Assembly: GCF_002238045.1 (NCBI RefSeq) | Contig: NZ_NBYO01000001.1 | Span: 1-64,000, forward strand | Reading direction: 5' to 3' | Length of the DNA: 64,000 nucleotides | Source: Notoacmeibacter marinus | Lineage (GTDB): Bacteria; Pseudomonadota; Alphaproteobacteria; Rhizobiales; Rhizobiaceae | Shown: positions 1 through 64,000 of the stretch, one piece after another | Layout: every line of letters starts with the position of its first letter | How positions within the stretch are numbered: the stretch's first letter is position 1 | Program-made: the position numbers and the translations under genes | Notes under the pieces: model-generated | Databases searched by the model: none | What the model was told of the DNA's origin: nothing | The model's input: only the letters and a program-made list of their open reading frames with translations

Positions 1-458
1 GGCTCGGTCAGGCCGAAACAGCCGATCCATTCGCCCGAGGCCAGCTTCGGCAGGTATTTCCTGCGCTGCTCTTCGGAGCCGTAGGCATAAATCGGGTGCA
101 TGACCAAGGAGGACTGCACGCTCATCATCGACCGGTAGCCGCTATCGATCCGCTCCACCTCGCGGGCGACGAGACCATAGGCGACATAGCCGGCGCCGAC
201 GCCGCCATACTCTTCCGGCACCGTCACGCCCAGCAGACCCGCCTGCCCCATCTCGGCGAAGATCGCCGGATCGGTGGTCTCCTCAAGATAGGCGTCGGTC
301 ACGCGCGGCAGCAGCCGGTCCTCGGCGAAGGCCGCCGCCGTATCGCGGATCATCCGCTCTTCTTCGGTCAACTGGGCGTCCAAGAGGAATGGGTCGGACC
401 AGACAAACGCGCCGTCATCCTTGACGTTCTTTTCCGCTCTGACCTGTTCCTGAGACAT
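1..458 (-). CDS. gcdH: Glutaryl-CoA dehydrogenase, N-terminal part (runs off the window)
   Basis: Flavin enzyme that oxidises and decarboxylates glutaryl-CoA to crotonyl-CoA in lysine, tryptophan and glutarate breakdown. The start is the ATG at 458, preceded by GGAGAGGA. The visible 152 codons cover the acyl-CoA dehydrogenase N-terminal domain: the [20 protein letters not shown] opening typical of GcdH, then VPEEYGG and [13 protein letters not shown], and the start of the FGLTEP flavin/substrate motif at the edge. It follows mmsB by 120 bases on the same strand, so it may be read through from the valine operon or have its own promoter. The catalytic C-terminal half lies outside the window. 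The call rests on family resemblance of the N-terminus. Confidence 0.9.
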
Positions 459-578
459 GATGCTTTCCTCTCCGCCCGGCAACTGATGGGATGTTTCACC
501 ATGCGAGCCGAAAGGGAGCAAGCGCCGCGACGGAAATAACGTCACGACGCTAGTCGAAGCCCGAACGCATGGCGCCGT

Positions 579-1466
579 TCAGCTTCGTCCGGCCGCCTTC
601 AGATGCTCGATAATGCCGGAGAAATCCTTACCCTCTCCGCCTTCCTCGATAAAGCGCCGGTAGAGGTCCAGCGCGTGCCGGCCCATCGGTGTCGCCTGAC
701 CGGCATTTTCCGCTGCCTGCTGGGACAGCCCAAGGTCCTTGGCCATCAGTTCCGCCGCGAAGCCGGGCTTGTAATCATTGTCCGCCGGGCTTTGCGGGCC
801 GACGCCCGGCACCGGGCAGTAATTGTTGACCGACCAGCAGAAACCCGAAGACGTCGAAATCACGTCGAAGGCGGACTGTGCGGACAGGCCGAGCTTTTCG
901 GCAAGCGCAAAGGCTTCGCACGCGCCGATCATCGAAATGCCGAGCAGCATGTTGTTGCAGATCTTGGCCGCCTGGCCGGCGCCGCCTTCTCCGCAGTGCA
1001 CAAGCTTTCCGCCCATAATGTCGAGAATGGGGGACGCCTTGTCGAACGCTTCGTTCGAACCGCCCACCATGAAGGTGAGGGTGCCCGCCGCAGCGCCGCC
1101 CGTGCCGCCGGACACCGGCGCATCGATCGGCAGAAGACCGGCCGCGGACGCCATTTCGTGCGCCTTGCGCGCGCTGGCGACATCGATAGTCGAACAGTCG
1201 ATGACGACTGCCCCATTCTTCGCCGCCGGCACGATTTCCTCGAAGACCTTCTGCACGATGTCGCCATTGGGCAGCATGGTGACGATAATATCGGCATCGG
1301 CGACCGCTTCGGCACCGCTGGCGGCACGCTTCATGCCCTCATCGGCGGCCTTCTGCATGGCCGTCTCGACCCGGTCGAACACGGTCAGGTCGTGCCCGGC
1401 CTTCGTCAGATTGATGGCCATCGGCAAACCCATATTGCCCAGGCCGATAAATGCGATTGTACTCAC
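579..1466 (-). CDS. mmsB: 3-hydroxyisobutyrate dehydrogenase
   Basis: NAD-dependent oxidation of 3-hydroxyisobutyrate to methylmalonate semialdehyde in valine degradation. The 295-residue protein shows the N-terminal dinucleotide motif GLGNMGLPM, the substrate-binding DAPVSGGTGGAAAGTL stretch and the catalytic-lysine region GAGQAAKICNN. The start is taken as GTG at 1466, not the upstream ATG at 1493: GGAGGAG sits seven bases before it, and the GTG overlaps the TGA of the upstream hydrolase gene (1463-1466), which implies translational coupling. Third-from-last gene of the leftward valine operon, before gcdH. Confidence 0.93.
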   Translation of the reverse strand: MSTIAFIGLGNMGLPMAINLTKAGHDLTVFDRVETAMQKAADEGMKRAASGAEAVADADIIVTMLPNGDIVQKVFEEIVPAAKNGAVVIDCSTIDVASARKAHEMASAAGLLPIDAPVSGGTGGAAAGTLTFMVGGSNEAFDKASPILDIMGGKLVHCGEGGAGQAAKICNNMLLGISMIGACEAFALAEKLGLSAQSAFDVISTSSGFCWSVNNYCPVPGVGPQSPADNDYKPGFAAELMAKDLGLSQQAAENAGQATPMGRHALDLYRRFIEEGGEGKDFSGIIEHLKAAGRS

Positions 1467-2521
1467 CGGTCTTCTCCTCCCATTGCCGTCCATTCATCAT
1501 CGCCGAGCGCCGCCAGCATCTGTTCCACCTGCGTCGGATCGATTTCTTCGAGCCTGTCGGGCCGCCATTTGGGATCGCGGTCCTTCTCGATGATGAGCGC
1601 ACGTACGCCTTCGATAAACTGGCCGTCCGACTGCGAGCGGTATGTGAAGCGATATTCGTGGGCGAGCGCCTCCTCGACGGTCGAAAAGTCGCGCGCCTTG
1701 CGGATCATCGCGAAGGCACAGGCCACCGATAGCGGGCAGGCCTTCCTGGCCATCGCCGCTGCCTTCTGCGCGAATTCGGACGAATCCGCTTCGAGCGACT
1801 GGAGGCATTCCAGCGCCGTTTCATGATGGAAATGGCCGTCGATCGTCTCTCGCTGGGCTTCGAGCGGCGCGTCCGGCGCATCGGATGCCCGGTCGGCAAG
1901 AATTGCGATATCGGCGCCGCCTTCCAGTTCACCGATCAGGGCCGGCACGTCCGACGCGTCGCAATAGAGGTCGGCAAAACCGGCGAAAATTGAGTCCGCG
2001 CCATTCATGCGCCATCCGGTCATGGCGAGAAATTCGCCCAGATGACCGGGCGCCCTGGCCAGAAGAAGACTGCCGCCGACGTCAGGAACCAGACCAATGC
2101 CGCATTCCGGCATGGCGATCATCGAGCGCTCGGTGACGATACGATGCGAGCCATGAGCCGAAATACCGACGCCGCCACCCATCGTGATGCCGTCCATCAC
2201 CGAGATGTAGGGTACGTGAGAATTGGCGATCTTGGCGTTCAGCCGGTATTCGTCAGACCAGAACTGCCGGCCATAGGCGAAATCGCCATTCTTGCCGCGC
2301 CGGTAGAGTTCGGTCAGGTCGCCACCGGCGCAGAACGCCTTGTCGCCTTCCGCATCGATCACGATCAAATCGACCGATCCCTCCGCCTGCCAGCGGTCGA
2401 GCGCCTCGTCGATGGCAAGCGCCATCTCGTAGGTCAGTGCGTTCAGCGCCTTCGGCCGGTTCAGCGTGATGCGTCCGGTGCGGCCGGCCTTTCGGATGAA
2501 AATCTCCTGTTCGTCCGCCAA
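1463..2521 (-). CDS. 3-hydroxyisobutyryl-CoA hydrolase (enoyl-CoA hydratase family)
   Basis: Releases free 3-hydroxyisobutyrate from its CoA ester, the step between the hydratase and MmsB in valine catabolism. The 352-residue length and the oxyanion-hole motifs CAGGDL and MGGGVGISAHGS, followed by MPECGIGLVPDVG, mark the HIBCH branch of the crotonase superfamily, not a true enoyl-CoA hydratase (about 260 residues). One base separates it from the upstream acyl-CoA dehydrogenase, and its stop overlaps the mmsB start. The operon position between an isobutyryl-CoA dehydrogenase and mmsB supports the call. No separate methacrylyl-CoA hydratase is present in the operon, so that step must be done elsewhere. 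Confidence 0.92.
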   Translation of the reverse strand: MADEQEIFIRKAGRTGRITLNRPKALNALTYEMALAIDEALDRWQAEGSVDLIVIDAEGDKAFCAGGDLTELYRRGKNGDFAYGRQFWSDEYRLNAKIANSHVPYISVMDGITMGGGVGISAHGSHRIVTERSMIAMPECGIGLVPDVGGSLLLARAPGHLGEFLAMTGWRMNGADSIFAGFADLYCDASDVPALIGELEGGADIAILADRASDAPDAPLEAQRETIDGHFHHETALECLQSLEADSSEFAQKAAAMARKACPLSVACAFAMIRKARDFSTVEEALAHEYRFTYRSQSDGQFIEGVRALIIEKDRDPKWRPDRLEEIDPTQVEQMLAALGDDEWTAMGGEDR

Positions 2522-2522
2522 T

Positions 2523-3665
2523 TCAGTGCTCCGCCAGCAGATGCCGCGCGACGATCATCCGCATGATCTCGTTGGTGCCTTCCAGGATCTGATGAACGCG
2601 CAGATCGCGGACGATCTTCTCCACTCCGTAATCGGCGAGATAGCCGTAGCCACCATGGATCTGCAGCGCCTCATTGGCGACGCGGAAGGAGACATCGGTC
2701 ACGAAGCGCTTGGCCATTGCGCAGAATTTTGTGGCATCCGGCGCGCCGGCGTCCAGCTTGGACGCCGCCTGGTAGAGAAAGATGCGCGCTGCCTGCAGTT
2801 CCGTCTCCATATCGGCGAGCTTGAACTGGAGCGACTGGAAGTTCGCAATTGGCTGGCCGAAGGCGCTGCGCTCTTTGGCATAGGCCACCGCCTTGTCGAG
2901 CGCGCACTGCGCGCCGCCGAGCGCACCCGCCGCGATGTTGATCCGCCCGCCATCGAGGCCCGCCATCGCATAGCGGAAGCCCTTGCCCTCCTCGCCGAGC
3001 AGATGATCGCCCGGGATGGCGCAATCGTCGAAGCGGACTTCGGAGGTCGGCTGCGCCCGCCAGCCCATCTTCTTCTCCTGCGCGCCGAAGGACAGGCCTT
3101 CCGCCCCCTTCTCGACCAGCACCGCCGAAATGCCCTTCGGGCCGTCCTCGCCCGTGCGGACCATGGCGATGTAGAGATCGGAATAGTCGCCGCCGGAAAT
3201 GAAGGATTTGGCACCGTTCAGCTTCCAGCCATTGCCACTCGTCTGCGCCTTTGTCTTGAGCGCGGCGGCGTCGGATCCGGAGCCCGGCTCGGTGAGGCAG
3301 TAGGAGGCGACCAGCTCCATCGAACAGAGCTTCGGCACCCATTCCAGCCGCTGCTCCTCGGTGCCGAACCGGTCGATCATCCAGGCGCACATATTGTGGA
3401 TCGAGATGAACGAGCCGATGGTCGGGCAACCGGTCGCCAGCGCCTCGAAGACGAGCGCGGCGTCGAGGCGGCCGAGGCCCGACCCGCCGACATCCTCGCG
3501 GACATAGATGCCGGCAAGGCCCAATTCGCCGACGGACCGGACGACCTCATCGGGAAAGGTGCCCGTCTGGTCCCATTCCAGCGCATGGGGCGCAAGCTGC
3601 TCCTCCGCGAAGGATTGCGCCATCTCCTGAATGGCGCGCTGTTCGTCGTTCAGTTCGAAATCCAT
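2523..3665 (-). CDS. Acyl-CoA dehydrogenase, probable isobutyryl-CoA dehydrogenase
   Basis: FAD-dependent dehydrogenation of isobutyryl-CoA to methacrylyl-CoA. The 380-residue protein has the normal family layout: alpha-helical N-terminal domain, flavin motif YCLTEPGSGSD near residue 125, SFISGG in the beta domain, and the C-terminal catalytic-glutamate motif LEGTNEIMRM. The short-chain branched type fits MDFELNDEQRAIQEMAQSFA at the N-terminus and the valine-operon context between mmsA and the HIB-CoA hydrolase. It starts 47 bases after mmsA. Substrate is inferred from context; short-chain or 2-methylbutyryl-CoA activity is possible. Confidence 0.88.
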   Translation of the reverse strand: MDFELNDEQRAIQEMAQSFAEEQLAPHALEWDQTGTFPDEVVRSVGELGLAGIYVREDVGGSGLGRLDAALVFEALATGCPTIGSFISIHNMCAWMIDRFGTEEQRLEWVPKLCSMELVASYCLTEPGSGSDAAALKTKAQTSGNGWKLNGAKSFISGGDYSDLYIAMVRTGEDGPKGISAVLVEKGAEGLSFGAQEKKMGWRAQPTSEVRFDDCAIPGDHLLGEEGKGFRYAMAGLDGGRINIAAGALGGAQCALDKAVAYAKERSAFGQPIANFQSLQFKLADMETELQAARIFLYQAASKLDAGAPDATKFCAMAKRFVTDVSFRVANEALQIHGGYGYLADYGVEKIVRDLRVHQILEGTNEIMRMIVARHLLAEH

Positions 3666-3712
3666 AGCCGCTCTCCTCCGCTAGCGCTTGTCGTACCCGC
3701 TTCGTCCGACCG

Positions 3713-5212
3713 TCAACCCATGGTCGGAATCACGAAATCCGCGCCATCCTTGATGCCGGACGGCCAGCGCGAGGTGATCGTCTTGGTCTTGGTGTAGAAG
3801 CGGAAGGCGTCCGGCCCGTGCTGGTTGAGATCGCCGAAGCCGGAACGCTTCCAGCCGCCGAAGGTGTAGTAGGCGAGCGGCACCGGGATCGGCACGTTGA
3901 TGCCGACCATGCCGACATTGATGCGCGAAGCGAAATCGCGGGCGGCATCGCCGTCGCGCGTGTAGATCGCGACGCCATTGCCGTATTCGTGGGTCATCGC
4001 CAGATCGAGCGCCTCGTCATAGGTCTTGGCGCGGACGACCGACAGAACCGGGCCGAAGATCTCTTCCTTGTAGATCGTCATGTCCTTGGTGACATTGTCG
4101 AACAGGCAGCCGCCGATGAAGTAGCCGTCCTCGTAGCCCTGCATGGAGAAGTCGCGGCCGTCGACGACGAGCTTGGCGCCTTCCTCGACACCCTTGTCGA
4201 CATAGCCCTTCACACGGGCATGGGCCTCCTTGGTGACGAGCGGGCCGAAATCGGCGTCGTCGCCCGCCGTATAGGGCGCGATCTTCAGGTTCTCGACACG
4301 CGGCGTCAGCTTCTCCATCAGCCTGTCGGCCGTCTCCTCGCCCACCGGCACGGCGACGGACACCGCCATGCAGCGCTCGCCAGCAGCGCCGTAGCCCGCA
4401 CCGACCAGCGCGTCGACCGCCTGGTCCATGTCCGCATCCGGCAGGATCAGCATATGGTTCTTGGCCCCGCCGAAGCACTGGGCGCGCTTTCCGTTGGCGC
4501 AGGCCCGCGTATAGACATATTCGGCGATGGGCGTTGAGCCGACGAAGCCAACCGCATGAACGTCCGGATGGTCCAGAATGCCGTCGACCGCGCCCTTATC
4601 GCCATTGACGACATTGAGGATGCCGGCAGGCAGGCCCGCTTCCATCATCAGTTCAGCCAGCATCATCGGCACCGACGGGTCCCGCTCGGACGGCTTCAGG
4701 ATGAAGGCGTTGCCGGCTGCGATGGCCGGGCAGAACTTCCACATCGGGATCATGGCCGGGAAATTGAAAGGCGTGATGCCGGCAACGACGCCGAGCGGCT
4801 GGCGCACCGAATGAATATCGATGCCCGGCCCCGCGCCTTCGCTGAACTCGCCCTTGAGCAGATGCGGCGCGCCGATGCAGAACTCGGCGACTTCGAGGCC
4901 GCGAATGACGTCGCCCTTGGCGTCCGGCAGCGTCTTGCCGTGCTCGCGCGACAGCGCCTCGGCCAGCTTGTCCATGTCGCGATGCAGAAGGTCGACGAAC
5001 TTCATCATCACGCGGGCGCGCTTCTGCGGATTGGTCGCGGCCCAATCGGGCTGCGCCGCCTTCGCGTTCTCGACGGCGGCGTTCAGCTCATCCGCGCTGG
5101 CGAGCGCGACCTTGCCCTGAACCTCGCCCGTCGCCGGGTTGAAGATGTCGGAATGACGGCCGCTCATGCCCTCGATCCGCGCGCCGCCGACAAAATGTCC
5201 GATCTTGTACAT
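3713..5212 (-). CDS. mmsA: Methylmalonate-semialdehyde dehydrogenase (CoA-acylating)
   Basis: Converts methylmalonate semialdehyde and CoA to propionyl-CoA, the end step of the valine pathway. The start is ATG at 5212 (MYKIGHFVGGARIEG), preceded by GGGAGGA; an ATG at 5269 would add 19 unrelated residues. The 499-residue length matches the family. Visible motifs are the coenzyme-binding GVVAGITPFNFP region and the nucleophile in GERCMAVS. It is the first gene of the leftward operon and faces the divergent LysR gene across 98 bases, so the promoter and any operator lie there. Confidence 0.95.
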   Translation of the reverse strand: MYKIGHFVGGARIEGMSGRHSDIFNPATGEVQGKVALASADELNAAVENAKAAQPDWAATNPQKRARVMMKFVDLLHRDMDKLAEALSREHGKTLPDAKGDVIRGLEVAEFCIGAPHLLKGEFSEGAGPGIDIHSVRQPLGVVAGITPFNFPAMIPMWKFCPAIAAGNAFILKPSERDPSVPMMLAELMMEAGLPAGILNVVNGDKGAVDGILDHPDVHAVGFVGSTPIAEYVYTRACANGKRAQCFGGAKNHMLILPDADMDQAVDALVGAGYGAAGERCMAVSVAVPVGEETADRLMEKLTPRVENLKIAPYTAGDDADFGPLVTKEAHARVKGYVDKGVEEGAKLVVDGRDFSMQGYEDGYFIGGCLFDNVTKDMTIYKEEIFGPVLSVVRAKTYDEALDLAMTHEYGNGVAIYTRDGDAARDFASRINVGMVGINVPIPVPLAYYTFGGWKRSGFGDLNQHGPDAFRFYTKTKTITSRWPSGIKDGADFVIPTMG

Positions 5213-5310
5213 GCTCGTCCTCCCAATCGTGTTTGGGCCTATTCTATACGCGCAGTTTGGCAAAGCCATAGACTTGAGTGCGCATCGGTTGTGCGGATAT
5301 ACGCATATGA
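5213..5310. promoter_or_regulatory. Divergent promoter region mmsA / lysR with near-palindrome
   Basis: The 98-base gap carries ATATACGCATAT at 5297-5308, a near-perfect inverted repeat (ATAT, one mismatch pair, CG centre, ATAT) ending two bases before the LysR start. TATACGC also occurs near 5245, in direct orientation. LysR regulators commonly bind imperfect T-N11-A repeats in such divergent gaps, so this is a candidate autoregulatory or operon operator. No clear Shine-Dalgarno precedes the LysR start, so the palindrome may also occlude translation initiation. This is pattern reading only. Confidence 0.4.
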
Positions 5311-6222
5311 ATGGCTTTTGACTGGGACGATCTGCGTTATTTCCTCTCAGTCGCCCGCACCGGGCGGCTGACGGCGGCTGCGCGTCGCATGGGCACCGAT
5401 CACGCGACCGTCAGCCGGCGCATCACGGCGCTGGAAAGCCGGCTCGGCGCCGATCTCTTCATGCGCTCGCCGCGCGGTTATTCACTGACCGACGCTGGCG
5501 AAAGGCTGGTCGTTCAGGCCGAAGCGATCGAAAGTTCCGCCGCCAGCATCGAGAACGATCTGGCCGGCGACCGCTTTTCCGTCAGCGGCGTGGTGCGCAT
5601 TGGCGCGCCGGACGGTTTCGGCTCGCTCTTCCTGGCGCCACGCATCGGCGAACTGACGCTCCGCCACCCCGAACTGGAACTGCAGATCGTCGCCATGCCG
5701 CGTGTTTTCAGCCTGACCAAGCGCGAGGCCGACATCGCCATCGGCCTGGAGCGGCCAGACCGGGGCCGGCTCTTTTCCCGGAAGCTGACCGACTACACGC
5801 TGCATGTCTATGCGGCCCGCTCCTATGTGAGCGAAAACGGGCCGATCGACGACCTCGCCGCGATTGCCCGCCACCCGCTGATCGGCTACATTCCAGAACT
5901 GATCTTCACGCCGCAACTCGATTATCTGGGCCAGATCGGCGATGGGCTGACGCCCCGCCTTTCCAGCACCAATCTCTTCGCCCAGCTGAATGCAGCAAAG
6001 GCCGGCGCGGGGCTCTGCATCCTACCGGATTTCATGGCGGCGAACGATGCCGATCTCGTGGCCGTTCTGCCGCAAGAGGTCGAACTGGTCCGCACCTTCT
6101 GGATCATGGCCCATCTGGACGCGCGCAATTCGGCACGAATTCAGACTGTCATGGGCTTCATTGCCGATCTGGTGAAGGCGCAGCGCGACCTGTTTCAGGT
6201 CAGAAACCGCCTTTCCGATTGA
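5311..6222 (+). CDS. LysR-family transcriptional regulator, divergent from the valine operon
   Basis: A 303-residue regulator. The N-terminal winged helix-turn-helix is visible around residues 5-63 (DWDDLRYFLSVARTGRLTAA, then HATVSRRITALE), followed by a periplasmic-binding-protein-like effector domain from about residue 90. Placement head-to-head with mmsA suggests control of valine or propionyl-CoA-yielding catabolism, but this is inference from context. Its 3' end is 21 bases from the convergent MmgE/PrpD gene. The start has no obvious ribosome-binding site. An upstream ATG at 5307 is out of frame and stops after four codons. Confidence 0.88.
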   Translation: MAFDWDDLRYFLSVARTGRLTAAARRMGTDHATVSRRITALESRLGADLFMRSPRGYSLTDAGERLVVQAEAIESSAASIENDLAGDRFSVSGVVRIGAPDGFGSLFLAPRIGELTLRHPELELQIVAMPRVFSLTKREADIAIGLERPDRGRLFSRKLTDYTLHVYAARSYVSENGPIDDLAAIARHPLIGYIPELIFTPQLDYLGQIGDGLTPRLSSTNLFAQLNAAKAGAGLCILPDFMAANDADLVAVLPQEVELVRTFWIMAHLDARNSARIQTVMGFIADLVKAQRDLFQVRNRLSD

Positions 6223-6243
6223 GGCGGAATGCGCCGCGCCTCG

Positions 6244-7581
6244 TCAGTCGGACGGCGCGGTCACGCCCATCCGCCCGATCAGCGTAGAGAAACCGCTCGA
6301 CCCCTCGATCGCCTCCGCCGCGTTCCAGAGCGCCGCCGCCTCGTCCTCGCCGATCAAGGTTCGCGACTTCTCACGGAGCCGTTTCTCGATGACATCGATA
6401 TCGGTAAGCGCAAGAATATCGTGGTGCGCGCTCCGCTCTTCTGAGGCGTTCGTGATGACCGTCACATGCGCCTCGCTATCGGACAGGCTGTCGTCGGCGA
6501 TCACCGTTACGCGATCTCGAAGGGCGACCAGATCGGGCCGGGCGCAGGTCTCGTCGTCATAGACGTCGAGCGCGGCGGTATCGATCCCGGCCAGCGCCAT
6601 CGCCGCCGTCAGCCGATAACTGAATTTGGCCTGCAGCCCCGTCTGCGGCTCCGGCTGGTTGCAGACGGCGAGCCAGCGGGGATGGGTGCGGATCGTCACC
6701 GCCTCGACATCGCCGGGGTCCAGACCCTCGGCGAGAAGCGCTCGCACCGCTTCCAACATGGCGTGAAGACCGTGGCAGCAGGCGTGAAACTTGTAGGAAA
6801 TGTCCGGAAACAGCCAATCCTGGCCCAGCGCCCGGAATGCGCTGTCCTGCGCCGTGCCGGCATGGGTCGGGCCGAAACCCTGGGACCCTTCGATGGCCTC
6901 CGGTGTCGATTGTGCGCCGGCTTCGGCCAGCAGCGCGCATGTGACGCCCGTCTCGGCGGCAAAGCCGGCATTGAGCGGCTTGCCCATCGTGCCGAACTGG
7001 CTCTTCAGTCCGGCGGCGCGGGTTGCCGTCAGGCTCAGCGCGTGGGCCATCCGCATTTCATCGAGACCCAGAACCCGCCCGGCGGCGGCGGCCGCGCCGA
7101 ATGCGCCGGAGGTGCCGGTCTGATGGAAACCCGCCTCGTAGTGCGACCGGCCCAGCCACGCGCCGATCCGGCAGGCGATCTCCAGCCCGACAGCCAAGGC
7201 GTCGAGAAGGGTCGCGCCATCCGCCTGCCGCGTCTCGGCCATGGCCAGAGCGGCAGGCATGATGGCGACGCTCGGGTGGCCGATATGGCCGAAATGGGTG
7301 TCGTCATAATCAAGAGCATGGCTCGTCGCGCCATTGGCCAGCGCAGCGGCGGATGCAGAGACCGTTCCGCCGCCGAAAAGGGTCGCGCCGTTCGATGAGG
7401 CGGCGGCCTCCAGCGCCATTTTGCACGCCGCCCGCGAAACGGGTTCGCCCATCCCCGCCAGTCCGACGCTTGCCCAGTCGAAGAGCGAAAAGCGGACGAA
7501 ACGCGCCATGCGTTCGTCGGTATCGACCGGCCCGGCCGCAAAGGCGCCGAGCTTTTGCGCGATCGTCCTGTCCTGTTTCAT
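6244..7581 (-). CDS. MmgE/PrpD family protein
   Basis: A 445-residue member of the family that includes 2-methylcitrate dehydratase and cis-aconitate decarboxylase. The family signature is clear: NGATSHALDYDDTHFGHIGH near residue 80, then HPSVAIMPAALAMAE, and the C-terminal half with KFHACCHGLHAMLEAV. It is the last gene of the TRAP-CoA-transferase operon, and its ATG overlaps the stop of the acyl-CoA dehydrogenase gene by four bases. The exact reaction cannot be read off: family members dehydrate or decarboxylate tricarboxylate-like acids, so a C5-C7 di- or tricarboxylate intermediate is a reasonable guess. Confidence 0.85.
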   Translation of the reverse strand: MKQDRTIAQKLGAFAAGPVDTDERMARFVRFSLFDWASVGLAGMGEPVSRAACKMALEAAASSNGATLFGGGTVSASAAALANGATSHALDYDDTHFGHIGHPSVAIMPAALAMAETRQADGATLLDALAVGLEIACRIGAWLGRSHYEAGFHQTGTSGAFGAAAAAGRVLGLDEMRMAHALSLTATRAAGLKSQFGTMGKPLNAGFAAETGVTCALLAEAGAQSTPEAIEGSQGFGPTHAGTAQDSAFRALGQDWLFPDISYKFHACCHGLHAMLEAVRALLAEGLDPGDVEAVTIRTHPRWLAVCNQPEPQTGLQAKFSYRLTAAMALAGIDTAALDVYDDETCARPDLVALRDRVTVIADDSLSDSEAHVTVITNASEERSAHHDILALTDIDVIEKRLREKSRTLIGEDEAAALWNAAEAIEGSSGFSTLIGRMGVTAPSD

Positions 7582-9353
7582 TCGGCTGCCATAACCGCGT
7601 CGCCTTCATCGTGTCCGGCACGCATCAGAAGGGCGGGCAGCCAGTCCGGCTCCGCCGACGCTGGTGCAATCGGATCGCGAGCGCTGAGCCGTTCGGTCAG
7701 CACCATGCCGGCCAGCCTTCCGCGATCCGCCGCGATGTCCGGCGCGGCATCTGCAAGTTGCGCGCTTTCCCAAGCGAGGAAGACCGCCGAGGCCGCGTTG
7801 TAGAGCGCCGTTGCCGCCCGTCTCGTCTCCGCTTCGCCTGACGGCCCGCCTTGCGAAACAGCTGTCATCAGATCGCCAGCACGGACCAGCGCCTCGCGGA
7901 TCGGGCCTGCCAGCTCGTCATTGACCTCTTCGAAGCAGGACCGGAGATAATTCGTCAGCGCCTCCAGCGCCCCTTCACGCTGCGCCGCGCGGACGACATC
8001 GAGCGCGACGATATTGCTGGTGCCTTCCCAGATCGAACCGAGATGGGCATCGCGCAGCACCCGCGCATCCGACCATTCCTCAATATAGCCGCAGCCGCCG
8101 CGCACCTCCATGGCGTCGCCAGCCACCTTGCGCGCGTCGCGACAGGCGCGGAATTTGATGAGCGGCGTCAGGATGCGCAGCACCTGCGCCATGGTCCGGT
8201 CGCCACGATCCGCCGCGTTCAGCACGAGAGCGGTATGAAACACCATGCTGCGCGCCTGCTCCGCCGGCAGCAGCATCTTGGCCAATTGCCGGCGCATCAG
8301 CGGCATGTCGATCAACCGCCTGCCGAAGGCGTTGCGGTAGCGGGCGATGAACAGGGCCTCCGACACCGAACGGCGCATCAGCCCGGCGCTGCGCACGCCG
8401 TTGGCCAGACGCGACATGTTGATCATGTCGGTCATCTGCTTGAAACCCTGCCCTGCATCGCCCACCAGATAGGCCTCCGCGCCTTCCAGCACGATTTCGC
8501 CGGACGCCATGGAGCGGGTGCCCATCTTGTCTTTCAAACGCACGATCCGATAGGCGTTCAACGCGCCATCGGGCATATGACGCGGCAGCAGAAACAGCGA
8601 CAGGCCCTTCGTTCCCGACCCTGCGCCTTCGGGCCGGGCCAGAACCATCGCCAGCGCCGCGTCAGGGTTGGAGCAGAACCATTTGTCGCCGTAGAGTTTC
8701 CAGACACTATCCTCGTGCCGCGCCACCGTCTCCACCGCGCCGACATCGGACCCCGCCGCCTGCTCGGTCATGAACATCGCGCCTTGGTAAAGCGCATCCA
8801 TATCCTGGCTGGTCAAGCGGTCCAGATAGCGGCCGATAAGTTCCTCGGAGCCGAATTTGCGCAGCGTGCGCGTCAACGAATCCGTCATGCTGAGCGGGCA
8901 GCAGAGCCCGAATTCCGCCTGCACGAACAGATAAACCAGCGCATATTTCGCCATCGGGTGCAGCGAGTCGTTTCGGCCGAACACGCCGCCGCGATGGGAC
9001 ATCGCCGCCAGGCCGAATTCACCGAAGGCAATGTGTTCCATCTCTTCATAGGCGGGATGCTTCTCGATTGTCTGGCAGGGCTCGCCAGTGCGGTTGCGCA
9101 GCGTCAGGGTCGGCGGGTTCCTGTCCGCCGTCAGCGCGAGCCGTTCCAGACGGTCGCCGACCAGTTCGCCCATCCGGTCAAGTTGCGGTTCCAGAACCGG
9201 GCAAAGCTCCTCTGGCAGATAAATCGACAGAAGCGCCGCGAAGGCTGGATCGGCGCGATAGGCGTTCTGGCCACGACTATCCGGCACATTATTTTGGACT
9301 GGATGAGCCATTGCGGGTTGGCCGTTCTCGGGTGCTGTTTCGTTCCGTCCCAT
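7578..9353 (-). CDS. Acyl-CoA dehydrogenase, AidB-like (long form)
   Basis: At 591 residues it is far longer than the usual 380-400 and resembles the AidB/long acyl-CoA dehydrogenase branch, with an extra N-terminal domain (residues 1-180) and a C-terminal extension. Flavin-site MTEQAAGSDVG and the C-terminal IWEGTSNIVALD with the presumed catalytic glutamate are present. Proline- and alanine-rich N-terminal residues before about 25 are of uncertain use. The ATG overlaps the CoA-transferase B stop (TGATG at 9351-9355), and the 3' end overlaps the MmgE/PrpD start. Context points to catabolic oxidation of a CoA-activated acid, not DNA-alkylation defence. Confidence 0.85.
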   Translation of the reverse strand: MGRNETAPENGQPAMAHPVQNNVPDSRGQNAYRADPAFAALLSIYLPEELCPVLEPQLDRMGELVGDRLERLALTADRNPPTLTLRNRTGEPCQTIEKHPAYEEMEHIAFGEFGLAAMSHRGGVFGRNDSLHPMAKYALVYLFVQAEFGLCCPLSMTDSLTRTLRKFGSEELIGRYLDRLTSQDMDALYQGAMFMTEQAAGSDVGAVETVARHEDSVWKLYGDKWFCSNPDAALAMVLARPEGAGSGTKGLSLFLLPRHMPDGALNAYRIVRLKDKMGTRSMASGEIVLEGAEAYLVGDAGQGFKQMTDMINMSRLANGVRSAGLMRRSVSEALFIARYRNAFGRRLIDMPLMRRQLAKMLLPAEQARSMVFHTALVLNAADRGDRTMAQVLRILTPLIKFRACRDARKVAGDAMEVRGGCGYIEEWSDARVLRDAHLGSIWEGTSNIVALDVVRAAQREGALEALTNYLRSCFEEVNDELAGPIREALVRAGDLMTAVSQGGPSGEAETRRAATALYNAASAVFLAWESAQLADAAPDIAADRGRLAGMVLTERLSARDPIAPASAEPDWLPALLMRAGHDEGDAVMAAE

Positions 9354-9988
9354 CAGGTCAGGATCTTTGCTTCCGTGACAGACTGGACCTCTTCAAGGCT
9401 GTTGCCCTCGGTCAGTTCGACCAGCCGGAAGCCGTCCGGCGTCACGTCGAGCACAGCCAGATCGGTATAGACGCGACTGACCACGCCGAGGCCGGTGAGC
9501 GGATAGGTGCATTCCTTCAGGAGCTTCGGGCTGCCGTCGCGGTCGACGTGCTTCATCATGACGAGCACGGTCGGCACGCCGACGACGAGGTCCATGGCCC
9601 CGCCCACTGCCGGTGGAAACTTTTCGTCTAACGTCGCCCAGTTGGCCAGATCGCCGTTTTCTGCAACCTGGTACGCGCCGAGGACGGCGATATCGATATG
9701 GCCGCCGCGCATCATCGCGAAACTGTCGGAGTGCTCGAAAAAGGCCGCGCCCGGTGCAGTGGTGATATAGCGCTTGCTGGCGTCGATCAGTTCGAGATCT
9801 TCGGTGCCCTTTTCGGGGGTCGGGCCGACGCCGAGAATGCCGTTTTCTGAATGATAGATGACCTCGCGGCCTTCCGGCACATGGCCCGAAACGTGGGTCG
9901 GCTTGCCAATGCCCAGATTGACGTAGGAGCCGTCCGGAATGTCCTGCGCCACGCGCGCCGCCAACTGGCTGTCGATCAGGGACTTCAT
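9353..9988 (-). CDS. 3-oxoacid/3-oxoadipate-type CoA transferase, subunit B
   Basis: Family I CoA transferase beta subunit (211 residues). The active-site glutamate motif SENGILGVG is visible near residue 47, preceded by NLGIGKPTHVSGHVPEG, both close to the PcaJ/ScoB pattern. With subunit A it moves CoA from succinyl-CoA or another donor onto an imported acid. Its start overlaps the end of subunit A by four bases (ATGA), normal for a stoichiometric A/B pair. The substrate is not determined by sequence. The linked TAXI transporter suggests the substrate is an imported carboxylate. Confidence 0.9.
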   Translation of the reverse strand: MKSLIDSQLAARVAQDIPDGSYVNLGIGKPTHVSGHVPEGREVIYHSENGILGVGPTPEKGTEDLELIDASKRYITTAPGAAFFEHSDSFAMMRGGHIDIAVLGAYQVAENGDLANWATLDEKFPPAVGGAMDLVVGVPTVLVMMKHVDRDGSPKLLKECTYPLTGLGVVSRVYTDLAVLDVTPDGFRLVELTEGNSLEEVQSVTEAKILT

Positions 9989-10650
9989 GGCCGTACCCCG
10001 TATTCCACGACGCTCTGGACGAAAATGCCGGGCGTTACCACCGTTTCCGGATCGAGCGGCGTATCCGACAGATGCCGCACCTCAACGATGGCGTGTCTGG
10101 CGGCGGTCGCCATGACCGGGTTGAAGTTGCGGGCGGTGGCGTGGAAGCTGAGGTTGCCCCATTTGTCGCCGCGCTCTGCCCTCAACAGGGCAAAATCGGC
10201 GTGCAGGGGCGCTTCCATCACATAGCCGCGTCCGTCGATGATCCTGGTTTCCTTACCCTCGGCCAGTAGCGTGCCGTAAGCCGTCGGGGTTAGAAAACCG
10301 CCGAGACCCGCGCCCGCCGCGCGAATGCGCTCGGCCAGCGTACCCTGAGGCACGACCTCCAGTTCGATCTCGCCGGCCTCGTAGCGCCGTTCGAACCAGA
10401 CGGACCCGGGCGAGCGCGGGTAGGAGCAGATCACCTTGGCCACCATGCCAGCCTTCAGCAGCTTGGCGATGCCGGTTTCTTCCGCGCCCGCATTGTTGGA
10501 AATAACGGTCAGCCCGCTCACTCCCGTTTCCAGCAGGGCGTCGATCAGGCCGAATGGAATGCCGGACGACCCAAAGCCTCCGATCATCAGCGATGCGCCA
10601 TCGGTGATGGGTGCGACGGCACTTGCCAGATCCGCGACGCTCTTATCCAT
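9985..10650 (-). CDS. 3-oxoacid/3-oxoadipate-type CoA transferase, subunit A
   Basis: Family I CoA transferase alpha subunit, 221 residues. GGFGSSGIPFGLIDALLE, the CoA-binding loop, lies near residue 24, and SNNAGAEETGIAKLL follows, as in PcaI/ScoA. The gene starts 16 bases after the TRAP permease stop and overlaps subunit B by four bases. It probably activates the acid brought in by the adjacent TAXI transporter so that the downstream dehydrogenase can act on the CoA ester. Whether the acid is an oxoacid or a plain carboxylate cannot be told. Confidence 0.9.
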   Translation of the reverse strand: MDKSVADLASAVAPITDGASLMIGGFGSSGIPFGLIDALLETGVSGLTVISNNAGAEETGIAKLLKAGMVAKVICSYPRSPGSVWFERRYEAGEIELEVVPQGTLAERIRAAGAGLGGFLTPTAYGTLLAEGKETRIIDGRGYVMEAPLHADFALLRAERGDKWGNLSFHATARNFNPVMATAARHAIVEVRHLSDTPLDPETVVTPGIFVQSVVEYGVRP

Positions 10651-10666
10651 CTGCGTATCGTCTTCC

Positions 10667-12625
10667 TTATGCCTGTGCGGCGCTTTTGCGCCAGCCGATT
10701 CCGTAATTGATCGCGATCACCGCGGCCAGGACGCCACCCCCGATCAGGCTCGTCAACAGTTCCGGGACGATAATGAGGATACCGCCGATGCCGAAAGCGA
10801 CGCGGCTCACGGCGCCGATCTTTCCGACCCTGTAGACCCATCCTTCGAAGGCGGAGGTGATCGCCCAGATCGCCACAAGCGTCAGCGCAATGCGCTCCAC
10901 GATCTCAAGCCATGTACCGTGCATGATGAGCGCGGGATCGTAGACGAAGATGAAGGGCAGCACAAAGAGTGGCATTCCGAGACGCATGGCGTGGAAACCG
11001 GTCTGCATCGGCTTCGACCCGGCGACATTGGCGGCGGTGATGGCGGCGAGCGCCACCGGCGGCGTGATGTATGACAGCATGCCCCAGTAGAGGATGAAGA
11101 GGTGGCTGGCGATCGGGTTCAGCCCCGCCTGCACCAGCGCCGGGGCGAGAAGGATCGACAGGAAGATGTAGCAGGCCGTCACGGTCATTCCCATGCCGAG
11201 AACGAAGCTCGTTACCGCACCGGCGATCAGCATCAGGGCCGTATTACCGCCGGCGTAGAGAAGCAGTTCGCGCGAGAACGCGCCGGCAACGCCGGTATAG
11301 GAGAGCCCGCCAATGACGAGACCGATGCCCGCGAGAACAGCCACAAGAGCCGCGATATTGGTCGAAATGTCGATCAGGAGCGCCTTGGCGCGGCCCAATG
11401 TCATGCGGGTCTCCTTGCGGAAACTCGTCGCGACCAGCATGACCAGTGAGGCATAATAGGGCGAGCGCGCCTCCATGCGCAGGCCCATCAGCACGAAGAT
11501 CAGAACAGCGAGACTCAGAAGATAGGGCCAGCCCTTTTTCAGCACCGGCCAGATCGGCGGGGTTTCGCTGCGCGGCAGCCCCTCCAGTCCGCGCCGGGCG
11601 GCATACATGTCTACCTGGAACAAAAGGGCGGCGTAGAAGAGCAGCGCCGGAATGATCGCCGCGATCACAATGGTCGAATATTGCACGCCGAGGAAGGACG
11701 CCATGACGAAAGCGACAGTCCCCATCACTGGCGGCATCAGCGTCGCACCAGTCGACGCGCATGCTTCGATCGCCGCGGCGTAATTGGCCGAATAGCCGAC
11801 ACGGCGCATCGTCGGAATGGAGAAGGGGCCGGAGGTCAGGATGTTGGAGATGACGCTGCCGGATAGCGAGCCCAGAATGCCGGACCCCATCACGGCGACT
11901 TTGGCGGGGCCGCCCCGGCTATGGCCGAGAAGGGCGGAGGCCAGTTCCATGAAGAACTCGCTGCCCTTCGTGGCGACCAGCACCGAGCCGAAAATGACGA
12001 AGCCGATGACCAGTTCCGCCACCACCTGCATGGGGATGCCGATGATCGCCTCGACGCCCAGCACATGGGCGCGGATCGTGCCGATCAGCGAGTATTCCGT
12101 GCCCCACAGGAAACCGGGCATGTAATCGGCGTAAAGGGGATAGGTGCCGAACAGGATCGCCGTGAAGAGCAGGATCGGACCGCCGGCGCGACGAACGCCT
12201 TCAAGAACGAGCAGGATCAGGATCGCCGCCATGACATCGGCGGTCAGCGGAGCATCGTATTCCCAACCGCGCTGGATGATGTCGAGCCCGTGGAAGCCGA
12301 GCCAGCCTCCTGTCACAAGTGCGGCGATGGCCAGAGCCATATCGAACCACCAGAAGCGGGCGGGCTGTTTGGGGCTGAGCGGCAGTGTCAGAAAGGCCAG
12401 AGCCAGGAAAATGCCGATCAGATAATAGAGATAGGCGTTGCCGAGCGGCTGAAATCCAAAAATATTCAGCAGGAACTGCTGGTTAACAGCAAGCGCGACA
12501 CCGATCGCGCCGAGCACCATCACGATGATGCGAATGGCGACATGCCGGGATGGATCGACCGGCTTGTCGAGAGGCGGCGCAATCGCCGCAGGGCCTTCTT
12601 TGCTGCTTTCAGATGCCATCGGCAT
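10667..12625 (-). CDS. TRAP transporter fused permease (TAXI type, DctQM)
   Basis: A polytopic inner-membrane protein of 652 residues. The small (4-helix, DctQ-like) and large (DctM-like) permease parts are joined, as is usual for TAXI-type TRAP systems. Hydrophobic segments run almost continuously from residue 30 to the end. The central part has the DctM-like GSILGS/GSVISNILTSGPFSIP region and MPPVMGTVAFVMASF. Sodium-driven uptake of a carboxylate bound by the adjacent periplasmic protein is expected. The start is uncertain: ATGs at 12625 and 12619 and a TTG at 12631 are close together with no strong ribosome-binding site. I use 12625. Confidence 0.93.
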   Translation of the reverse strand: MPMASESSKEGPAAIAPPLDKPVDPSRHVAIRIIVMVLGAIGVALAVNQQFLLNIFGFQPLGNAYLYYLIGIFLALAFLTLPLSPKQPARFWWFDMALAIAALVTGGWLGFHGLDIIQRGWEYDAPLTADVMAAILILLVLEGVRRAGGPILLFTAILFGTYPLYADYMPGFLWGTEYSLIGTIRAHVLGVEAIIGIPMQVVAELVIGFVIFGSVLVATKGSEFFMELASALLGHSRGGPAKVAVMGSGILGSLSGSVISNILTSGPFSIPTMRRVGYSANYAAAIEACASTGATLMPPVMGTVAFVMASFLGVQYSTIVIAAIIPALLFYAALLFQVDMYAARRGLEGLPRSETPPIWPVLKKGWPYLLSLAVLIFVLMGLRMEARSPYYASLVMLVATSFRKETRMTLGRAKALLIDISTNIAALVAVLAGIGLVIGGLSYTGVAGAFSRELLLYAGGNTALMLIAGAVTSFVLGMGMTVTACYIFLSILLAPALVQAGLNPIASHLFILYWGMLSYITPPVALAAITAANVAGSKPMQTGFHAMRLGMPLFVLPFIFVYDPALIMHGTWLEIVERIALTLVAIWAITSAFEGWVYRVGKIGAVSRVAFGIGGILIIVPELLTSLIGGGVLAAVIAINYGIGWRKSAAQA

Positions 12626-12692
12626 ATCCAAATCTGACAGGGAAGACCCCCGGACGGGCGATGCCGAGCCGGGGGCCGAAGGAGCGCGACAC

Positions 12693-13823
12693 TCAGTTCA
12701 GGCCGGCAGCGACCTCGGCGCGCTTGGCCATCCAGGCTTCGGTATAGTCCTCTTCGCTCATGCTCTCATTTTGAGGTTTGAACTCTTCCCAAGCCTTCGC
12801 CATGGCATCCATCCGCTCGATACGCTTCTGGTTCCAGACTTCGTCCTCATCGGTCCAGATACCCTTTTCCTTGAGGTAGCGAACCGCGCCCTCGTGGAAA
12901 GGCACGTCGATGGCCGGCTTACCGGACATATCGAGAGACCAGCGCTTCATCGCGGCGGTGCCGTCCTTGTAGAGGTCGTAGGTTTCATCCAGCGCCTTGA
13001 TGAAGGCGTAGACTTCGTCCGCCGACTTCTCAGCGGTCGTCGTGATGACCGGATAGCGGTAGGCCGCCATCTTGGCGATTTCGCCTTCCGGCAGACCAGC
13101 CGCTACATCCTCATCGGACGGCGCCATGATCGGCAGCACCTTTAGAAGCTTGTCCCAGCCTTCCTTGTTGTCCGCCTCGAGCGGCGCATACTGAATGCCA
13201 CGCGGGCTTTCGGCCAGTTCGTAGAGCTGGCTGGTGGTGGGCGTGGTGCAGGTGGCGTCGGATTCGTTGCGCGTCATCGACGACATGGCCGACGAATAGG
13301 TCGGAAAGGTAATCACCTCGACATCGTCCAGGGTCAGCCCACCGAAAGCGAGGATAGCCTCGCACTTCACGTTCACCGAAGGATTGCCGGCGACGAAGGC
13401 GATGCGCTTGCCCCGCGCATCCTCGACGGTGTTGATGCCGGCGTCGCCAGCAGCGATCAGCGTGATACCGGCCGGGCGGCCAGCCACGGCTCGCAGATTG
13501 TGTGGTCCCCAATCGGGCTTGGCGAAATCATATGCGCCTTCGGCTACGAAGAAGGCTTCTGTCGCCAGAAAGGCGTAATCGGCCCGGCCCTGTAGCAGCG
13601 GCTGCAAACGGCCGATGCCGCTGCCCGATGGCTGGATGCGAACGCGCGTGCCGAATTCCCTGCCGAATGCATCGGCGATGGCCGACGCCTCCGCATAGCC
13701 GGCCGAGCCGACATCGTAGGACGTCCAGACCATGGTGCCCGGCAGTTCCTGAGCCGCTGCCGAACCCATCGACAGCGCCATAAGGCCAGCAAGCGCTGCC
13801 CCAAAACGAATTTTGGTGTCCAT
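12693..13823 (-). CDS. TAXI-family TRAP transporter solute-binding protein
   Basis: Periplasmic binding protein of 376 residues. It has an N-terminal signal peptide (hydrophobic LAGLMALSMGSAAA, cleavage after AAA or AQE) and the TAXI hallmarks: SAGYAEASAIADAFG near residue 39, VRIQPSGSGIGRLQPLLQG, and a conserved KRIAFVAGNPSVN segment. The start is ATG at 13823 with GGGAGG 8 bases upstream. It is the first gene of the transporter-CoA-transferase operon, divergent from a LysR gene across 184 bases. The ligand is unknown. Confidence 0.92.
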   Translation of the reverse strand: MDTKIRFGAALAGLMALSMGSAAAQELPGTMVWTSYDVGSAGYAEASAIADAFGREFGTRVRIQPSGSGIGRLQPLLQGRADYAFLATEAFFVAEGAYDFAKPDWGPHNLRAVAGRPAGITLIAAGDAGINTVEDARGKRIAFVAGNPSVNVKCEAILAFGGLTLDDVEVITFPTYSSAMSSMTRNESDATCTTPTTSQLYELAESPRGIQYAPLEADNKEGWDKLLKVLPIMAPSDEDVAAGLPEGEIAKMAAYRYPVITTTAEKSADEVYAFIKALDETYDLYKDGTAAMKRWSLDMSGKPAIDVPFHEGAVRYLKEKGIWTDEDEVWNQKRIERMDAMAKAWEEFKPQNESMSEEDYTEAWMAKRAEVAAGLN

Positions 13824-13959
13824 AATAATCCTCCCGGTGAGCGAAAGTCCGTCGACTAGCCGGTCCTCCTCCGACCGAATGCCAATCTAAGCATGCGCCA
13901 GCACGACAGCACAGTAGAAAATGACCTTCTCTATGTAAAATAGTGTCGGAGTGGCCGGC

Positions 13960-13977
13960 ATAATTCAAATGCATTAT
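13960..13977. promoter_or_regulatory. Candidate LysR operator ATAAT-N8-ATTAT
   Basis: Within the 184-base gap between the TAXI binding-protein gene and the LysR gene, ATAAT (13960-13964) and ATTAT (13973-13977) form an inverted repeat centred 40 bases before the LysR start. It lies in an AT-rich patch in otherwise GC-rich DNA. The arrangement fits a T-N11-A LysR recognition site controlling both directions. It was picked by eye, so it is a candidate only. Confidence 0.4.
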
Positions 13978-14007
13978 AGACATATCAGCGATACAAACGA
14001 GGCATGA

Positions 14008-14934
14008 ATGGAATTCCGCCAGCTTCGCAATTTCATCTATATCGTCGAACTGAACAGCATTACGGCAGCGGCCGAACGCCTGCATATCGCCCAACCTGCC
14101 CTCAGCCGTCAGGTCAAGGCTTTGGAAGAAGAGCTGAATGTATCCCTGCTGCGTCGGCACGGGCGCGGCGTGATGCCGACGGAAGAGGGGATTCAGCTGG
14201 CGCGCCGCGCCAAGGCGATCCTCGACGATCTCGATGAACTGGCCGGCGATATCTCCGGCAGCCGCACACCCTTGAGCGGCACGGTGACGCTCGGACTGCC
14301 GCCGACGGTCGCGGAAATTCTGGCAACGCATCTGATCGAGCGGACGATGCAGACCTTTCCGAACGTCAAACTGCGCATCATTTCCGGTTTCAGCGGTCAT
14401 GTTCAGGACTGGCTGCTGCGAGGAAAGGTCGATCTCGGCGTTGCTTATGAAGGGCAGAAATCGTCATCGATCAGGGCGCAGCCTATCATCATCGAGCGGC
14501 TATTTCTCGTTCAGTCCGCCGATACTGACGGCGCACGAAATGGCGTGCCGGTTTCGACCCGTGAAGCCCTGACGGAACCGCTGATCCTGCCCAATCCCGA
14601 GCACGGGCTGCGCGGGCGTGTCGAAACTATCGCCCATGAGGAGCGGATCGATCTGAACGTCGTGTTGGAGATCGACATCTTGCCGACCATGCTGGATTTC
14701 GTCGGCCGGGGTCTCGGCAGCACCGTTCTGCCACTCGTCAGCGTCACGCCCGATATTCGCGCCGGTCGGCTGATTGCGCGGCCGATCGAGCAGCCGATCA
14801 TCGACAGAACACTCGTTCTGATGACCCCGCTCAATCACCCCGGCTCTCGCCTGACAAGCCGTTTCGCGGCGTTTCTGACTGCCGAAGTGCAGAATATGGT
14901 CACATCGGGCCAATGGCCTGGCACAACGCTTTAG
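14008..14934 (+). CDS. LysR-family transcriptional regulator, divergent from the TAXI operon
   Basis: A 308-residue regulator with the usual N-terminal helix-turn-helix (FRQLRNFIYIVELNSITAAA, then QPALSRQVKALEEEL, residues 2-60) and a substrate-binding domain starting GTVTLGLPPTVAE near residue 90. GAGG precedes the ATG. Its head-to-head position with the TAXI/CoA-transferase operon makes it the likely activator of that operon, with the imported acid or its CoA ester as inducer (inference). It converges with the MaoC-type gene, leaving 34 bases. Confidence 0.9.
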   Translation: MEFRQLRNFIYIVELNSITAAAERLHIAQPALSRQVKALEEELNVSLLRRHGRGVMPTEEGIQLARRAKAILDDLDELAGDISGSRTPLSGTVTLGLPPTVAEILATHLIERTMQTFPNVKLRIISGFSGHVQDWLLRGKVDLGVAYEGQKSSSIRAQPIIIERLFLVQSADTDGARNGVPVSTREALTEPLILPNPEHGLRGRVETIAHEERIDLNVVLEIDILPTMLDFVGRGLGSTVLPLVSVTPDIRAGRLIARPIEQPIIDRTLVLMTPLNHPGSRLTSRFAAFLTAEVQNMVTSGQWPGTTL

Positions 14935-14968
14935 ATTCCACTCGCTATTTCGCATTCGGCGCTCATCG

Positions 14969-15826
14969 TCAGCTTCTGCGCCGAAACAACCCGTTGCCGA
15001 TCACGACCGTATCGCGTTCGACCGCACGGGTCCGGAAGGAGCCATCTTTCCATATTTCGGTGCGCAGCGTCTCGCCCGGAAAGACATGGGCCGTGAAGCG
15101 GGCGTCCATCGCGCCGAAGCGCTCAGCCTCGTAATCGCACAAGACGGCCAGCAGGGCGTGTGCGGCGCATCCGAAGCTGCACAGACCGTGAAGGATGGGC
15201 CGGTCGAAGCCGGCCTCCTGGGCAATGCGGGGATCGAGATGCAGCGGATTGGGATCGCCGTTCCAGCGGTAGTGGAGCGCCTGTTCGGGCCGGGTCGGCG
15301 CCTCGAAGACATGATCCGGCGCGCTGTCGGGCAGGCGATGCGGTTGCCTGACCGGCCCGTCCGGCCCGCCGAAGCCGCCATCGCCCCGCAGAAAGGTCGT
15401 GCCCCGGCAGGTCGCAAGATGCGTTCCTTCATCGGCGTCGCGAACCGTCTTCTCATAGTAGAGCAGCGCGCCCCTGCCCTCGCCCTTGTCGACCAGCCCG
15501 GTCACGCGGGTCTTGGCGATCACGGTTCCTTCGAGCGGGATCGGACGGTGGATCGTCATGCCCTGCTCGCCATGGACGATCCTGACGGCATCGACCCCGG
15601 TGGCCGGATCGCTGAGCCAGAAGCCGGGATGGCCCAGAACGTTGACGATGGCCGGCATGACGCGGCAATCATCTGACCGCGCACCGACATAGGCGAGCTG
15701 GCGCAAATCCATCGGGTCCTGTCCGAGACCGACCGAAAGGCCGTAGCGCGCCACCTCCTCCGGGCCGTAGGTCTGGCGGGCCTCCGGAATGTCGAAATTC
15801 ATCAGATGATCGTAATCAATGGTCAT
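14969..15826 (-). CDS. MaoC-family (hydratase 2 type) enoyl-CoA hydratase
   Basis: A 285-residue double hot-dog protein like the hydratase-2 part of peroxisomal multifunctional enzyme 2: an N-terminal hot-dog (residues 20-150) and a C-terminal MaoC domain with the catalytic motif GDPNPLHLDPRIAQEAGFDR and the following ILHGLCSFG. It would add water to a trans-2-enoyl-CoA to give the (R)-3-hydroxyacyl-CoA. It is the last gene of the leftward operon. Its start lies 11 bases inside the end of the acyl-CoA ligase gene, so the two are translationally linked. Confidence 0.88.
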   Translation of the reverse strand: MTIDYDHLMNFDIPEARQTYGPEEVARYGLSVGLGQDPMDLRQLAYVGARSDDCRVMPAIVNVLGHPGFWLSDPATGVDAVRIVHGEQGMTIHRPIPLEGTVIAKTRVTGLVDKGEGRGALLYYEKTVRDADEGTHLATCRGTTFLRGDGGFGGPDGPVRQPHRLPDSAPDHVFEAPTRPEQALHYRWNGDPNPLHLDPRIAQEAGFDRPILHGLCSFGCAAHALLAVLCDYEAERFGAMDARFTAHVFPGETLRTEIWKDGSFRTRAVERDTVVIGNGLFRRRS

Positions 15827-17936
15827 CGGCGCCCGGCCTCCCGTCGCTCAGTTCGATGACCGCATCGAGTGCATATACCTCTTGCCCTTCGGGCATCGCC
15901 ATCACGGGGTTTAGATCGATGGATTGCAGGCGTTTGCCCGCAGCCGCCGCAAAAACGGAAAGTCGCGAGAGCATCTGCGCCAAGGCGTCGATGTCGACCG
16001 GAGATCTGCCGCGCGCGCCCTGCAGAATTGCCCCACCGCGTATCGAAAGAATCATCTGGCGCGCGGCATCCGGACCGAACGGACAGGCTTTCACGGCCAC
16101 ATCGTCGAGCAGTTCGACGAAGATCCCGCCGAGACCGAACACGGCCACCGGCCCGAAGGTCGGATCGCGATTGATACCCATCAGGCACTCCACCCCGCCC
16201 GACAGTTGTTTCGCGACGAGAATGCCATTGATCGACGCATCCGGCATCTGCTCGGCTACGGCCGCGAGTATCGCAGCATAGGCCGCCCGCACCTCGTCCG
16301 CGCTGCTGATGTTCAATCGCACCGCGCCAATATCGGATTTGTGCGCGATGTCCGGCGACAGGATCTTCATCACCACCGGATAGCCGAGTTCGTCGGCTGC
16401 GTTCACCGCCTCCCCGGCGTCACGCACGGCGCGCTCCGGCGCGCCCGCAATGCCCGCTTGGGCAAGGATCGCCTTGGCGGCGGCTTCGTCCGGGCTGGCG
16501 TCGGGCAGGCTGACCGGCTTCGAAGGCGGCGGAGGTGACGAACGCTCGGCATTGCGCTCCGAACCGAAGCGCAAAACGGCATCGAGCGCGCGCACCGCGC
16601 GGCAGGGGTCGTTGAAGATCAGAATGCCCGCTTCGTCGTAGCGGTTCAGGATTTCCGGATCGCCCAGCGCGCAGAAGGCGATGATCCGGTCGGGATAGGC
16701 CCGGCGAAGCGGTCCCATCGCCTGCAGGATCGCATCCGCCATCGCCTCGCTGCCGGCAACATAGGTCAGGAAACAGAGCACCGCGCCGTATCCGCCATCC
16801 TCCAGCGCCGCATGGGTGAAGCTCTCCAGGAGGGACGGATCGTTCAGCGCCTGCGCCGTGCAATCCAGCGGATTGACCGCCGATGAGTAAGGCAGCAGTT
16901 CTTTCAGCTTCGCCTGCGCGCCATCGGGCATGGGCGGCATGGGCAGGCCGACGCGCTCGGCCTCGTCGCTGGCGACGATGCCCGCGCCGCCGCTGACCGT
17001 GATGATGCCGAGGGAATGCCGCGTCGGGAACACCGTCTTCGATGCCGCGTAGGCAATATCCATCATGGTTTCCGGATCGCGCAGCATGATCGCGCCGTGA
17101 TCGGTCAGAACCGCATCGGCCACCACCGCATCGCCGGTGAGCGACGCCGTATGCGAAGCCGCCGCTTTCGCGCCGACCGCCGAGCGACCGGATTTCAGCG
17201 CCAGAACCGGTTTGCCGGCCTCTCGCGCCGCATCCAGCGCTGCAAGCAGCGCCGGCGCGTCGTTGACCGCCTCCATATAGGTGCAGATCACATCGGTCGT
17301 GTCGCTTTCGGCCATCCAGCGGATGGCGTCGGCGACGGTGATGTCCGCCTCGTTGCCGGTGGTGATCAGGACCGAGCAGCCGAGCCCCCGGTCGCGGGCC
17401 AGCGCGCCGAGATGGGCGCCGAATGCGCCGGACTGACTGGCAATGCCAATATTGCCGAGCTTCGGATAGCCGGTATCGAGCGAGGAGGAGAATGTGCCGA
17501 AATAGCCGGTCGCGACATTGTAGATGCCGAGCGTGTTCGGGCCAAGAAGCCGCATCCCGTATCTGCCGGCGAGCGCGACGAGTTCGCGCTGGGCCGCCTC
17601 GCCATCGGCGCCGGTTTCGGCGAAGCCCGCCGAGAACAGGGTGGCGGCCATGCAGCCCTTGCGGCCGAGCGCTTCGACCGTTTCGGGCACCAGTTTCGCC
17701 GGCACGGCGATCAGCGCCGCTTCCGGCGCTTCCGGCAGGGCGTCGACGCTGGCGTAGCATGGCAGACCCTGGATCGTCTCCCGCTTCGGATTGACCGGCA
17801 GGATGCGCCCTTCGTAACCGGCGTGAAGCATGGCGGCGATCGGCCGTCCGCCGATGCGCGTGACATCGTTCGTCGCGCCGATCACGGCAACCGAACGCGG
17901 CGCGATCAGACCATCGATATGCGGCAGGCCGGTCAT
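15816..17936 (-). CDS. Acyl-CoA synthetase, ADP-forming (acetate-CoA ligase family)
   Basis: A 706-residue fused alpha-beta enzyme. Order of domains: CoA-binding Rossmann domain (SVAVIGATNDVTRIGG, about residue 15), succinyl-CoA-ligase-like domain with GNEADITVADAIRWMAE, then a C-terminal ATP-grasp domain (YPVVMKILSPDIAHKSDIGA) from about residue 490. It forms a CoA ester from a free acid with ATP to ADP. The start is ATG at 17936, overlapping the thiolase stop by four bases; an ATG at 18002 would add 22 residues of shadow sequence. Substrate unknown. Its place in a beta-oxidation-like operon suggests a branched, cyclic or aromatic acid. Confidence 0.9.
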   Translation of the reverse strand: MTGLPHIDGLIAPRSVAVIGATNDVTRIGGRPIAAMLHAGYEGRILPVNPKRETIQGLPCYASVDALPEAPEAALIAVPAKLVPETVEALGRKGCMAATLFSAGFAETGADGEAAQRELVALAGRYGMRLLGPNTLGIYNVATGYFGTFSSSLDTGYPKLGNIGIASQSGAFGAHLGALARDRGLGCSVLITTGNEADITVADAIRWMAESDTTDVICTYMEAVNDAPALLAALDAAREAGKPVLALKSGRSAVGAKAAASHTASLTGDAVVADAVLTDHGAIMLRDPETMMDIAYAASKTVFPTRHSLGIITVSGGAGIVASDEAERVGLPMPPMPDGAQAKLKELLPYSSAVNPLDCTAQALNDPSLLESFTHAALEDGGYGAVLCFLTYVAGSEAMADAILQAMGPLRRAYPDRIIAFCALGDPEILNRYDEAGILIFNDPCRAVRALDAVLRFGSERNAERSSPPPPSKPVSLPDASPDEAAAKAILAQAGIAGAPERAVRDAGEAVNAADELGYPVVMKILSPDIAHKSDIGAVRLNISSADEVRAAYAAILAAVAEQMPDASINGILVAKQLSGGVECLMGINRDPTFGPVAVFGLGGIFVELLDDVAVKACPFGPDAARQMILSIRGGAILQGARGRSPVDIDALAQMLSRLSVFAAAAGKRLQSIDLNPVMAMPEGQEVYALDAVIELSDGRPGADDH

Positions 17937-19087
17937 AGCGTGGCATCCGATCCGAGGATGGCGGTGCACTGGCTGGACAATGTGCCGCCATTGCCGTGGC
18001 ACAGCGCCAGTTCGCAGCCCTCGATCTGCCGCTCGCCCGCCTCGCCCCGGATCTGGGCGACCGCCTCGGCGATCAGGAACAGGCCGTACATGCCGGGATG
18101 GACGCAGGAAAGGCCGCCGCCATTGGTGTTGACGGCCAGTTCGCCGCCCGGCGCGATCCGCCCGTCCTCGACGAAGCGGCCGCCCTCGCCCTTCGGGCAG
18201 AAACCGAGATCTTCGAGGAACAGGATCGTGTTGATGGTGAAGGCGTCGTAGAGCATCACGAGGTCGAGTTCGTCACGGCCGACTTTCGCCATCTCCAGGG
18301 CGCGCGGGCCGCTTTCGGCGGCGGCCGTTGTCGTCAGATCCGGCATTGCGACAATGGAGCGGTGATAGTTCGCCGCGCCAGCGCCAAGGAAGTAGACCGG
18401 CTTGGCCGAAAGGTCCTTCGCCCGGTCCGCGCGGACCAGAACGCAGGCCGCCGCGCCATCGGTGACGAGACAGCAATCGGCCCTCGTCAGCGGGTCGGAG
18501 ATCATCCGCGCCGACAGCACCTCCTCCTTTGTCAAAGGTCCGCGCGCAAACGCCTGCGGGTTGAGATTGGCCCAGCCCCGCGCCGCCAGCGCGACCTCGG
18601 CCAGTTGCTCGCGGGTGGTGCCATATTGCGCCATGTGCCGGCTGGCCGCCAGGGCATAGGCGGTGATCGGATGGCGCGGCCCGTAAGGCGTCTCATGCCA
18701 TTGCGGTTCGCTCATCGAGACGAGTTTGCCGCCCGCCGTCCGCTGGTTGGAGCCGTAGCAGACGAGGGCCGCGTCGCAGAGGCCGGCCTCCAGCGCCAGC
18801 GTCGCCTGCAGCAGATGCAGTTCGAAACTGGAGCCGCCCACATTGGTGCTGTCGAAGAATCGCGGTTTCAAACCGAGATATTCGACGACGCTCATGGTCG
18901 GAAAGGCATGGCTGCTGGTCGCGGCGAAAACGCCGTCGATGTCCTGCAGCTTCAGCCCGGCATCCCGGACCGCAGCGATGGCGGCCTGGCCAAGCAGTTC
19001 CATCGCAGAAAAGCCGGGCGCTTCACCCATGCCGGCGGTCGCCATGCCGACGATCGCGGATTTACCGCGCATGGACGCGCCACTCAT
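17933..19087 (-). CDS. Thiolase-family protein, SCP-x/lipid-transfer type
   Basis: A 384-residue thiolase-fold protein starting at ATG 19087, which overlaps the stop of the OB-fold gene. An upstream start at 19312 would add 75 basic residues read in another gene's shadow. At the position of the thiolase nucleophile the sequence is STNVGGSSFELHLL, with no cysteine. C-terminal motifs NTNGGGLSCVHPGMYG and LCHGNGG remain. This pattern is typical of SCP-x-like thiolases and Ltp-type aldolases that pair with a DUF35 partner, and the partner gene is directly upstream. A retro-aldol or thiolytic cleavage role is inferred, and which one cannot be decided. Confidence 0.87.
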   Translation of the reverse strand: MSGASMRGKSAIVGMATAGMGEAPGFSAMELLGQAAIAAVRDAGLKLQDIDGVFAATSSHAFPTMSVVEYLGLKPRFFDSTNVGGSSFELHLLQATLALEAGLCDAALVCYGSNQRTAGGKLVSMSEPQWHETPYGPRHPITAYALAASRHMAQYGTTREQLAEVALAARGWANLNPQAFARGPLTKEEVLSARMISDPLTRADCCLVTDGAAACVLVRADRAKDLSAKPVYFLGAGAANYHRSIVAMPDLTTTAAAESGPRALEMAKVGRDELDLVMLYDAFTINTILFLEDLGFCPKGEGGRFVEDGRIAPGGELAVNTNGGGLSCVHPGMYGLFLIAEAVAQIRGEAGERQIEGCELALCHGNGGTLSSQCTAILGSDATL

Positions 19088-19464
19088 GCCGCATCCTCCT
19101 TCACCAGATCGAAGACGATGCGCGGGCCGTTGGGCGCCGTTTCGATGCGCGCCGTGACGCGCGCTCCGATGGTAGCGGTCTCGACATCCGGCAGGGTGGA
19201 CATCATGCGCACGCCCTCGTCCAGATCGATCAGCGCGACGTTCCACGATCCGCTGCGGGAGCGGTTGACCGTGATGGCGTAGATCGTGCCGCCGCCGCCA
19301 GCCTCGACCCATTCCAGATCGGTGGCGCCGGACGGCGCGGCCACGCGCGGCCAGAACACATATTCGCCGGTGCTTCTGGCGCGCTGGATCATGAACCGGC
19401 CTTCGGCCAGATAATTCTCATAGGTGGCCTGAGGCCCCGCCTCGCGGCTGCCGAATGCGCTCAT
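19084..19464 (-). CDS. OB-fold (DUF35) partner protein, no zinc-ribbon cysteines
   Basis: A small 126-residue protein of the DUF35 type found beside SCP-x/Ltp thiolases. The N-terminal part (residues 15-45, YLAEGRFMIQRARSTGEYVF, then WPRVAAPSG) aligns with the rubredoxin-like zinc ribbon of these proteins, but every cysteine is replaced. The OB-fold part follows (TIYAITVNRS, VALIDLDEGVRMMS). The ends overlap both neighbours by four bases. It probably forms a complex with the thiolase-like protein and helps bind the acyl-CoA. Confidence 0.83.
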   Translation of the reverse strand: MSAFGSREAGPQATYENYLAEGRFMIQRARSTGEYVFWPRVAAPSGATDLEWVEAGGGGTIYAITVNRSRSGSWNVALIDLDEGVRMMSTLPDVETATIGARVTARIETAPNGPRIVFDLVKEDAA

Positions 19465-19907
19465 CGGTTCTCCTCCGTCTTTTCCGATCCGTCGTTCCAG
19501 CCCAGAAACAGATGGGTCTGCGAGGTCGCACCGACGGTCTTGCCGTCATCCCGCGTGATCGTGACCTGCAGGACCAGCGTCGCGCGGCCGACATGGAGCG
19601 GCTCGCTCCGGGCGGTCAGCGTGTCGCCGATCTTCGCCGGTCGTATGAAGTTGGTCTTCGCCTCGACGGTGGTGTTGGAAATGTCGGCCGGGCTGTTGAT
19701 GAAGGCGCAGGTGCCCGCCGCCGTATCGGCCAGCGTCATCAATGCGCCGCCATGCAGCACGCCGTTGCGGTTCGCCATCTCTTCGGTGACAACCATCCGG
19801 CAGACCACCTCGTCGGGCGTGCATTTTGTGACTTCGATGCCGAGATGGTACGAAAAGTTCGATGCCGGAGGCATCTCTTCGACGCTGCGTGTGGGCCGCG
19901 CCGTCAT
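19461..19907 (-). CDS. PaaI-type hot-dog thioesterase
   Basis: A 148-residue single hot-dog protein. The PaaI-type core is visible: NRNGVLHGGALMTLADTAAG near residue 47, where the conserved HGG and following acidic residue form the active site, then NSPADISNTTVEAKTNFIRP. It would hydrolyse acyl-CoA esters that stall in the pathway and recover CoA. It overlaps its neighbours by four bases on both sides. The start MTARPTRSVEEM is the ATG within the preceding gene's stop. Confidence 0.87.
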   Translation of the reverse strand: MTARPTRSVEEMPPASNFSYHLGIEVTKCTPDEVVCRMVVTEEMANRNGVLHGGALMTLADTAAGTCAFINSPADISNTTVEAKTNFIRPAKIGDTLTARSEPLHVGRATLVLQVTITRDDGKTVGATSQTHLFLGWNDGSEKTEENR

Positions 19908-21076
19908 GCCCGGCCTGCCCGCTGCGCCAGCGTTCGGCGGGCAATGACGAGCTGCTGGATCTGGCTGGTGCCCTCATAGATGCGCAGCAGGCGGATGTCG
20001 CGATAGAGCCGCTCGATATCGTATTCCGCCATGTAGCCCGCGCCGCCGTGGATCTGCAGCGCCCGGTCGGCAATGCGCCCGGCCGCCTCGGTACAGAAAT
20101 ATTTGGTGCAGGAGGCTTCGACGATGGCCTTGCCCTCGCGGTCGAAGGTCTCGGCGCTGGCACGGACCAGCGCGCGGGCGGCGTGCAGTTCCGCCTGGCA
20201 GTCGGCCAGAAGCCCCTGCACGAGCTGGTGTTCGCCGATGGGCTTGCCGAACTGTTTGCGCTCCAAGGCGTAATCGGTGGCGATATCGAGCATGCGCTGG
20301 CTCTGGCCCACCGCCATCGCCCCGACATGGATACGGCCACGATCCAGCACTTTCATGGCCGTGCGGAAGCCTCGATGCAGCCGGTCCGGCCCGCCGAGGA
20401 TCGCGCTTTCGGGCACACGCACGTCGTCGAAGATCACGTCAGAGGTCTTGGTGCCGCGCTGCCCCATCTTGCGGTCGGGCGTTGCAACGGTGATTCCCGG
20501 CGTATCCGCCGGCACGATGAAAGCGGATACGCCATCGGCACCCGTCTTTTCCGGGTCGGTGCGCGCGAAAACGGTGAAGACGCCGGCGCGGACGGCGTTG
20601 GTGATGTAGCGCTTCGTGCCGTTGATGGCGAAATCGGAACCGTCCCGGAGCGCCGATGTGCGGATGCCGCCCGCATCGGAGCCATGATCCGGTTCGGTCA
20701 AGGCGAAGGACGCGATGATGTCGCCGCTGGCGATGCCGGGTAGCCATCGCTCCCTCTGTTCGTCGGTGCCGTCCATCACGATGCCCTGCGCACCGATCCC
20801 GACATTGGTGCCGATCAGCGAGCGGAAGGTGAGAGACGCGTAGCACAGCGTCTCGATCAGCCGCGCTTCCTGCGGAACATTGAGACCGATGCCGCCGAAC
20901 TCTTGCGGGACCGACAGACCGAACAGGCCCATCGCCTTCATCTCGTCGATAATGTCTTCGGGAATGGCGTCCTCTTCCTCGACCCTGCGCTCCTCTGGAA
21001 TAAGGCGTTCGCGAGCAAAACGGCCGACCGTTTCGACGAGTTGTTCAAAAACGTCGCTGTCCACTCCCGACATCAT
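19904..21076 (-). CDS. Acyl-CoA dehydrogenase (first gene of a beta-oxidation-like operon)
   Basis: A 390-residue flavin enzyme with ALTEPDHGSDAGGI at the flavin site, ITNAVRAGVFTVFAR in the beta domain and the C-terminal catalytic IYEGTSQIQQLVIAR. The start is ATG at 21076, with GGAGGA eight bases upstream. It heads the leftward operon and faces the divergent IclR gene over 87 bases. It would introduce the 2,3-double bond into the acyl-CoA made by the ligase of the same operon; the MaoC-type hydratase would act next. Chain type unknown. Confidence 0.9.
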   Translation of the reverse strand: MMSGVDSDVFEQLVETVGRFARERLIPEERRVEEEDAIPEDIIDEMKAMGLFGLSVPQEFGGIGLNVPQEARLIETLCYASLTFRSLIGTNVGIGAQGIVMDGTDEQRERWLPGIASGDIIASFALTEPDHGSDAGGIRTSALRDGSDFAINGTKRYITNAVRAGVFTVFARTDPEKTGADGVSAFIVPADTPGITVATPDRKMGQRGTKTSDVIFDDVRVPESAILGGPDRLHRGFRTAMKVLDRGRIHVGAMAVGQSQRMLDIATDYALERKQFGKPIGEHQLVQGLLADCQAELHAARALVRASAETFDREGKAIVEASCTKYFCTEAAGRIADRALQIHGGAGYMAEYDIERLYRDIRLLRIYEGTSQIQQLVIARRTLAQRAGRA

Positions 21077-21124
21077 CTTCTATTCCTCCAAGGCACCGTT
21101 CACCGGCTATTGCACTAGCAAAGT

Positions 21125-21142
21125 CATTCTATATAGTAAATG
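21125..21142. promoter_or_regulatory. Candidate IclR operator in the divergent gap
   Basis: The gap between the acyl-CoA dehydrogenase and IclR genes contains CATTCTATATAGTAAATG at 21125-21142. CTATATAG at its core is a perfect 8-base palindrome and the outer CATT/AATG also pair. It lies 22 bases before the IclR start. IclR proteins bind short imperfect palindromes in such divergent promoters, so this is a plausible operator for both the operon and iclR itself. Chosen by eye. Confidence 0.42.
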
Positions 21143-21163
21143 TAATTCTGCCAGAGGAATAAT

Positions 21164-21958
21164 ATGTCCGACGATCACGGCCACAAATTCGTACCGGCAG
21201 TCCAGAACGCAACGCGCATCATGCGATTGCTTGCAGCCCAGGGTGAGCCACTGGGCGCGACGCAGATTGCAAGGGAGACCGGGCTGAACGTTTCGTCGGC
21301 TTTCAACATTCTGCGGACGCTCAGTCACGAGGGCATCTTGAGCTTCAACAGCGAAGCCAAGACCTATCGTATCGGCATGGGACTACTGGAATTCGCCGCG
21401 CCCTTGCTCGGCGCGAACCCGGCGGACCTGCTCCGGCCGACGCTGGCGGCCATCGCGCACGAACACAGGGTCACGATCGCGCTTTGGCATATTACAGGCA
21501 ATGAGCGAATCGTTCTCATCGACCGCTTTACCGCGCCCAATATCGTGCAGGTCGTCATCGCGCGAAACAGCCGTCTGCCGGTCTTCGCCGGGGCGATCGG
21601 GCGCTGTTATGCGGCAATGCTCGGCCTTGACGAAGCTGCGACGCGAACGGGGTACGACACTGTACGTTGGCAGCAGGAACCGGGGTTCGATAGCTATTGG
21701 CAGGATGTGATCACGGCGCGGCAGACCGGCGTTGCGCGGGATCGGGAACAATTGTTCCGCGGTCTGGAAATCGTCGCCACGCTGGCGCGCGATGCCGCCG
21801 ACATTCCACGGATCGGTATGAGCAGCATTACCATCGCCGGTCAGCATGACGAAAACAGTCTGGAGAAGGTCGCCGACGCCTTGACCGACGCAGCAGACCA
21901 GATCGAGCGCTGTGTCTTCGGGCGAAACGTCGCCGATAGCACACAAAAAAGAAAGTGA
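21164..21958 (+). CDS. IclR-family transcriptional regulator
   Basis: A 264-residue regulator. Its winged helix-turn-helix is at residues 15-75 (PAVQNATRIMRLLAAQGEPL, then ARETGLNVSSAFNILRTLS) and an effector-binding IclR domain follows from about residue 85. AGAGGAA precedes the ATG. It is divergent from the acyl-CoA dehydrogenase operon and six bases upstream of an SDR gene on the same strand, so it probably regulates both directions. Inducer unknown; IclR proteins often sense aromatic or dicarboxylic acids. Confidence 0.9.
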   Translation: MSDDHGHKFVPAVQNATRIMRLLAAQGEPLGATQIARETGLNVSSAFNILRTLSHEGILSFNSEAKTYRIGMGLLEFAAPLLGANPADLLRPTLAAIAHEHRVTIALWHITGNERIVLIDRFTAPNIVQVVIARNSRLPVFAGAIGRCYAAMLGLDEAATRTGYDTVRWQQEPGFDSYWQDVITARQTGVARDREQLFRGLEIVATLARDAADIPRIGMSSITIAGQHDENSLEKVADALTDAADQIERCVFGRNVADSTQKRK

Positions 21959-21964
21959 GGCACC

Positions 21965-22885
21965 ATGTCTGTAACGAAACCGCTTGATGGAAAGGTCATT
22001 CTGGTCACCGGCGCCGGCGGCGGCATCGGTCGCGCCATCGCCATGGAGGCGGCCAAAGCGGGTGCGGCAGTCGTCGTGAACGATATCGGCGCGTCGCTCG
22101 ACGGGCAGAGCCAATCCAGCGCCGCAGCCGACGACGCCGTTGCGGCCATCGAGAAAGATGGTGGCCGAGCCGTCGCCAATGGCGACGATGTTTCCAATCC
22201 CGATGGTGCGCAGGCCATGGTCCGGCAGGCGGCCGATGCGTTCGGGCGGCTCGATGCGGTGGCCAACAATGCCGGCATTCTGCGCGACAGCTTCTTTCAC
22301 AAGATGACCTACGAGAACTTCGACGCGGTGGTGAAGGTGCATCTGTACGGCACGTTCAATGTCAGCCGGGCGGCGGCCGACGTGATGCGCGAACAGGGCT
22401 CCGGCAGCCTCATTCACATGACGTCGACCTCGGGCCTGGTCGGCAATCTGGCGCAGGCCAATTATTCGGCGGCCAAGCTCGGCATCGCCGCCCTTTCGAA
22501 GTCGATGGCGCTCGATCTGCAGCGCTGGAACATCCGCTCCAACTGTATCGCGCCCTTCGCATGGAGCCGGATGACCTCTTCCATCAAGGTGGACAGCCCG
22601 GAGCAGGAAGAACGCGTCAACCGCATGAAGGAAATGTCGCCGGAAAAGATCGCGCCGGTCGCGCTCTATTTGGCGTCCGACGATGGCGCCGACACCACCG
22701 GGCAGATTTTCGCGGTGCGCAACAACGAGATCTTCCTGGTGTCGCAGCCGCGCCCGGTGCGTTCGGTCCATCGCGGCGAAGGCTGGAATTTTGAAAGTGT
22801 TCGCAGCCACGCCATGCCGGCGCTGCGCGCCAGTTACATGCCGCTGGACGTCTCGGCGGACGTGTTCTGCTGGGACCCGATCTGA
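21965..22885 (+). CDS. SDR-family dehydrogenase, probable 3-hydroxyacyl-CoA dehydrogenase
   Basis: A 306-residue short-chain dehydrogenase. NAD(P)-binding TGAGGGIG near residue 15, NNAGI near residue 99, and the catalytic Ser-Tyr-Lys set in HMTSTSGLVGNLAQANYSAA with the following K are all present. The C-terminus is about 50 residues longer than in FabG and resembles the dehydrogenase part of multifunctional enzyme 2. It follows iclR by six bases with GAGG before the ATG. It would supply the (R)-3-hydroxyacyl-CoA oxidation missing from the facing operon, whose hydratase makes that stereoisomer. Confidence 0.87.
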   Translation: MSVTKPLDGKVILVTGAGGGIGRAIAMEAAKAGAAVVVNDIGASLDGQSQSSAAADDAVAAIEKDGGRAVANGDDVSNPDGAQAMVRQAADAFGRLDAVANNAGILRDSFFHKMTYENFDAVVKVHLYGTFNVSRAAADVMREQGSGSLIHMTSTSGLVGNLAQANYSAAKLGIAALSKSMALDLQRWNIRSNCIAPFAWSRMTSSIKVDSPEQEERVNRMKEMSPEKIAPVALYLASDDGADTTGQIFAVRNNEIFLVSQPRPVRSVHRGEGWNFESVRSHAMPALRASYMPLDVSADVFCWDPI

Positions 22886-23042
22886 GCCATTCCGCCGGCG
22901 ACAACCAGTAGAACGCCCTTGGCCTAGCCATATCGTTTCGGCATGTCTGTAAGGCCATTCAGATATTTGATTTATGCGATGCCGGAACGGATGATCGCGC
23001 GACGTTTTTTCGTTGCGAACCAGACCGTTCCGGGAGGCTGCA

Positions 23043-24206
23043 TTGCGCCAGCAGGAGACAGACGATCACCAGGACATCCGGGACGCGGTGCGGGCGCTCT
23101 GCGCCGAGTTTCCCGACGAGTACCATCGCCGCATCGACGAGCAGCGCACCTATCCGGAAGAATTCGTCGATGCGCTGACGAAGGCCGGCTGGATGGCCGC
23201 GCTCATTCCGGAAGATTATGGCGGCTCGGGCCTTGGCCTGACCGAGGCGGCGGTGATCATGGAGGAAATCAACCGGGCGGGCGGCAATTCCGGGGCCTGC
23301 CACGGCCAGATGTACAATATGAACACCTTGGTCCGGCATGGATCGGAGGAGCAGCGTCGGACATATCTGCCGAAGATCGCGGCGGGCGAACTGCGCCTGC
23401 AGTCGATGGGCGTGACGGAGCCGACGACCGGAACGGACACAACGCAACTCAAGACCACGGCCGTCAAGAAGGGCGACAAATATGTCGTCAACGGCCAGAA
23501 GGTCTGGATCAGTCGGGTCCAGCATTCCGATCTGATGATCCTGCTGGCCCGGACCACGCCGCTTTCGGAAGTGAAGAAGAAATTGGAGGGGCTGTCGATC
23601 TTTCTGGTCGATATCGAAGATGCCATGCGCTCCGGCATGACGGTTCAGCCGATCCCCAATATGGTCAATCATGAGACGAACGAGCTGTTCTTCGACAATC
23701 TGGAAATCCCCGAAGAGAACCTTATCGGCGAAGAGGGCAAGGGGTTCAAATATATCCTGACCGGCCTCAATGCAGAGCGCACGCTGATCGCCGCCGAATG
23801 TATCGGCGATGGCTACTGGTTCACCGAACGGATCGTGAAATACGCCAGCGAGCGCAACGTCTTCGGACGCGCCATCGGGCAGAACCAGGGCGTGCAGTTC
23901 CCCATCGCCGAAGCCTATATCGAGATCGAGGCGGCCAATCTGATGTGCCGCAAGGCCTGCGCCCTCTACGATGCGGGCGAACCATGCGGCGCGGAAGCCA
24001 ATATGGCGAAATATCTGGCTGCCAAGGCGTCATGGGAAGCGGCCAATGCCTGCATCCAGTTCCATGGCGGCTTCGGCTTCGCCTGCGAATACGATGTGGA
24101 GCGCAAGTTCCGCGAGACGCGGCTCTACCAGGTCGCGCCGATCTCCACCAATCTGATCCTCTCCTACGTCGCCGAACACGTGCTCGGCCTGCCAAGGTCG
24201 TTCTGA
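23043..24206 (+). CDS. Acyl-CoA dehydrogenase with altered C-terminal catalytic motif
   Basis: An acyl-CoA dehydrogenase of 387 residues if the TTG at 23043 is used. GGGAGG ends five bases before it, so it is preferred over the in-frame TTG at 23013. Flavin motif MGVTEPTTGTD and the WISRVQHSDLM beta-domain segment are clear. Where most members have YEGT-S-x-I, this one reads LYQVAPISTNLIL, so the usual catalytic glutamate is absent. Its stop overlaps the next gene's ATG (TGATG). The same family occurs beside itaconate genes in Pseudomonas aeruginosa (PA0879 type). Reaction uncertain. Confidence 0.85.
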   Translation: MRQQETDDHQDIRDAVRALCAEFPDEYHRRIDEQRTYPEEFVDALTKAGWMAALIPEDYGGSGLGLTEAAVIMEEINRAGGNSGACHGQMYNMNTLVRHGSEEQRRTYLPKIAAGELRLQSMGVTEPTTGTDTTQLKTTAVKKGDKYVVNGQKVWISRVQHSDLMILLARTTPLSEVKKKLEGLSIFLVDIEDAMRSGMTVQPIPNMVNHETNELFFDNLEIPEENLIGEEGKGFKYILTGLNAERTLIAAECIGDGYWFTERIVKYASERNVFGRAIGQNQGVQFPIAEAYIEIEAANLMCRKACALYDAGEPCGAEANMAKYLAAKASWEAANACIQFHGGFGFACEYDVERKFRETRLYQVAPISTNLILSYVAEHVLGLPRSF

Positions 24207-25300
24207 TGCGACCGCTGGAAGGCATCAGGGTCGTCTCCATCGAGCAGGCGGTCGCCGCGCCGTTCTGCACGTCGCGGCTGGCCGATGCGGGGGCTGAAGT
24301 CATCAAGATCGAGCGGCCGGAGGGCGATTTCGCCCGCGGCTATGACGATGCGGCGAAGGGCCAGTCCAGCTATTTCGTCTGGCTCAATCGCGGCAAGACC
24401 TCCGTGACGCTCGATCTCGTTTCGCCGGGCGGCGAGGCCGAACTGGCGCGTCTGATTGCCGATGCGGACATCGTGGTGCAGAATCTCAAACGCGGGGCGC
24501 TTGAGCGGCTCGGTTTCGATTTCGACCGGCTGACGAAAGACGATCCGAAACTGATCTGCTGTTCGATATCCGGCTATGGTGAAAACGGGCCAATGGCTGA
24601 TCGCAAAGCTTACGATCTGCTCGTCCAGGCCGAATCCGGCCTGTGCTCGATCACTGGCGGGCCGTCTGAGCCCTCCCGTGTCGGCATTTCGCTCGTCGAT
24701 ATCGCAACCGGAGCCACCGCCCATTCGGCCATTCTCGAAGCGCTTGTCCGGCGCGGCGCGACCGGCAAGGGCGCCAACATCTCCATTTCAATGTTCGATG
24801 TGATGGCCGATTGGCTGACGGTGCCGCTTCTCAACCATGAGGGCGGACGCACTCCGCGACGGATCGGCATGGCGCATCCCTCCATCGCGCCTTACGGCGT
24901 CTTCACCGCCAGGGACGGCATGCAGATCCTGCTTTCGGTGCAGAGCGACCGCGAATGGAAAAAGCTCTGCGCGATCTTTCTGGGCGCGCCGGATCTCGGA
25001 ACGGACCCGCGTTTCGCCACCAATGTCGCGCGGATGGAGCGGCGCGCCGAGACCGATGCGCTCGTTGCCGAAGGTTTTGCCCGGCGAAGCGGCGAAGAGG
25101 CGATGGCCGCGCTGATCGAGGCGGATGTCGCGCTGGCAGCCGTCAACGACATGGCGGGACTTTCCGTCCATCCTCATCTGCGGCGGATCAGCGTCGACAC
25201 GCCGAACGGGCCGGTGTCCTACCCGGCGCCGGCGCCGGTCTGGCAGGACGATACGCCCGAATACGGGCCGGTGCCCGCGCTCAAGCCGCTGGAAAGGTAG
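24206..25300 (+). CDS. Family III (CaiB/BaiF) CoA transferase, candidate itaconate CoA-transferase
   Basis: A 364-residue family III CoA transferase: MRPLEGIRVVSIEQAVAAPF at the start, GAEVIKIERPEGDFAR, LNRGKTSVTLDL, and the AYDLLVQAESGL motif whose aspartate (D137) is probably the catalytic one. The start ATG at 24206 overlaps the preceding stop; the longer in-frame extension back to 23798 is a shadow of the dehydrogenase. With the hydratase and CitE-type lyase downstream it fits the succinyl-CoA:itaconate (or mesaconate/citramalate) CoA-transferase role. The substrate is inferred from gene order. Confidence 0.88.
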   Translation: MRPLEGIRVVSIEQAVAAPFCTSRLADAGAEVIKIERPEGDFARGYDDAAKGQSSYFVWLNRGKTSVTLDLVSPGGEAELARLIADADIVVQNLKRGALERLGFDFDRLTKDDPKLICCSISGYGENGPMADRKAYDLLVQAESGLCSITGGPSEPSRVGISLVDIATGATAHSAILEALVRRGATGKGANISISMFDVMADWLTVPLLNHEGGRTPRRIGMAHPSIAPYGVFTARDGMQILLSVQSDREWKKLCAIFLGAPDLGTDPRFATNVARMERRAETDALVAEGFARRSGEEAMAALIEADVALAAVNDMAGLSVHPHLRRISVDTPNGPVSYPAPAPVWQDDTPEYGPVPALKPLER

Positions 25301-25302
25301 CC

Positions 25303-26142
25303 ATGGAAATCGATCTGGATCATCTGCGCGGATGGATCGGACGGGAGGAAACGGCCTCGGAAGTGCTGACAGCTGCCCTGGTCGCGCGGTTCAACGCCAC
25401 GCTGGACCGCGAAGGCCCGACGCAGGACGGCGCGGATGCGCCGCTCCTCATCCATCTGTGTCTGTGCCAGCCCGCCGTGCCGACGTCCACGCTGGGGGCG
25501 GACGGCCATCCGCCGCGCGGCGGCTTTCTGCCACCAGTCGCCCTGCCCCGCCGCATGTGGGCCGGTGGAGACTTCACGTTCCATTCCGCGCCGCGCATCG
25601 GCGAAACGGTGACGCGCCGGTCCGTGATCGACGATCTGACGGTCAAGGAGGGCCGCTCCGGCACGCTCTGCTTCGTCAGGGTCGTCCATCACATCGCGTC
25701 CGACGGTCGGGCGGTCGTCACGGAACGTCAGGACATCGTCTATCGCGGTGCCGACAAGGCCACCGGCGAAGGCAAGGCCGCCGCGCCCGCGGCTGGCCAG
25801 GGCGAGGCGCACCGCAGGATCGCCGCCTCCCCGATCCTGCTCTTCCGCTACTCCGCGCTGACCTTCAACAGCCACCGCATTCATTACGACGAGCCCTATG
25901 TCACCGGGGTCGAGCACTATCCGGGTCTCGTCGTCCATGGCCCCCTACAGGCGATGCTGCTCGCGCAATATGCCGAAGAACTCAAGGGGCGCGCCCCGGC
26001 GCAATACAGCTTCCGCAGTGCCGCGCCGATTTTTGCCGGCGTCGACTTTGCGATCAATGCGGATGAGAACGGCGACGCGCTCCGGCTCTGGACGGCGTCA
26101 ACGGGCGGTCCCATCGCCATGGAAGCACGAGCCGAATGGTAG
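25303..26142 (+). CDS. HTD2/FAS1-like hydratase, candidate itaconyl-CoA / mesaconyl-C4-CoA hydratase
   Basis: A 279-residue double hot-dog protein starting at ATG 25303, two bases after the transferase stop. The N-terminal half (PRRMWAGGDFTFHSAPRIGE) is the FAS1-like dehydratase domain. The C-terminal half holds FNSHRIHYDEPYVTGVEHYP and LVVHGPLQAMLLA, the hydratase motif of the mesaconyl-C4-CoA and itaconyl-CoA hydratase group. It would hydrate itaconyl-CoA to citramalyl-CoA. It overlaps the next gene by seven bases. Confidence 0.85.
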   Translation: MEIDLDHLRGWIGREETASEVLTAALVARFNATLDREGPTQDGADAPLLIHLCLCQPAVPTSTLGADGHPPRGGFLPPVALPRRMWAGGDFTFHSAPRIGETVTRRSVIDDLTVKEGRSGTLCFVRVVHHIASDGRAVVTERQDIVYRGADKATGEGKAAAPAAGQGEAHRRIAASPILLFRYSALTFNSHRIHYDEPYVTGVEHYPGLVVHGPLQAMLLAQYAEELKGRAPAQYSFRSAAPIFAGVDFAINADENGDALRLWTASTGGPIAMEARAEW

Positions 26143-26936
26143 ATATTGCCGCGATCCGCGCGCCGCTCTTCGTGCCGGCCAATCGGCCGGACCGATTCGT
26201 CAAGGCGGCGAGTTCGAAAGCCGACGCGGTCATTCTCGACCTCGAAGACGCGGTGGCTGCCTCCGAGAAGGATGCGGCGCGGGACGCGCTTCGCACCGAT
26301 TTCACGGACAAGCCCGTGATCGTCCGCATCAACGCCATCGGCACGCCCTGGCACGATGCCGACATCATCGCGGTCGGCCATTTGCCAGTTGCAGCGGTCA
26401 TTCTGCCGAAAGCCGAAATCCCCTCCACCGTCATGGCCGTGAGCTATATGCTGGGTGGCGATATCCCCCTCCTGCCGCTGATCGAGACCGCGAATGGTCT
26501 TGCCAATGCACGATCCATCGCAGCGCTGCCCGGTGTCAGCCGGCTGGCCTTCGGCTCCATCGATTTCTGTGCCGATATCGGATGCGACCACCGGCAGGAC
26601 ATTTTGCTGCCGGCGCGGTTCGAACTCGTTCTGGCGTCGCGCCTTGCCGGCATTGCCGCGCCCATCGATGGCGTGACGGCGCAGTTCGACGACGATGTCC
26701 GGACCCATCACGAGGCTCTCCACGCAGCGGCGCTCGGCATGACCGGCAAGCTCTGCATTCACCCCCGGCAGGTCGGCGAGGTGATGCGCGCCTTTCTGCC
26801 GTCCGATGCCGAGATCGCCTGGGCGCGACGGGTTGTCGCTTCGGGAGACGGGGCCGCGTCAGTGGATGGGGAGATGATCGACGAGCCGGTGCGTCTGCGC
26901 GCACGATCCATTCTCGCCCGCGCCGAGACGGAGTGA
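26136..26936 (+). CDS. CitE-type lyase, candidate (S)-citramalyl-CoA lyase
   Basis: A 266-residue HpcH/HpaI/CitE TIM-barrel lyase: APLFVPANRPDRFVKAASSK at the start, VILDLEDAVAASEK, the metal-binding glutamate in LLPLIETANGL, the aspartate in LAFGSIDFCADIG, and GMTGKLCIHPRQ. It would cleave citramalyl-CoA to acetyl-CoA and pyruvate. The ATG lies inside the hydratase gene, seven bases before its end, so the two are coupled. It converges with a fumarylacetoacetate hydrolase-family gene, 19 bases away. Malyl-CoA or other 3-hydroxyacyl-CoA lyase activity is a possible alternative. Confidence 0.87.
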   Translation: MVDIAAIRAPLFVPANRPDRFVKAASSKADAVILDLEDAVAASEKDAARDALRTDFTDKPVIVRINAIGTPWHDADIIAVGHLPVAAVILPKAEIPSTVMAVSYMLGGDIPLLPLIETANGLANARSIAALPGVSRLAFGSIDFCADIGCDHRQDILLPARFELVLASRLAGIAAPIDGVTAQFDDDVRTHHEALHAAALGMTGKLCIHPRQVGEVMRAFLPSDAEIAWARRVVASGDGAASVDGEMIDEPVRLRARSILARAETE

Positions 26937-26955
26937 GAACGTATGAGTGAACCGG

Positions 26956-27651
26956 CTATTCTGCTGGGCCGATGGTCAATTCGATGTCCGGCAATCCGTC
27001 GATCCCACCGCGAATAACGTCGCCCGGTTTAACCGGGCCGACGCCGGCGGGCGTGCCGGTGTAAACGAGATCGCCCGGCGCGAGATGGTAGAAGCGCGAC
27101 AGATGTTCGACGATCGCCACTGGCGGATGGATGAGATCGCTTAAATGCGCGTCCTGCCTGATCTCGCCATTGACGGAGAGCCAGATTCGCTGCGGGCCGA
27201 TCTCGCCGAACTCGGATGCGGCGACGAGCCCCGTCATCACGGCCGAGTTTTCGGCGTTCTTGCCGATATCCCAGGGCCGCTGCTTGGCGCTGTTCGCCTT
27301 CTGCAGATCACGGCGGGTCATGTCGAGGCCGCAGCCATAACCCCAGATCGCATTTTCGGCCTCGCTTTCGTCGCCCCGAAAGACGGGCGCGCCGATGGCA
27401 ACCACCAGCTCCATCTCGTAATGATAGTTTTCCGTGCCAGGCGGATAGGGCACGGTCGCGCCGGACGGCACAAGCGATTGTGCGTCCTTCATGAAGTAGA
27501 AGGGCGCTTCCCGGTCCGGCTCCGCGCCCATTTCCCTAGCATGATCGGCATAGTTCCGACCGACGCAGAAAATGCGGTGAACGGGATAGAGATCGTCGCC
27601 CCGCGCCGAAACCGTCGGATATTCGGGTGAATCGAACAGTCGCCGGGCCAT
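26956..27651 (-). CDS. Fumarylacetoacetate hydrolase-family protein
   Basis: A 231-residue member of the FAH family (fumarylpyruvate hydrolase/acylpyruvase-like). Motifs: FCVGRNYADHAREMG near residue 27, PFYFMKDAQSLVPSG, the metal-binding HYEMELVVAIG, and the C-terminal LVYTGTPAGVGPVKPGD. The start MARRLFDSPEY at 27651 is chosen because GGAGGA sits seven bases upstream. ATGs at 27666 and 27714 would add unconserved residues. It would cleave or hydrolyse a C-C bond in a 2,4-dioxo acid. It stands next to a sugar-acid dehydrogenase remnant region and may belong to that pathway. Confidence 0.88.
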   Translation of the reverse strand: MARRLFDSPEYPTVSARGDDLYPVHRIFCVGRNYADHAREMGAEPDREAPFYFMKDAQSLVPSGATVPYPPGTENYHYEMELVVAIGAPVFRGDESEAENAIWGYGCGLDMTRRDLQKANSAKQRPWDIGKNAENSAVMTGLVAASEFGEIGPQRIWLSVNGEIRQDAHLSDLIHPPVAIVEHLSRFYHLAPGDLVYTGTPAGVGPVKPGDVIRGGIDGLPDIELTIGPAE

Positions 27652-28140
27652 GCGGTCGTCCTCCATTGCAGGCGAGAAACTCAGAGCGGAAGGACTGCCG
27701 CCGGTCATTACCAACCGAGATCTCGCGAACCATAAGATTTTGACTTTACTTCAAAATCTTCAGATTTCCAGCCAGACGCCCCTCAATGAACCGCCAATTT
27801 GTTGGAATATTGCGTTTGAAAGGGCGTCTTCTGACCGACGCGAAACGAAAAGCCTGTGAACTCTCAACATCTATCGGTCGTTTCACGATTGCCGAAGAAT
27901 GACAATTACCAAAGCCACCAACACCTGGAAGGTCGAGTAGGCGGATATGACGACGGCCAACAGGGCGATGGCGACTCAAAGCACGTCTCTGCGGATCGAT
28001 ACATCGCCGTGGATGCCGGACACGATAGCCAGAAATCACCGCGCCTAATCTTCGCGCCGACTGCGACCGCGGTCGCAGCGCTGGCCGGACATGCACCGCA
28101 ACCCTGCGACAAGGCTCCGATCGCGAGGGTGCCCCCGCCT
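27652..28140. other. Intergenic 489 bases with hairpin and possible eroded membrane gene
   Basis: No intact gene is visible. The minus strand has two short reading-frame pieces in different frames. One, around 28040-28140, reads GTLAIGALSQGC and SAATAVAVGAKIRRGDF. The other, 27874-27986, reads VAIALLAVVISAYSTF and QVLVALVIVILRQS before a stop, which looks like a terminal membrane helix. They may be the frameshifted end of a transporter gene that followed the aldehyde dehydrogenase. The left part is AT-rich and carries the inverted repeat at 27734-27760. Confidence 0.35.
27734..27760. repeat. Perfect 10-bp inverted repeat
   Basis: AAGATTTTGA (27734-27743) and TCAAAATCTT (27751-27760) are exact reverse complements separated by seven bases. 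It lies 83 bases upstream of the FAH-family start and downstream of the eroded gene, in an AT-rich patch. No T-run follows on either strand, so an operator for a dimeric regulator is at least as likely as a terminator. Confidence 0.6.
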
Positions 28141-29661
28141 TCACATGCCTGCGAGATCGGCCGGCAGAAGCGCCTCGGGAATGTTCTGGTAGCAGACCGG
28201 GCGCAGGAAGCGACGGATCGACAATGTCCCGACCGAGGTGGCGCCAAAGTTTGTGCTGGCCGGATAAGGACCGCCATGAACCATGGAATCGCAGACCTCG
28301 ACCCCCGTCGGGAAACCGTTGGCCAGCACGCGGCCCGCCATGCGCTCAAGCACGGGCAGCAGTTCACGGCCCAGGTCGATGTCGCCATCATCCATCTGGA
28401 GCGTTGCGGTCAGCTGTCCCTTGAAGCTGGAGGCGATGTCGACCATCTGCGTCGCGTCCTTGACACGTATCACCAGGCCAAGCGGGCCAAAGACTTCCTC
28501 GGACAGCTCCTCATCAGACAACCAGTCGGCGGCCGATACCTGGAAGAGATAAGGCGCAGCGCTACGGCCTTCGCAAGAGTTGTTCAGTAGGGATGACACC
28601 CCCGCTCCTTCGGATATGCGGCGGGCACCGTCCCGAAAGGCATCCGCCATGCCATCGGTCAGCATGGTCTGCGCTGTGATTGCCGTCAGGCTCTCGACCG
28701 CCGCGGCAATAAAGGCATTGGCTTCGGGTCCGTCGACTATGACAGCGACACCGGGGTTCGTGCAGAACTGCCCGACACCCATGGTCAAGCTGCCGGCCCA
28801 GCCGGCACCAAGCTCCGCCCCGCGCTCTACGGCGGCATTCGGCAGGACGAACATCGGATTAACGCTGCCGAGTTCACCGTAGAACGGAATCGGCTCGGAA
28901 CGTGCGGCGCACAGATCATAGAGCGCACGCCCGCCACCAAGGCTGCCGGTGAACCCAACCGCTTTGATGCGCGGATCCGTCACAAGCGCGGCACCCACAT
29001 CACGACTGCCGCCCTGTACAAGGCTGAAAATGCCGGCAGCCATACCCAAATTGTCCAGCGCAGCAACGATCGCCTCGGCCACAATCTCGCTGGTGCCCGG
29101 ATGAGCGTCGTGCCCCTTCACGACGACCGGACAGCCTGCAGCCAGCGCAGCGGCGGTATCTCCTCCGGCCACCGAAAAGGCGAGCGGGAAGTTCGATGCG
29201 CCAAAAACGGCCACCGGGCCGACCGGACGCTGCATCATTCGCAGATCGGGGCGCGGGAGAGGCTGGCGGTCGGGTATCGGTTCGTCATGGCGACGGTCGA
29301 GATATGCGCCGTCGCGGATATGCGCTGCAAAGAGACGCAACTGGCCGGTGGTGCGGCCGCGCTCGCCTTCGAGCCGGGCGGCAGGCAAACCGGTTTCTGC
29401 GGTGCCGATCTCAGTGATCTGGTCGCCACGGGCGTCGATCTCGTCAGCAATAGTTTCGAGGAGCCTGGCGCGCTCTTCGCGCGGGGTCGCGGCGAAGCCT
29501 GGGAAAGCTGCGCTCGCGGCGGCGCATGCCTCCGCCACCAGTTCCGGCGTGCCGACCGCGTATTCGAAAGCTTCACCGCTGACCGGCGCGGAGGAGAATT
29601 TGAGATCTGCGCCGATCCACTTGCCGGCGATCAAGTGGTTTCCCTGAGGAATGAAGGTCAT
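28141..29661 (-). CDS. 2-oxoglutarate-semialdehyde (2,5-dioxovalerate) dehydrogenase
   Basis: A 506-residue aldehyde dehydrogenase of the KGSADH type. The nucleophile motif is MGVGQFCTNPGVAVIVDG, typical of this subfamily. FGASNFPLAFSVAGGDTAAA is the cofactor-binding region, and FTGSLGGGRALYDL and YGELGSVNPMFV follow. It oxidises 2-oxoglutarate semialdehyde to 2-oxoglutarate in non-phosphorylative pentose, sugar-diacid or hydroxyproline breakdown. The start is ATG at 29661 (MTFIPQGNHLIAGKW), directly after the TAA of the broken RraA-family gene; an ATG at 29688 lies inside that gene. The C-terminus continues into the region of transporter debris. Confidence 0.88.
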   Translation of the reverse strand: MTFIPQGNHLIAGKWIGADLKFSSAPVSGEAFEYAVGTPELVAEACAAASAAFPGFAATPREERARLLETIADEIDARGDQITEIGTAETGLPAARLEGERGRTTGQLRLFAAHIRDGAYLDRRHDEPIPDRQPLPRPDLRMMQRPVGPVAVFGASNFPLAFSVAGGDTAAALAAGCPVVVKGHDAHPGTSEIVAEAIVAALDNLGMAAGIFSLVQGGSRDVGAALVTDPRIKAVGFTGSLGGGRALYDLCAARSEPIPFYGELGSVNPMFVLPNAAVERGAELGAGWAGSLTMGVGQFCTNPGVAVIVDGPEANAFIAAAVESLTAITAQTMLTDGMADAFRDGARRISEGAGVSSLLNNSCEGRSAAPYLFQVSAADWLSDEELSEEVFGPLGLVIRVKDATQMVDIASSFKGQLTATLQMDDGDIDLGRELLPVLERMAGRVLANGFPTGVEVCDSMVHGGPYPASTNFGATSVGTLSIRRFLRPVCYQNIPEALLPADLAGM

Positions 29662-29663
29662 GC

Positions 29664-30079
29664 TTACCGTCCTGTCTCTTCGCGCCATGCGTTGTCTTCG
29701 TTCAGGCTTTCCTGATCAGTGCCCGGATAAAGCCCGATAATCGCTGCATCGCCATCGACCTGCTCGAACACGACATCCTCTTAGGCTGTCATCTCAGTGC
29801 ACATTGTTTGGCAAGATGGACCGCAACCACCATCACGCCCTCGCTATCGCACAGCATCGCGTCATCAGGGAAGACGGACGCATTGTCGCACCGGCTTGGC
29901 CCGTCGATTTCGATTGCTTCATGTAGCGTCATATTGGTGGACGCCGAGGGGCAGGCGAAACGGGGCTGCATGCCGAGCGTACCGGCGCCTCCCGCATCGC
30001 GCGGTGCGAGAACACTCCCTCCATACCGCGCTTTTGCAGCCGGGTGATAAGGATCGAACCAACAGTTGCGGTGCGGCAA
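29664..30079 (-). pseudogene. RraA-family aldolase-like gene, disrupted and 5'-truncated
   Basis: On the minus strand the C-terminal half of an RraA-type protein can be followed: MTLHEAIEIDGPSRCDNAS, VFPDDAMLCDSEGVMVV and VHLAKQ (frame of 29789-30079). The reading frame is then lost around 29790-29806, and the next frame continues as TEMTA, an in-frame TAA at 29781-29783, then EDVVFEQVDGDAAIIGLYPG to a natural TAA at 29664-29666. So there is one frameshift and one nonsense change. The first half of the protein is not recognisable upstream. Such RraA-like genes sit beside KGSADH genes in sugar-acid operons, which supports the identification. Confidence 0.75.
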
Positions 30080-30220
30080 TGCTAACGTCGATTCGTCGGC
30101 ACCGCAGGCAAAAACGCCCTATAGCCCCCCGTCATCAATGTATAGGCACAACCGCTAAATTGTTTTATTCCAATGAGTTATGTCGTAAACTTCCTCACGC
30201 CAGCCCTAATTGGAAAATCG

Positions 30221-31783
30221 CTATTCCCACTCGATCGTGCCAGGGGGTTTTGAGGTCACGTCATAGACCACGCGGTTAATGCCGCGCACCTCGTTGATGA
30301 TGCGCGTCGCCGCCGAACCGAGAAACTCCATGTCGAACGGGTAGAAATCCGCCGTCATGCCATCGACGGAGGTCACCGCCCGCAGCGCACAGACATATTC
30401 ATAGGTCCGCCCGTCGCCCATCACGCCGACGGTCTGGACCGGCAGCAGCACGGCGAAAGCCTGCCAGATCGCGTCATAGAGTCCGGACTTACGGATCTCG
30501 TCGAGATAGATGGCGTCGGCTTCCTGCAGGATACGGATCTTCTCGCGCGTCACGCCACCCGGCAGGCGAATTGCCAGGCCCGGACCGGGGAAGGGATGGC
30601 GACCGATGAAACTATCCGGCAGGCCGAGTTCCTTGCCCAGTTCGCGCACCTCGTCCTTGAAGAGTTCGCGCAGCGGCTCGACGAGCTGCATGTTCATGCG
30701 CTCGGGTAGCCCGCCGACATTGTGATGGCTCTTGATCGTGACCGACGGCCCGCCGGTGAAGGAGACGCTCTCGATGACGTCGGGATAGAGCGTGCCCTGG
30801 GCCAGAAAATCGGCGCCGCCCACTTTCTTCGCCTCGTCCTCGAAAACATCGATGAAGAGCCTGCCGATGGTCTTGCGCTTCTTCTCCGGATCGGCCTCGC
30901 CTTCCAGCGCGCCGATGAAGGTGTCGGAGGCGTCCACATGGACGAGCGGGATGTTGTAATGCTCGCGGAACATGGCGACGACTTCCGCCGCCTCGTTCTT
31001 CCGCATCAGCCCGTGATCGACGAGAATGCAGGTGAGCTGATCGCCGACCGCCTCGTGAATGAGCATGGCCGCAACGGACGAATCCACGCCGCCGGACAGG
31101 CCGCAGATCACCTTGCCGTCGCCCACCTGTTCGCGGATCGCGGCGATGGCCTGATCCTTGTAGGCGGCCATCGTCCAGTCGCCCTTCAGCCCGGCGATCT
31201 TGTGCACGAAGTTCGACAGCAGCTTCGCGCCGTCCGGCGTATGCACAACCTCAGGATGGAACTGGACGGCATAGTAATGGCGCGCCTCGTCGGCCGTTGC
31301 CGCCAGCGGCGCATTGGGCGACGCGGCGATCACCTCGAACCCGTCCGGCAGCCTGGTCACGCGGTCGCCATGGCTCATCCAGACCTGGTGCTTCTGGCCG
31401 GTCTCCCAGACGCCATCGAAAAGCGGCGAGGCCTTCAGCACTTCGACGAAGGCGCGGCCGAACTCACGATGATGGCCGCTCTCGACCGCCCCGCCGAGCT
31501 GGGCGCACATGGTCTGCTGGCCGTAGCAGATGCCCAGAACCGGCACGCCGCTGTCGAAAACGATCTGCGGGGCGCGGGGGCTGTCCATGTCGACCGTGGA
31601 AGCGGGCCCGCCGGACAGGATCACCGCCTTCGGTTTCAACCTGCGGAAGCCGTCTTCAGCGCTCTGGAACGGCACGATCTCGGAATAGACGCCGGCCTCG
31701 CGGACGCGGCGCGCGATCAGCTGCGTCACCTGGCTGCCGAAGTCGACGATCAGAACGGTATCGGGATGGACTGTCTCGGTCAT
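30221..31783 (-). CDS. guaA: GMP synthase (glutamine-hydrolysing)
   Basis: Aminates XMP to GMP, the last step of guanylate synthesis. The 520-residue protein has an N-terminal glutamine amidotransferase with the nucleophile in GICYGQQ and the partner histidine in HPEVVHT, then the ATP pyrophosphatase domain with [14 protein letters not shown], and the C-terminal dimerisation domain ending [18 protein letters not shown]. The start [20 protein letters not shown] at 31783 is chosen by family alignment; the ATG at 31807 adds eight residues. Neither start has a strong ribosome-binding site. It is 72 bases from mtnN on the same strand. Confidence 0.97.
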
Positions 31784-31855
31784 GGCAAGGCCGTATCCGA
31801 TCGGCAACGAAGGTGCAATGCGTTCGGCATCGGCGAAAGCAAGCGATCCACGGCT

Positions 31856-32521
31856 TTACCGCCCGGTCGGCGGCTGCGTCAGAAGGCCGTTACCGATCGC
31901 CTGCTCCAGGCGGTCGACCGCTCCGGCGAGCTTCTCGTCGAGAACCGGCAGAAGGCGGGTCCAATCCTCGAAATGGCGCAGTTCCTCGGCGCCGTCCGAC
32001 ACGCCGCGAAGGCCGATCAGCGGCACGCCGAAATGCATGGCGGCGCGCCAATGGGCGAAGGTTTCCATATCGACGAGGTCGGCGTCCACATCGTCATAGG
32101 CGGCGCCGGAAACGATGTTGGCCCCCGTCGAGAGAGTGGCGACCGGCAGGTCCGGCACGCGCAGAGGAAGCGGCAGGGTGGCGGGCAGGTCCAGAAAGGG
32201 CGTCCGGCCTTTCGGAAAGCCCAGAGCGCTGGCGTCCATGTCGCGATAAGACACGGATTCGATCTGGTAGATTTCGCCCTGTTCCAGCGAGCGGCTGCCG
32301 GCCGAACCGAGCGAAACGATCAGGGCAGGTCGTCGGCCGGCAGCGGCAAGCGTCGCTAGGGCGATACCGAGACCCACGCCGGCCTCGACCGGGCCGACCC
32401 CGGTGCGGAATGGCGTGAAGCGGCTCTTGAGCGCGGCTCCATATTCCTGATCGGTCGCCATGACGTAGAGCACATCATGGCCTGAAACGGTCTTCAGGCA
32501 GTTGGTGGGATCGGTCACCAC
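31856..32521 (-). CDS. mtnN: 5'-methylthioadenosine/S-adenosylhomocysteine nucleosidase
   Basis: A 221-residue PNP-fold protein. The glycine-rich SLGSAGSRSLEQGE motif, SYRDMDASALGFPKG, the purine/ribose-binding DLVDMETFAHWRAA with its catalytic acidic pair, and the RGVSDGAEE loop with the general-acid aspartate match the MTA/SAH nucleosidase family. It would split methylthioadenosine and S-adenosylhomocysteine to adenine and the thioribose. It follows the tspO gene by four bases and precedes guaA, so adenine salvage and guanylate synthesis genes sit together. Confidence 0.85.
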   Translation of the reverse strand: MVTDPTNCLKTVSGHDVLYVMATDQEYGAALKSRFTPFRTGVGPVEAGVGLGIALATLAAAGRRPALIVSLGSAGSRSLEQGEIYQIESVSYRDMDASALGFPKGRTPFLDLPATLPLPLRVPDLPVATLSTGANIVSGAAYDDVDADLVDMETFAHWRAAMHFGVPLIGLRGVSDGAEELRHFEDWTRLLPVLDEKLAGAVDRLEQAIGNGLLTQPPTGR

Positions 32522-32525
32522 CAGC

Positions 32526-32978
32526 TCAATTGTTCGCTGCGATGGTTGCGTTCAGCACCGTCGCATAGCCGACCCAGATGGCATAGGGCGCGAAAAGCAA
32601 GGCGGCGATGCGATCCGGCGACCAGCTGATCGCGATGAAGGCGACGATCGAGAGCAGCAGCAGGCCGATCACGATCAGCGCCAGGTCCGGACGCTGCGCC
32701 ATGAAGAAGACGGGCGTCCAGGCGAAGTTCAGAATAAGCGCCACGACCCAGATCGTCATCGCCGCACCGGTCGGCGCACGCATGAAGGTTCGCGCGCCGG
32801 CGATCGCGATCAGCACGTAGAGAATGGTCCAGGCGACCGGAAAGAGCCAATTGGGCGGCGTGAAGGACGGCTTGTTCAGCGTCTCGTACCAGCCCGTGGT
32901 CTCGGTCTGCGAGCCGAGAAAGAGCCCGCCGCCCAGCACGATCAGCAAGAAGACGCCGTAGATGATGATCGGTGACAT
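32526..32978 (-). CDS. tspO: TspO/MBR family membrane protein
   Basis: A 150-residue protein with five hydrophobic helices and the tryptophan-rich pattern of the TspO (peripheral benzodiazepine receptor) family: WYETLNKPSFTPPNWLFPVA near residue 30, then ILNFAWTPVFF. TspO binds tetrapyrroles and in alphaproteobacteria affects porphyrin export and pigment gene control. The start is ATG at 32978 with GAGGA five bases upstream, so the ATG at 32990 is not used. It is four bases upstream of mtnN and probably co-transcribed. Confidence 0.92.
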   Translation of the reverse strand: MSPIIIYGVFLLIVLGGGLFLGSQTETTGWYETLNKPSFTPPNWLFPVAWTILYVLIAIAGARTFMRAPTGAAMTIWVVALILNFAWTPVFFMAQRPDLALIVIGLLLLSIVAFIAISWSPDRIAALLFAPYAIWVGYATVLNATIAANN

Positions 32979-33052
32979 GGAAGTCCTCATTGGTTTCCTG
33001 CCGATCTAGTTCACCTGCCGGTGCTGTCACGGCTCGCCGGAACGTTTTTATC

Positions 33053-34342
33053 CTAGCCCAGCTTCTGCATCACGGCGAAGAAGAAACCGTCCGTGCCGGT
33101 CGCAGCCGGCGTCAGCGTGATGCAGTTGAGATCCTCGCTCCAAGGCGACGGCTTGTCGAAGCCGAACAGATCCTGCCAGACTTCGCCGGCGGACAAGAGG
33201 TCCCAGCCGTCGTGGCGTTCGCCGAAGGCGTAGATCTGTTCTTCGTTCTCGGCGCGGAACATCGAGCAGGTGATGTAGACGAGATAGCCGCCTGGCCGCA
33301 CATAGGCGCTCGCATCGTCCAGGATCGCCGATTGCTCGGCCTGGCGCGCGCGGAGCTGCTGTTCGGTCAGCCGCCATTTGGCATCGGGCTTGCGCCGCCA
33401 TGTGCCGGAGCCGGTGCAGGGGGCATCGACCACCACGCGGTCCATCTTCGCTTCCAGCGGTGTCAGCGTGGTTCGGTCGGAGTGCACCTGCACGTTGCGG
33501 ACGCCGGCCCTTTTGATGCGCTCCACGATGGGCGCGAGCCGCCCGCGATCAGCATCATAGGCATGGATCTGGCCGCGATTGTCCATCGTCGCCGCCAGCG
33601 CCAATGTTTTGCCGCCACCGCCCGCGCAGAAATCCAGCACCTGCTCCTTCGGCTGGGCGAAGATCAGATCGGCGACAATCTGGCTGCCCTCGTCCTGAAT
33701 CTCGAACCAGCCCTTCTGGAATTCTGGCGTCGCCTGCACGTTCGGGTGACGACCGAAGCCGGTCACGGGTGCAATGCGCAGGCCGCTCCGGGCGATGGTC
33801 GTTTGCTGGACGCCGTCCTTCTGCAAGGCGCGCGCGACCTTTTCAACATCGGCCTTCAGCGTGTTGACCCGCAGGTCGACCGGCGGGCGCGCGGCCAGCG
33901 CCGTAGCCTCGGCGACCCAGTCCTCGCCGAACCCTTCCAGAAAGAAGAATTCGCTCCAGTCCGGCGCATTGGCACGGATGGCAGGCGGCGCAACGGACGG
34001 GTCGGTCTGGCGCCAGCGCTCGGTTTCCGCTTCCGTCAGCGGTTCGGGCGCAAAGCGGTCGCCGTCCAGCTGGCCGGCGAGGTCATCCGGCGAAAGACCG
34101 AAACCGGACAGCAATGCGCCATAAGCATCCGCCCGCGCCGTGCCCGCGCCGAACCGCCAGCGGCTCATCGCGCGGTGGCGCAGCCCGTCATAGATGATGT
34201 TGCCGATGGCCGCGCGATCGCCCGCCCCGGCGAAGCGGTGCGACGTGCCCCAGTCGCGCAGCGACTCCGCCGCCGGCCGATGCCGCGTCTGCATGTCTTC
34301 CAAAATTTCGATGGCCGCAGCCAGCCGTCCGCCGATACGCAT
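33053..34342 (-). CDS. rsmB: RsmB-family rRNA (cytosine-5)-methyltransferase
   Basis: A 429-residue SAM-dependent m5C methyltransferase of the NOL1/NOP2/Sun family, with an N-terminal NusB-like helical part (residues 1-130). The catalytic domain holds the SAM-binding VLDFCAGGGGKTLALAA, the catalytic cysteine in VVDAPCTGSGTWRRKPDAKW and the second cysteine in YITCSMFRAENEEQ. Predicted target is 16S C967 or an equivalent site. The start is ATG at 34342 (MRIGGRLAAAIEILEDM). In many Hyphomicrobiales this gene lies between guaB and guaA, as here with extra genes inserted. Confidence 0.9.
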   Translation of the reverse strand: MRIGGRLAAAIEILEDMQTRHRPAAESLRDWGTSHRFAGAGDRAAIGNIIYDGLRHRAMSRWRFGAGTARADAYGALLSGFGLSPDDLAGQLDGDRFAPEPLTEAETERWRQTDPSVAPPAIRANAPDWSEFFFLEGFGEDWVAEATALAARPPVDLRVNTLKADVEKVARALQKDGVQQTTIARSGLRIAPVTGFGRHPNVQATPEFQKGWFEIQDEGSQIVADLIFAQPKEQVLDFCAGGGGKTLALAATMDNRGQIHAYDADRGRLAPIVERIKRAGVRNVQVHSDRTTLTPLEAKMDRVVVDAPCTGSGTWRRKPDAKWRLTEQQLRARQAEQSAILDDASAYVRPGGYLVYITCSMFRAENEEQIYAFGERHDGWDLLSAGEVWQDLFGFDKPSPWSEDLNCITLTPAATGTDGFFFAVMQKLG

Positions 34343-34434
34343 GGATACCCCGAATTGGTGATCGGCGCGGCTTATGGCACGGACCGGCACACTACGCCAT
34401 GGCGTCGCAGCCTGCCTTTTCGTTTCACCAAAAT

Positions 34435-35463
34435 CTATTTCGGCAGCAGGCCCGTTTCCCGGTAATAGCGTTCGGCGCCGGGATGAAGCGGAATGGCGAT
34501 ATTGTCGAGCGCGGTATCGGTGACGATCAGACGGCCTTTCGCATGGCCCTCATCGAGAAGCTTGCGGCTTGCGTCGTTCCAAAGTGCCTCGGTCACGCCA
34601 TAGATCAGTTCGTCCGGCTGCTCCGCCGATGTCAGCCAAAGCGCGCCCACCGACAGCGTTTCAATATCGTCTTCCTGCCCCTCATAGGATCCGGCGGGAA
34701 TGACATGCTCGCTGAAGAACCGGTTCTGGCGAATGACCTCCTGCGCCGGAGCGCCACCAACCGGAACCAGCCGGATAGGAAAGCGGGCGGCCAATTGCTG
34801 GATGCCTTCTGCTGGATAGCCGCTCACGAAAAAAAAGGCGTCCAGTTCGCCGTTGGCCAACTTTTCGGCGGCCTTGTCCGGGGCGAGATATTCGGTGTCC
34901 AGATCGCGCTCATCCAACTCATAGGCGTTGAGGACAATTCGCGCCTCGACCAGCGTTCCGGAACCGGGCTCGTCCAGCGAGACGCGTTTGCCCTGGAGAT
35001 CGGTCACGCTAGCGATTCCTGCATCGCGCGCCGTGACCAGATGCAGGCTTTCCGGATAGAGATTGGCGATGGCGCGCAAATTCTCGATCGGTTTCTTGCC
35101 GAGAAAAGGACCGGTGCCCGTCTGCGCCCAATAAGCGACGTCCGACTGGCTGAAGCCACTCTCGACCAAGCCGAAACCGATGGCATTCACATTGGCGACC
35201 GAACCGTTCGATGTCAGGGCCGTCGCCACCAGATCGGGAACGCCGCAAGCGCCGCCCTCTTCGCAACTCCGCGAACCGGGCGGAGCGGAGATGGCCGTCG
35301 AAACGAGACCGCCAATCGGAAAATAGGTGCCCGTGCGACCCGCCGTCGCGATGCGGAAGAACAGCATGTCGTCCTGCGCGGCGGCCGGCGGCGCAGGCAC
35401 GAGCGCTACGATGAAAGCGGATATCGCGGCAAGCAGACCTGTTCCATTCCATCTTACGCGCAT
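34435..35463 (-). CDS. TAXI-family TRAP solute-binding protein, orphan
   Basis: A 342-residue periplasmic binding protein with a signal peptide (LLAAISAFIVALVPAPPAAA, cleavage near AQD) and the TAXI features FRIATAGRTGTYFPIGG and KRVSLDEPGSGTLVEARIVL. No TRAP permease gene is nearby: the flanks are rsmB and katA. It may serve a permease encoded elsewhere or act as a stand-alone sensor. It differs clearly from the binding protein at 12693-13823, including its N-terminal motif. Ligand unknown. Confidence 0.88.
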   Translation of the reverse strand: MRVRWNGTGLLAAISAFIVALVPAPPAAAQDDMLFFRIATAGRTGTYFPIGGLVSTAISAPPGSRSCEEGGACGVPDLVATALTSNGSVANVNAIGFGLVESGFSQSDVAYWAQTGTGPFLGKKPIENLRAIANLYPESLHLVTARDAGIASVTDLQGKRVSLDEPGSGTLVEARIVLNAYELDERDLDTEYLAPDKAAEKLANGELDAFFFVSGYPAEGIQQLAARFPIRLVPVGGAPAQEVIRQNRFFSEHVIPAGSYEGQEDDIETLSVGALWLTSAEQPDELIYGVTEALWNDASRKLLDEGHAKGRLIVTDTALDNIAIPLHPGAERYYRETGLLPK

Positions 35464-35562
35464 TCCGTCCGCCTCCCATGCGGTTCGCCATCGTCCGCCC
35501 GCCCCGATGATAGCGGAAAGCGTGGCTAGCGCTCAAGCGCGTGAAATTTGTGCCCTAAGCAG

Positions 35563-35589
35563 AAAGGGCCGGCGCAAGACCGGCCCTTT
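35563..35589. terminator. Strong bidirectional hairpin after katA
   Basis: AAAGGGCCGG (35563-35572) and CCGGCCCTTT (35580-35589) form a perfect 10-bp stem with a seven-base loop, 25 bases downstream of the katA stop. The A/T ends give short T-runs on both strands. This fits an intrinsic terminator separating katA from the TAXI gene. Confidence 0.8.
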
Positions 35590-35614
35590 ACAATATCGTG
35601 CTATCGAAACCCGA

Positions 35615-37162
35615 TCATTCCGCAGCGATGGTCGGCTGCTGCGGGCTTTGATCGTTCGCCTCATGCGGCGTATCGCCGGTGATCGGCAGGCCGTTCGGGT
35701 CGTAGCCCGCGTCGCGGCTGGCTGCTTCCCATTCCTTGCGAACGCCGGCCTCGTAATCCGGATGCACCTGCTGGAGATGATCGAACCACCGCTCGACAAT
35801 CACGGTCGGAACGCCAACCATGGCGCCGCCCATATTCTGGTGCAGGCGGTCGCGCTCTTCATCGTTCATGACTTCGGCATAGAGCGCGCGCGGCTGCTTG
35901 TAATCATCGTATTTGCGATGATCGTAGCGGGCCGCATCGCCCGAGATACGCAGTGGTGGCTCCTGCGCTTCTCGCACTTCCACCGGGCCATTGAAGCTGT
36001 TCGGCTCGTAATAGGCGTTCGGATTGCCCGTCGCGATGCCGCCATAGACGTTCATCTCACCGTCCTTGTGATAGTGATGAACGGGGCATTTCGGCCTGTT
36101 GACCGGGATCTGCTCGTAATGGGTGCCGAGACGATGGCGGTGCGCATCCGCGTAAGAGAAGATGCGGGCCTGCAACATCTTGTCCGGCGACCAGGAAATG
36201 CCGGGCACGATATTGCTGGGCGAGAACGCCGCATTCTCGATCTCGGCGAAGTAGTTTTCCGCGTTCCGGTTCAGTTCGAAATAGCCGACATCGATGGGCG
36301 GATATTCGTCATGCGGCCAGACCTTGGTGAGATCGAACGGATTGTAGTCCGTCTTCTCCGCATCCATCTCCGGCATGATCTGCACCTGGAACTTCCAGCG
36401 CGGATATTTGCCATCCTCGATCGCGTTGAAGAGGCGCTCCTGATAGCCCTCGCGGGTCTTTCCTACGACCTTTTCTGCTTCTTCGTTGGTGAAGAAGTCG
36501 TGGCCCTGCTCGGTCTTGAAGTGGAACTTGACCCAGTAGCGCTCGCCCTTGTCGTTCCAGAACGAGAAGGTGTGGCTGCCATAGCCGTTCATATGCATCG
36601 GGCTCTGCGGCAGGCCACGGTCGCTCATCAGGATCGTCACCTGGTGCATGGCTTCGGGCGACAGGCTCCAGAAGTCCCACATCGCCGTCGGCGAACGCAT
36701 ATTCGTCTTCGGATGACGCTTCTGCGTATGGATGAAGTCCGGGAACTTGTAAGGATCGCGCACGAAGAAGACCGGCGTGTTGTTGCCGACCATGTCCCAG
36801 TTGCCGTCCTCGGTGTAGAATTTCAGCGAGAAGCCGCGCACGTCACGCTCGTGATCCGCGGCACCGGCTTCACCGGCAACGGTCGAAAAGCGGGCGATCA
36901 TCGGCGTTTCGGCGCCGGGCTGAAGGCATTTTGCAATGGTGTATTTGCTGATGTCCTCGGTGATGACCAGCTTGCCATGCGCGCCCCAGCCTTTGGCGTG
37001 AACGGTGCGCTCGGGAATACGCTCGCGGTTCTGATGGGCCAGCTTCTCGATGAGCTGGTAGTCCTGCAGCAGTAGCGGGCCGCGCTCGCCCGCCGACAGG
37101 CTGTCCTGATTGTTGGGCCAGGGCGAACCGGCCGTCGTCGTAAGTTTCGGTTTATCGCTCAT
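35615..37162 (-). CDS. katA: Monofunctional haem catalase
   Basis: A 515-residue small-subunit catalase that converts H2O2 to water and oxygen. Distal histidine in [12 protein letters not shown], asparagine in [14 protein letters not shown] and the proximal haem-ligand tyrosine in [15 protein letters not shown] are all present. NADPH-type residues follow in [16 protein letters not shown]. It is divergent from oxyR across 204 bases, so peroxide-induced control is expected. The TAXI gene downstream is separated by a strong hairpin. Confidence 0.96.
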
Positions 37163-37344
37163 GAACCTCGCTCCCTTGTTCTGATTGAATCATTCGGACG
37201 CGATCCTTTACGGGGTCATGCCGGATCGCATTGTTCGGGCTTCTGGTCTTCGAAGATGGCGACGATTTGCCGATCAGCAAGACCTTGGAGAAGTTCCCGA
37301 TGACATATCGTGAGAACGGCCATTAATGGAAATTGCAAATTCTG

Positions 37345-37357
37345 TTATCGGCGATAA
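37345..37357. promoter_or_regulatory. Perfect palindrome TTATCG-G-CGATAA in the katA-oxyR gap
   Basis: TTATCG (37345-37350), a single G and CGATAA (37352-37357) make a 13-base perfect palindrome ending nine bases before the oxyR ATG. GATNATC-like half-sites are consistent with an OxyR target. A second 7-bp repeat, GCGATCC (37200-37206) / GGATCGC (37223-37229), sits near the katA side. Both are candidates for peroxide-responsive control of katA and oxyR. Confidence 0.5.
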
Positions 37358-37366
37358 TCTAGGCTT

Positions 37367-38251
37367 ATGAATGTCACCTTGCGCCAGTGCAGCTATCTCG
37401 TCGCACTTGCTCGCACCGGCCATTTCGGGCGGGCCGCCGAGCGGGTTCATGTCACGCAGCCGGCTCTGTCGTCGCAGATCGCGCAGATGGAGGCGCATCT
37501 TGGCGGACAGCTCTTCGAACGCCGGCGCGGAGAGGCCTGCCTGACGCCGCTCGGCCGGACGATTCTGCCGCTGGCGCAATCGCTGATCGATACAGCGCAG
37601 CAGATCGAAGAAATCAGCCAGCGCGGCCTGACGCCGCTTAGCGGCCCATTGAAACTCGGCGTCATTCCGACCGTTGCGCCCTATCTTCTGCCCAGTTTGC
37701 TGCCGGCGCTTGCCAAGGCCCATCCCGGTCTGGAATTGCGCCTGAAGGAGGCGACGACATCGGCGCTGCGTGACGACCTAGAGAATGGCGCGGTGGACAT
37801 GGTGATTGCCGCCCTGCCTTTTCCCGATGGGCCGTTCCGCTCAAAAGCGGTGCGGAAAGACCGCTTCCTGATGGCGGTCAGCGCGAAGGATGCCGAACGG
37901 TCCGACCTGCCGAAACGCCCTGAAGCGCTGGAGCCAGAACGGCTTCTATTGCTCGCCGAAGGCCATTGCCTGCGCGATCAGGCGCTGGAAGTCTGTGGCA
38001 CCGATCCGGGTCACCGTGCTGCGGATCTCGAAGCGACATCCATGGCGACACTTCTACAAATGGTCGCGTGCGGTCTGGGCATCACGCTCCTGCCGGAAAT
38101 GGCGGTGACAAGCGAATCGACCAATGCTGCACTGCGAATCGTGCCGTTCTCCGATCCGCAGCCTGAACGCACCATAGGCCTGATCTGGCGGAACGGCAGT
38201 GCGCGGCAAAACGATGCCGAAAAGCTGGCCGAATATATCGCCGCGCTCTGA
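37367..38251 (+). CDS. oxyR: Peroxide-sensing LysR-family regulator OxyR
   Basis: A 294-residue LysR protein. The helix-turn-helix is at residues 2-58 (TLRQCSYLVALARTGHFGRA, then QPALSSQIAQMEAHL). The redox pair is visible as EGHCLRDQALEVC: C201 and C210, nine residues apart, matching the C199/C208 disulfide pair of E. coli OxyR. Oxidation by H2O2 would turn on katA, its divergent neighbour. The start ATG at 37367 lies right after a 13-base palindrome. Confidence 0.95.
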   Translation: MNVTLRQCSYLVALARTGHFGRAAERVHVTQPALSSQIAQMEAHLGGQLFERRRGEACLTPLGRTILPLAQSLIDTAQQIEEISQRGLTPLSGPLKLGVIPTVAPYLLPSLLPALAKAHPGLELRLKEATTSALRDDLENGAVDMVIAALPFPDGPFRSKAVRKDRFLMAVSAKDAERSDLPKRPEALEPERLLLLAEGHCLRDQALEVCGTDPGHRAADLEATSMATLLQMVACGLGITLLPEMAVTSESTNAALRIVPFSDPQPERTIGLIWRNGSARQNDAEKLAEYIAAL

Positions 38252-38259
38252 GCCGTCGC

Positions 38260-38319
38260 CGGCTGGCCGTTCTCAGACGAAAAGCGGCGCCGGCTGCAAC
38301 TTCCGGGACCGGCCAGCCG
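38260..38319. repeat. Spaced 10-bp inverted repeat between oxyR and the sugar dehydrogenase
   Basis: CGGCTGGCCG (38260-38269) and CGGCCAGCCG (38310-38319) are exact reverse complements 40 bases apart. They lie just past the oxyR stop (38251) and could form a long-loop stem in the transcript, perhaps a weak terminator. Confidence 0.4.
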
Positions 38320-38383
38320 TTCGGAAAGAACAATCTTTCCAAGCGGCCGACGCCGACCGTCCGCCAGAAACGAGGATCACCGC

Positions 38384-39538
38384 ATGAACACCCCGACCTT
38401 TCTGACCGCCCTCGCCATCACGACGGCCATCACACTGCCGGCCTCTGCGCAGAATGAGACGTTCTCCATCACTGGGACGGAAGGCACGGCGCTGAACGCT
38501 GAAGCCATCGCCGATTTCGACGAGCCTTGGGCCATGACCTTTCTGCCCGACGGAACGGCGCTGGTGACGACCAAGCCCGGCAAGCTGATCCACGTTACCC
38601 AGGATGGCGGTAAGACCGAGGTCGACGGCATGTGGGAGGTCGCCTATGGCGGTCAGGGCGGCCTCGGCGATGTGGTGCTGCATCCCGATTTCGAGCAGAA
38701 CGGCTATGTTTATCTCTCCTACGCCCAGAGCCTCGACAAGGGCGCTACGAAGAGCGCGATGGTCTCGCGCGCCAAACTCGACCTCACCGGCGGTACGCCA
38801 GAGCTGACCGACATCCAAAAGATCTGGACGCAGGAGCCGAATGTGCCGGGCGGCGGACATTTCTCCCACCGTATCGCCTTCGGGCCGAAAGGCAGCGATC
38901 AGGAGGGCTATCTCTTCATCACCTCCGGCGATCGGCAGAAGCAGACGCCAGCACAGGACATGGGCGGCAGTCTCGGCAAGATCGTCCGCCTCAATGATGA
39001 CGGCTCGGTGCCCGCCGGCAATCCCTTCGCAGACGAGGGCGATCAGCCGGTCACGGACCAGTTCTGGAGCGTCGGCCACCGCAACATGCTCGGCCTCGCC
39101 TTCGACGGCGAGAACCGGCTCTGGGCGCATGAGATGGGACCGCGCGGCGGCGACGAACTGAACCTTGTCGAGCCGGGCAATAATTACGGCTGGCCCGAAC
39201 GCTCCTATGGCGACAATTATTCGGGCGTGCCGATCCCCGATCACACGGAGGACGATGGCTTCACCAAGCCGAAAGCCTTCTGGAACCCGGTCATCTCGCC
39301 ATCGGGTCTCGTCATCTATTCCGGCGATGTCTTCGGCGACTGGGCCGGCGATGCGCTGATCGGCGGCCTGTCGTCGCAGGCGCTGATCCACGTCGGTCTG
39401 GAGGGCGATACGGCGAAGGAGGCCGAACGCTTCGAGTGGGGCAAGCGCATCCGTGAGGTCCAGCAAGGGCCGGATGGCGCAGTCTGGGTGCTCGAAGATC
39501 AGGCCGGCGGGCGATTGATCAAGCTGACACCCGCATAG
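38384..39538 (+). CDS. PQQ-dependent sugar dehydrogenase-like beta-propeller protein, exported
   Basis: A 384-residue secreted protein of the soluble glucose/sorbosone dehydrogenase family (YliI type). It has an N-terminal signal peptide (ALAITTAITLPASAQ, cleavage near SAQ) and six-bladed propeller motifs: DEPWAMTFLPDGTALVTT, GQGGLGDVVLHPDF, PGGGHFSHRIAFGP and DQFWSVGHRNMLGLAF. It would oxidise an aldose or hydroxylated aldehyde in the periplasm with PQQ. No PQQ synthesis genes are in the window. It is convergent with guaB, leaving 50 bases. Confidence 0.87.
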   Translation: MNTPTFLTALAITTAITLPASAQNETFSITGTEGTALNAEAIADFDEPWAMTFLPDGTALVTTKPGKLIHVTQDGGKTEVDGMWEVAYGGQGGLGDVVLHPDFEQNGYVYLSYAQSLDKGATKSAMVSRAKLDLTGGTPELTDIQKIWTQEPNVPGGGHFSHRIAFGPKGSDQEGYLFITSGDRQKQTPAQDMGGSLGKIVRLNDDGSVPAGNPFADEGDQPVTDQFWSVGHRNMLGLAFDGENRLWAHEMGPRGGDELNLVEPGNNYGWPERSYGDNYSGVPIPDHTEDDGFTKPKAFWNPVISPSGLVIYSGDVFGDWAGDALIGGLSSQALIHVGLEGDTAKEAERFEWGKRIREVQQGPDGAVWVLEDQAGGRLIKLTPA

Positions 39539-39588
39539 GCTTCGCAAACGTTCACCACGGTCAAAGCGGAGGCCAGACCGGAAAGACG

Positions 39589-41094
39589 TTAGCCGCCCGT
39601 CGACGGATAGTTTGGGCTTTCGCGCGTGATGGTCACGTCATGGGCATGGCTTTCGCGCAGGCCCGATCCGGTGATCCGCACGAATTGCGCGTTGTCGCGG
39701 AAGGACGGCAGATCCTCGGCGCCCACATAGCCCATGGCCGCCCGCAGGCCGCCTGCCAATTGGTGCAGCACCGCGCTGACCGGCCCCTTATAGGCGACCT
39801 GGCCTTCGATGCCTTCCGGCACGAGTTTCAGCGTGTCGCGCACCTCCGCCTGGAAATAGCGGTCGGCCGAGCCGCGCGCCATCGCGCCGACCGATCCCAT
39901 GCCGCGATAGGCTTTAAAGGACCTGCCCTGATAGAGATAAACCTCACCGGGGCTTTCTTCCGTACCGGCCAGGAGCGAGCCGACCATGGCTGCCTTCGCG
40001 CCGGCAGCCAGCGCCTTGGCCAGATCGCCGGAGAATTTTATGCCGCCATCGGCGATGATGCTGATACCCTGGTCGTCGGCCTTTTCGACCGCACCCATGA
40101 TCGCGGCGAGTTGCGGCACGCCAACGCCGGCGACGATCCGGGTCGTGCAGATCGAGCCCGGCCCGATGCCGACCTTCACGCAGTCGGCACCGGCGTCGAT
40201 CAGCGCCTGGGTACCATCGGGCGTGGCGACATTGCCGGCGCAGATGCGCACCGCGTTGGACAGTTTCTTGACCTCGGCCACCATATCGAGGACGCGCTGG
40301 CTGTGGCCGTGCGCAGTATCGATAACGAGAAGATCGACACCCGCATCGATCAGCCGCTCGGCGCGCTCGAACCCGTCCTCGCCGACGCTGGTGGCCGCCG
40401 CGACACGCAGCCGGCCCTTGCTATCCTTGGCCGCGTTCGGGTTGAGCTGGCTCTTCTCCATATCCTTGACGGTGATGAGTCCGACGCAGCGCCGGTCCTC
40501 ATCCACCACCAGCAGCTTTTCGATCCGGTACTGATGGAGCAGGCGGCGCGCTTCCTCTTGCTCCACACCGTCGCGCACGGTGATCAGGTTTTCGCGCGTC
40601 ATCAGTTCGCGGACCGGCTGATCCGGATTGTCGGCGAAACGGACGTCGCGATTGGTTAGAATACCGGCGAGCTTGCCGGTCGTCTGCCCGCCCGTTCCGC
40701 CATTCTCGACAACGGGAATGCCGGATATGCGGTGCTCCTGCATAAGCGACAGCGCGTCGGAGAGTTTCGCGTCGGGACCGATCGTCACGGGATTGACGAC
40801 CATGCCGCTCTCGAACTTCTTGACCTGGCGGACCTCCTCGGCCTGAAGGGCCGGGTCGAGATTGCGGTGAATGACGCCGATGCCGCCGGCCTGCGCCATC
40901 GCGATGGCGAGGCGATTTTCGGTCACCGTATCCATGGCCGCCGACAGAAGCGGAATATTCAGTTCGATGTCGCGCGCGATCGTGGTCCTGGTGTCGACTT
41001 GTCCGGGCAGCACCTCGGAATGACCGGGAATGAGAAGTACGTCGTCGAAGGTGAGTGCGTGCCCACCTGTCGCCGTGTCGATGATGCGTGCCAT
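39589..41094 (-). CDS. guaB: Inosine-5'-monophosphate dehydrogenase
   Basis: Oxidises IMP to XMP with NAD, the committed step of guanylate synthesis. The 501-residue protein shows the N-terminal [18 protein letters not shown], two CBS domains (about residues 95-220), [20 protein letters not shown], and the catalytic loop [17 protein letters not shown] with its cysteine. The start [19 protein letters not shown] at 41094 is the family-consistent one; the in-frame ATG at 41166 adds 24 unmatched residues. Product feeds GuaA, encoded about 8 kb away on the same strand. Confidence 0.96.
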
Positions 41095-41264
41095 GGAGGT
41101 GCCAGTCCTGTCTTCCGGCGGGAACCGCTTCCCGCAATCTGGATTGGCAGTGGCTGCTACCATCATTGCGTGACGGAAGGAAGACGTCGCAACGTCTATT
41201 CACCGGTGATCGGCATGCAAAAACCCGGCGCAAACGCCGAGCCTTTGGATATCTATGCCGGACC

Positions 41265-42308
41265 TCAACCTTCCATGGCGAACTGATAGCTCTCGGCGAT
41301 GAACCGGAACCCTTCGCCTTCCGTCTTCACGTAACCGAGCGACGGGAATGGCATGTGGTAGCCGATGAAGGGGATACGGTCCGCCGCCAGCATGCCGAAT
41401 ACGTCCTTCCTGGTCTGCGCAGCCTTTTCTTTGTCCATATCGAACTTCACTTCCCATTCGGGACGCTGCAGCGACAGGACGAAATGATTGGCCGTGTCGG
41501 CGGTGAGCGCCAGCATTCTTCCACCATCCTCGACCATGAAGATCAGGTGACCGGGCGTGTGACCGAAGGCACCTTTGGCCGAGACGCCGGAGACGACTTC
41601 ATCGCCATCCTTCAGCATGGTCATCTTCTCCTTGAAAGGAACGACCTTCTGTTGCGTCAGCTGGGCAACACCCTGACCGGGACCGGCCATGGCCGCGTCC
41701 GATGTCCAGAAGGCGTATTCCTCTTCGCCGGCATAATAGCTGGCGTTCGGGAAGTTCGGCGTTCCGTCCTCGGCGGTCATGCCGCCAATATGGTCCGGGT
41801 GGAAATGAGTCAGAACCACTTTCGTGATGTCGTCCGGCGCGATACCGGCGCGTTTCAGATTCTCGACCGTGTTGCCGACCGGGGCGTCCGGGCCGCCGGC
41901 ATTGCCGGTGTCGAAGAGGATGATGTCGGCACCCTTTCGGATCACCACCGGATGAAACGAGATGCGCATCTGATCGGTGGGCAGCAGATTCTCATCCAGA
42001 AGCGCAGAGACCGTTGCTTCCTTCAGATCGGTGCCGAAAATCGAGCCCGGTCCGGGAACATTCCGTCCCCCATCATTGATAATGATGATGTCCGACCCGC
42101 CCATTGAAAACCGACGAAACTCTCCGCCATCTCCGCCAGATGCCATCGCCACATCGCCATTCACTGGGGCTTTCGCCGCGTCGACGCTCGCATGAGTGTC
42201 CGCATGAACGTTTCGTGAGAGAAGCAAAGCCGGAGCCGAAAGAGCGGCAGCCGCACCGAGCCCGATTATGGAGCGGCGACTGGTCGCCATGATCTTTGTA
42301 TCGTTCAT
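41265..42308 (-). CDS. Metallo-beta-lactamase-fold hydrolase with Tat signal
   Basis: A 347-residue exported protein. The start is ATG at 42308 with GGAGA upstream. The N-terminus has the twin-arginine motif SRRSIIGLG followed by a hydrophobic stretch (AAAALSAPALLL), so it is exported folded. The zinc motif LTHFHPDHIGG (HxHxDH) is at about residue 165, with the later histidine in GHTPGHLIFMVEDGG. This subfamily includes lactonases and other esterases. The substrate is unknown, and it stands alone between guaB and a divergent MFS gene. Confidence 0.87.
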   Translation of the reverse strand: MNDTKIMATSRRSIIGLGAAAALSAPALLLSRNVHADTHASVDAAKAPVNGDVAMASGGDGGEFRRFSMGGSDIIIINDGGRNVPGPGSIFGTDLKEATVSALLDENLLPTDQMRISFHPVVIRKGADIILFDTGNAGGPDAPVGNTVENLKRAGIAPDDITKVVLTHFHPDHIGGMTAEDGTPNFPNASYYAGEEEYAFWTSDAAMAGPGQGVAQLTQQKVVPFKEKMTMLKDGDEVVSGVSAKGAFGHTPGHLIFMVEDGGRMLALTADTANHFVLSLQRPEWEVKFDMDKEKAAQTRKDVFGMLAADRIPFIGYHMPFPSLGYVKTEGEGFRFIAESYQFAMEG

Positions 42309-42462
42309 GAATGTCTCCTGAATTGGGCCGTGTCGAGGAAGCAGAGCAGCGCGCACCCTATCAGGATTGCAATCGACGAAACCCGCCAGGGTTCCCTACG
42401 GCGTGGTTGTCCGGCATGAAAACCCGCATTGACAGAGCGTTCATCGGGGCCATGTCACCCTC

Positions 42463-43911
42463 GTGAAACGCCCTGCCCTTCCCCTTATCCTCGCTGTCGC
42501 CCTGTTCATGGAACAGATCGATTCGACTGTGATCGCGACCGCCCTGCCGGCCATCGCGGAAGATATCGGCACACGCCCCGTCGCGCTGAAGCTGGCGCTG
42601 ACGGCCTATCTTGTTTCGCTGGCGATCTTCATCCCGATTTCCGGATGGATGGCGGACCGCATCGGCTCGCGGAACGTCTTTCGGATCGCCATCGGCGTGT
42701 TCGTCATCGGCTCGCTTTCCTGCGCACTGTCCGCCACCTTGGCGCAGTTCGTCGGAGCGCGCTTTCTGCAAGGCATGGGCGGGGCGATGATGACGCCGGT
42801 GGCCCGGCTCATTCTCGTGCGGACGACGCCCAAGGACAGGCTCGTCGACGCCATGGCGCTGCTGACCATTCCGGCGCTGATCGGCCCGTTTCTCGGCCCG
42901 CCGCTTGGCGGCTTCATCACCACCTATGTGTCCTGGCACTGGATCTTTCTGATCAACCTGCCCATCGGGCTGGTCGGCATCGTTCTGGCCGGCGTCTACG
43001 TGCCGGACATGCGCAGCGAGACGCGCCAGCCGATCGACCGGACCGGCTTCGCGCTGGCCGCCATCGCGGCGTCCGGCATCATTTTCGGCCTCTCGGTGAT
43101 CTCACTGCCGGCCCTGCCGCCGGCAGTCGGCGTCGCGACCGTCTTCGCCGGTCTGGTCGCGGCATGGCTTTACATCCTCCACGCGCGAAAGGCGGTGGCG
43201 CCGCTGCTCGACCTGTCGCTGTTCGCGATCCGCTCCTACCGCTCATCGGTGCTCGGCATGAGCCTCTTCCGCATGGGATCGGGCGCGGTGCCATTTCTGA
43301 TGCCGCTACTGCTGCAACTGGTCTTCGGCTACACGCCCTTTCAATCGGGCCTCATCACCTTCATGGGGGCGGTCGGCGCGCTGATGGTCAAATTCGTCGC
43401 GCCGGCGATCCTTCGGCGCACCGGTTTCCGCCTGGCCCTTTCCGTCGCCGCGCTCGTGGGCGGCCTTCTCATCGGCGTTGCGGGTTTCTTCACCGAAACG
43501 ACGCCGGTCGCCGTTATTCTACTGACCTTGCTGATCGGCGGGCTGTTCCGCTCGCTCTTCTTCACCGCCGGCAATGCGCTGATCTTCGCCGACATCGATT
43601 CGGCGCGGGCTGCACCGGCCACGGCGACCACATCGGTATTGCAGCAAGTGTCTATCGCTTTGGGCGTCGCACTCGGCGGGGCGATCCTGGAACTGTCATC
43701 GACCGCGGATGGCGTTGTCACACAGACCAGCTTCCTGATTGCGTTCTTGACCATCGGCGGCATCTCGGTGATCGCCGCCATTCCGTTTCTACTCTTGCCG
43801 ACATCGACGGGCGCGGACGTCTCCGGCCACCGCAAATATCTGCATGTCGGGCGGGACGATGGCGGCACGCGGCCCGGCCCCTCCATTATGAGAAACGACG
43901 AGCCAGGTTGA
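42463..43911 (+). CDS. MFS transporter, DHA2 (EmrB/QacA) type
   Basis: A 482-residue membrane protein with about 14 hydrophobic segments. The DHA2 motif at the start is LPLILAVALFMEQIDSTVIA, with ATALPAIAEDIG. Motif A is in SGWMADRIGSRNVFRIAIG and motif C in FLGPPLGGFITTYVSWHWIF. It would export a drug or organic compound using the proton gradient. The start is GTG at 42463. No membrane-fusion partner gene is adjacent, so it probably works as a single-component pump. Confidence 0.92.
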   Translation: MKRPALPLILAVALFMEQIDSTVIATALPAIAEDIGTRPVALKLALTAYLVSLAIFIPISGWMADRIGSRNVFRIAIGVFVIGSLSCALSATLAQFVGARFLQGMGGAMMTPVARLILVRTTPKDRLVDAMALLTIPALIGPFLGPPLGGFITTYVSWHWIFLINLPIGLVGIVLAGVYVPDMRSETRQPIDRTGFALAAIAASGIIFGLSVISLPALPPAVGVATVFAGLVAAWLYILHARKAVAPLLDLSLFAIRSYRSSVLGMSLFRMGSGAVPFLMPLLLQLVFGYTPFQSGLITFMGAVGALMVKFVAPAILRRTGFRLALSVAALVGGLLIGVAGFFTETTPVAVILLTLLIGGLFRSLFFTAGNALIFADIDSARAAPATATTSVLQQVSIALGVALGGAILELSSTADGVVTQTSFLIAFLTIGGISVIAAIPFLLLPTSTGADVSGHRKYLHVGRDDGGTRPGPSIMRNDEPG

Positions 43912-44011
43912 GAATGGACTGACGGTGGGTAGCAATCTCGAACCTTAAAGCCCACAATTTGAATGCTTTTCCACCACTCAGCGGTGATGGGAACACCCAC
44001 CGCACAGATCG

Positions 44012-44215
44012 CTATTTAGAAACTATTCTGGCTTGCGCTCGCTTCGAGAGGAAATTGTTGACCGCGATGCCTATTCCGATGGCAACGACAAGGATCAAAG
44101 CACCCTTGACCATATCACCCAAGGGCAAGATCCCGATAAAATAACCAGCTATCGGAAACACGATTACGGTCGAAACGATGCCTGCAATCGCAGGAATGAT
44201 GTGCCTTTTGAACAT
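44012..44215 (-). CDS. Small two-helix membrane protein, unrecognised
   Basis: A 67-residue hydrophobic ORF (start ATG 44215, or ATG 44227 adding four residues) with two predicted helices (PAIAGIVSTVIVFPIAGYFI and ALILVVAIGIGIAVNNFL) and a basic tail, RAQARIVSK. The surrounding 300 bases are more AT-rich than the rest of the window. No ribosome-binding site is clear, and no family is recognised. It may be real; the alternative is a fragment of laterally acquired DNA. Confidence 0.5.
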   Translation of the reverse strand: MFKRHIIPAIAGIVSTVIVFPIAGYFIGILPLGDMVKGALILVVAIGIGIAVNNFLSKRAQARIVSK

Positions 44216-44284
44216 AGTTTCACCCATAAAATTTCAATCGAAGCGCCTACATTACTGGCGTTCGTCTATATTTAAATGCGAATA

Positions 44285-44992
44285 CTACTCCAGTTCTGGG
44301 TTCCTACCTCGAAATGTCTTCGCCAACAAGTATAATTCCACGCTTTCGTCGCGGCTTGCCGGCGGCTTGACGTGATGGACGCTCTGGAAGTTCGCCTTCA
44401 GCAGTTTCAGAAGATCGGATTCGGTGCCGCCCTGAAAGGTCTTGGACAGGAAATGGCCGCCCGGCTTCAGCACCTTCATGGCGAAGTCCGCCGCCACCTC
44501 GCATAAATGCATTGTGCGGATGTGATCGGTGTTGCGGTGGCCGGTCGTCGGCGCCGCCATATCCGAGAGCACCAGATCGGGTTCGGCGCCCAGCGCCTCG
44601 ATCAACCTGTCCGGCACGTCGTCATCGAGAAAATCCAACTCCAGAATGGTGGTGCCGGGGATGGAGTCCATCGGCAGGTAATCGATACCCACCACCGCCG
44701 GTCTTTCGTCCGTCGAACCCACCGTCTGCACCGCCACCTGGCACCAGCCGCCGGGCGCCGCGCCCAGATCGATGATCTTCTGACCGCGCTTGAGCAGCTT
44801 GAACCGCTCGTCGATCTCCAGCAGCTTGTAGGCCGCGCGCGAGCGATAACCTTCGGCGCGGGCCTTATGTACGTAAGGGTCGGACAATTGTCGCTCGATC
44901 CAGCGGCGCGACGAGTTCTTGACCCGCTTCTTCTTGACCCTGACCTTCAGCGCCCGGGGGGCCGGACCCTTCGATTTGCCGCGTTCGCTCAT
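44285..44992 (-). CDS. rlmE: 23S rRNA 2'-O-ribose U2552 methyltransferase
   Basis: A 235-residue FtsJ/RrmJ enzyme. The basic N-terminus is followed by [20 protein letters not shown], the SAM motif [17 protein letters not shown], and the catalytic K-D-K-E set (K in RAAYKL, D in [11 protein letters not shown] in [16 protein letters not shown] in [13 protein letters not shown]). It methylates U2552 in the ribosomal A loop, late in 50S assembly. It overlaps the upstream Ppx/GppA gene by four bases. Confidence 0.95.
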
Positions 44993-46533
44993 TGCTGGCC
45001 TCCTTTGCGCCGGCTGCGTCGCCAGGCATTGTCGCGCGTCATCAGTTCAATGAGAATGCCCTCACGTAGGCCGCGATCGGCCACGCGTAGCCGTTCTGAC
45101 GGCCAGGTCCGGCGGATCGCTTCCAGAATAGCGCAGCCGGCGAGCACCAGATCGGCCCGGTCCGCGCCGATGCAGGGATTGTCGACGCGCTCTTCGAAGG
45201 TCCAGCCGAGCAGGCGTTCGGTCATCGCCGAAACCTGTTCGCTGCTCATCCAAATACCATCGACCCGGCGACGGTCGTACCGTTCCAGATCGAGAAAGAT
45301 GCCGGCAAGCGTCGTCACCGTGCCGGATGTGCCGAGCAGGTGAAAATTCGGATTGTCCAGAAGATGGGCAAGGTCCATGCGTCCGTCGAACCGGCCGATC
45401 ACCTCGGAGACGTGGGCAACCATCGCTTCGAACACCGCCGGCGTGACATCGCGCCCACCGAAATGTTCGGCCAATGTGACAACACCCATGGGCAGCGAGG
45501 TCCATGAGACGATCTTCTCCGACAGCCGCCTCGGATCGCCATCCGGAATATCGATCAGCGCGATCTCCGAGGAGCCGCCACCAATATCGAACAACACGAC
45601 GCCGCGCGTTTTCGGCTCGACGAGCGACGAACAGCCGGCGACGGCCAACCGCGCCTCGGTTTCGCGATCGACGATCTCCAGCGACAGCCCCGTTTCGCGG
45701 CGAACACGCTCGATGAACGCAGCGCCATTTTCGGCGGCGCGGCAGGCTTCGGTCGCGATCAGGCGATAGCCCCGGGTCTTGCGGGCCATCAGTTTACCCG
45801 CACAGACGTGAAGGGCATCCACCGCCCGGTCCATGGCCGCATCGGAAAGCCGGCCGCTATGCGTCAGCCCTTCGCCCAGCCGCACGATACGCGAAAAAGC
45901 ATCGACCACGCGAAACTGTCCGGGTCGCGTCGGCGCCGCCATTAGAAGCCGGCAATTGTTCGTGCCAAGATCGAGCGCGGCGTAAAGCGGCGCATGCCCC
46001 TCTCGTCGGAACTGGCGCGAGCGCCAGCGGCGCGGCTCCTGCCGATTGCCGGCTCGACCATCCGGTTCCGGTCGTATGGTATTGCCCCCGTCTTTCGTTT
46101 CGACAGGACGGCTCCGAACGTGATCGGCCGGCTGGGTCTGCATGGCCTGGTCGGGCGACGAAGCCGACCCTGACGATGCGCCGCCTCCAGCGGCAACATC
46201 CGGCGCGGCAGCGTTTGCCGGCACCGTATGATCCTTGGCGAAAACGGCCTTGCGTCTGCGGCGACGGCGCGAACGCCTCCGGCGCGGCTGTTCGACCACG
46301 TCCGTCTTGTCACCGTCCTGAGACGGCACATTATTCGCGTTCGGAGCGGATTGCGGGGCGGGAGACGATGCCTCTATCGTCTGTCCCTGCGGGTTCTTGC
46401 CACGTTTGCCCCGCGATCGGTGGCGGCGGCGTCCCCTGCGCGATGTCGGACGCGGCGTCTCGCTTTCCGAGCCGCCCGAATCGTCACCGCCCCCCCGCTG
46501 CGGCGGAGTTTTTCCGCCCTCGGGGTCTTTCAC
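44989..46533 (-). CDS. Ppx/GppA phosphatase-family protein with long arginine-rich extension
   Basis: A 514-residue protein. Residues 1-185 are low-complexity and very basic, with arginine blocks such as [14 protein letters not shown] and [15 protein letters not shown] and many G, S, A and P. The Ppx/GppA domain follows from about residue 188: [45 protein letters not shown]. It would hydrolyse exopolyphosphate or pppGpp. GTG at 46533, preceded by GGAAGG, is taken as the start. The ATG at 46629 would add 32 residues through a poorly conserved region. It is coupled to rlmE, so the basic tail may bind RNA. Confidence 0.9.
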
Positions 46534-46662
46534 CGTAACATTTCCTTCCGCGCAGCAGCCGCCGGACAAACCGGGGCGCGCGCGCCATTTGCGTTGGCCT
46601 GACTCTAACAGAGGTCCGATCCGTTGCAAAGGCGGATGGCTTTGCCACCTCCGAGGGAAGGG

Positions 46663-46691
46663 TTGACAAGGAAGCGGCGATCATTAGATAG
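46663..46691 (+). promoter_or_regulatory. Candidate promoter for tRNA-Gln
   Basis: TTGACA at 46663-46668 is a perfect -35 hexamer. A weaker -10 (TAGATA at 46685-46690 or AGATAG at 46686-46691) follows after 16-17 bases. It lies 57 bases before the mature tRNA start. Strong TTGACA boxes are common at stable-RNA promoters in alphaproteobacteria. Confidence 0.5.
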
Positions 46692-46747
46692 CCAGCATCA
46701 TTCCGGCGTAATCTCCAGCACCAGGCTGAATCGCACGGAACCGGCTT

Positions 46748-46821
46748 TGGGGAATAGGTTAACGGTAGACCCACGGACTCTGACTCCGTTAGTCCTGGTT
46801 CGAATCCAGGTTCCCCAGCCA
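46748..46821 (+). tRNA. tRNA-Gln (anticodon CTG)
   Basis: A 74-base cloverleaf can be folded by eye. The acceptor is TGGGGAA paired with TTCCCCA. The D arm includes GGTTAACGGTAGACC. The anticodon stem is ACGGA/TCCGT with loop CTCTGAC (anticodon CTG, reading CAG). The T arm is CCTGG-TTCGAAT-CCAGG. The CCA end is encoded at 46819-46821. This is the only tRNA seen in the window and it borders the start of the iodate-reductase region. Confidence 0.95.
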
Positions 46822-46862
46822 CTTCTTTCGCTGGAATATCCAGACAATCTGCAATTCGCCCG

Positions 46863-46886
46863 ATCAGCGCTTCCGGGAGCGCTGAT
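46863..46886. terminator. 9-bp hairpin after tRNA-Gln
   Basis: ATCAGCGCT (46863-46871) and AGCGCTGAT (46878-46886) form a perfect 9-bp stem with a six-base loop, 42 bases past the tRNA. There is no T-run, so termination is possible but not certain. Confidence 0.45.
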
Positions 46887-47060
46887 GATACAACGCCACG
46901 AACGCTATCAACGGCATTTATGGCAATGGCTTTGCCCCGATCCAGTAAGGCGGATGCGGGCCATGCTGTCGGCGCTGGATGCCGCGGCCAAGTCCGTCGA
47001 CGTGTCACATATCGAGCCATTCGAAGCCGCTTGAAGCCGACTGGGTGGCGGCACGCCTTG

Positions 47061-47792
47061 TCAGTCCGAGCGCGCGCTGGCAGCCAGAATATAGCCCGTG
47101 CCATGCACCGTTCGAATCAGCGTCGCGGGCGCATCAGAGCCGTGCTTCAGCTTGCGCCGAAGACGGGCAATATGCGCATCGATCGCCCGGTCGGTCACGG
47201 CGGCGGTCTTGCCGTATAGCGTATCGAGAATACGTGATCGCGACAGCACCTCGCCTGCATTCTCAGCCAGGGCTCGCAATAACGTGAACTCGGCCCCGGT
47301 CAGATCAATCGCCGCGTCATCCTCATCGCGTTTGAGCGTGCGCTCGACCAGATCGAGCGTCATGCCGGCAAACCGGATGGAACTGGCCGAAGAAACGGCA
47401 GAAGGCTGCTGGGCCGGCCCGGTACGGCGCAGCACCGCCTTGATGCGCGCCAGTAGCTCGCGCGGCTCGAACGGTTTGGTCACATAGTCGTCGGCGCCCA
47501 GCTCCAAACCGACGATCCGGTCGAACGTTTCGTCGCGCGCTGTCAGAATGATGATCGGCACATGCGTGCGGCGCTGTATGTCGAGGGTGATCTCGAAACC
47601 GTCATTATCGGGCAGACCGAGGTCCAGAACGATCAGGTCGAAGGTGTGGTGCTCCAGAATTGCCCACATCTGGGCAGCCGAAGCCGCGGTGGTGACGCTG
47701 TAATCCTGCTTGCCTAGGAAGCGTTCCAGAAAGCTGGTCAGCTGGCGATCGTCCTCGACGATCAGAATCCGATTATGTGTCACCGCCCCCAT
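47061..47792 (-). CDS. OmpR-family response regulator
   Basis: A 243-residue two-component regulator: receiver domain with ILIVEDD and the phospho-acceptor D57 in LIVLDLGLPDNDGF, threonine/lysine switch residues in IIILTARDE and DDYVTKPFEPRELL, then a winged-helix DNA-binding domain (residues 145-240, LSRSRILDTLYGKTAAVTDR). GTG at 47783 is an alternative start nine bases in. It is head-to-head with the hybrid kinase gene, 75 bases apart, so the two probably form a TorR/TorS-like pair controlling nearby genes. Confidence 0.9.
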   Translation of the reverse strand: MGAVTHNRILIVEDDRQLTSFLERFLGKQDYSVTTAASAAQMWAILEHHTFDLIVLDLGLPDNDGFEITLDIQRRTHVPIIILTARDETFDRIVGLELGADDYVTKPFEPRELLARIKAVLRRTGPAQQPSAVSSASSIRFAGMTLDLVERTLKRDEDDAAIDLTGAEFTLLRALAENAGEVLSRSRILDTLYGKTAAVTDRAIDAHIARLRRKLKHGSDAPATLIRTVHGTGYILAASARSD

Positions 47793-47867
47793 TCCTTTGT
47801 GCCCCGGCTATCCTGCATAGTCGCATTCCACGTAAAACGTTTACAACTTTATGATGCATCGGCGTTC

Positions 47868-50078
47868 ATGGATAGCAGCAAACATCTTTCGCGCACATAC
47901 CGTCTGGGCATCATCGCATCGGTTTTTCTGTGCGTTACGCTGGCGCTCGGCGTTTTTCTGGGCAGCGGCACACGCGCGCGGTTCGTGGAAATTGCCGAAA
48001 GCTGGTCGAGCTACGCCGAAAACGCCGAGAAGAAGGGGGTATGGATCAGCCTGCTGCGTGGCCATCTGGGCTATGGCGGCATCATTCACAACTTCAAGAA
48101 CTACGTGTTGCGCGGCGACGACATCTACCGCGAACGCGTTGAAGAGCAGCTTGAGCAGTTCGACCGTGTGATGAACCGTTACCTCTCGGAGCCGTTGCCG
48201 CTACGCGAGCGGCAGTCGCTCCAGACGATCCGCGCCACCATTGACGAGTACCGGGCGATGCTGCCCATCGCCGAAGAGGGCGCGCGCCTGAACGACGGCG
48301 CGCGCGCCGTCGATATGCGCGTACGTGTCGACGATACGGCGGCGATCGCCGCCCTCGACAGGCTCGAAACGATCTGGCGTGACAATCGCCGGCAAAGCAC
48401 CGGTCGCGTCATCACCGCCGTGGCCGAAGGCGAAGCGCTCGTCAGCCTCGGCTTTTTCGTGCTGTTTTTCTTCGTTCTTGCCGCATTGGGCCTCGGATTC
48501 TTGCTGCTGATCCTGCTGCGCGACATGATGCAGACGATCACGCAGCTATCGGAGGAGTTCAAGGTCCGTCACCGGCTCGAAGAATCCGAGCAGCGTCTGA
48601 CGGAGGCCGTGGAGCAGAGCCCGGCTACCATCCTCATCACTGATACCGATGCCCAGATCCTCTACGTCAATCGCCATTTCGAGGACATTACGGGCTGGGA
48701 CAGAACATCCATCGCCGGCCACACCCCCAAATTCCTGCAATCGGGCGATGCATCGCCGCAAACCTACAATGAAATAAGAGAGCGGCTGCGTGCAGGACGC
48801 GAATGGCACGGTATTTTTCGCAATCTGCGCAAGGATGGCAGCAGCTACTGGGCCGATACCACTATTCTGCCGCTGAAAGGTCCGGACGGGCAGATCACCA
48901 GCTTCCTGTCGATCGCCGAGGACATCACGGAAAAGCGCAAGGCTCGCGAACAGGTGGTCCGCGCCCAGAAGATCGAGGCCGTGGCGCTTCTGGCCGGGGG
49001 CATCGCTCACGATTTCAACAATGTCCTCTCCACCATCGTCGGCTCCGTTCACCTTGCCGCGCTCGATGCGGAGCCCGACAGCGATATTGCCGGCGAGATC
49101 GAGCAGATCGCCATCGCCGCGGGACGGGCACAGATGCTCGTCCGCCAGCTTCTGACTTTCGCGCGGCGCGAACCGGGAAACCCGTCCGCGACCGACCTGT
49201 CCTCGATCATCGATGAGGTGACGCATCTGCTGGAAGCGGCCATCCCGCCAACCGTCACGCTGTCCTTTACTACGAGCGAGCCGCAGATATGGGTTCTCGC
49301 GGATCCCACGCATTTGCATCAGATACTCATGAATCTGTGCGGCAACGCAGCAGAAGCCATCGGATCTGCGTCCGGTCGGATCGAGATCGACGCAACCTAT
49401 CTGGAAGACGCTCCGTCCGACCTGCCGGCACGGGCCGAGGGCTGGGTGCAGCTCACCGTTTCCGATAACGGTCCCGGCATGACGTTCGAAACCCAGGCGC
49501 GGCTCTTCGACGCCTTCTTTACGACGAAGCCGCTCGGCAAGGGTTCGGGCCTCGGGCTCGCCGTGGTGGAAGGGCTGGTCAAGGATATGGGCGGTTCGAT
49601 CAGCGTCGATTCGGCGCCTGGCGAAGGGGCGCGGTTCGTACTGATTCTGCCGAGAGCGCTTCCCAGCAAAAGCCAAGCTGTACCGGAACAAAAAGCCGCG
49701 CCGCGTGGCACCGAGCGCCTGCTTCTTGTTGATGACGACACCGAATTTGCCGCAACATTCCGGCGCTACCTGATGCGTCTTGGCTATCAGGTCGAAGCAT
49801 TCACCGCCCCGCTGGTGGCGCTGGAGCGCCTGCGTGCCGATCCGGACCGGCCCAATCTGGTGATCTGCGACATCATCATGCCTGAAATGGACGGCGAAAC
49901 CTTCGCCCGCCATATGCGCGAACTGCGACCCGACTGCCCGATCATCTTCTGCACCGGATTCAACCCCGGGTCGCCAACCTTTGCCGACCCGCCAATGGCC
50001 ATGATCGACAAGCCGGTCGATCCTCTTCATCTGGCCAGGAAAATCCGCCAGATGCTGGATGCCAAGACGATCGACTGA
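47868..50078 (+). CDS. Hybrid sensor histidine kinase (membrane, PAS, HisKA, HATPase, receiver)
   Basis: A 736-residue membrane sensor. Layout: TM1 (residues 13-33); periplasmic region 34-185 containing HLGYGGIIHNFKNYVLRGDD; TM2 about 190-218; PAS about 245-360 (VNRHFEDITGWDRTSIAGHT); HisKA with the phospho-accepting H381 in GGIAHDFNNVLSTIVG; HATPase with NAAEAIGSASG and KGSGLGLAVVEGL; and a C-terminal receiver with D668 in LVICDIIMPEMDG. No HPt domain is present, so the receiver may feed back on the kinase or pass the phosphate to a separate HPt. The start ATG at 47868 is chosen because the extension to 47775 is non-family. It is the nearest gene upstream of the idr-like operon. Confidence 0.92.
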   Translation: MDSSKHLSRTYRLGIIASVFLCVTLALGVFLGSGTRARFVEIAESWSSYAENAEKKGVWISLLRGHLGYGGIIHNFKNYVLRGDDIYRERVEEQLEQFDRVMNRYLSEPLPLRERQSLQTIRATIDEYRAMLPIAEEGARLNDGARAVDMRVRVDDTAAIAALDRLETIWRDNRRQSTGRVITAVAEGEALVSLGFFVLFFFVLAALGLGFLLLILLRDMMQTITQLSEEFKVRHRLEESEQRLTEAVEQSPATILITDTDAQILYVNRHFEDITGWDRTSIAGHTPKFLQSGDASPQTYNEIRERLRAGREWHGIFRNLRKDGSSYWADTTILPLKGPDGQITSFLSIAEDITEKRKAREQVVRAQKIEAVALLAGGIAHDFNNVLSTIVGSVHLAALDAEPDSDIAGEIEQIAIAAGRAQMLVRQLLTFARREPGNPSATDLSSIIDEVTHLLEAAIPPTVTLSFTTSEPQIWVLADPTHLHQILMNLCGNAAEAIGSASGRIEIDATYLEDAPSDLPARAEGWVQLTVSDNGPGMTFETQARLFDAFFTTKPLGKGSGLGLAVVEGLVKDMGGSISVDSAPGEGARFVLILPRALPSKSQAVPEQKAAPRGTERLLLVDDDTEFAATFRRYLMRLGYQVEAFTAPLVALERLRADPDRPNLVICDIIMPEMDGETFARHMRELRPDCPIIFCTGFNPGSPTFADPPMAMIDKPVDPLHLARKIRQMLDAKTID

Positions 50079-50107
50079 CGGCCCGTCGCATCTCGTCACA
50101 ATTTTTA

Positions 50108-50205
50108 TTGTTTCGTCACTCCAGGCGAAACAACTGGTTTGATTTCAAGTCCTAGGGTCTCCCCGACTGAAGACACGGGGAATCGTTAAATGTCTCTTCC
50201 GTGTC
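50108..50205. promoter_or_regulatory. Upstream region of the idr-like operon with two inverted repeats
   Basis: TTGTTTCG (50108-50115) and CGAAACAA (50126-50133) form an 8-bp inverted repeat with a ten-base spacer. GACACGG (50172-50178) and CCGTGTC (50199-50205) form another, 7 bp, with a 20-base spacer. The first could be the kinase-gene terminator or a regulator site. The second lies 33 bases before the first peroxidase ATG. The two-component pair upstream makes operator roles plausible. Confidence 0.4.
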
Positions 50206-50237
50206 GACCTTAAACGCGATGTCGCGAGGAGAGTCGA

Positions 50238-51362
50238 ATGACAGAAAGTGACCGGCGAAAAAGATTGACGGGCGGTCTGACCGCCATAACCGCGCTATTG
50301 ACCCTTGGAATGGGCGGCACCGCCGACGCCCAGGATGCGGAGGCGTTCGCGCCGCTGCCCGATACCAAGGAAATCAACGAGGCGCGCGCCGAACTCGGCA
50401 AGAAGCTCTTCTTCGACAATCGCCTGTCCGGCGATACGTCGCTGTCCTGTTCCAGCTGCCACAACCCGGCGACCGGCTGGACGACCGATGAGCCGCTCTC
50501 GCAAGGCTATACCAACACCCCGCATTTCCGGAATGCGCCATCGCTCTTCAACGTCTCCCACAAGACATATCTGCACTGGGACGGACGTCTGGAAGGCAGC
50601 GATCTGGGAACCGCCTCGCGCGACGGGATCGTCGAAGCGCATTTCATGAATGCGGATTCGCGTCTGGTGCAGGAGCGGCTGAAACAGGTGCCGGAATATC
50701 TCCAGATGTTCCAGGATGCCTATGGCGGCGAACCCTATGGCGGCCGCATCTACGGCGCCCTCGGTGAATTCATGAAGACGCTGCGCACCGAAGGCGCGCC
50801 GTTCCAGGCGTTTCTCGACGGCGAGGAATCCGCTCTGAGCGAAGAGGCCAAGGCCGGCCGCGAGCTTTTCGAAGGCAAGGCCGGTTGCGTGTCGTGCCAC
50901 AGCGGCCCGATGCTGAGCGACAGCAAGCCGCATGCGCTCGGCGTGCCGGACAATGATCTGCTGGAAAGCGAGCCGGAACGCTCGGTCACGATGCTGCGCT
51001 ATTATTCGAGCTTCGGCGTGCCGAACTACATGAACCGCAGCGAGGATGTCGGCTACTACGCAGTGAGCAAGGACGATGCCGATATCGGCAAGTTCTATAC
51101 CCCGCCGCTTTGGGATGTCGGCCAGACCGCCCCCTACATGCACTCCGGCGTTTTCGCCACGCTGGAAGAGGTCGTCGACTTCTACAATCAGGGTGGCGGC
51201 GACGTGGCCAACAAGACCGACCTGCTGCAGCCGCTCAACCTGTCCGACGATGAGAAAAGCTCGCTGGTCGCCTTCCTGGAAAGCCTGACTGGCCAGACAC
51301 CGCAGATCGAGGTGCCTGAGCAGCCCGACTACTCGGAAGAAGCACCGGCCAAGGCCGAATGA
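50238..51362 (+). CDS. Dihaem cytochrome c peroxidase, IdrP-type (first of two)
   Basis: A 374-residue exported MauG/CcpA-family protein. It has an N-terminal signal (GLTAITALLTLGMGGTADA, cleavage near ADA-QD). Two haem c sites are present: C71-x-x-C74-H75 in SCSSCHNPATGW and C217-x-x-C220-H221 in CVSCHSGPML. The family loop GTASRDGIVEAHFM and the C-terminal PYMHSGVFATLEEVVDFYNQ are also present. It reduces H2O2 with electrons from the respiratory chain. GAGGAGAG precedes the ATG. The next gene is a second peroxidase, and with IdrB/IdrA downstream they form the idr-like operon (idrP1/idrP2 in the known systems). Which of the two it corresponds to is not assigned. Confidence 0.88.
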   Translation: MTESDRRKRLTGGLTAITALLTLGMGGTADAQDAEAFAPLPDTKEINEARAELGKKLFFDNRLSGDTSLSCSSCHNPATGWTTDEPLSQGYTNTPHFRNAPSLFNVSHKTYLHWDGRLEGSDLGTASRDGIVEAHFMNADSRLVQERLKQVPEYLQMFQDAYGGEPYGGRIYGALGEFMKTLRTEGAPFQAFLDGEESALSEEAKAGRELFEGKAGCVSCHSGPMLSDSKPHALGVPDNDLLESEPERSVTMLRYYSSFGVPNYMNRSEDVGYYAVSKDDADIGKFYTPPLWDVGQTAPYMHSGVFATLEEVVDFYNQGGGDVANKTDLLQPLNLSDDEKSSLVAFLESLTGQTPQIEVPEQPDYSEEAPAKAE

Positions 51363-51373
51363 GGAGCCGAGAG

Positions 51374-52600
51374 ATGACAAGAATCGCAAAATTGCTGATC
51401 GCCGCGGCTCTCGCCTCGACGGCGTTGTCCGTGCCGCTTTCCGCTCAGGAAGCCGCCAACGACAATCCATCGATGGACGAGCTGGTCCCCGACGCGACCT
51501 ACCCGAATGCAGCAGAAAACAAGGATATGTCGGACGGTGCGGTCGAGAATGTCTCGACCGGTGCGCCGCTCGCCCGCCTGAAGCCGCCGGTCGCGCCGCC
51601 CGACAACCCGATGAGCGAGGCCAAGGTCGAACTGGGACGGATGCTCTTCTTCGACCCCCGCCTTTCGGGCAATAGCAGCATGCCATGCTCGGCCTGCCAC
51701 TTGCCGGATCTCGGATGGGGCACCGATACGCCCATCTCGTTCGGCTATCCGGGCACGACGCACTGGCGCAACAGTCAGACCATCCTGAACTCCGCCTATT
51801 ACAACAAGCTGTTCTGGGATGGCAGCAAGACCAGTCTGGAAGCCCAGGCTCCTGCGGCCGCTCACGGCGCGGTCGCCGGTAATGGCGACGATTCCATCAT
51901 GGAAATGCGGCTGGCCTTCATCCCGGAATATGTCACCCGCTTCAAGGAGTTGTTCGGCACGGAGAACCCGATCATCGCCGATGCGTGGAGAGCGATCGCC
52001 GCCTATCAGCGGACCATCGTTTCGGACCCGGAGAACGTCCCGTTCGACCGCTTCATGGACGGTGACGAAACAGCCCTCAGCGAAGAGGCCAAGCGGGGCA
52101 TGGAGCTTTTCGAGGGCAAGGCCAACTGCGCCACCTGCCACGATGGTGCGCTGTTCTCCAACCAGAAGTTCTACGATCTGGGCGTGCCGCAGGACGTCAT
52201 CATGGACAGCTCCGATCCGCTGCAGCAGATCACCGTGCGCTGGGAGAACTACGCCAAGGGCGTGACGGAGGAAATGTATTACTCCGATCCCGGCGATATG
52301 GGGCTCTATTACGTCACCAAGCGTCCATCCGACCGCTACAAGTTCCGCGTGCCGTCGCTGCGGGAGCTGACTTACACCGGCCCCTACATGCACAACGGCA
52401 CTTTCGAGACGCTCGCTGAAGTCGTCGACTTCTACAATGAGGGCGGTGGCGAAAGCGTCAACAAGACCGACCTGATCAAGCCGCTCGGCCTGGACGATCA
52501 GGAGAAGGCCGATCTGATCGCCTTCCTGGAAAGCCTGAGTTCGGACGAACCGATTCTCGACCAGGAACCCGAACTTCCCGAAATTCAAGCACGGAGGTGA
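51374..52600 (+). CDS. Dihaem cytochrome c peroxidase, IdrP-type (second of two)
   Basis: A 408-residue exported dihaem peroxidase. The start is ATG at 51374 (GAGGAG seven bases upstream; ATG at 51359 would overlap the previous gene). The signal is TRIAKLLIAAALASTALSVP, cleavage near SAQ. Haem sites: C105-x-x-C108-H109 in PCSACHLPDLGWG and C252-x-x-C255-H256 in CATCHDGALFS. The C-terminus PYMHNGTFETLAEVVDFYNE parallels the first peroxidase. The pair are paralogues with a clearly different N-terminal linker. Eleven bases separate it from the first gene, and its stop lies in the ribosome-binding site of the Rieske gene. Confidence 0.88.
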   Translation: MTRIAKLLIAAALASTALSVPLSAQEAANDNPSMDELVPDATYPNAAENKDMSDGAVENVSTGAPLARLKPPVAPPDNPMSEAKVELGRMLFFDPRLSGNSSMPCSACHLPDLGWGTDTPISFGYPGTTHWRNSQTILNSAYYNKLFWDGSKTSLEAQAPAAAHGAVAGNGDDSIMEMRLAFIPEYVTRFKELFGTENPIIADAWRAIAAYQRTIVSDPENVPFDRFMDGDETALSEEAKRGMELFEGKANCATCHDGALFSNQKFYDLGVPQDVIMDSSDPLQQITVRWENYAKGVTEEMYYSDPGDMGLYYVTKRPSDRYKFRVPSLRELTYTGPYMHNGTFETLAEVVDFYNEGGGESVNKTDLIKPLGLDDQEKADLIAFLESLSSDEPILDQEPELPEIQARR

Positions 52601-52605
52601 GCCCG

Positions 52606-53172
52606 ATGGCATACACCGAACATAACACGGCCAAAGGCAGGCAGAAGGCAGAGCCGACCCATCTGTGCCTGGCACGGCGGCAATTCCTGATCATGGGCGC
52701 GGCGAGTGTGGTTTCGCTCGGCGTGGTCGGCCCTCGCAACGCGATGGGCCAGGTGGCGGAACTCGTCATGGGCGCATGGCCGAGAAAGGTTGTCGGCACG
52801 GTTGCCGAACTGGAATCGGCCAAGGCCATCGAGTTCAGCTACCCAAACGACGACATCACCAATCTGCTGTTCATGCTGGGTGAAGAAGCCGGAGGCGGCG
52901 TCGGCCCCGATCGCAACATCGTGGCGTTCAACTCGCAATGCCCGCATCAGGGCGCCTATCTTGACGGTAGCCTCTTCCATTCCAAGCACTCGTTGCTGGG
53001 CCCGTGCCCTCTGCACCTGTCCACTTTCGATCTGACGAAATACGGCATGGTCGCTTCCGGCCACGCCACAGCCAGCCTGCCACAGATCACGCTCGAACTG
53101 GACGGCGACGACATTGTCGCGACCGGGGTCATGGGCCTTGTCTATGGCTATTCCCAGAACCCGACGAGCTGA
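52606..53172 (+). CDS. idrB: Rieske subunit IdrB/AioB-like, Tat-exported
   Basis: A 188-residue Rieske [2Fe-2S] protein. It carries a twin-arginine signal (CLARRQFLIMGAASVVSLGV, RR at 24-25), so it is exported folded and can carry its partner. Ligands: C112 and H114 in SQCPHQGAYL, C134 and H137 in GPCPLHLSTFD. No extra cysteines for the Rieske disulfide are seen. Residues EEAGGGVGPDRNIVAFNSQ match the AioB/IdrB pattern. GGAGGTGA precedes the ATG at 52606. It is the small subunit of the molybdopterin enzyme encoded next. Confidence 0.9.
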   Translation: MAYTEHNTAKGRQKAEPTHLCLARRQFLIMGAASVVSLGVVGPRNAMGQVAELVMGAWPRKVVGTVAELESAKAIEFSYPNDDITNLLFMLGEEAGGGVGPDRNIVAFNSQCPHQGAYLDGSLFHSKHSLLGPCPLHLSTFDLTKYGMVASGHATASLPQITLELDGDDIVATGVMGLVYGYSQNPTS

Positions 53173-53186
53173 GGAGAAGACATCAA

Positions 53187-55922
53187 ATGACGACTCCCTA
53201 TGACAATCCCGACGTCGACGTCGTTCCTCTACCGCCAGTCGACGCGGAAAAAATCACCACGGCCTGCGATTACTGCATCGTGGCCTGCGGCTATCTCGCC
53301 TATCGCTGGCCCGTGGGCCGGCAGGGCGGACCGGCTGCCGATCAGAACGCGCTCGGGATCGATTTCCCGACGGGTGCGCCGCTGACCGCCTGGGTCAGCC
53401 CGAACCAGCACAACATCGTCGACCATGAGGGCCGGCCGCATCACGTCATCATCATTCCCGATCCGGACACGCCGGTCGTCAACGTGGACGGCAACCACTC
53501 CATCCGGGGCGGCACGCTGGCCCAGAAGCTCTACAACCCGACGACACCGACGCGCGAACGTCTGCGCGAGCCGATGATCCGCGTCGTCGATACGCTCACG
53601 CCCGTCTCCTGGGACGTCGTGACCGACGTCATGGCGGAAGTGTCCAAATATGTCCTGGAGAAGCATGGCGTTCACGCCTGGGGCATGAAGACCTATTCGT
53701 ACGAGTTCTTCGAGAACACCTATGCGATCTCCAAGCTGGTGCACAATTCGATCGGCACGCCGATCTACGCACCGCACGACAAGCCGCAGGCCGCCGAAGA
53801 CACGCCCGGCCTCGACGACGCCGGCATCAACGCCTTCTCGGCGAGCTATGACGATTGGGGCATGACCGATGTCGCCTTCTGCTCGGGCGTCGATCCGTAC
53901 GAGACGAAGACCGTGCTCTTCACCTCCTGGATGATGTATGGCGACAATCCAGACAAGAAGATGATCATGGTGACGCCGCACCGGACCATGGGCGTGCAAT
54001 ACGCCCTGGAAAATGGCGGCCTTTGGCTTCCGGTCATTCCGGGGTCCGACACCGCGCTACATCTGGCGATCTCGAAGATCATCCTACAGAACAACTGGCA
54101 GGACCAGGAGTTCATCGACAAGTGGATCGCCAATCGCTGGGAGGTCAACTCCGGCTATGGCCGCGGCACGCGCAACACGCGCTGGCAGTGGCGGACGACC
54201 TGGGGCCGCTACCAGTCCGACTGGGAAGACTACCAGAAATTCATCATGGAAGAGCCTGCCGCGGACCTTGCCAAGGCGGCCGAGATCACCGGCCTGAAGC
54301 CGGAGCTGATCGAGCAGGCGGCCGAGATGATCGCCAAGCCGAAGGAAGACGGCACCCGCGTGAAGACATCCTTCATGCTGGAAAAGGGCAATTACTGGTC
54401 CAACAACTACATGAACACGGCGTCGCTCGCCTCCCTCGGGCTGGTCTGCGGCGCGGGCAACCGCCCCGGTCAGGTCATCTCGCGCGGCGGCGGCCACCAG
54501 CGCGGCTGGATGGGCTCCGGTCCCAAGCGCGTCTATCTGTCGCCGGAGAAGCATCCCGGACGGCGCAAGAAGTCCGTCAATGTCGACCGCTGGGTCATGG
54601 ACGGCAATGTCCGCTTCATGTGGGTGATGGGAACGGTCTGGTTCCCGGCCATGCTCGCCAGCCAGGAACTGGGCTCTCGCGTCCATGACCTCGTCAAGGA
54701 AAGCAAGCATCAGCCGCGCAGCGTCGACCGCGATCATCTGATCGAGGTCTACAAGAAGCGGGTGGACGAAGGCGGCATGGTGCTGGTCAATTCGGACATC
54801 TATCCGGTCGACCCGCTGAACACCCAGATCGCCGACATCGTGCTGCCGGCCGCGGCATGGGGCGAAGAGGACCGCTCGCGCTGTAACGCCGAACGTCGCC
54901 TGCGCCTCTATTCCAAGATCGCCGACGCGCCCGGAGACGCCAAATCGGACTGGTGGGCCATTGCCCAGTTTGCCCAGAAGATGGGGTTCGAAGGGTTCGA
55001 ATGGGAAAATTCCGCCGACATCTTCGAAGAGGCGGCCCGTTTCTCCCGCACCGGCGTGCTATCTTACTACGCCCTTCACAAGAAGGCGCAGGAAGAAGGC
55101 AAGCGCAGCCATGACAAGCTGCGCGAGCTCGGCACCACCGGCATTCAGACGCCGATCCGCATGATCGACGGCGAACTTGTCGGCACCAAGCGCCTGCACG
55201 ACCCAGACAATGATTGGGGCGAGATCGAAGGGGCCGTGGCCGACCAGAAGTGGCTCTATTCCTTCGGCACCCATTCGGGCAAAGCTCTGCTGCTGCGCAC
55301 GCCCTGGGAGAACAATGCCTGGTCCGATTTTTACGAGGCGATCAAGCCGCGCGCCGAAAAGGATGAGGTCTGGATCACCAATGGCCGGGTGAACGAAACC
55401 TGGCAATCGGGCTTCGACGACCGCCGCAAGCCTTATCTGGCAAAACGCTGGCCGTGGCCGTACATCTTCATTCATCCGGAGGATGCGGAACCGCGCGGCA
55501 TCGAATCGGGCGATCTGGTCGAAGGCTACAACGACACGGTCTATATCCAGAGCGGGCGGCCCGTGGGCGTTCAGTCGGATGATCTGTCCTTCACCAAGCT
55601 GAAGGAGGATGGCCACATCACGACGACCGAGGGCAGCTTCGTTGCCGTCGCCATCGTGTCGGACGAGATGCGTCCGGGGGTGACAATGGCCAACTTCAAC
55701 TATCCCGGCAGCCAGGCGAACTCGGTCTGTCACGCGGTGCCCGATCCGGTCAGCGGCAACTATCGCTACAAGCTGGGACGAGGCGTCATCCGCCGCGTCG
55801 GCGAATCTCCGTACAAGAACAATTTCGATGAGATGAGCCTGAAGCCGCGACCGGTCCCGATGGTGGCCACTGACGACGCCACTCCCTGGGACTTCGACTC
55901 CGTCATTCAGCGCAAGGGCTGA
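53187..55922 (+). CDS. idrA: Molybdopterin oxidoreductase large subunit, IdrA-like (iodate reductase / arsenite-oxidase family)
   Basis: A 911-residue bis-MGD molybdoenzyme. The [3Fe-4S] motif is C27-x2-C30-x3-C34 in TACDYCIVACGYLAYRWPVG, and serine S105 in NHSIRGG stands where AioA has S99 instead of a fourth cysteine. QNALGIDF continues the arsenite-oxidase-like pattern. The active-site loop ISRGGGHQRGW has R433 and H437, as AioA R419/H423. No signal peptide is seen; export is expected with the Tat-signal Rieske partner. With two dihaem peroxidases upstream and no arsenic genes nearby, the iodate-reductase (IdrA) assignment is favoured over AioA. The substrate is not proven. Confidence 0.88.
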   Translation: MTTPYDNPDVDVVPLPPVDAEKITTACDYCIVACGYLAYRWPVGRQGGPAADQNALGIDFPTGAPLTAWVSPNQHNIVDHEGRPHHVIIIPDPDTPVVNVDGNHSIRGGTLAQKLYNPTTPTRERLREPMIRVVDTLTPVSWDVVTDVMAEVSKYVLEKHGVHAWGMKTYSYEFFENTYAISKLVHNSIGTPIYAPHDKPQAAEDTPGLDDAGINAFSASYDDWGMTDVAFCSGVDPYETKTVLFTSWMMYGDNPDKKMIMVTPHRTMGVQYALENGGLWLPVIPGSDTALHLAISKIILQNNWQDQEFIDKWIANRWEVNSGYGRGTRNTRWQWRTTWGRYQSDWEDYQKFIMEEPAADLAKAAEITGLKPELIEQAAEMIAKPKEDGTRVKTSFMLEKGNYWSNNYMNTASLASLGLVCGAGNRPGQVISRGGGHQRGWMGSGPKRVYLSPEKHPGRRKKSVNVDRWVMDGNVRFMWVMGTVWFPAMLASQELGSRVHDLVKESKHQPRSVDRDHLIEVYKKRVDEGGMVLVNSDIYPVDPLNTQIADIVLPAAAWGEEDRSRCNAERRLRLYSKIADAPGDAKSDWWAIAQFAQKMGFEGFEWENSADIFEEAARFSRTGVLSYYALHKKAQEEGKRSHDKLRELGTTGIQTPIRMIDGELVGTKRLHDPDNDWGEIEGAVADQKWLYSFGTHSGKALLLRTPWENNAWSDFYEAIKPRAEKDEVWITNGRVNETWQSGFDDRRKPYLAKRWPWPYIFIHPEDAEPRGIESGDLVEGYNDTVYIQSGRPVGVQSDDLSFTKLKEDGHITTTEGSFVAVAIVSDEMRPGVTMANFNYPGSQANSVCHAVPDPVSGNYRYKLGRGVIRRVGESPYKNNFDEMSLKPRPVPMVATDDATPWDFDSVIQRKG

Positions 55923-55933
55923 ACCGGCAAATC

Positions 55934-55966
55934 GAAATGGCGGGATTGCTCAAATCCCGCCATTTC
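55934..55966 (+). terminator. Strong intrinsic terminator after the idr-like operon
   Basis: GAAATGGCGGGATT (55934-55947) and AATCCCGCCATTTC (55953-55966) form a perfect 14-bp stem with a five-base loop, 11 bases past the large-subunit stop. It should end most transcripts before the DUF2478 gene. Confidence 0.85.
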
Positions 55967-55999
55967 TGCTTAACTTCGAACAACAATCGGGGAAACCGG

Positions 56000-56515
56000 A
56001 TGAAACTCGCCGTCGTCTCATCACCGGTTCCTGGTCAGGTCAACGCGGTTCTGTCCAACGTTGCCTTGTATCTGGAACAAAGGAGCTGGCGTTTGGCCGG
56101 GCTCGTTCAGTCTGACGTCGACCGACCCGACAGACGCCATGCCGACATGCATGTGCGTGTTCTGCCGAATGGCGAGACGTTTCGCATCAGCCAGGATCTC
56201 GGATCGAATTCGCGTGGCTGTCGACTGGATACGGCTTCGCTTGAAGCGGCCGTCGGTATCGTGACCGAGGCCATGAGCGGCGATATCGACCTGCTCATCG
56301 TCAACAAATTCGGCAAGCAGGAAGCGCAAGGCGGCGGCTTTCACGCCTTGATCGGCGAAGCGGTGCTGCGCGGCATCCCTGTCCTGACGGCCGTAAACAA
56401 TCTCAATCGAGCGGCCTTCGATGATTTTTCCGGCGGTCTGGCGCACGAATTGCCGGCTGTCGAAGAGGATATCCTCGGCTGGCTGTCCAAGTCACGAGTC
56501 GGCAGAGCCGCCTGA
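56000..56515 (+). CDS. DUF2478 family protein
   Basis: A 171-residue protein of the DUF2478 family, small proteins usually encoded near molybdate uptake or molybdoenzyme genes. The start is MKLAVVSSPVPGQVNAVLSN at 56000 with GGGGA upstream. Visible features are the Rossmann-like N-terminus, the cysteine-containing SRGCRLDTASLEAAV, and DIDLLIVNKFGKQEAQGGGF, where a NK(F/W)GK motif resembles a nucleotide-binding loop. The placement just after the terminator of a molybdoenzyme operon suggests a role in cofactor or molybdate handling. Its 3' end overlaps the convergent cysQ gene by 24 bases. Confidence 0.8.
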   Translation: MKLAVVSSPVPGQVNAVLSNVALYLEQRSWRLAGLVQSDVDRPDRRHADMHVRVLPNGETFRISQDLGSNSRGCRLDTASLEAAVGIVTEAMSGDIDLLIVNKFGKQEAQGGGFHALIGEAVLRGIPVLTAVNNLNRAAFDDFSGGLAHELPAVEEDILGWLSKSRVGRAA

Positions 56516-57373
56516 ACTGATTTGTTTCGACACAGGAATGCTCTCGCACGCTCCTTCGGCCAGCACCCGCTCCAGCAATTCTTCGTTCCCGGCACAGATG
56601 AACGGTCCATTGGCAAAATCGGCATCGTCTGCCTGATCGGTCTTGCCATAGACGAGCGCTTGTCCGTCCGGCTTCCGGGTCAGGCCGCCAGCGGCGCGAA
56701 GAACGGCGTCGCCCGCCGCCGTATCCCATTCCATCGTTCGCCCGAAGCGCGGGTAGAGATCGGCCTCTCCTTCCGCCAGCAGACAGAATTTCAGCGATGA
56801 GCCGACCGAAACGGTCTGCGCCTTCGGGCAACTTGCGATGAACCGGTCAGTCTGCGGCGTTCGGTGGGAAACACTGGCGACGACGCGCAGCGGTGTCGCG
56901 GGGCGCTGGGAGGCAATAGGATGGCGACCATCGATAGCGCCCTGCTGCATGATGGCACGGGCCGATATGGCTCCAGCCGGCGAACCAGCCCAGATCTGCT
57001 GTCGGGCAGGCGCCAGCACGACGCCGACGGTCGGAACGCCGTCTTCGATCAGGGCGATATTGACGGTGAAATCGTCATTGTCCTTGATGAATTCGCGAGT
57101 GCCGTCCAGCGCATCGACCAGAACGAAACGCCCGCCCGAAATGTCGGGTCGCCGACCTGCTGCGACCTCTTCCTCGGCGACAACCGGTATGTTGGGAAGC
57201 TCGTCCGCCAGCCCTTTCAGGATGATGGCCTCGGCTGTCCTGTCGGCCTCGGTGACGGGGGAATCGTCGGTCTTGCATTCGACTTCGATTCCCCTTGCCC
57301 GAATGGCGAGGATTGCCCTGCCCGCCTCCAATGCAAGCCGTTCGAAAATCTCCAGAACGGCTTGGCTTTGCAT
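56492..57373 (-). CDS. cysQ: 3'(2'),5'-bisphosphate nucleotidase
   Basis: A 293-residue inositol-monophosphatase-fold enzyme that removes PAP made during sulfate assimilation. Metal-binding motifs: VVAEEEVAAG, VDALDGTREFIKDNDDF and the C-terminal EWDTAAGDAVLRAAGG. The start is ATG at 57373, overlapping the cysNC stop (TGATG), in preference to an ATG at 57400. It is the last gene of the cysD-cysNC-cysQ set. Its end overlaps DUF2478 head-on by 24 bases. Confidence 0.93.
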   Translation of the reverse strand: MQSQAVLEIFERLALEAGRAILAIRARGIEVECKTDDSPVTEADRTAEAIILKGLADELPNIPVVAEEEVAAGRRPDISGGRFVLVDALDGTREFIKDNDDFTVNIALIEDGVPTVGVVLAPARQQIWAGSPAGAISARAIMQQGAIDGRHPIASQRPATPLRVVASVSHRTPQTDRFIASCPKAQTVSVGSSLKFCLLAEGEADLYPRFGRTMEWDTAAGDAVLRAAGGLTRKPDGQALVYGKTDQADDADFANGPFICAGNEELLERVLAEGACESIPVSKQISSGGSADS

Positions 57374-59298
57374 CAAATATAACCTCGTTCGATCATCCAC
57401 GCTTCGATCTCGTCGGCCATGTCTTCCGCCGTCCGGTCCTTGGCCTTCAGGTGGATTTCGGCGCGCTCCGGCAGTTCGAACGGGCTATCGACGCCGGTGA
57501 AGTTCTCGATTTCGCCGGCATAGGCTTTCTTGTAAAGACCCTTCGGATCGCGACGGGCGCATTCCTCGATGGGCGTATCCACCCAGATCGTGATCATTTC
57601 GCCCTCGTCGAGCAGATCGCGCACCATCCGCCGCTCCGCCCGGAAGGGCGAAATGAAGGAGCAGAGGACGATCAGCCCGGCATCCGACATGAGTTTGGCG
57701 ACCTCGCCGACGCGGCGGATATTCTCCACCCGATCCTCGTCGGTGAAACCGAGATCGCGGTTGAGCCCATGGCGCACATTGTCGCCGTCCAGCGTATAGG
57801 TATGCTTACCCTTGGCGTGCAGGCGCTTCTCCAGAATGTTCGCGACGGTGGATTTGCCGGAGCCGGATAGACCCGTGAACCACAGCACGGCGGGTTTCTG
57901 CCCCTTGGCCTCGGCGCGGGAGGCCTTGTTCACGTCGAGCGCCTGCCAGTGGATATTGTCGGCGCGGCGGAGAGCCGAATTGATCATACCCGCCCCGACT
58001 GTCGCATTGGTCACGCGGTCGATCAGGACGAACGCGCCGGTCGCCCGGTTCTTCGCATAGGGATCGAAGGCCAGATCGCTCTGCGTGGCGATGTTGATCA
58101 CACCGACCTCGTTGAGGTCGAGGTGTCGGGCGGCCTCCTCAGCGAATGTGTTGACGTCGACCTTGTGCCGAAGCGCCGTGACATTGGCCGACACCTGGTC
58201 GGTTTCGGTCCGCAGAATGTAGGACCGACCGGGCAGCAGCGGCTGCTCGCCGAACCAGACGATATTGGCCTCGAACTGGCTGGCAATGTGCGGTCGCTCT
58301 TCGGGTGCGACCAGCATGTTGCCGCGCGAGACCTCGATTTCGTCGTTCAGAACGAGCGTAACCGCCTGCCCGGTGGCGGCTGCCTCCAGATTGCCGTCCA
58401 TGGAGACGATCCGTGAAACCCGCGCGGTCTTGCCGCTCTTGGCGACGACAACCTCATCGCCGACTGCAACTGCCCCGGACGCGACTGTTCCGGCAAAACC
58501 ACGGAAATCCAGATGCGGGCGGTTCACATATTGCACCGGAAAACGCAGCGGCAGATCGTCCGTCCGGTCGTCGACCGCGACGGTTTCGAGATGATCGAGA
58601 AGCGTCGGGCCATCATACCAGCCCATTTTCCGGCTACGCGTCGTGACATTGTCGCCGTAGCGGGCGCTCATCGGGATCGGAGTGATCGTCTCGAAGCCGA
58701 AATCGGCAGCGAAACGCCGGTAGTCGGCAACGATCTGGTCGAAGGTCTCCTGGCTGTAATCGGCCAGATCGATCTTGTTGATAGCGACGACGATGTGGCG
58801 AATGCCGAGCAGCGACGCGATGAAGGAGTGGCGGCGCGTCTGAGGCAGAACGCCCTTGCGGGCATCGATCAGCACGATGGCGAGATCGGCGGTTGAGGCG
58901 CCCGTCGCCATGTTGCGGGTGTATTGCTCGTGACCGGGCGTATCGGCCACGATGAATTTGCGCCGGGCCGTGGCGAAGAAGCGGTAGGCGACATCGATGG
59001 TGATGCCCTGCTCCCGCTCGCTTTCGAGACCGTCGACGAGCAGGGCGAAATCAATGTCCTCGCCCGTTGTGCCGAATTTCTTCGACTCGCTCTCCAGCGA
59101 GGCCAGTTGATCCTCGAAGATCAGTTTGGTGTCGTAGAGAAGCCGGCCGATCAGGGTCGACTTGCCGTCATCCACCGATCCGCAGGTCAGAAAGCGCAGA
59201 AAGCTCTTGGCTTCCTGCTCGGCGAGAAAGGCGGCGACAGTATCGGCCGCCGTGATTTCGGCTTCATCCAGCCGGTCGAGTTTGGCGAGCGCGCTCAT
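57373..59298 (-). CDS. cysNC: Bifunctional sulfate adenylyltransferase subunit 1 / APS kinase
   Basis: A 641-residue fusion. Residues 1-440 are the GTPase CysN: P-loop [26 protein letters not shown] in the switch region, NKIDL specificity motif. The C-terminal 190 residues are APS kinase CysC with [16 protein letters not shown] and [16 protein letters not shown]. It makes APS and then PAPS from sulfate with CysD. The start is ATG at 59298 overlapping the cysD stop (TGATG); the longer ORF to 59457 is a shadow of cysD. The fused form is common in alphaproteobacteria. Confidence 0.95.
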
Positions 59299-60203
59299 CA
59301 GAAATACCCCTCGCGTTTCTTCTTTTCCATCGAGCCGGCCTCGTCCTTGTCGATCAGGCGGCCCTGTCGTTCGGAGGTGCGGGCGACCAGCATCTCGGCG
59401 ACGATCGCTTCGAGCGTGTCGGCCTCGCTTTCGATAGCGCCGGTCAGCGGGTAGCAACCGAGCGTACGGAACCGGACCATCTGCTCCTTCGGTTCTTCGC
59501 CGGGCAGAAGCTCCATGCGGTCATCATCGCGCATGATGAGCATGCCGTCGCGCTCGACCACGGGACGTTGCTTGGCGAAATAGAGGGGCACAATAGGGAT
59601 GCGCTCCTGCAGGATGTACTGCCAGATATCGAGCTCGGTCCAATTGGAGAGCGGGAAGACGCGGATCGATTCGCCCTTGGCGACGCGTGTGTTGTAGATA
59701 TTCCACATTTCCGGCCGCTGGTTCTTCGGGTCCCAACCATGGCTGGCATTGCGGAACGAGAAGATACGCTCCTTGGCGCGGCTCTTCTCCTCATCGCGCC
59801 GCGCACCGCCGAAGGCCGCATCGAACCCGTATTTGTCGAGCGCCTGGCGCAGGCCGACCGTCTTGTAGAGGTGGGTGTGCACCGAGGAGCCGTGCGTGAA
59901 CGGCCCGACGCCCTCGTCGCGTGCTTCCTCGTTTGTGTGAACCAGAAGATCGAACCCCTTGTCGCGTGCCATGCGGTCCCGAAACTCGATCATCTCGCGG
60001 AACTTCCAGGTCGTATCGACATGCAGAAAGGGAAAGGGCGGCGGCGCGGGATAGAAGGCCTTGAGTGCCAGATGCAGCATGACCGACGAATCCTTGCCCA
60101 CCGAATAGAGCATGACAGGATTGTCGAAACTGGCCGCCACTTCACGGAAGATGTGGATCGATTCCGCTTCGAGCCGTTGCAGATGGGAAAGGGGGGCGTT
60201 CAT
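59298..60203 (-). CDS. cysD: Sulfate adenylyltransferase subunit 2
   Basis: A 301-residue PP-loop ATPase-type protein forming APS with CysN. Motifs: [20 protein letters not shown] (PP-loop), [20 protein letters not shown], and [20 protein letters not shown]. The start is ATG at 60203 with AGGAA upstream; an ATG at 60275 would add 24 unconserved residues. The upstream 136-base gap probably holds the promoter for the cys genes. Confidence 0.94.
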
Positions 60204-60280
60204 GAATATTCCTGTCGCGGGGACGCAGAGTGGAGGTCGTACCCGAGTTGGTATGACCCTCGGCGATCCCAGCAAAGGAA

Positions 60281-60290
60281 TAGTCGATTA
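60281..60290. promoter_or_regulatory. Candidate operator upstream of cysD
   Basis: TAGTCGATTA (60281-60290) is palindromic around TCGA (TA-N-TCGA-N-TA), 77 bases upstream of the cysD start, in an AT-richer stretch. It is the only palindrome spotted in the 136-base gap. A sulfur- or redox-responsive regulator site is possible. Confidence 0.3.
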
Positions 60291-60339
60291 AATATCCGGC
60301 GCAGATTAGGAGGCTTTGCCCGATGATAAGCTTGGCGGT

Positions 60340-61854
60340 TCAGATCGTCTGGTTATAGGCGCCCACCGCATCGTGACGGCGCAGGAGACTGTCTACCGCC
60401 TCGAACATCGCCCGCTTGCGGTCCTCGGAAACCGGGCTTTCGACTACGACAACGATCTCCGGCTTGTTGGACGAAGCGCGGACGAGGCCCCAGGTGCCCT
60501 CATCGTCCGTCACGCGGATGCCGTTGACGGTATTGGTTTCCGCAATCGGGTGACCGGCCAGCGTTTCGCCCATCCTCTCCATCTCGAGGATGGATTGCAC
60601 GACATTCTCCACCACCTCGTATTTGACCTCGTCGGCGCAATGGGCGCTCATAGTCGGCGATCCGAAGGTCAGCGGCAGGTCGTCATAGAGGCCGCCCAGC
60701 GTTTGGCCGGGATTGCGATCCAGCATTCGTAGCACGGCGACGGCGGTCAGCAGGCCGTCATCATAGCCCCGGCCATAGGGCGGCCCGAAGAAGAAGTGGC
60801 CGGATTTCTCGAAGCCTGCGGTGGCGCCGAGATCGCGGACGCGGCGCTTGATGTAGGAATGACCGGTCTTGAAGTAGTCGGTCCGCGCGCCGAGGTCCTG
60901 AAGCACGGTATCGGTATGGTAAAGGCCGGTCGATTTGACGTCGACGACGAACTGGCCGCCGCCCTGCTCCCTAGCCATATCCCGCGCCAGCATCACGCCG
61001 ATCTTATCGGCGAAGATTTCGCGGCCGGTCTCGTCCACCACGCCACAGCGGTCGCCATCGCCGTCGAAGCCGAGCGCCAGATCCGCCCCATGTTCGACCA
61101 CCGCCGCCGCCATGGTGTGCAACATTTCCATGTCTTCGGGGTTCGGGTTGTAACGTGGAAAACTGTGGTCGAGTTCGCAATCGAGCGGGATCACCTCGCA
61201 ACCGAGGCGCTCCAGTGCTTCCGGCGCAAACGCGCCGGCCGTGCCATTGCCGCAGGCGCAGACGACCTTGAGGCGGCGACCGATTTCGATGCCACCCGTC
61301 ACTTCCTCGAGATAGCGCTCACGGAAACCTTCGACCCGATCGTAAGAGCCGCCCTTCGCCGTTTCGTACGCGCCGGAAAGCACGATGTCGCGCAGCGCCG
61401 CCATGTCGTCAGGCCCGAAGGTGACCGGCCGCTCGCAGCCCATCTTCACGCCGGTCCAGCCATTTTCATTGTGGCTCGCCGTCACCATGGCGACAGAGGG
61501 CGCATCCAGCGCGAACTGCGCGAAATAGGCCATGGGTGACAGCGCCAGACCAATATCAAGCACCTCGGCGCCGCCCGCCATCAGTCCCTGCGCCAGCGCC
61601 AGCTTGATCGAAAGCGAATAGGAGCGGAAATCGTGGCCGATTGCGATCCGCCGGCCGATCCCCTTTCGGGCGATCAATGTCGCCAGTCCCATGCCGAGCG
61701 CCTGCACGCCCAGCAGATTGAGTTCCGGCGGCTTGTCGCTGCCCGGATGGCCGAACCACCAGCGCGCATCGTATTCGCGAAACCCCGTTGGCTTGACCAG
61801 CGGGCGGGTCTCGAAAGCGTAGCTGTTCGGCTCGAGATCAGCAGCGGGCTTCAT
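60340..61854 (-). CDS. Phosphomannomutase/phosphoglucomutase
   Basis: A 504-residue alpha-D-phosphohexomutase. The phosphoserine loop is VTASHNENGWTG, the metal-binding loop FDGDGDRCGVVD, the sugar-binding motif EKSGHFFFGPP and the phosphate-binding tail VRASSNKPEIVVVVE. GREYDAR-like FREYDARWWFG is at the N-terminus. It interconverts hexose 6- and 1-phosphates for lipopolysaccharide or exopolysaccharide precursors. The start is ATG at 61854 with GGGGAGG upstream; the in-frame extension to 62634 is a shadow of kdsA. Confidence 0.92.
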   Translation of the reverse strand: MKPAADLEPNSYAFETRPLVKPTGFREYDARWWFGHPGSDKPPELNLLGVQALGMGLATLIARKGIGRRIAIGHDFRSYSLSIKLALAQGLMAGGAEVLDIGLALSPMAYFAQFALDAPSVAMVTASHNENGWTGVKMGCERPVTFGPDDMAALRDIVLSGAYETAKGGSYDRVEGFRERYLEEVTGGIEIGRRLKVVCACGNGTAGAFAPEALERLGCEVIPLDCELDHSFPRYNPNPEDMEMLHTMAAAVVEHGADLALGFDGDGDRCGVVDETGREIFADKIGVMLARDMAREQGGGQFVVDVKSTGLYHTDTVLQDLGARTDYFKTGHSYIKRRVRDLGATAGFEKSGHFFFGPPYGRGYDDGLLTAVAVLRMLDRNPGQTLGGLYDDLPLTFGSPTMSAHCADEVKYEVVENVVQSILEMERMGETLAGHPIAETNTVNGIRVTDDEGTWGLVRASSNKPEIVVVVESPVSEDRKRAMFEAVDSLLRRHDAVGAYNQTI

Positions 61855-61883
61855 CTTGGCCTCCCCGGCGCTCAGGAACGTTG

Positions 61884-62714
61884 TCAGCCCTTGGTGACCG
61901 CATCGAAGGCCATCAGCCGTTCGAGCATGGCTTCCATCCGGTCGAGCGGCACCATGTTCGGACCGTCGGAGGGCGCGTTGTCGGGGTCTTGGTGGGTCTC
62001 GACGAACAGGCCCGCCACGCCGACGGCAATGGCAGCGCGCGAGAGCGTTTCGACGAAGCGCCGCTCCCCGCCGGTGGACCCGCCCTGCCCGCCCGGCTGC
62101 TGAACCGAATGGGTGGCATCGAAGATCACCGGCGCGCCGGTCTCGGCCATGATCGGCAGCGAGCGCATGTCGGAAACCAGCGTGTTGTAGCCGAAGGACG
62201 CGCCGCGCTCGGTCAGCAGCACGTTCGGATTGCCGCTCTCGACGATCTTGGCCAGCACGTTCGTCATGTCCCAGGGCGCCAGAAACTGGCCCTTCTTGAC
62301 GTTGACGACGCGCCCGGTCTTCGCGGCGGCAACGAGCAGATCGGTCTGGCGGCACAGGAAGGCCGGGATCTGGAGAATATCGACGATCTCCCCCACCGTG
62401 GCGCACTGCTCTTCGGTATGGACATCCGTCAGAACCGGCAGGTCCAGCGCCTTCTTCAGATCGGCGAAGACCGGCAATGCGTCGTCCAGACCGATTCCAC
62501 GCCTGCCGGAAAGCGAGGTCCGGTTCGCCTTGTCGAAGGAGGATTTGTAGACCAGCCCCAGACCCAGGCGACCGCAGATCTCTTTCAGCGCGCCGGCCAT
62601 GTCGAACGCATGATCGCGGCTTTCCATCTGGCATGGGCCGGCGATCAGCGTGAAGGGCGCGTCATTGGCGAAGGATACCGATCCGGCGCGGACGGTGCGA
62701 TTGGCCTGGACCAT
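61884..62714 (-). CDS. kdsA: 3-deoxy-D-manno-octulosonate 8-phosphate synthase
   Basis: A 276-residue TIM-barrel enzyme condensing arabinose 5-phosphate and PEP to KDO-8-phosphate for lipopolysaccharide. Motifs: LIAGPCQMESRDHAFDMAG, KSSFDKANRTSLSGRRGIG, LTDVHTEEQC, VNVKKGQFLAPWDM and IFDATHSVQQPGGQGGSTGG. The start ATG at 62714 follows AGGAGA; the ATG at 62879 is in divergent promoter DNA. Presence implies an LPS-bearing Gram-negative host. Confidence 0.96.
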   Translation of the reverse strand: MVQANRTVRAGSVSFANDAPFTLIAGPCQMESRDHAFDMAGALKEICGRLGLGLVYKSSFDKANRTSLSGRRGIGLDDALPVFADLKKALDLPVLTDVHTEEQCATVGEIVDILQIPAFLCRQTDLLVAAAKTGRVVNVKKGQFLAPWDMTNVLAKIVESGNPNVLLTERGASFGYNTLVSDMRSLPIMAETGAPVIFDATHSVQQPGGQGGSTGGERRFVETLSRAAIAVGVAGLFVETHQDPDNAPSDGPNMVPLDRMEAMLERLMAFDAVTKG

Positions 62715-62967
62715 TAGCAGTCTGTCTCCTGTTGACACTCCGCGCCCTTCTAGCGGCAAAATTTGCGGTTTGCCATCGCGTCCTACGCGATCCACGGCAA
62801 GTGACGTTAAATGGTCATATCCTGCCTTTATCGTACCTGACTGGTGACACCACGGTGGCGGCAGCAAACATATATTCACCTTTACGCACGGGGCTTGTGC
62901 ATTAGCTTTTCTGAAAACGTTTGGACCGACCCGTCAAGGGTTATCGATCCAGAGAAAGGCCCGAAGG

Positions 62968-64000
62968 ATGACCGCACTCTTCGCGAAAGTTCTGGACGAC
63001 GCGCCGCTGCTGGACCTGTTTCGTCAGACCCGCCAGCGCAGCCTTTCAATGATCGAAGGGCTGGAGCCGGAAGACATGGCCGTGCAGTCCATGGAGGACG
63101 CCAGTCCGACCAAATGGCATCTGGCGCATACGAGCTGGTTCTTCGAAGAGTTCGTTCTGCGACCATGCGATCCCGCCTATTCGTCTCCCGACGAGCGCTT
63201 CGCCTTTCTGTTCAATTCCTACTACGTGCAGGCCGGACCCCGCTATACAAGGGCACAACGCGGCCTCGTCACGCGTCCGACGATTTGCGATGTGCTGGCT
63301 TATCGCGCGCAGGTGGATGAAGCGGTGGAACGGCTCGTCGAGAGGGGCGCAGCGCCCGCCGACATTGTCGAACTCGGTTGTCACCACGAGATGCAGCATC
63401 AGGAACTGATGCTGACCGATCTTCTACATGTTCTCAGCCACAATCCGCTACGCCCCGCCTATCGCAAGCCGGAACCGCTGGAAGTACGCGATACGGGTGA
63501 TCTGTCGTGGCTCGTCTTCGAAGGCGGCATCTTGCCGGTCGGCCATGGTGAGGAAACCTTCGCCTATGATTGCGAGACGCCCCGCCACGATCAGTTGATC
63601 CGCCCGTTCGAGATCGCCAATCGCTGCGTCACCAATCGCGAATGGATCGCCTTCATCGAGGATGGCGGCTATGCGCACGCGCCGCTTTGGCTGATGGATG
63701 GTTTCGCCACCGTCCAACGGGAGGGTTGGCGCGCGCCGGCCTATTGGTGGCAGGAAGATGGGCAGTGGATGCAGTTCAGTTTGCGCGGCGCCCAGCCGGT
63801 CGATCCGGATGCGCCGGTCAGCCATGTCAGCTATTACGAGGCCGACGCCTATGCGCGATGGGCCGGTGCGCGGCTACCGTCGGAGTTCGAATGGGAAATC
63901 GCATCGGGTCGGGTCGAAGACGGCAATTTCCATGAAACCGGGCGGCTACGCCCTTCGGCAGCTCAGCCTGGCAACACCATGCTGCAAATGTGGGGCGATG
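62968..64000 (+). CDS. egtB: Ergothioneine biosynthesis sulfoxide synthase EgtB (partial)
   Basis: Iron-dependent enzyme joining hercynine and a thiol (gamma-glutamylcysteine or cysteine) with oxygen. The visible 344 codons include the DinB-like iron-binding domain (WHLAHTSWFFEEFVLRPCD near residue 50 and HHEMQHQELMLTD near residue 140, giving the three histidines) and the start of the formylglycine-generating-like domain (RPFEIANRCVTNREWIAFIE, VSHVSYYEADAYARWAGARL, PSEFEWE). The ATG at 62968 follows GAAGG. The C-terminus is outside the window. egtD usually follows. Confidence 0.93.
   Translation, partial: MTALFAKVLDDAPLLDLFRQTRQRSLSMIEGLEPEDMAVQSMEDASPTKWHLAHTSWFFEEFVLRPCDPAYSSPDERFAFLFNSYYVQAGPRYTRAQRGLVTRPTICDVLAYRAQVDEAVERLVERGAAPADIVELGCHHEMQHQELMLTDLLHVLSHNPLRPAYRKPEPLEVRDTGDLSWLVFEGGILPVGHGEETFAYDCETPRHDQLIRPFEIANRCVTNREWIAFIEDGGYAHAPLWLMDGFATVQREGWRAPAYWWQEDGQWMQFSLRGAQPVDPDAPVSHVSYYEADAYARWAGARLPSEFEWEIASGRVEDGNFHETGRLRPSAAQPGNTMLQMWGD

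What the first reader, a model, noticed from the sequence alone, without database searches (positions are those of the whole stretch)
50238..55922. Iodate-reductase-like operon in P-P-B-A order
Seen: two dihaem peroxidase genes, a Tat-signal Rieske gene and an arsenite-oxidase-like molybdoenzyme gene, tightly packed on one strand and ended by a strong terminator. Known: iodate reductase (IdrA, IdrB with IdrP1 and IdrP2) in Denitromonas and Pseudomonas sp. SCT has exactly these four components, where the peroxidases are thought to remove H2O2. Inference: this organism respires or reduces iodate. The order, with peroxidases first, differs from the described idrABP1P2 layout as I remember it.
Basis: partly seen in the sequence, partly recalled or inferred. 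Interest (0 to 1): 0.93.

Follow-up and report, generated by a model that had tools for sequence, protein, structure and literature searches.

The report
Iodate-reductase operon with unusual peroxidases
This bacterium carries the four iodate-reductase genes in their usual order, on a stretch of DNA that one same-genus relative lacks at the matching site, so it likely turns iodate into iodide; its two 'peroxidases' lack key residues that related enzymes use to split hydrogen peroxide, so they likely do a different job.

Summary
In detail: four same-strand genes (50238-55922) encode two di-haem peroxidase-like proteins, a Tat-type Rieske protein and an IdrA, followed by a strong hairpin. The large subunit groups with IdrA, not AioA (support 100), and is 75% identical to IdrA of Aliiroseovarius sediminilitoris (name inferred), which was shown to reduce iodate. 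The claimed novelty, peroxidases first, is an artefact of the name idrABP1P2: the published order is idrP2-P1-B-A, and 29 of 29 complete loci examined here have it. The genes lie on a 9.8-kb stretch beside tRNA-Gln; one same-genus species lacks it there, another carries it elsewhere.

New here: both 'peroxidases' have the MauG-type Tyr in place of the bacterial peroxidase Met ligand, and neither keeps the distal Glu and Pro of bacterial peroxidases, MauG and BthA. Glu is present in 0 of 30 IdrP1 and 0 of 149 IdrP2 rows, but in 22 of 22 non-idr family members from relatives. H2O2 removal, the published guess for IdrP1/IdrP2, is therefore doubtful. I propose, untested, that they finish the pathway by reducing hypoiodous acid to iodide. 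The operon itself is ordinary; the peroxidase result makes an open question testable.

The parts
46748..46821 (+). tRNA-Gln (CTG), left border of the stretch that G002 lacks
   Evidence: ARAGORN and Rfam; homology to same-genus genome G002 stops at 46821
46822..56590 (.). island-like stretch absent from G002, where 291 bases separate tRNA-Gln from the cysQ-like gene
   Evidence: blastn of window against L102; boundaries by comparison only; no exact direct repeat of 9 or more bases between 46740-47060 and 56450-56660
47061..47792 (-). OmpR-type response regulator, divergent
   Evidence: Pfam Response_reg and Trans_reg_C; relative on the opposite strand beside the kinase in 9 of 28 other loci
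47775..50078 (+). hybrid sensor kinase (PAS, HisKA, HATPase_c, receiver); longest ORF, a later start such as 47865 is possible
   Evidence: Pfam on 47865-50075; relative (40% identity or more) beside the cluster in 11 of 28 other loci
50093..50119 (.). direct repeat TCGTCAC-N13-TCGTCAC upstream of the operon, candidate regulator site
   Evidence: read from sequence; partly conserved in G001; function inferred
50238..51362 (+). idrP2 (published naming): di-haem protein with MauG-type Tyr316 and no distal Gln/Pro/Glu
51359..52600 (+). idrP1 (published naming): di-haem protein with MauG-type Tyr359; Gln163 kept, Pro replaced by Ala167, Glu by Ala173
52597..53172 (+). idrB: Rieske subunit with twin-arginine signal
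53187..55922 (+). idrA: iodate-reductase catalytic subunit
55934..55966 (+). hairpin after idrA, terminator-like
   Evidence: fold of 55915-55995, z -5.0
56000..56515 (+). DUF2478 protein
   Evidence: Pfam PF10649 E 1e-48; relative within the fetched stretch in 7 of 28 other loci

Best explanation
This is an iodate-reductase (idr) operon in the standard idrP2-P1-B-A order that likely lets the bacterium reduce iodate to iodide in its periplasm, and its two di-haem proteins lack the distal Glu and Pro of ordinary di-haem peroxidases, so they are predicted not to be H2O2 scavengers but to reduce an oxidised iodine product, most likely hypoiodous acid. Steps: (1) IdrB would carry folded IdrA through the Tat pore (inferred from the Tat signal and the lack of one on IdrA). 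(2) IdrAB would take electrons from cytochrome c and reduce IO3- to HIO (published model, not tested here). (3) IdrP1 and IdrP2 would accept the O atom of HIO at the first haem. HIO has a good leaving group (I-), so no acid-base Glu would be needed; the Tyr-ligated second haem would hold the other oxidising equivalent; two electrons from cytochrome c would close the cycle (inference). (4) The adjacent two-component pair would switch the operon on (inference). Shown: gene content, order, clade, aligned pocket residues, and the stretch missing from G002. Published IdrP1/IdrP2 naming is used; my scripts call the upstream gene P1 and the second P2.
For: IdrA: the only gene of its genome that matches along its length; in the IdrA clade with support 100, AioA apart with 100; 75% identical to IdrA of L082, whose genome is inferred to be A. 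sediminilitoris because residues 31-374 of protein P0220, so named by its source, lie in it; that species reduced 2 mM iodate almost completely in static culture (PMC11445184). Pocket signature HDKx5D in 167 of 167 clade-I rows against HNRPAYNSE in 10 of 10 Aio rows. Order P-P-B-A on one strand in 29 of 29 loci. Peroxidases: Tyr at the bCCP Met position in 30 of 30 IdrP1 and 147 of 149 IdrP2 rows; distal Glu in 0 of 30 and 0 of 149; Pro in 0 and 0; in 22 of 22 controls Gln, Pro and Glu are all kept. A profile built only from non-idr proteins gives the same for Glu and Pro, as do the printed phmmer alignments to solved bCCPs. Gln and Glu variants of bCCP are inactive (PMC10094543); E277Q of BthA impairs both of its activities (PMC6405878). 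The genome has a separate bCCP with Met299 and Gln/Pro/Glu intact. No chlorite dismutase family match in the genome. IdrA, IdrP1 and IdrP2 were found together in active bands of two strains (PMC10149662).
Against: NCBIfam scores the large subunit above the cut-off of its arsenite-oxidase model (438.7 against 359.05). Overall sequence and fold of both di-haem proteins match solved bCCPs better than MauG. IdrP1 keeps the distal Gln (30 of 30). IdrP2 has an invariant Glu three residues before the lost one (29 of 29 loci) that could serve instead; the IdrP2 model has pLDDT under 50 in that loop and the IdrP1 model is poor overall (58.9), so structure does not settle it. The residue losses rest on alignment alone. 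Micromolar H2O2 was observed in iodate-reducing strain SCT (passage of PMC8692401), which fits a peroxidase. Nothing here shows HIO chemistry.
Confidence: 0.8

Rival explanations
1. Published view: IdrP1 and IdrP2 are peroxidases that remove H2O2 made during iodate reduction, here by other acid-base residues.
For: CCP_MauG family with both haem motifs intact; the interhaem Trp is kept in 29 of 30 IdrP1 and 127 of 149 IdrP2 rows; distal Gln kept in IdrP1, invariant Glu three residues upstream in IdrP2; H2O2 reported in strain SCT.
Against: Distal Glu and Pro gone in every row of both proteins, kept in 22 of 22 controls; IdrP1 has no acidic residue within three positions of the lost Glu in any of 30 rows; the genome keeps a separate bCCP with all these residues.
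Confidence: 0.3
2. IdrP1 and IdrP2 are electron-transfer or structural subunits of an IdrABP1P2 complex and have no catalytic haem; in many IdrP2 the Met that replaces Pro may even ligate the first haem.
For: Co-migration with IdrA in active bands (PMC10149662); loss of pocket residues; Met at the Pro position in 122 of 149 IdrP2 rows.
Against: The window's own IdrP2 has Gly there (Gly130); two di-haem proteins conserved separately suggest more than wiring (inference).
Confidence: 0.25
3. IdrP1 and IdrP2 are MauG-like maturation enzymes that oxidise residues of IdrA or IdrB.
For: Tyr-His ligation predicted as in MauG and BthA; NCBIfam best hits are the MauG and MbnH models, below their cut-offs.
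Against: The Glu that MauG and BthA share is missing here, and its E277Q change impairs BthA; no candidate modified residue was looked for.
Confidence: 0.08
4. The enzyme is an arsenite oxidase that happens to sit beside two cytochrome peroxidases.
For: TIGR02693 above cut-off; best solved relatives are AioA.
Against: Only 28-29% identical to three AioA anchors and outside their clade; different pocket signature; no di-haem peroxidase relative in the Aio stretches inspected.
Confidence: 0.02

Closest known systems
idr (iodate reductase) cluster of Pseudomonas sp. SCT, Denitromonas sp. IR-12, Azoarcus sp. DN11, Aromatoleum TC-10 and marine Rhodobacterales
   Same: Same four genes, same order, same cofactor motifs, same clade as named relatives; scattered presence
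   Different: Regulator here is an OmpR-type regulator with a hybrid kinase instead of the kinase plus sigma-54 regulator beside the Azonexus plasmid cluster; no c551 or moaA gene among the neighbours scanned; a DUF2478 gene follows
Arsenite oxidase AioAB
   Same: Mo enzyme with CX2CX3C motif and Rieske partner
   Different: 28-29% identity, other pocket residues, no di-haem genes in the Aio stretches inspected
Bacterial di-haem cytochrome c peroxidases (bCCP)
   Same: Fold, two CXXCH, interhaem Trp in the window copies
   Different: Tyr for Met ligand; Glu and Pro of the distal pocket lost
MauG, BthA, MbnH
   Same: Tyr at the axial position of the second haem (MauG, BthA in print; MbnH-like 6e1c by alignment)
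   Different: MauG and BthA keep the distal Gln, Pro and Glu; IdrP1 keeps Gln only, the window IdrP2 none

Membership tests
Iodate reductase (Idr) cluster | IdrA groups with IdrA of proven iodate reducers and apart from AioA | tested here: met
   Tree of 57 rows (quick IQ-TREE, SH-aLRT): clade I 100, Aio 100; L082 (A. sediminilitoris, inferred name) inside. IdrA of SCT and IR-12 themselves were not at hand.
Iodate reductase (Idr) cluster | Two di-haem CCP-like genes directly before idrB-idrA | tested here: met
   order in print
Iodate reductase (Idr) cluster | [3Fe-4S] motif CX2CX3CX70S in IdrA | tested here: met
Iodate reductase (Idr) cluster | IdrB Rieske motif (CXHX18CX2H in strain DN11) and Tat signal | tested here: met
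   CXHX19CX2H, ARRQFL; one residue longer than stated for DN11; signal judged by eye
Iodate reductase (Idr) cluster | Iodate reduced to iodide, lost on idrA deletion | not testable with these tools
   Needs the organism
Iodate reductase (Idr) cluster | Score over 640 on the published IdrA profile | not tested
   Profile not held; threshold from PMC8692401
Arsenite oxidase (AioAB) | AioA clade and pocket HNRPAYNSE | tested here: not met
Arsenite oxidase (AioAB) | NCBIfam TIGR02693 and TIGR02694 above cut-off | tested here: inconclusive
   Large subunit above (438.7/359.05), small subunit below (89.3/95.65)
Bacterial cytochrome c peroxidase (bCCP) | Met ligand on the second haem | tested here: not met
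   Tyr316 and Tyr359 by alignment
Bacterial cytochrome c peroxidase (bCCP) | Distal Gln, Pro, Glu | tested here: not met
   IdrP1: Gln kept, Pro to Ala, Glu to Ala; IdrP2: all three lost
Bacterial cytochrome c peroxidase (bCCP) | Di-haem CCP fold | tested here: met
   Foldseek of the IdrP2 model (pLDDT 79) to 3o5c and 1iqc, TM 0.84-0.86 by target; the IdrP1 model is too poor to weigh
MauG/BthA | Tyr ligand on the second haem | tested here: met
   by alignment only
MauG/BthA | Distal Glu conserved with bCCP | tested here: not met

The most novel reading that the evidence does not exclude
IdrP1 and IdrP2 are a hypoiodous-acid reductase: a pair of di-haem proteins that traded the H2O2-splitting pocket for one that takes the oxygen off HIO, so that iodate respiration is enzymatic down to iodide and does not depend on abiotic disproportionation, chlorite dismutase or H2O2 removal.
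Probability: 0.25. Interest if true: 0.8.

Novelty: new member of a known kind. Interest (0 to 1): 0.5.

Why it matters
Bacterial iodate reduction is thought to add iodide to sea water and so to touch the ozone budget (PMC11445184). How iodate's last two electrons are delivered is unsettled: the papers seen here propose H2O2-removing peroxidases, a chlorite dismutase-like enzyme, or abiotic disproportionation, and call the role of IdrP1/IdrP2 unclear. The uniform loss of the peroxidatic Glu and Pro in both proteins, across two IdrA clades, argues against plain H2O2 scavenging and gives residues to test. The stretch beside tRNA-Gln, absent from one same-genus species and placed elsewhere in another, adds a case of an idr island varying within a genus.

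Tried and rejected
Rejected: the 'unusual order' (name, not map). Rejected: arsenite oxidase (clade, pocket). Rejected as a pocket marker: Gln201 of the window IdrA, which I first took for an IdrA signature; it varies (A 55, S 51, Q 50 of 167). Asp205 is the constant one. The AioA residue numbers (His195, Glu203, Arg419, His423 of A. faecalis) are recalled; the PMC5432002 passages did not hold them.

Led nowhere: naming the organism (15-kb pieces of two small contigs of G001 found no near record; a piece of a third was fetched but not searched); a MauG family search in the class gave one protein, below the cut-off, used as a MauG-like reference (L050); direct repeats at the island ends; the consensus scan for promoters (0 found); the AlphaFold model of IdrP1 (pLDDT 58.9) and the distal loop of the IdrP2 model.

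Rows dropped: controls, 30 matches less 6 idr copies, the own bCCP (kept as reference) and one fragment (L076) = 22. L016 (contig starts inside the cluster) gave an IdrP1 only; L083 and L031 and the short or truncated L006-L008, L019-L029, L078-L081 and L088-L101 were not used for the order or pocket counts (several are short views of loci that were fetched longer and used). The IdrP2 count of 149 is 29 loci plus 120 database proteins and holds at least two proteins twice (window, A. sediminilitoris); that each of the 120 sits in an idr cluster was not checked. For one search five divergent or short controls were left out of the profile.
Full report
WHAT IS THERE. Four tightly packed + strand genes: 50238-51362, 51359-52600, 52597-53172, 53187-55922. 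Pfam: CCP_MauG twice, Rieske, and the Rieske_3/Molybdopterin/Molydop_binding set of the large subunit. A 14-bp hairpin follows. Upstream are a hybrid kinase and a divergent OmpR-type regulator, downstream a DUF2478 gene. In print the order is idrP2,P1,B,A (PMC10989891 passages), so the upstream gene is idrP2 and the second idrP1.

IDENTITY OF THE LARGE SUBUNIT. Only this gene of the genome matches along its length; three other places match in part, at 26-44% identity. In a 57-row tree, 30 clade-I IdrA rows, 17 sister rows and 10 Aio rows each form one group (SH-aLRT 100, 93, 100), and the window lies in clade I beside G001 (97% identical). The program warned that the long Aio branch L046 meets all the other rows, so the root is not settled. 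Identity is 75% to L082, 74% to Roseovarius sp. MBR-6, 63% to the Azonexus plasmid copy, 48-51% to ten sister-clade rows and 28-29% to the large subunits of NT-26, M14 and T. thermophilus HB8. L082 holds a peroxidase named Aliiroseovarius sediminilitoris by its source, a species shown to reduce iodate (PMC11445184, part 1 of 5 and passages). At the position of the AioA pocket Glu (number 203 recalled), clade I has Asp in 167 of 167, the sister clade Ser in 10 of 11, Aio rows Glu in 10 of 10.

ORDER. In the 28 other loci that hold all four genes, and in the window, the order is peroxidase, peroxidase, Rieske, IdrA on one strand (29 of 29). PMC8801600 (section 7) states that idrAB is always preceded by the two peroxidases; PMC10989891 also mentions one incomplete operon without idrP2.

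THE DI-HAEM PROTEINS. bCCPs carry Met-His and MauG Tyr-His on the six-coordinate haem; distal Gln, Pro and Glu are shared by bCCP, MauG and BthA (PMC6405878 passages). In Neisseria bCCP these are Gln108, Pro112 and Glu118, and the Gln and Glu variants are reported inactive (PMC10094543 passages). The spacing from the interhaem Trp (+10, +14, +20) is the same in the genome's own bCCP (W119, Q129, P133, E139) and a MauG-like reference. IdrP1 (30 rows): Gln 30, Pro to Ala 30, Glu to Ala 24, Ser 4 or Gly 2, the next Met to Gly 30, ligand Tyr 30. IdrP2 (149 rows): Gln in one row by MAFFT and none by HMM, Pro in none (Met 122), Glu in none (Thr 110, Phe 18, Leu 12), ligand Tyr 147, Phe 2. Controls: 22 of 22 keep Gln, Pro and Glu whatever the ligand (Tyr 12, Met 6, His 3, unread 1); so the Tyr ligand is common in the family, while the pocket loss is not. 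A profile from non-idr proteins alone reproduces this, with ligand Tyr 148 and Phe 1, and the printed phmmer alignments to solved bCCPs show the same substitutions. The interhaem Trp is His in 20 of 29 IdrP2 locus rows but Trp in 118 of 120 database rows. Rows of both IdrA clades share the loss, so it is probably older than their split (inference).

WHAT IT MEANS. The published role is H2O2 removal (passages of PMC8692401, PMC10149662 and PMC10746228), called unclear in 2023 and 2024. Without the Glu held to split the O-O bond this is doubtful. HIO should need no such acid-base step, because iodide leaves easily (inference from haem peroxidase chemistry, recalled). Hence the proposal that IdrP1/IdrP2 reduce HIO. 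Against it: best fold and sequence matches are bCCPs, IdrP1 keeps Gln, and IdrP2 has an invariant Glu three residues away. In the held library, 'iodate' with 'MauG' and 'peroxidase' gave 15 papers, by title none on iodate respiration (listing only); a second search gave seven papers, five of them on idr bacteria (listing). I found no mention of these pocket residues in the passages seen, but I read no idr paper in full, and subscription papers, including Yamazaki 2020, were not seen.

ISLAND. Homology to G002 (same genus) stops at 46821, the end of tRNA-Gln, and resumes at 56591, inside the 3' end of the cysQ-like gene; G002 has 291 bases between. DNA matching 47079-56457 at 85% identity lies in G001 near C1:2.72-2.73 Mb, in flanks that do not match the window, while the cysQ-cysNC block of G001 lies at 0.68 Mb. 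In G001 the tRNA-Gln side was not found within the 8 kb fetched beyond cysQ, so chromosomal rearrangement could also explain the different place. GC is 61.2% against 63.1% for the rest of the window. Among the genes annotated in the stretch none is an integrase. Insertion here or loss from G002 cannot be told apart with these genomes.

FREQUENCY. IdrA-like genes at E 1e-150 or better: 12 of 385 class genomes, 5 of 398 phylum genomes (own genome counted in both), 16 of 295 genomes of the family of G652 (G652 counted). Two plasmid records carry copies at 63% identity.

VERDICT. Ordinary idr operon, standard order, likely functional; the pocket loss in both di-haem proteins is the part worth following.

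Noticed in passing
L032, L034-L043, L084, L085, L106-L113: A sister clade (about 50% identity) has the same P-P-B-A order, and often the same regulators, but mostly Ser instead of Asp/Glu at the pocket acid. All 11 other hits of the class sample have 49-53% identity like it. It may have another substrate; pooling it with IdrA in surveys may overcount iodate reducers.
   Followed up: partly
L030 (Azonexus plasmid), L031 (Thiothrix plasmid): idrA genes at 63% identity on plasmids; the Azonexus copy has the full P-P-B-A cluster with kinase, sigma-54 regulator, c-type cytochrome and moaA; the Thiothrix gene runs into the start of its circular record, so its upstream genes were not seen.
   Followed up: partly
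L012:4131-4730: A DUF2478 gene (44% identity) also follows an aioBA-like pair, so DUF2478 may be a wider companion of these Mo enzymes.
   Followed up: no
L047 (G000:C1:442447-442896): The genome has a separate ordinary bCCP with Met ligand and intact Gln/Pro/Glu.
   Followed up: yes
window 56492-56590: The right end of the stretch absent from G002 falls inside the 3' end of the cysQ-like gene, which overlaps the end of the DUF2478 gene.
   Followed up: partly
window 50093-50119: Direct repeat TCGTCAC with 20-base period before idrP2, partly kept in G001; candidate site for the response regulator.
   Followed up: partly
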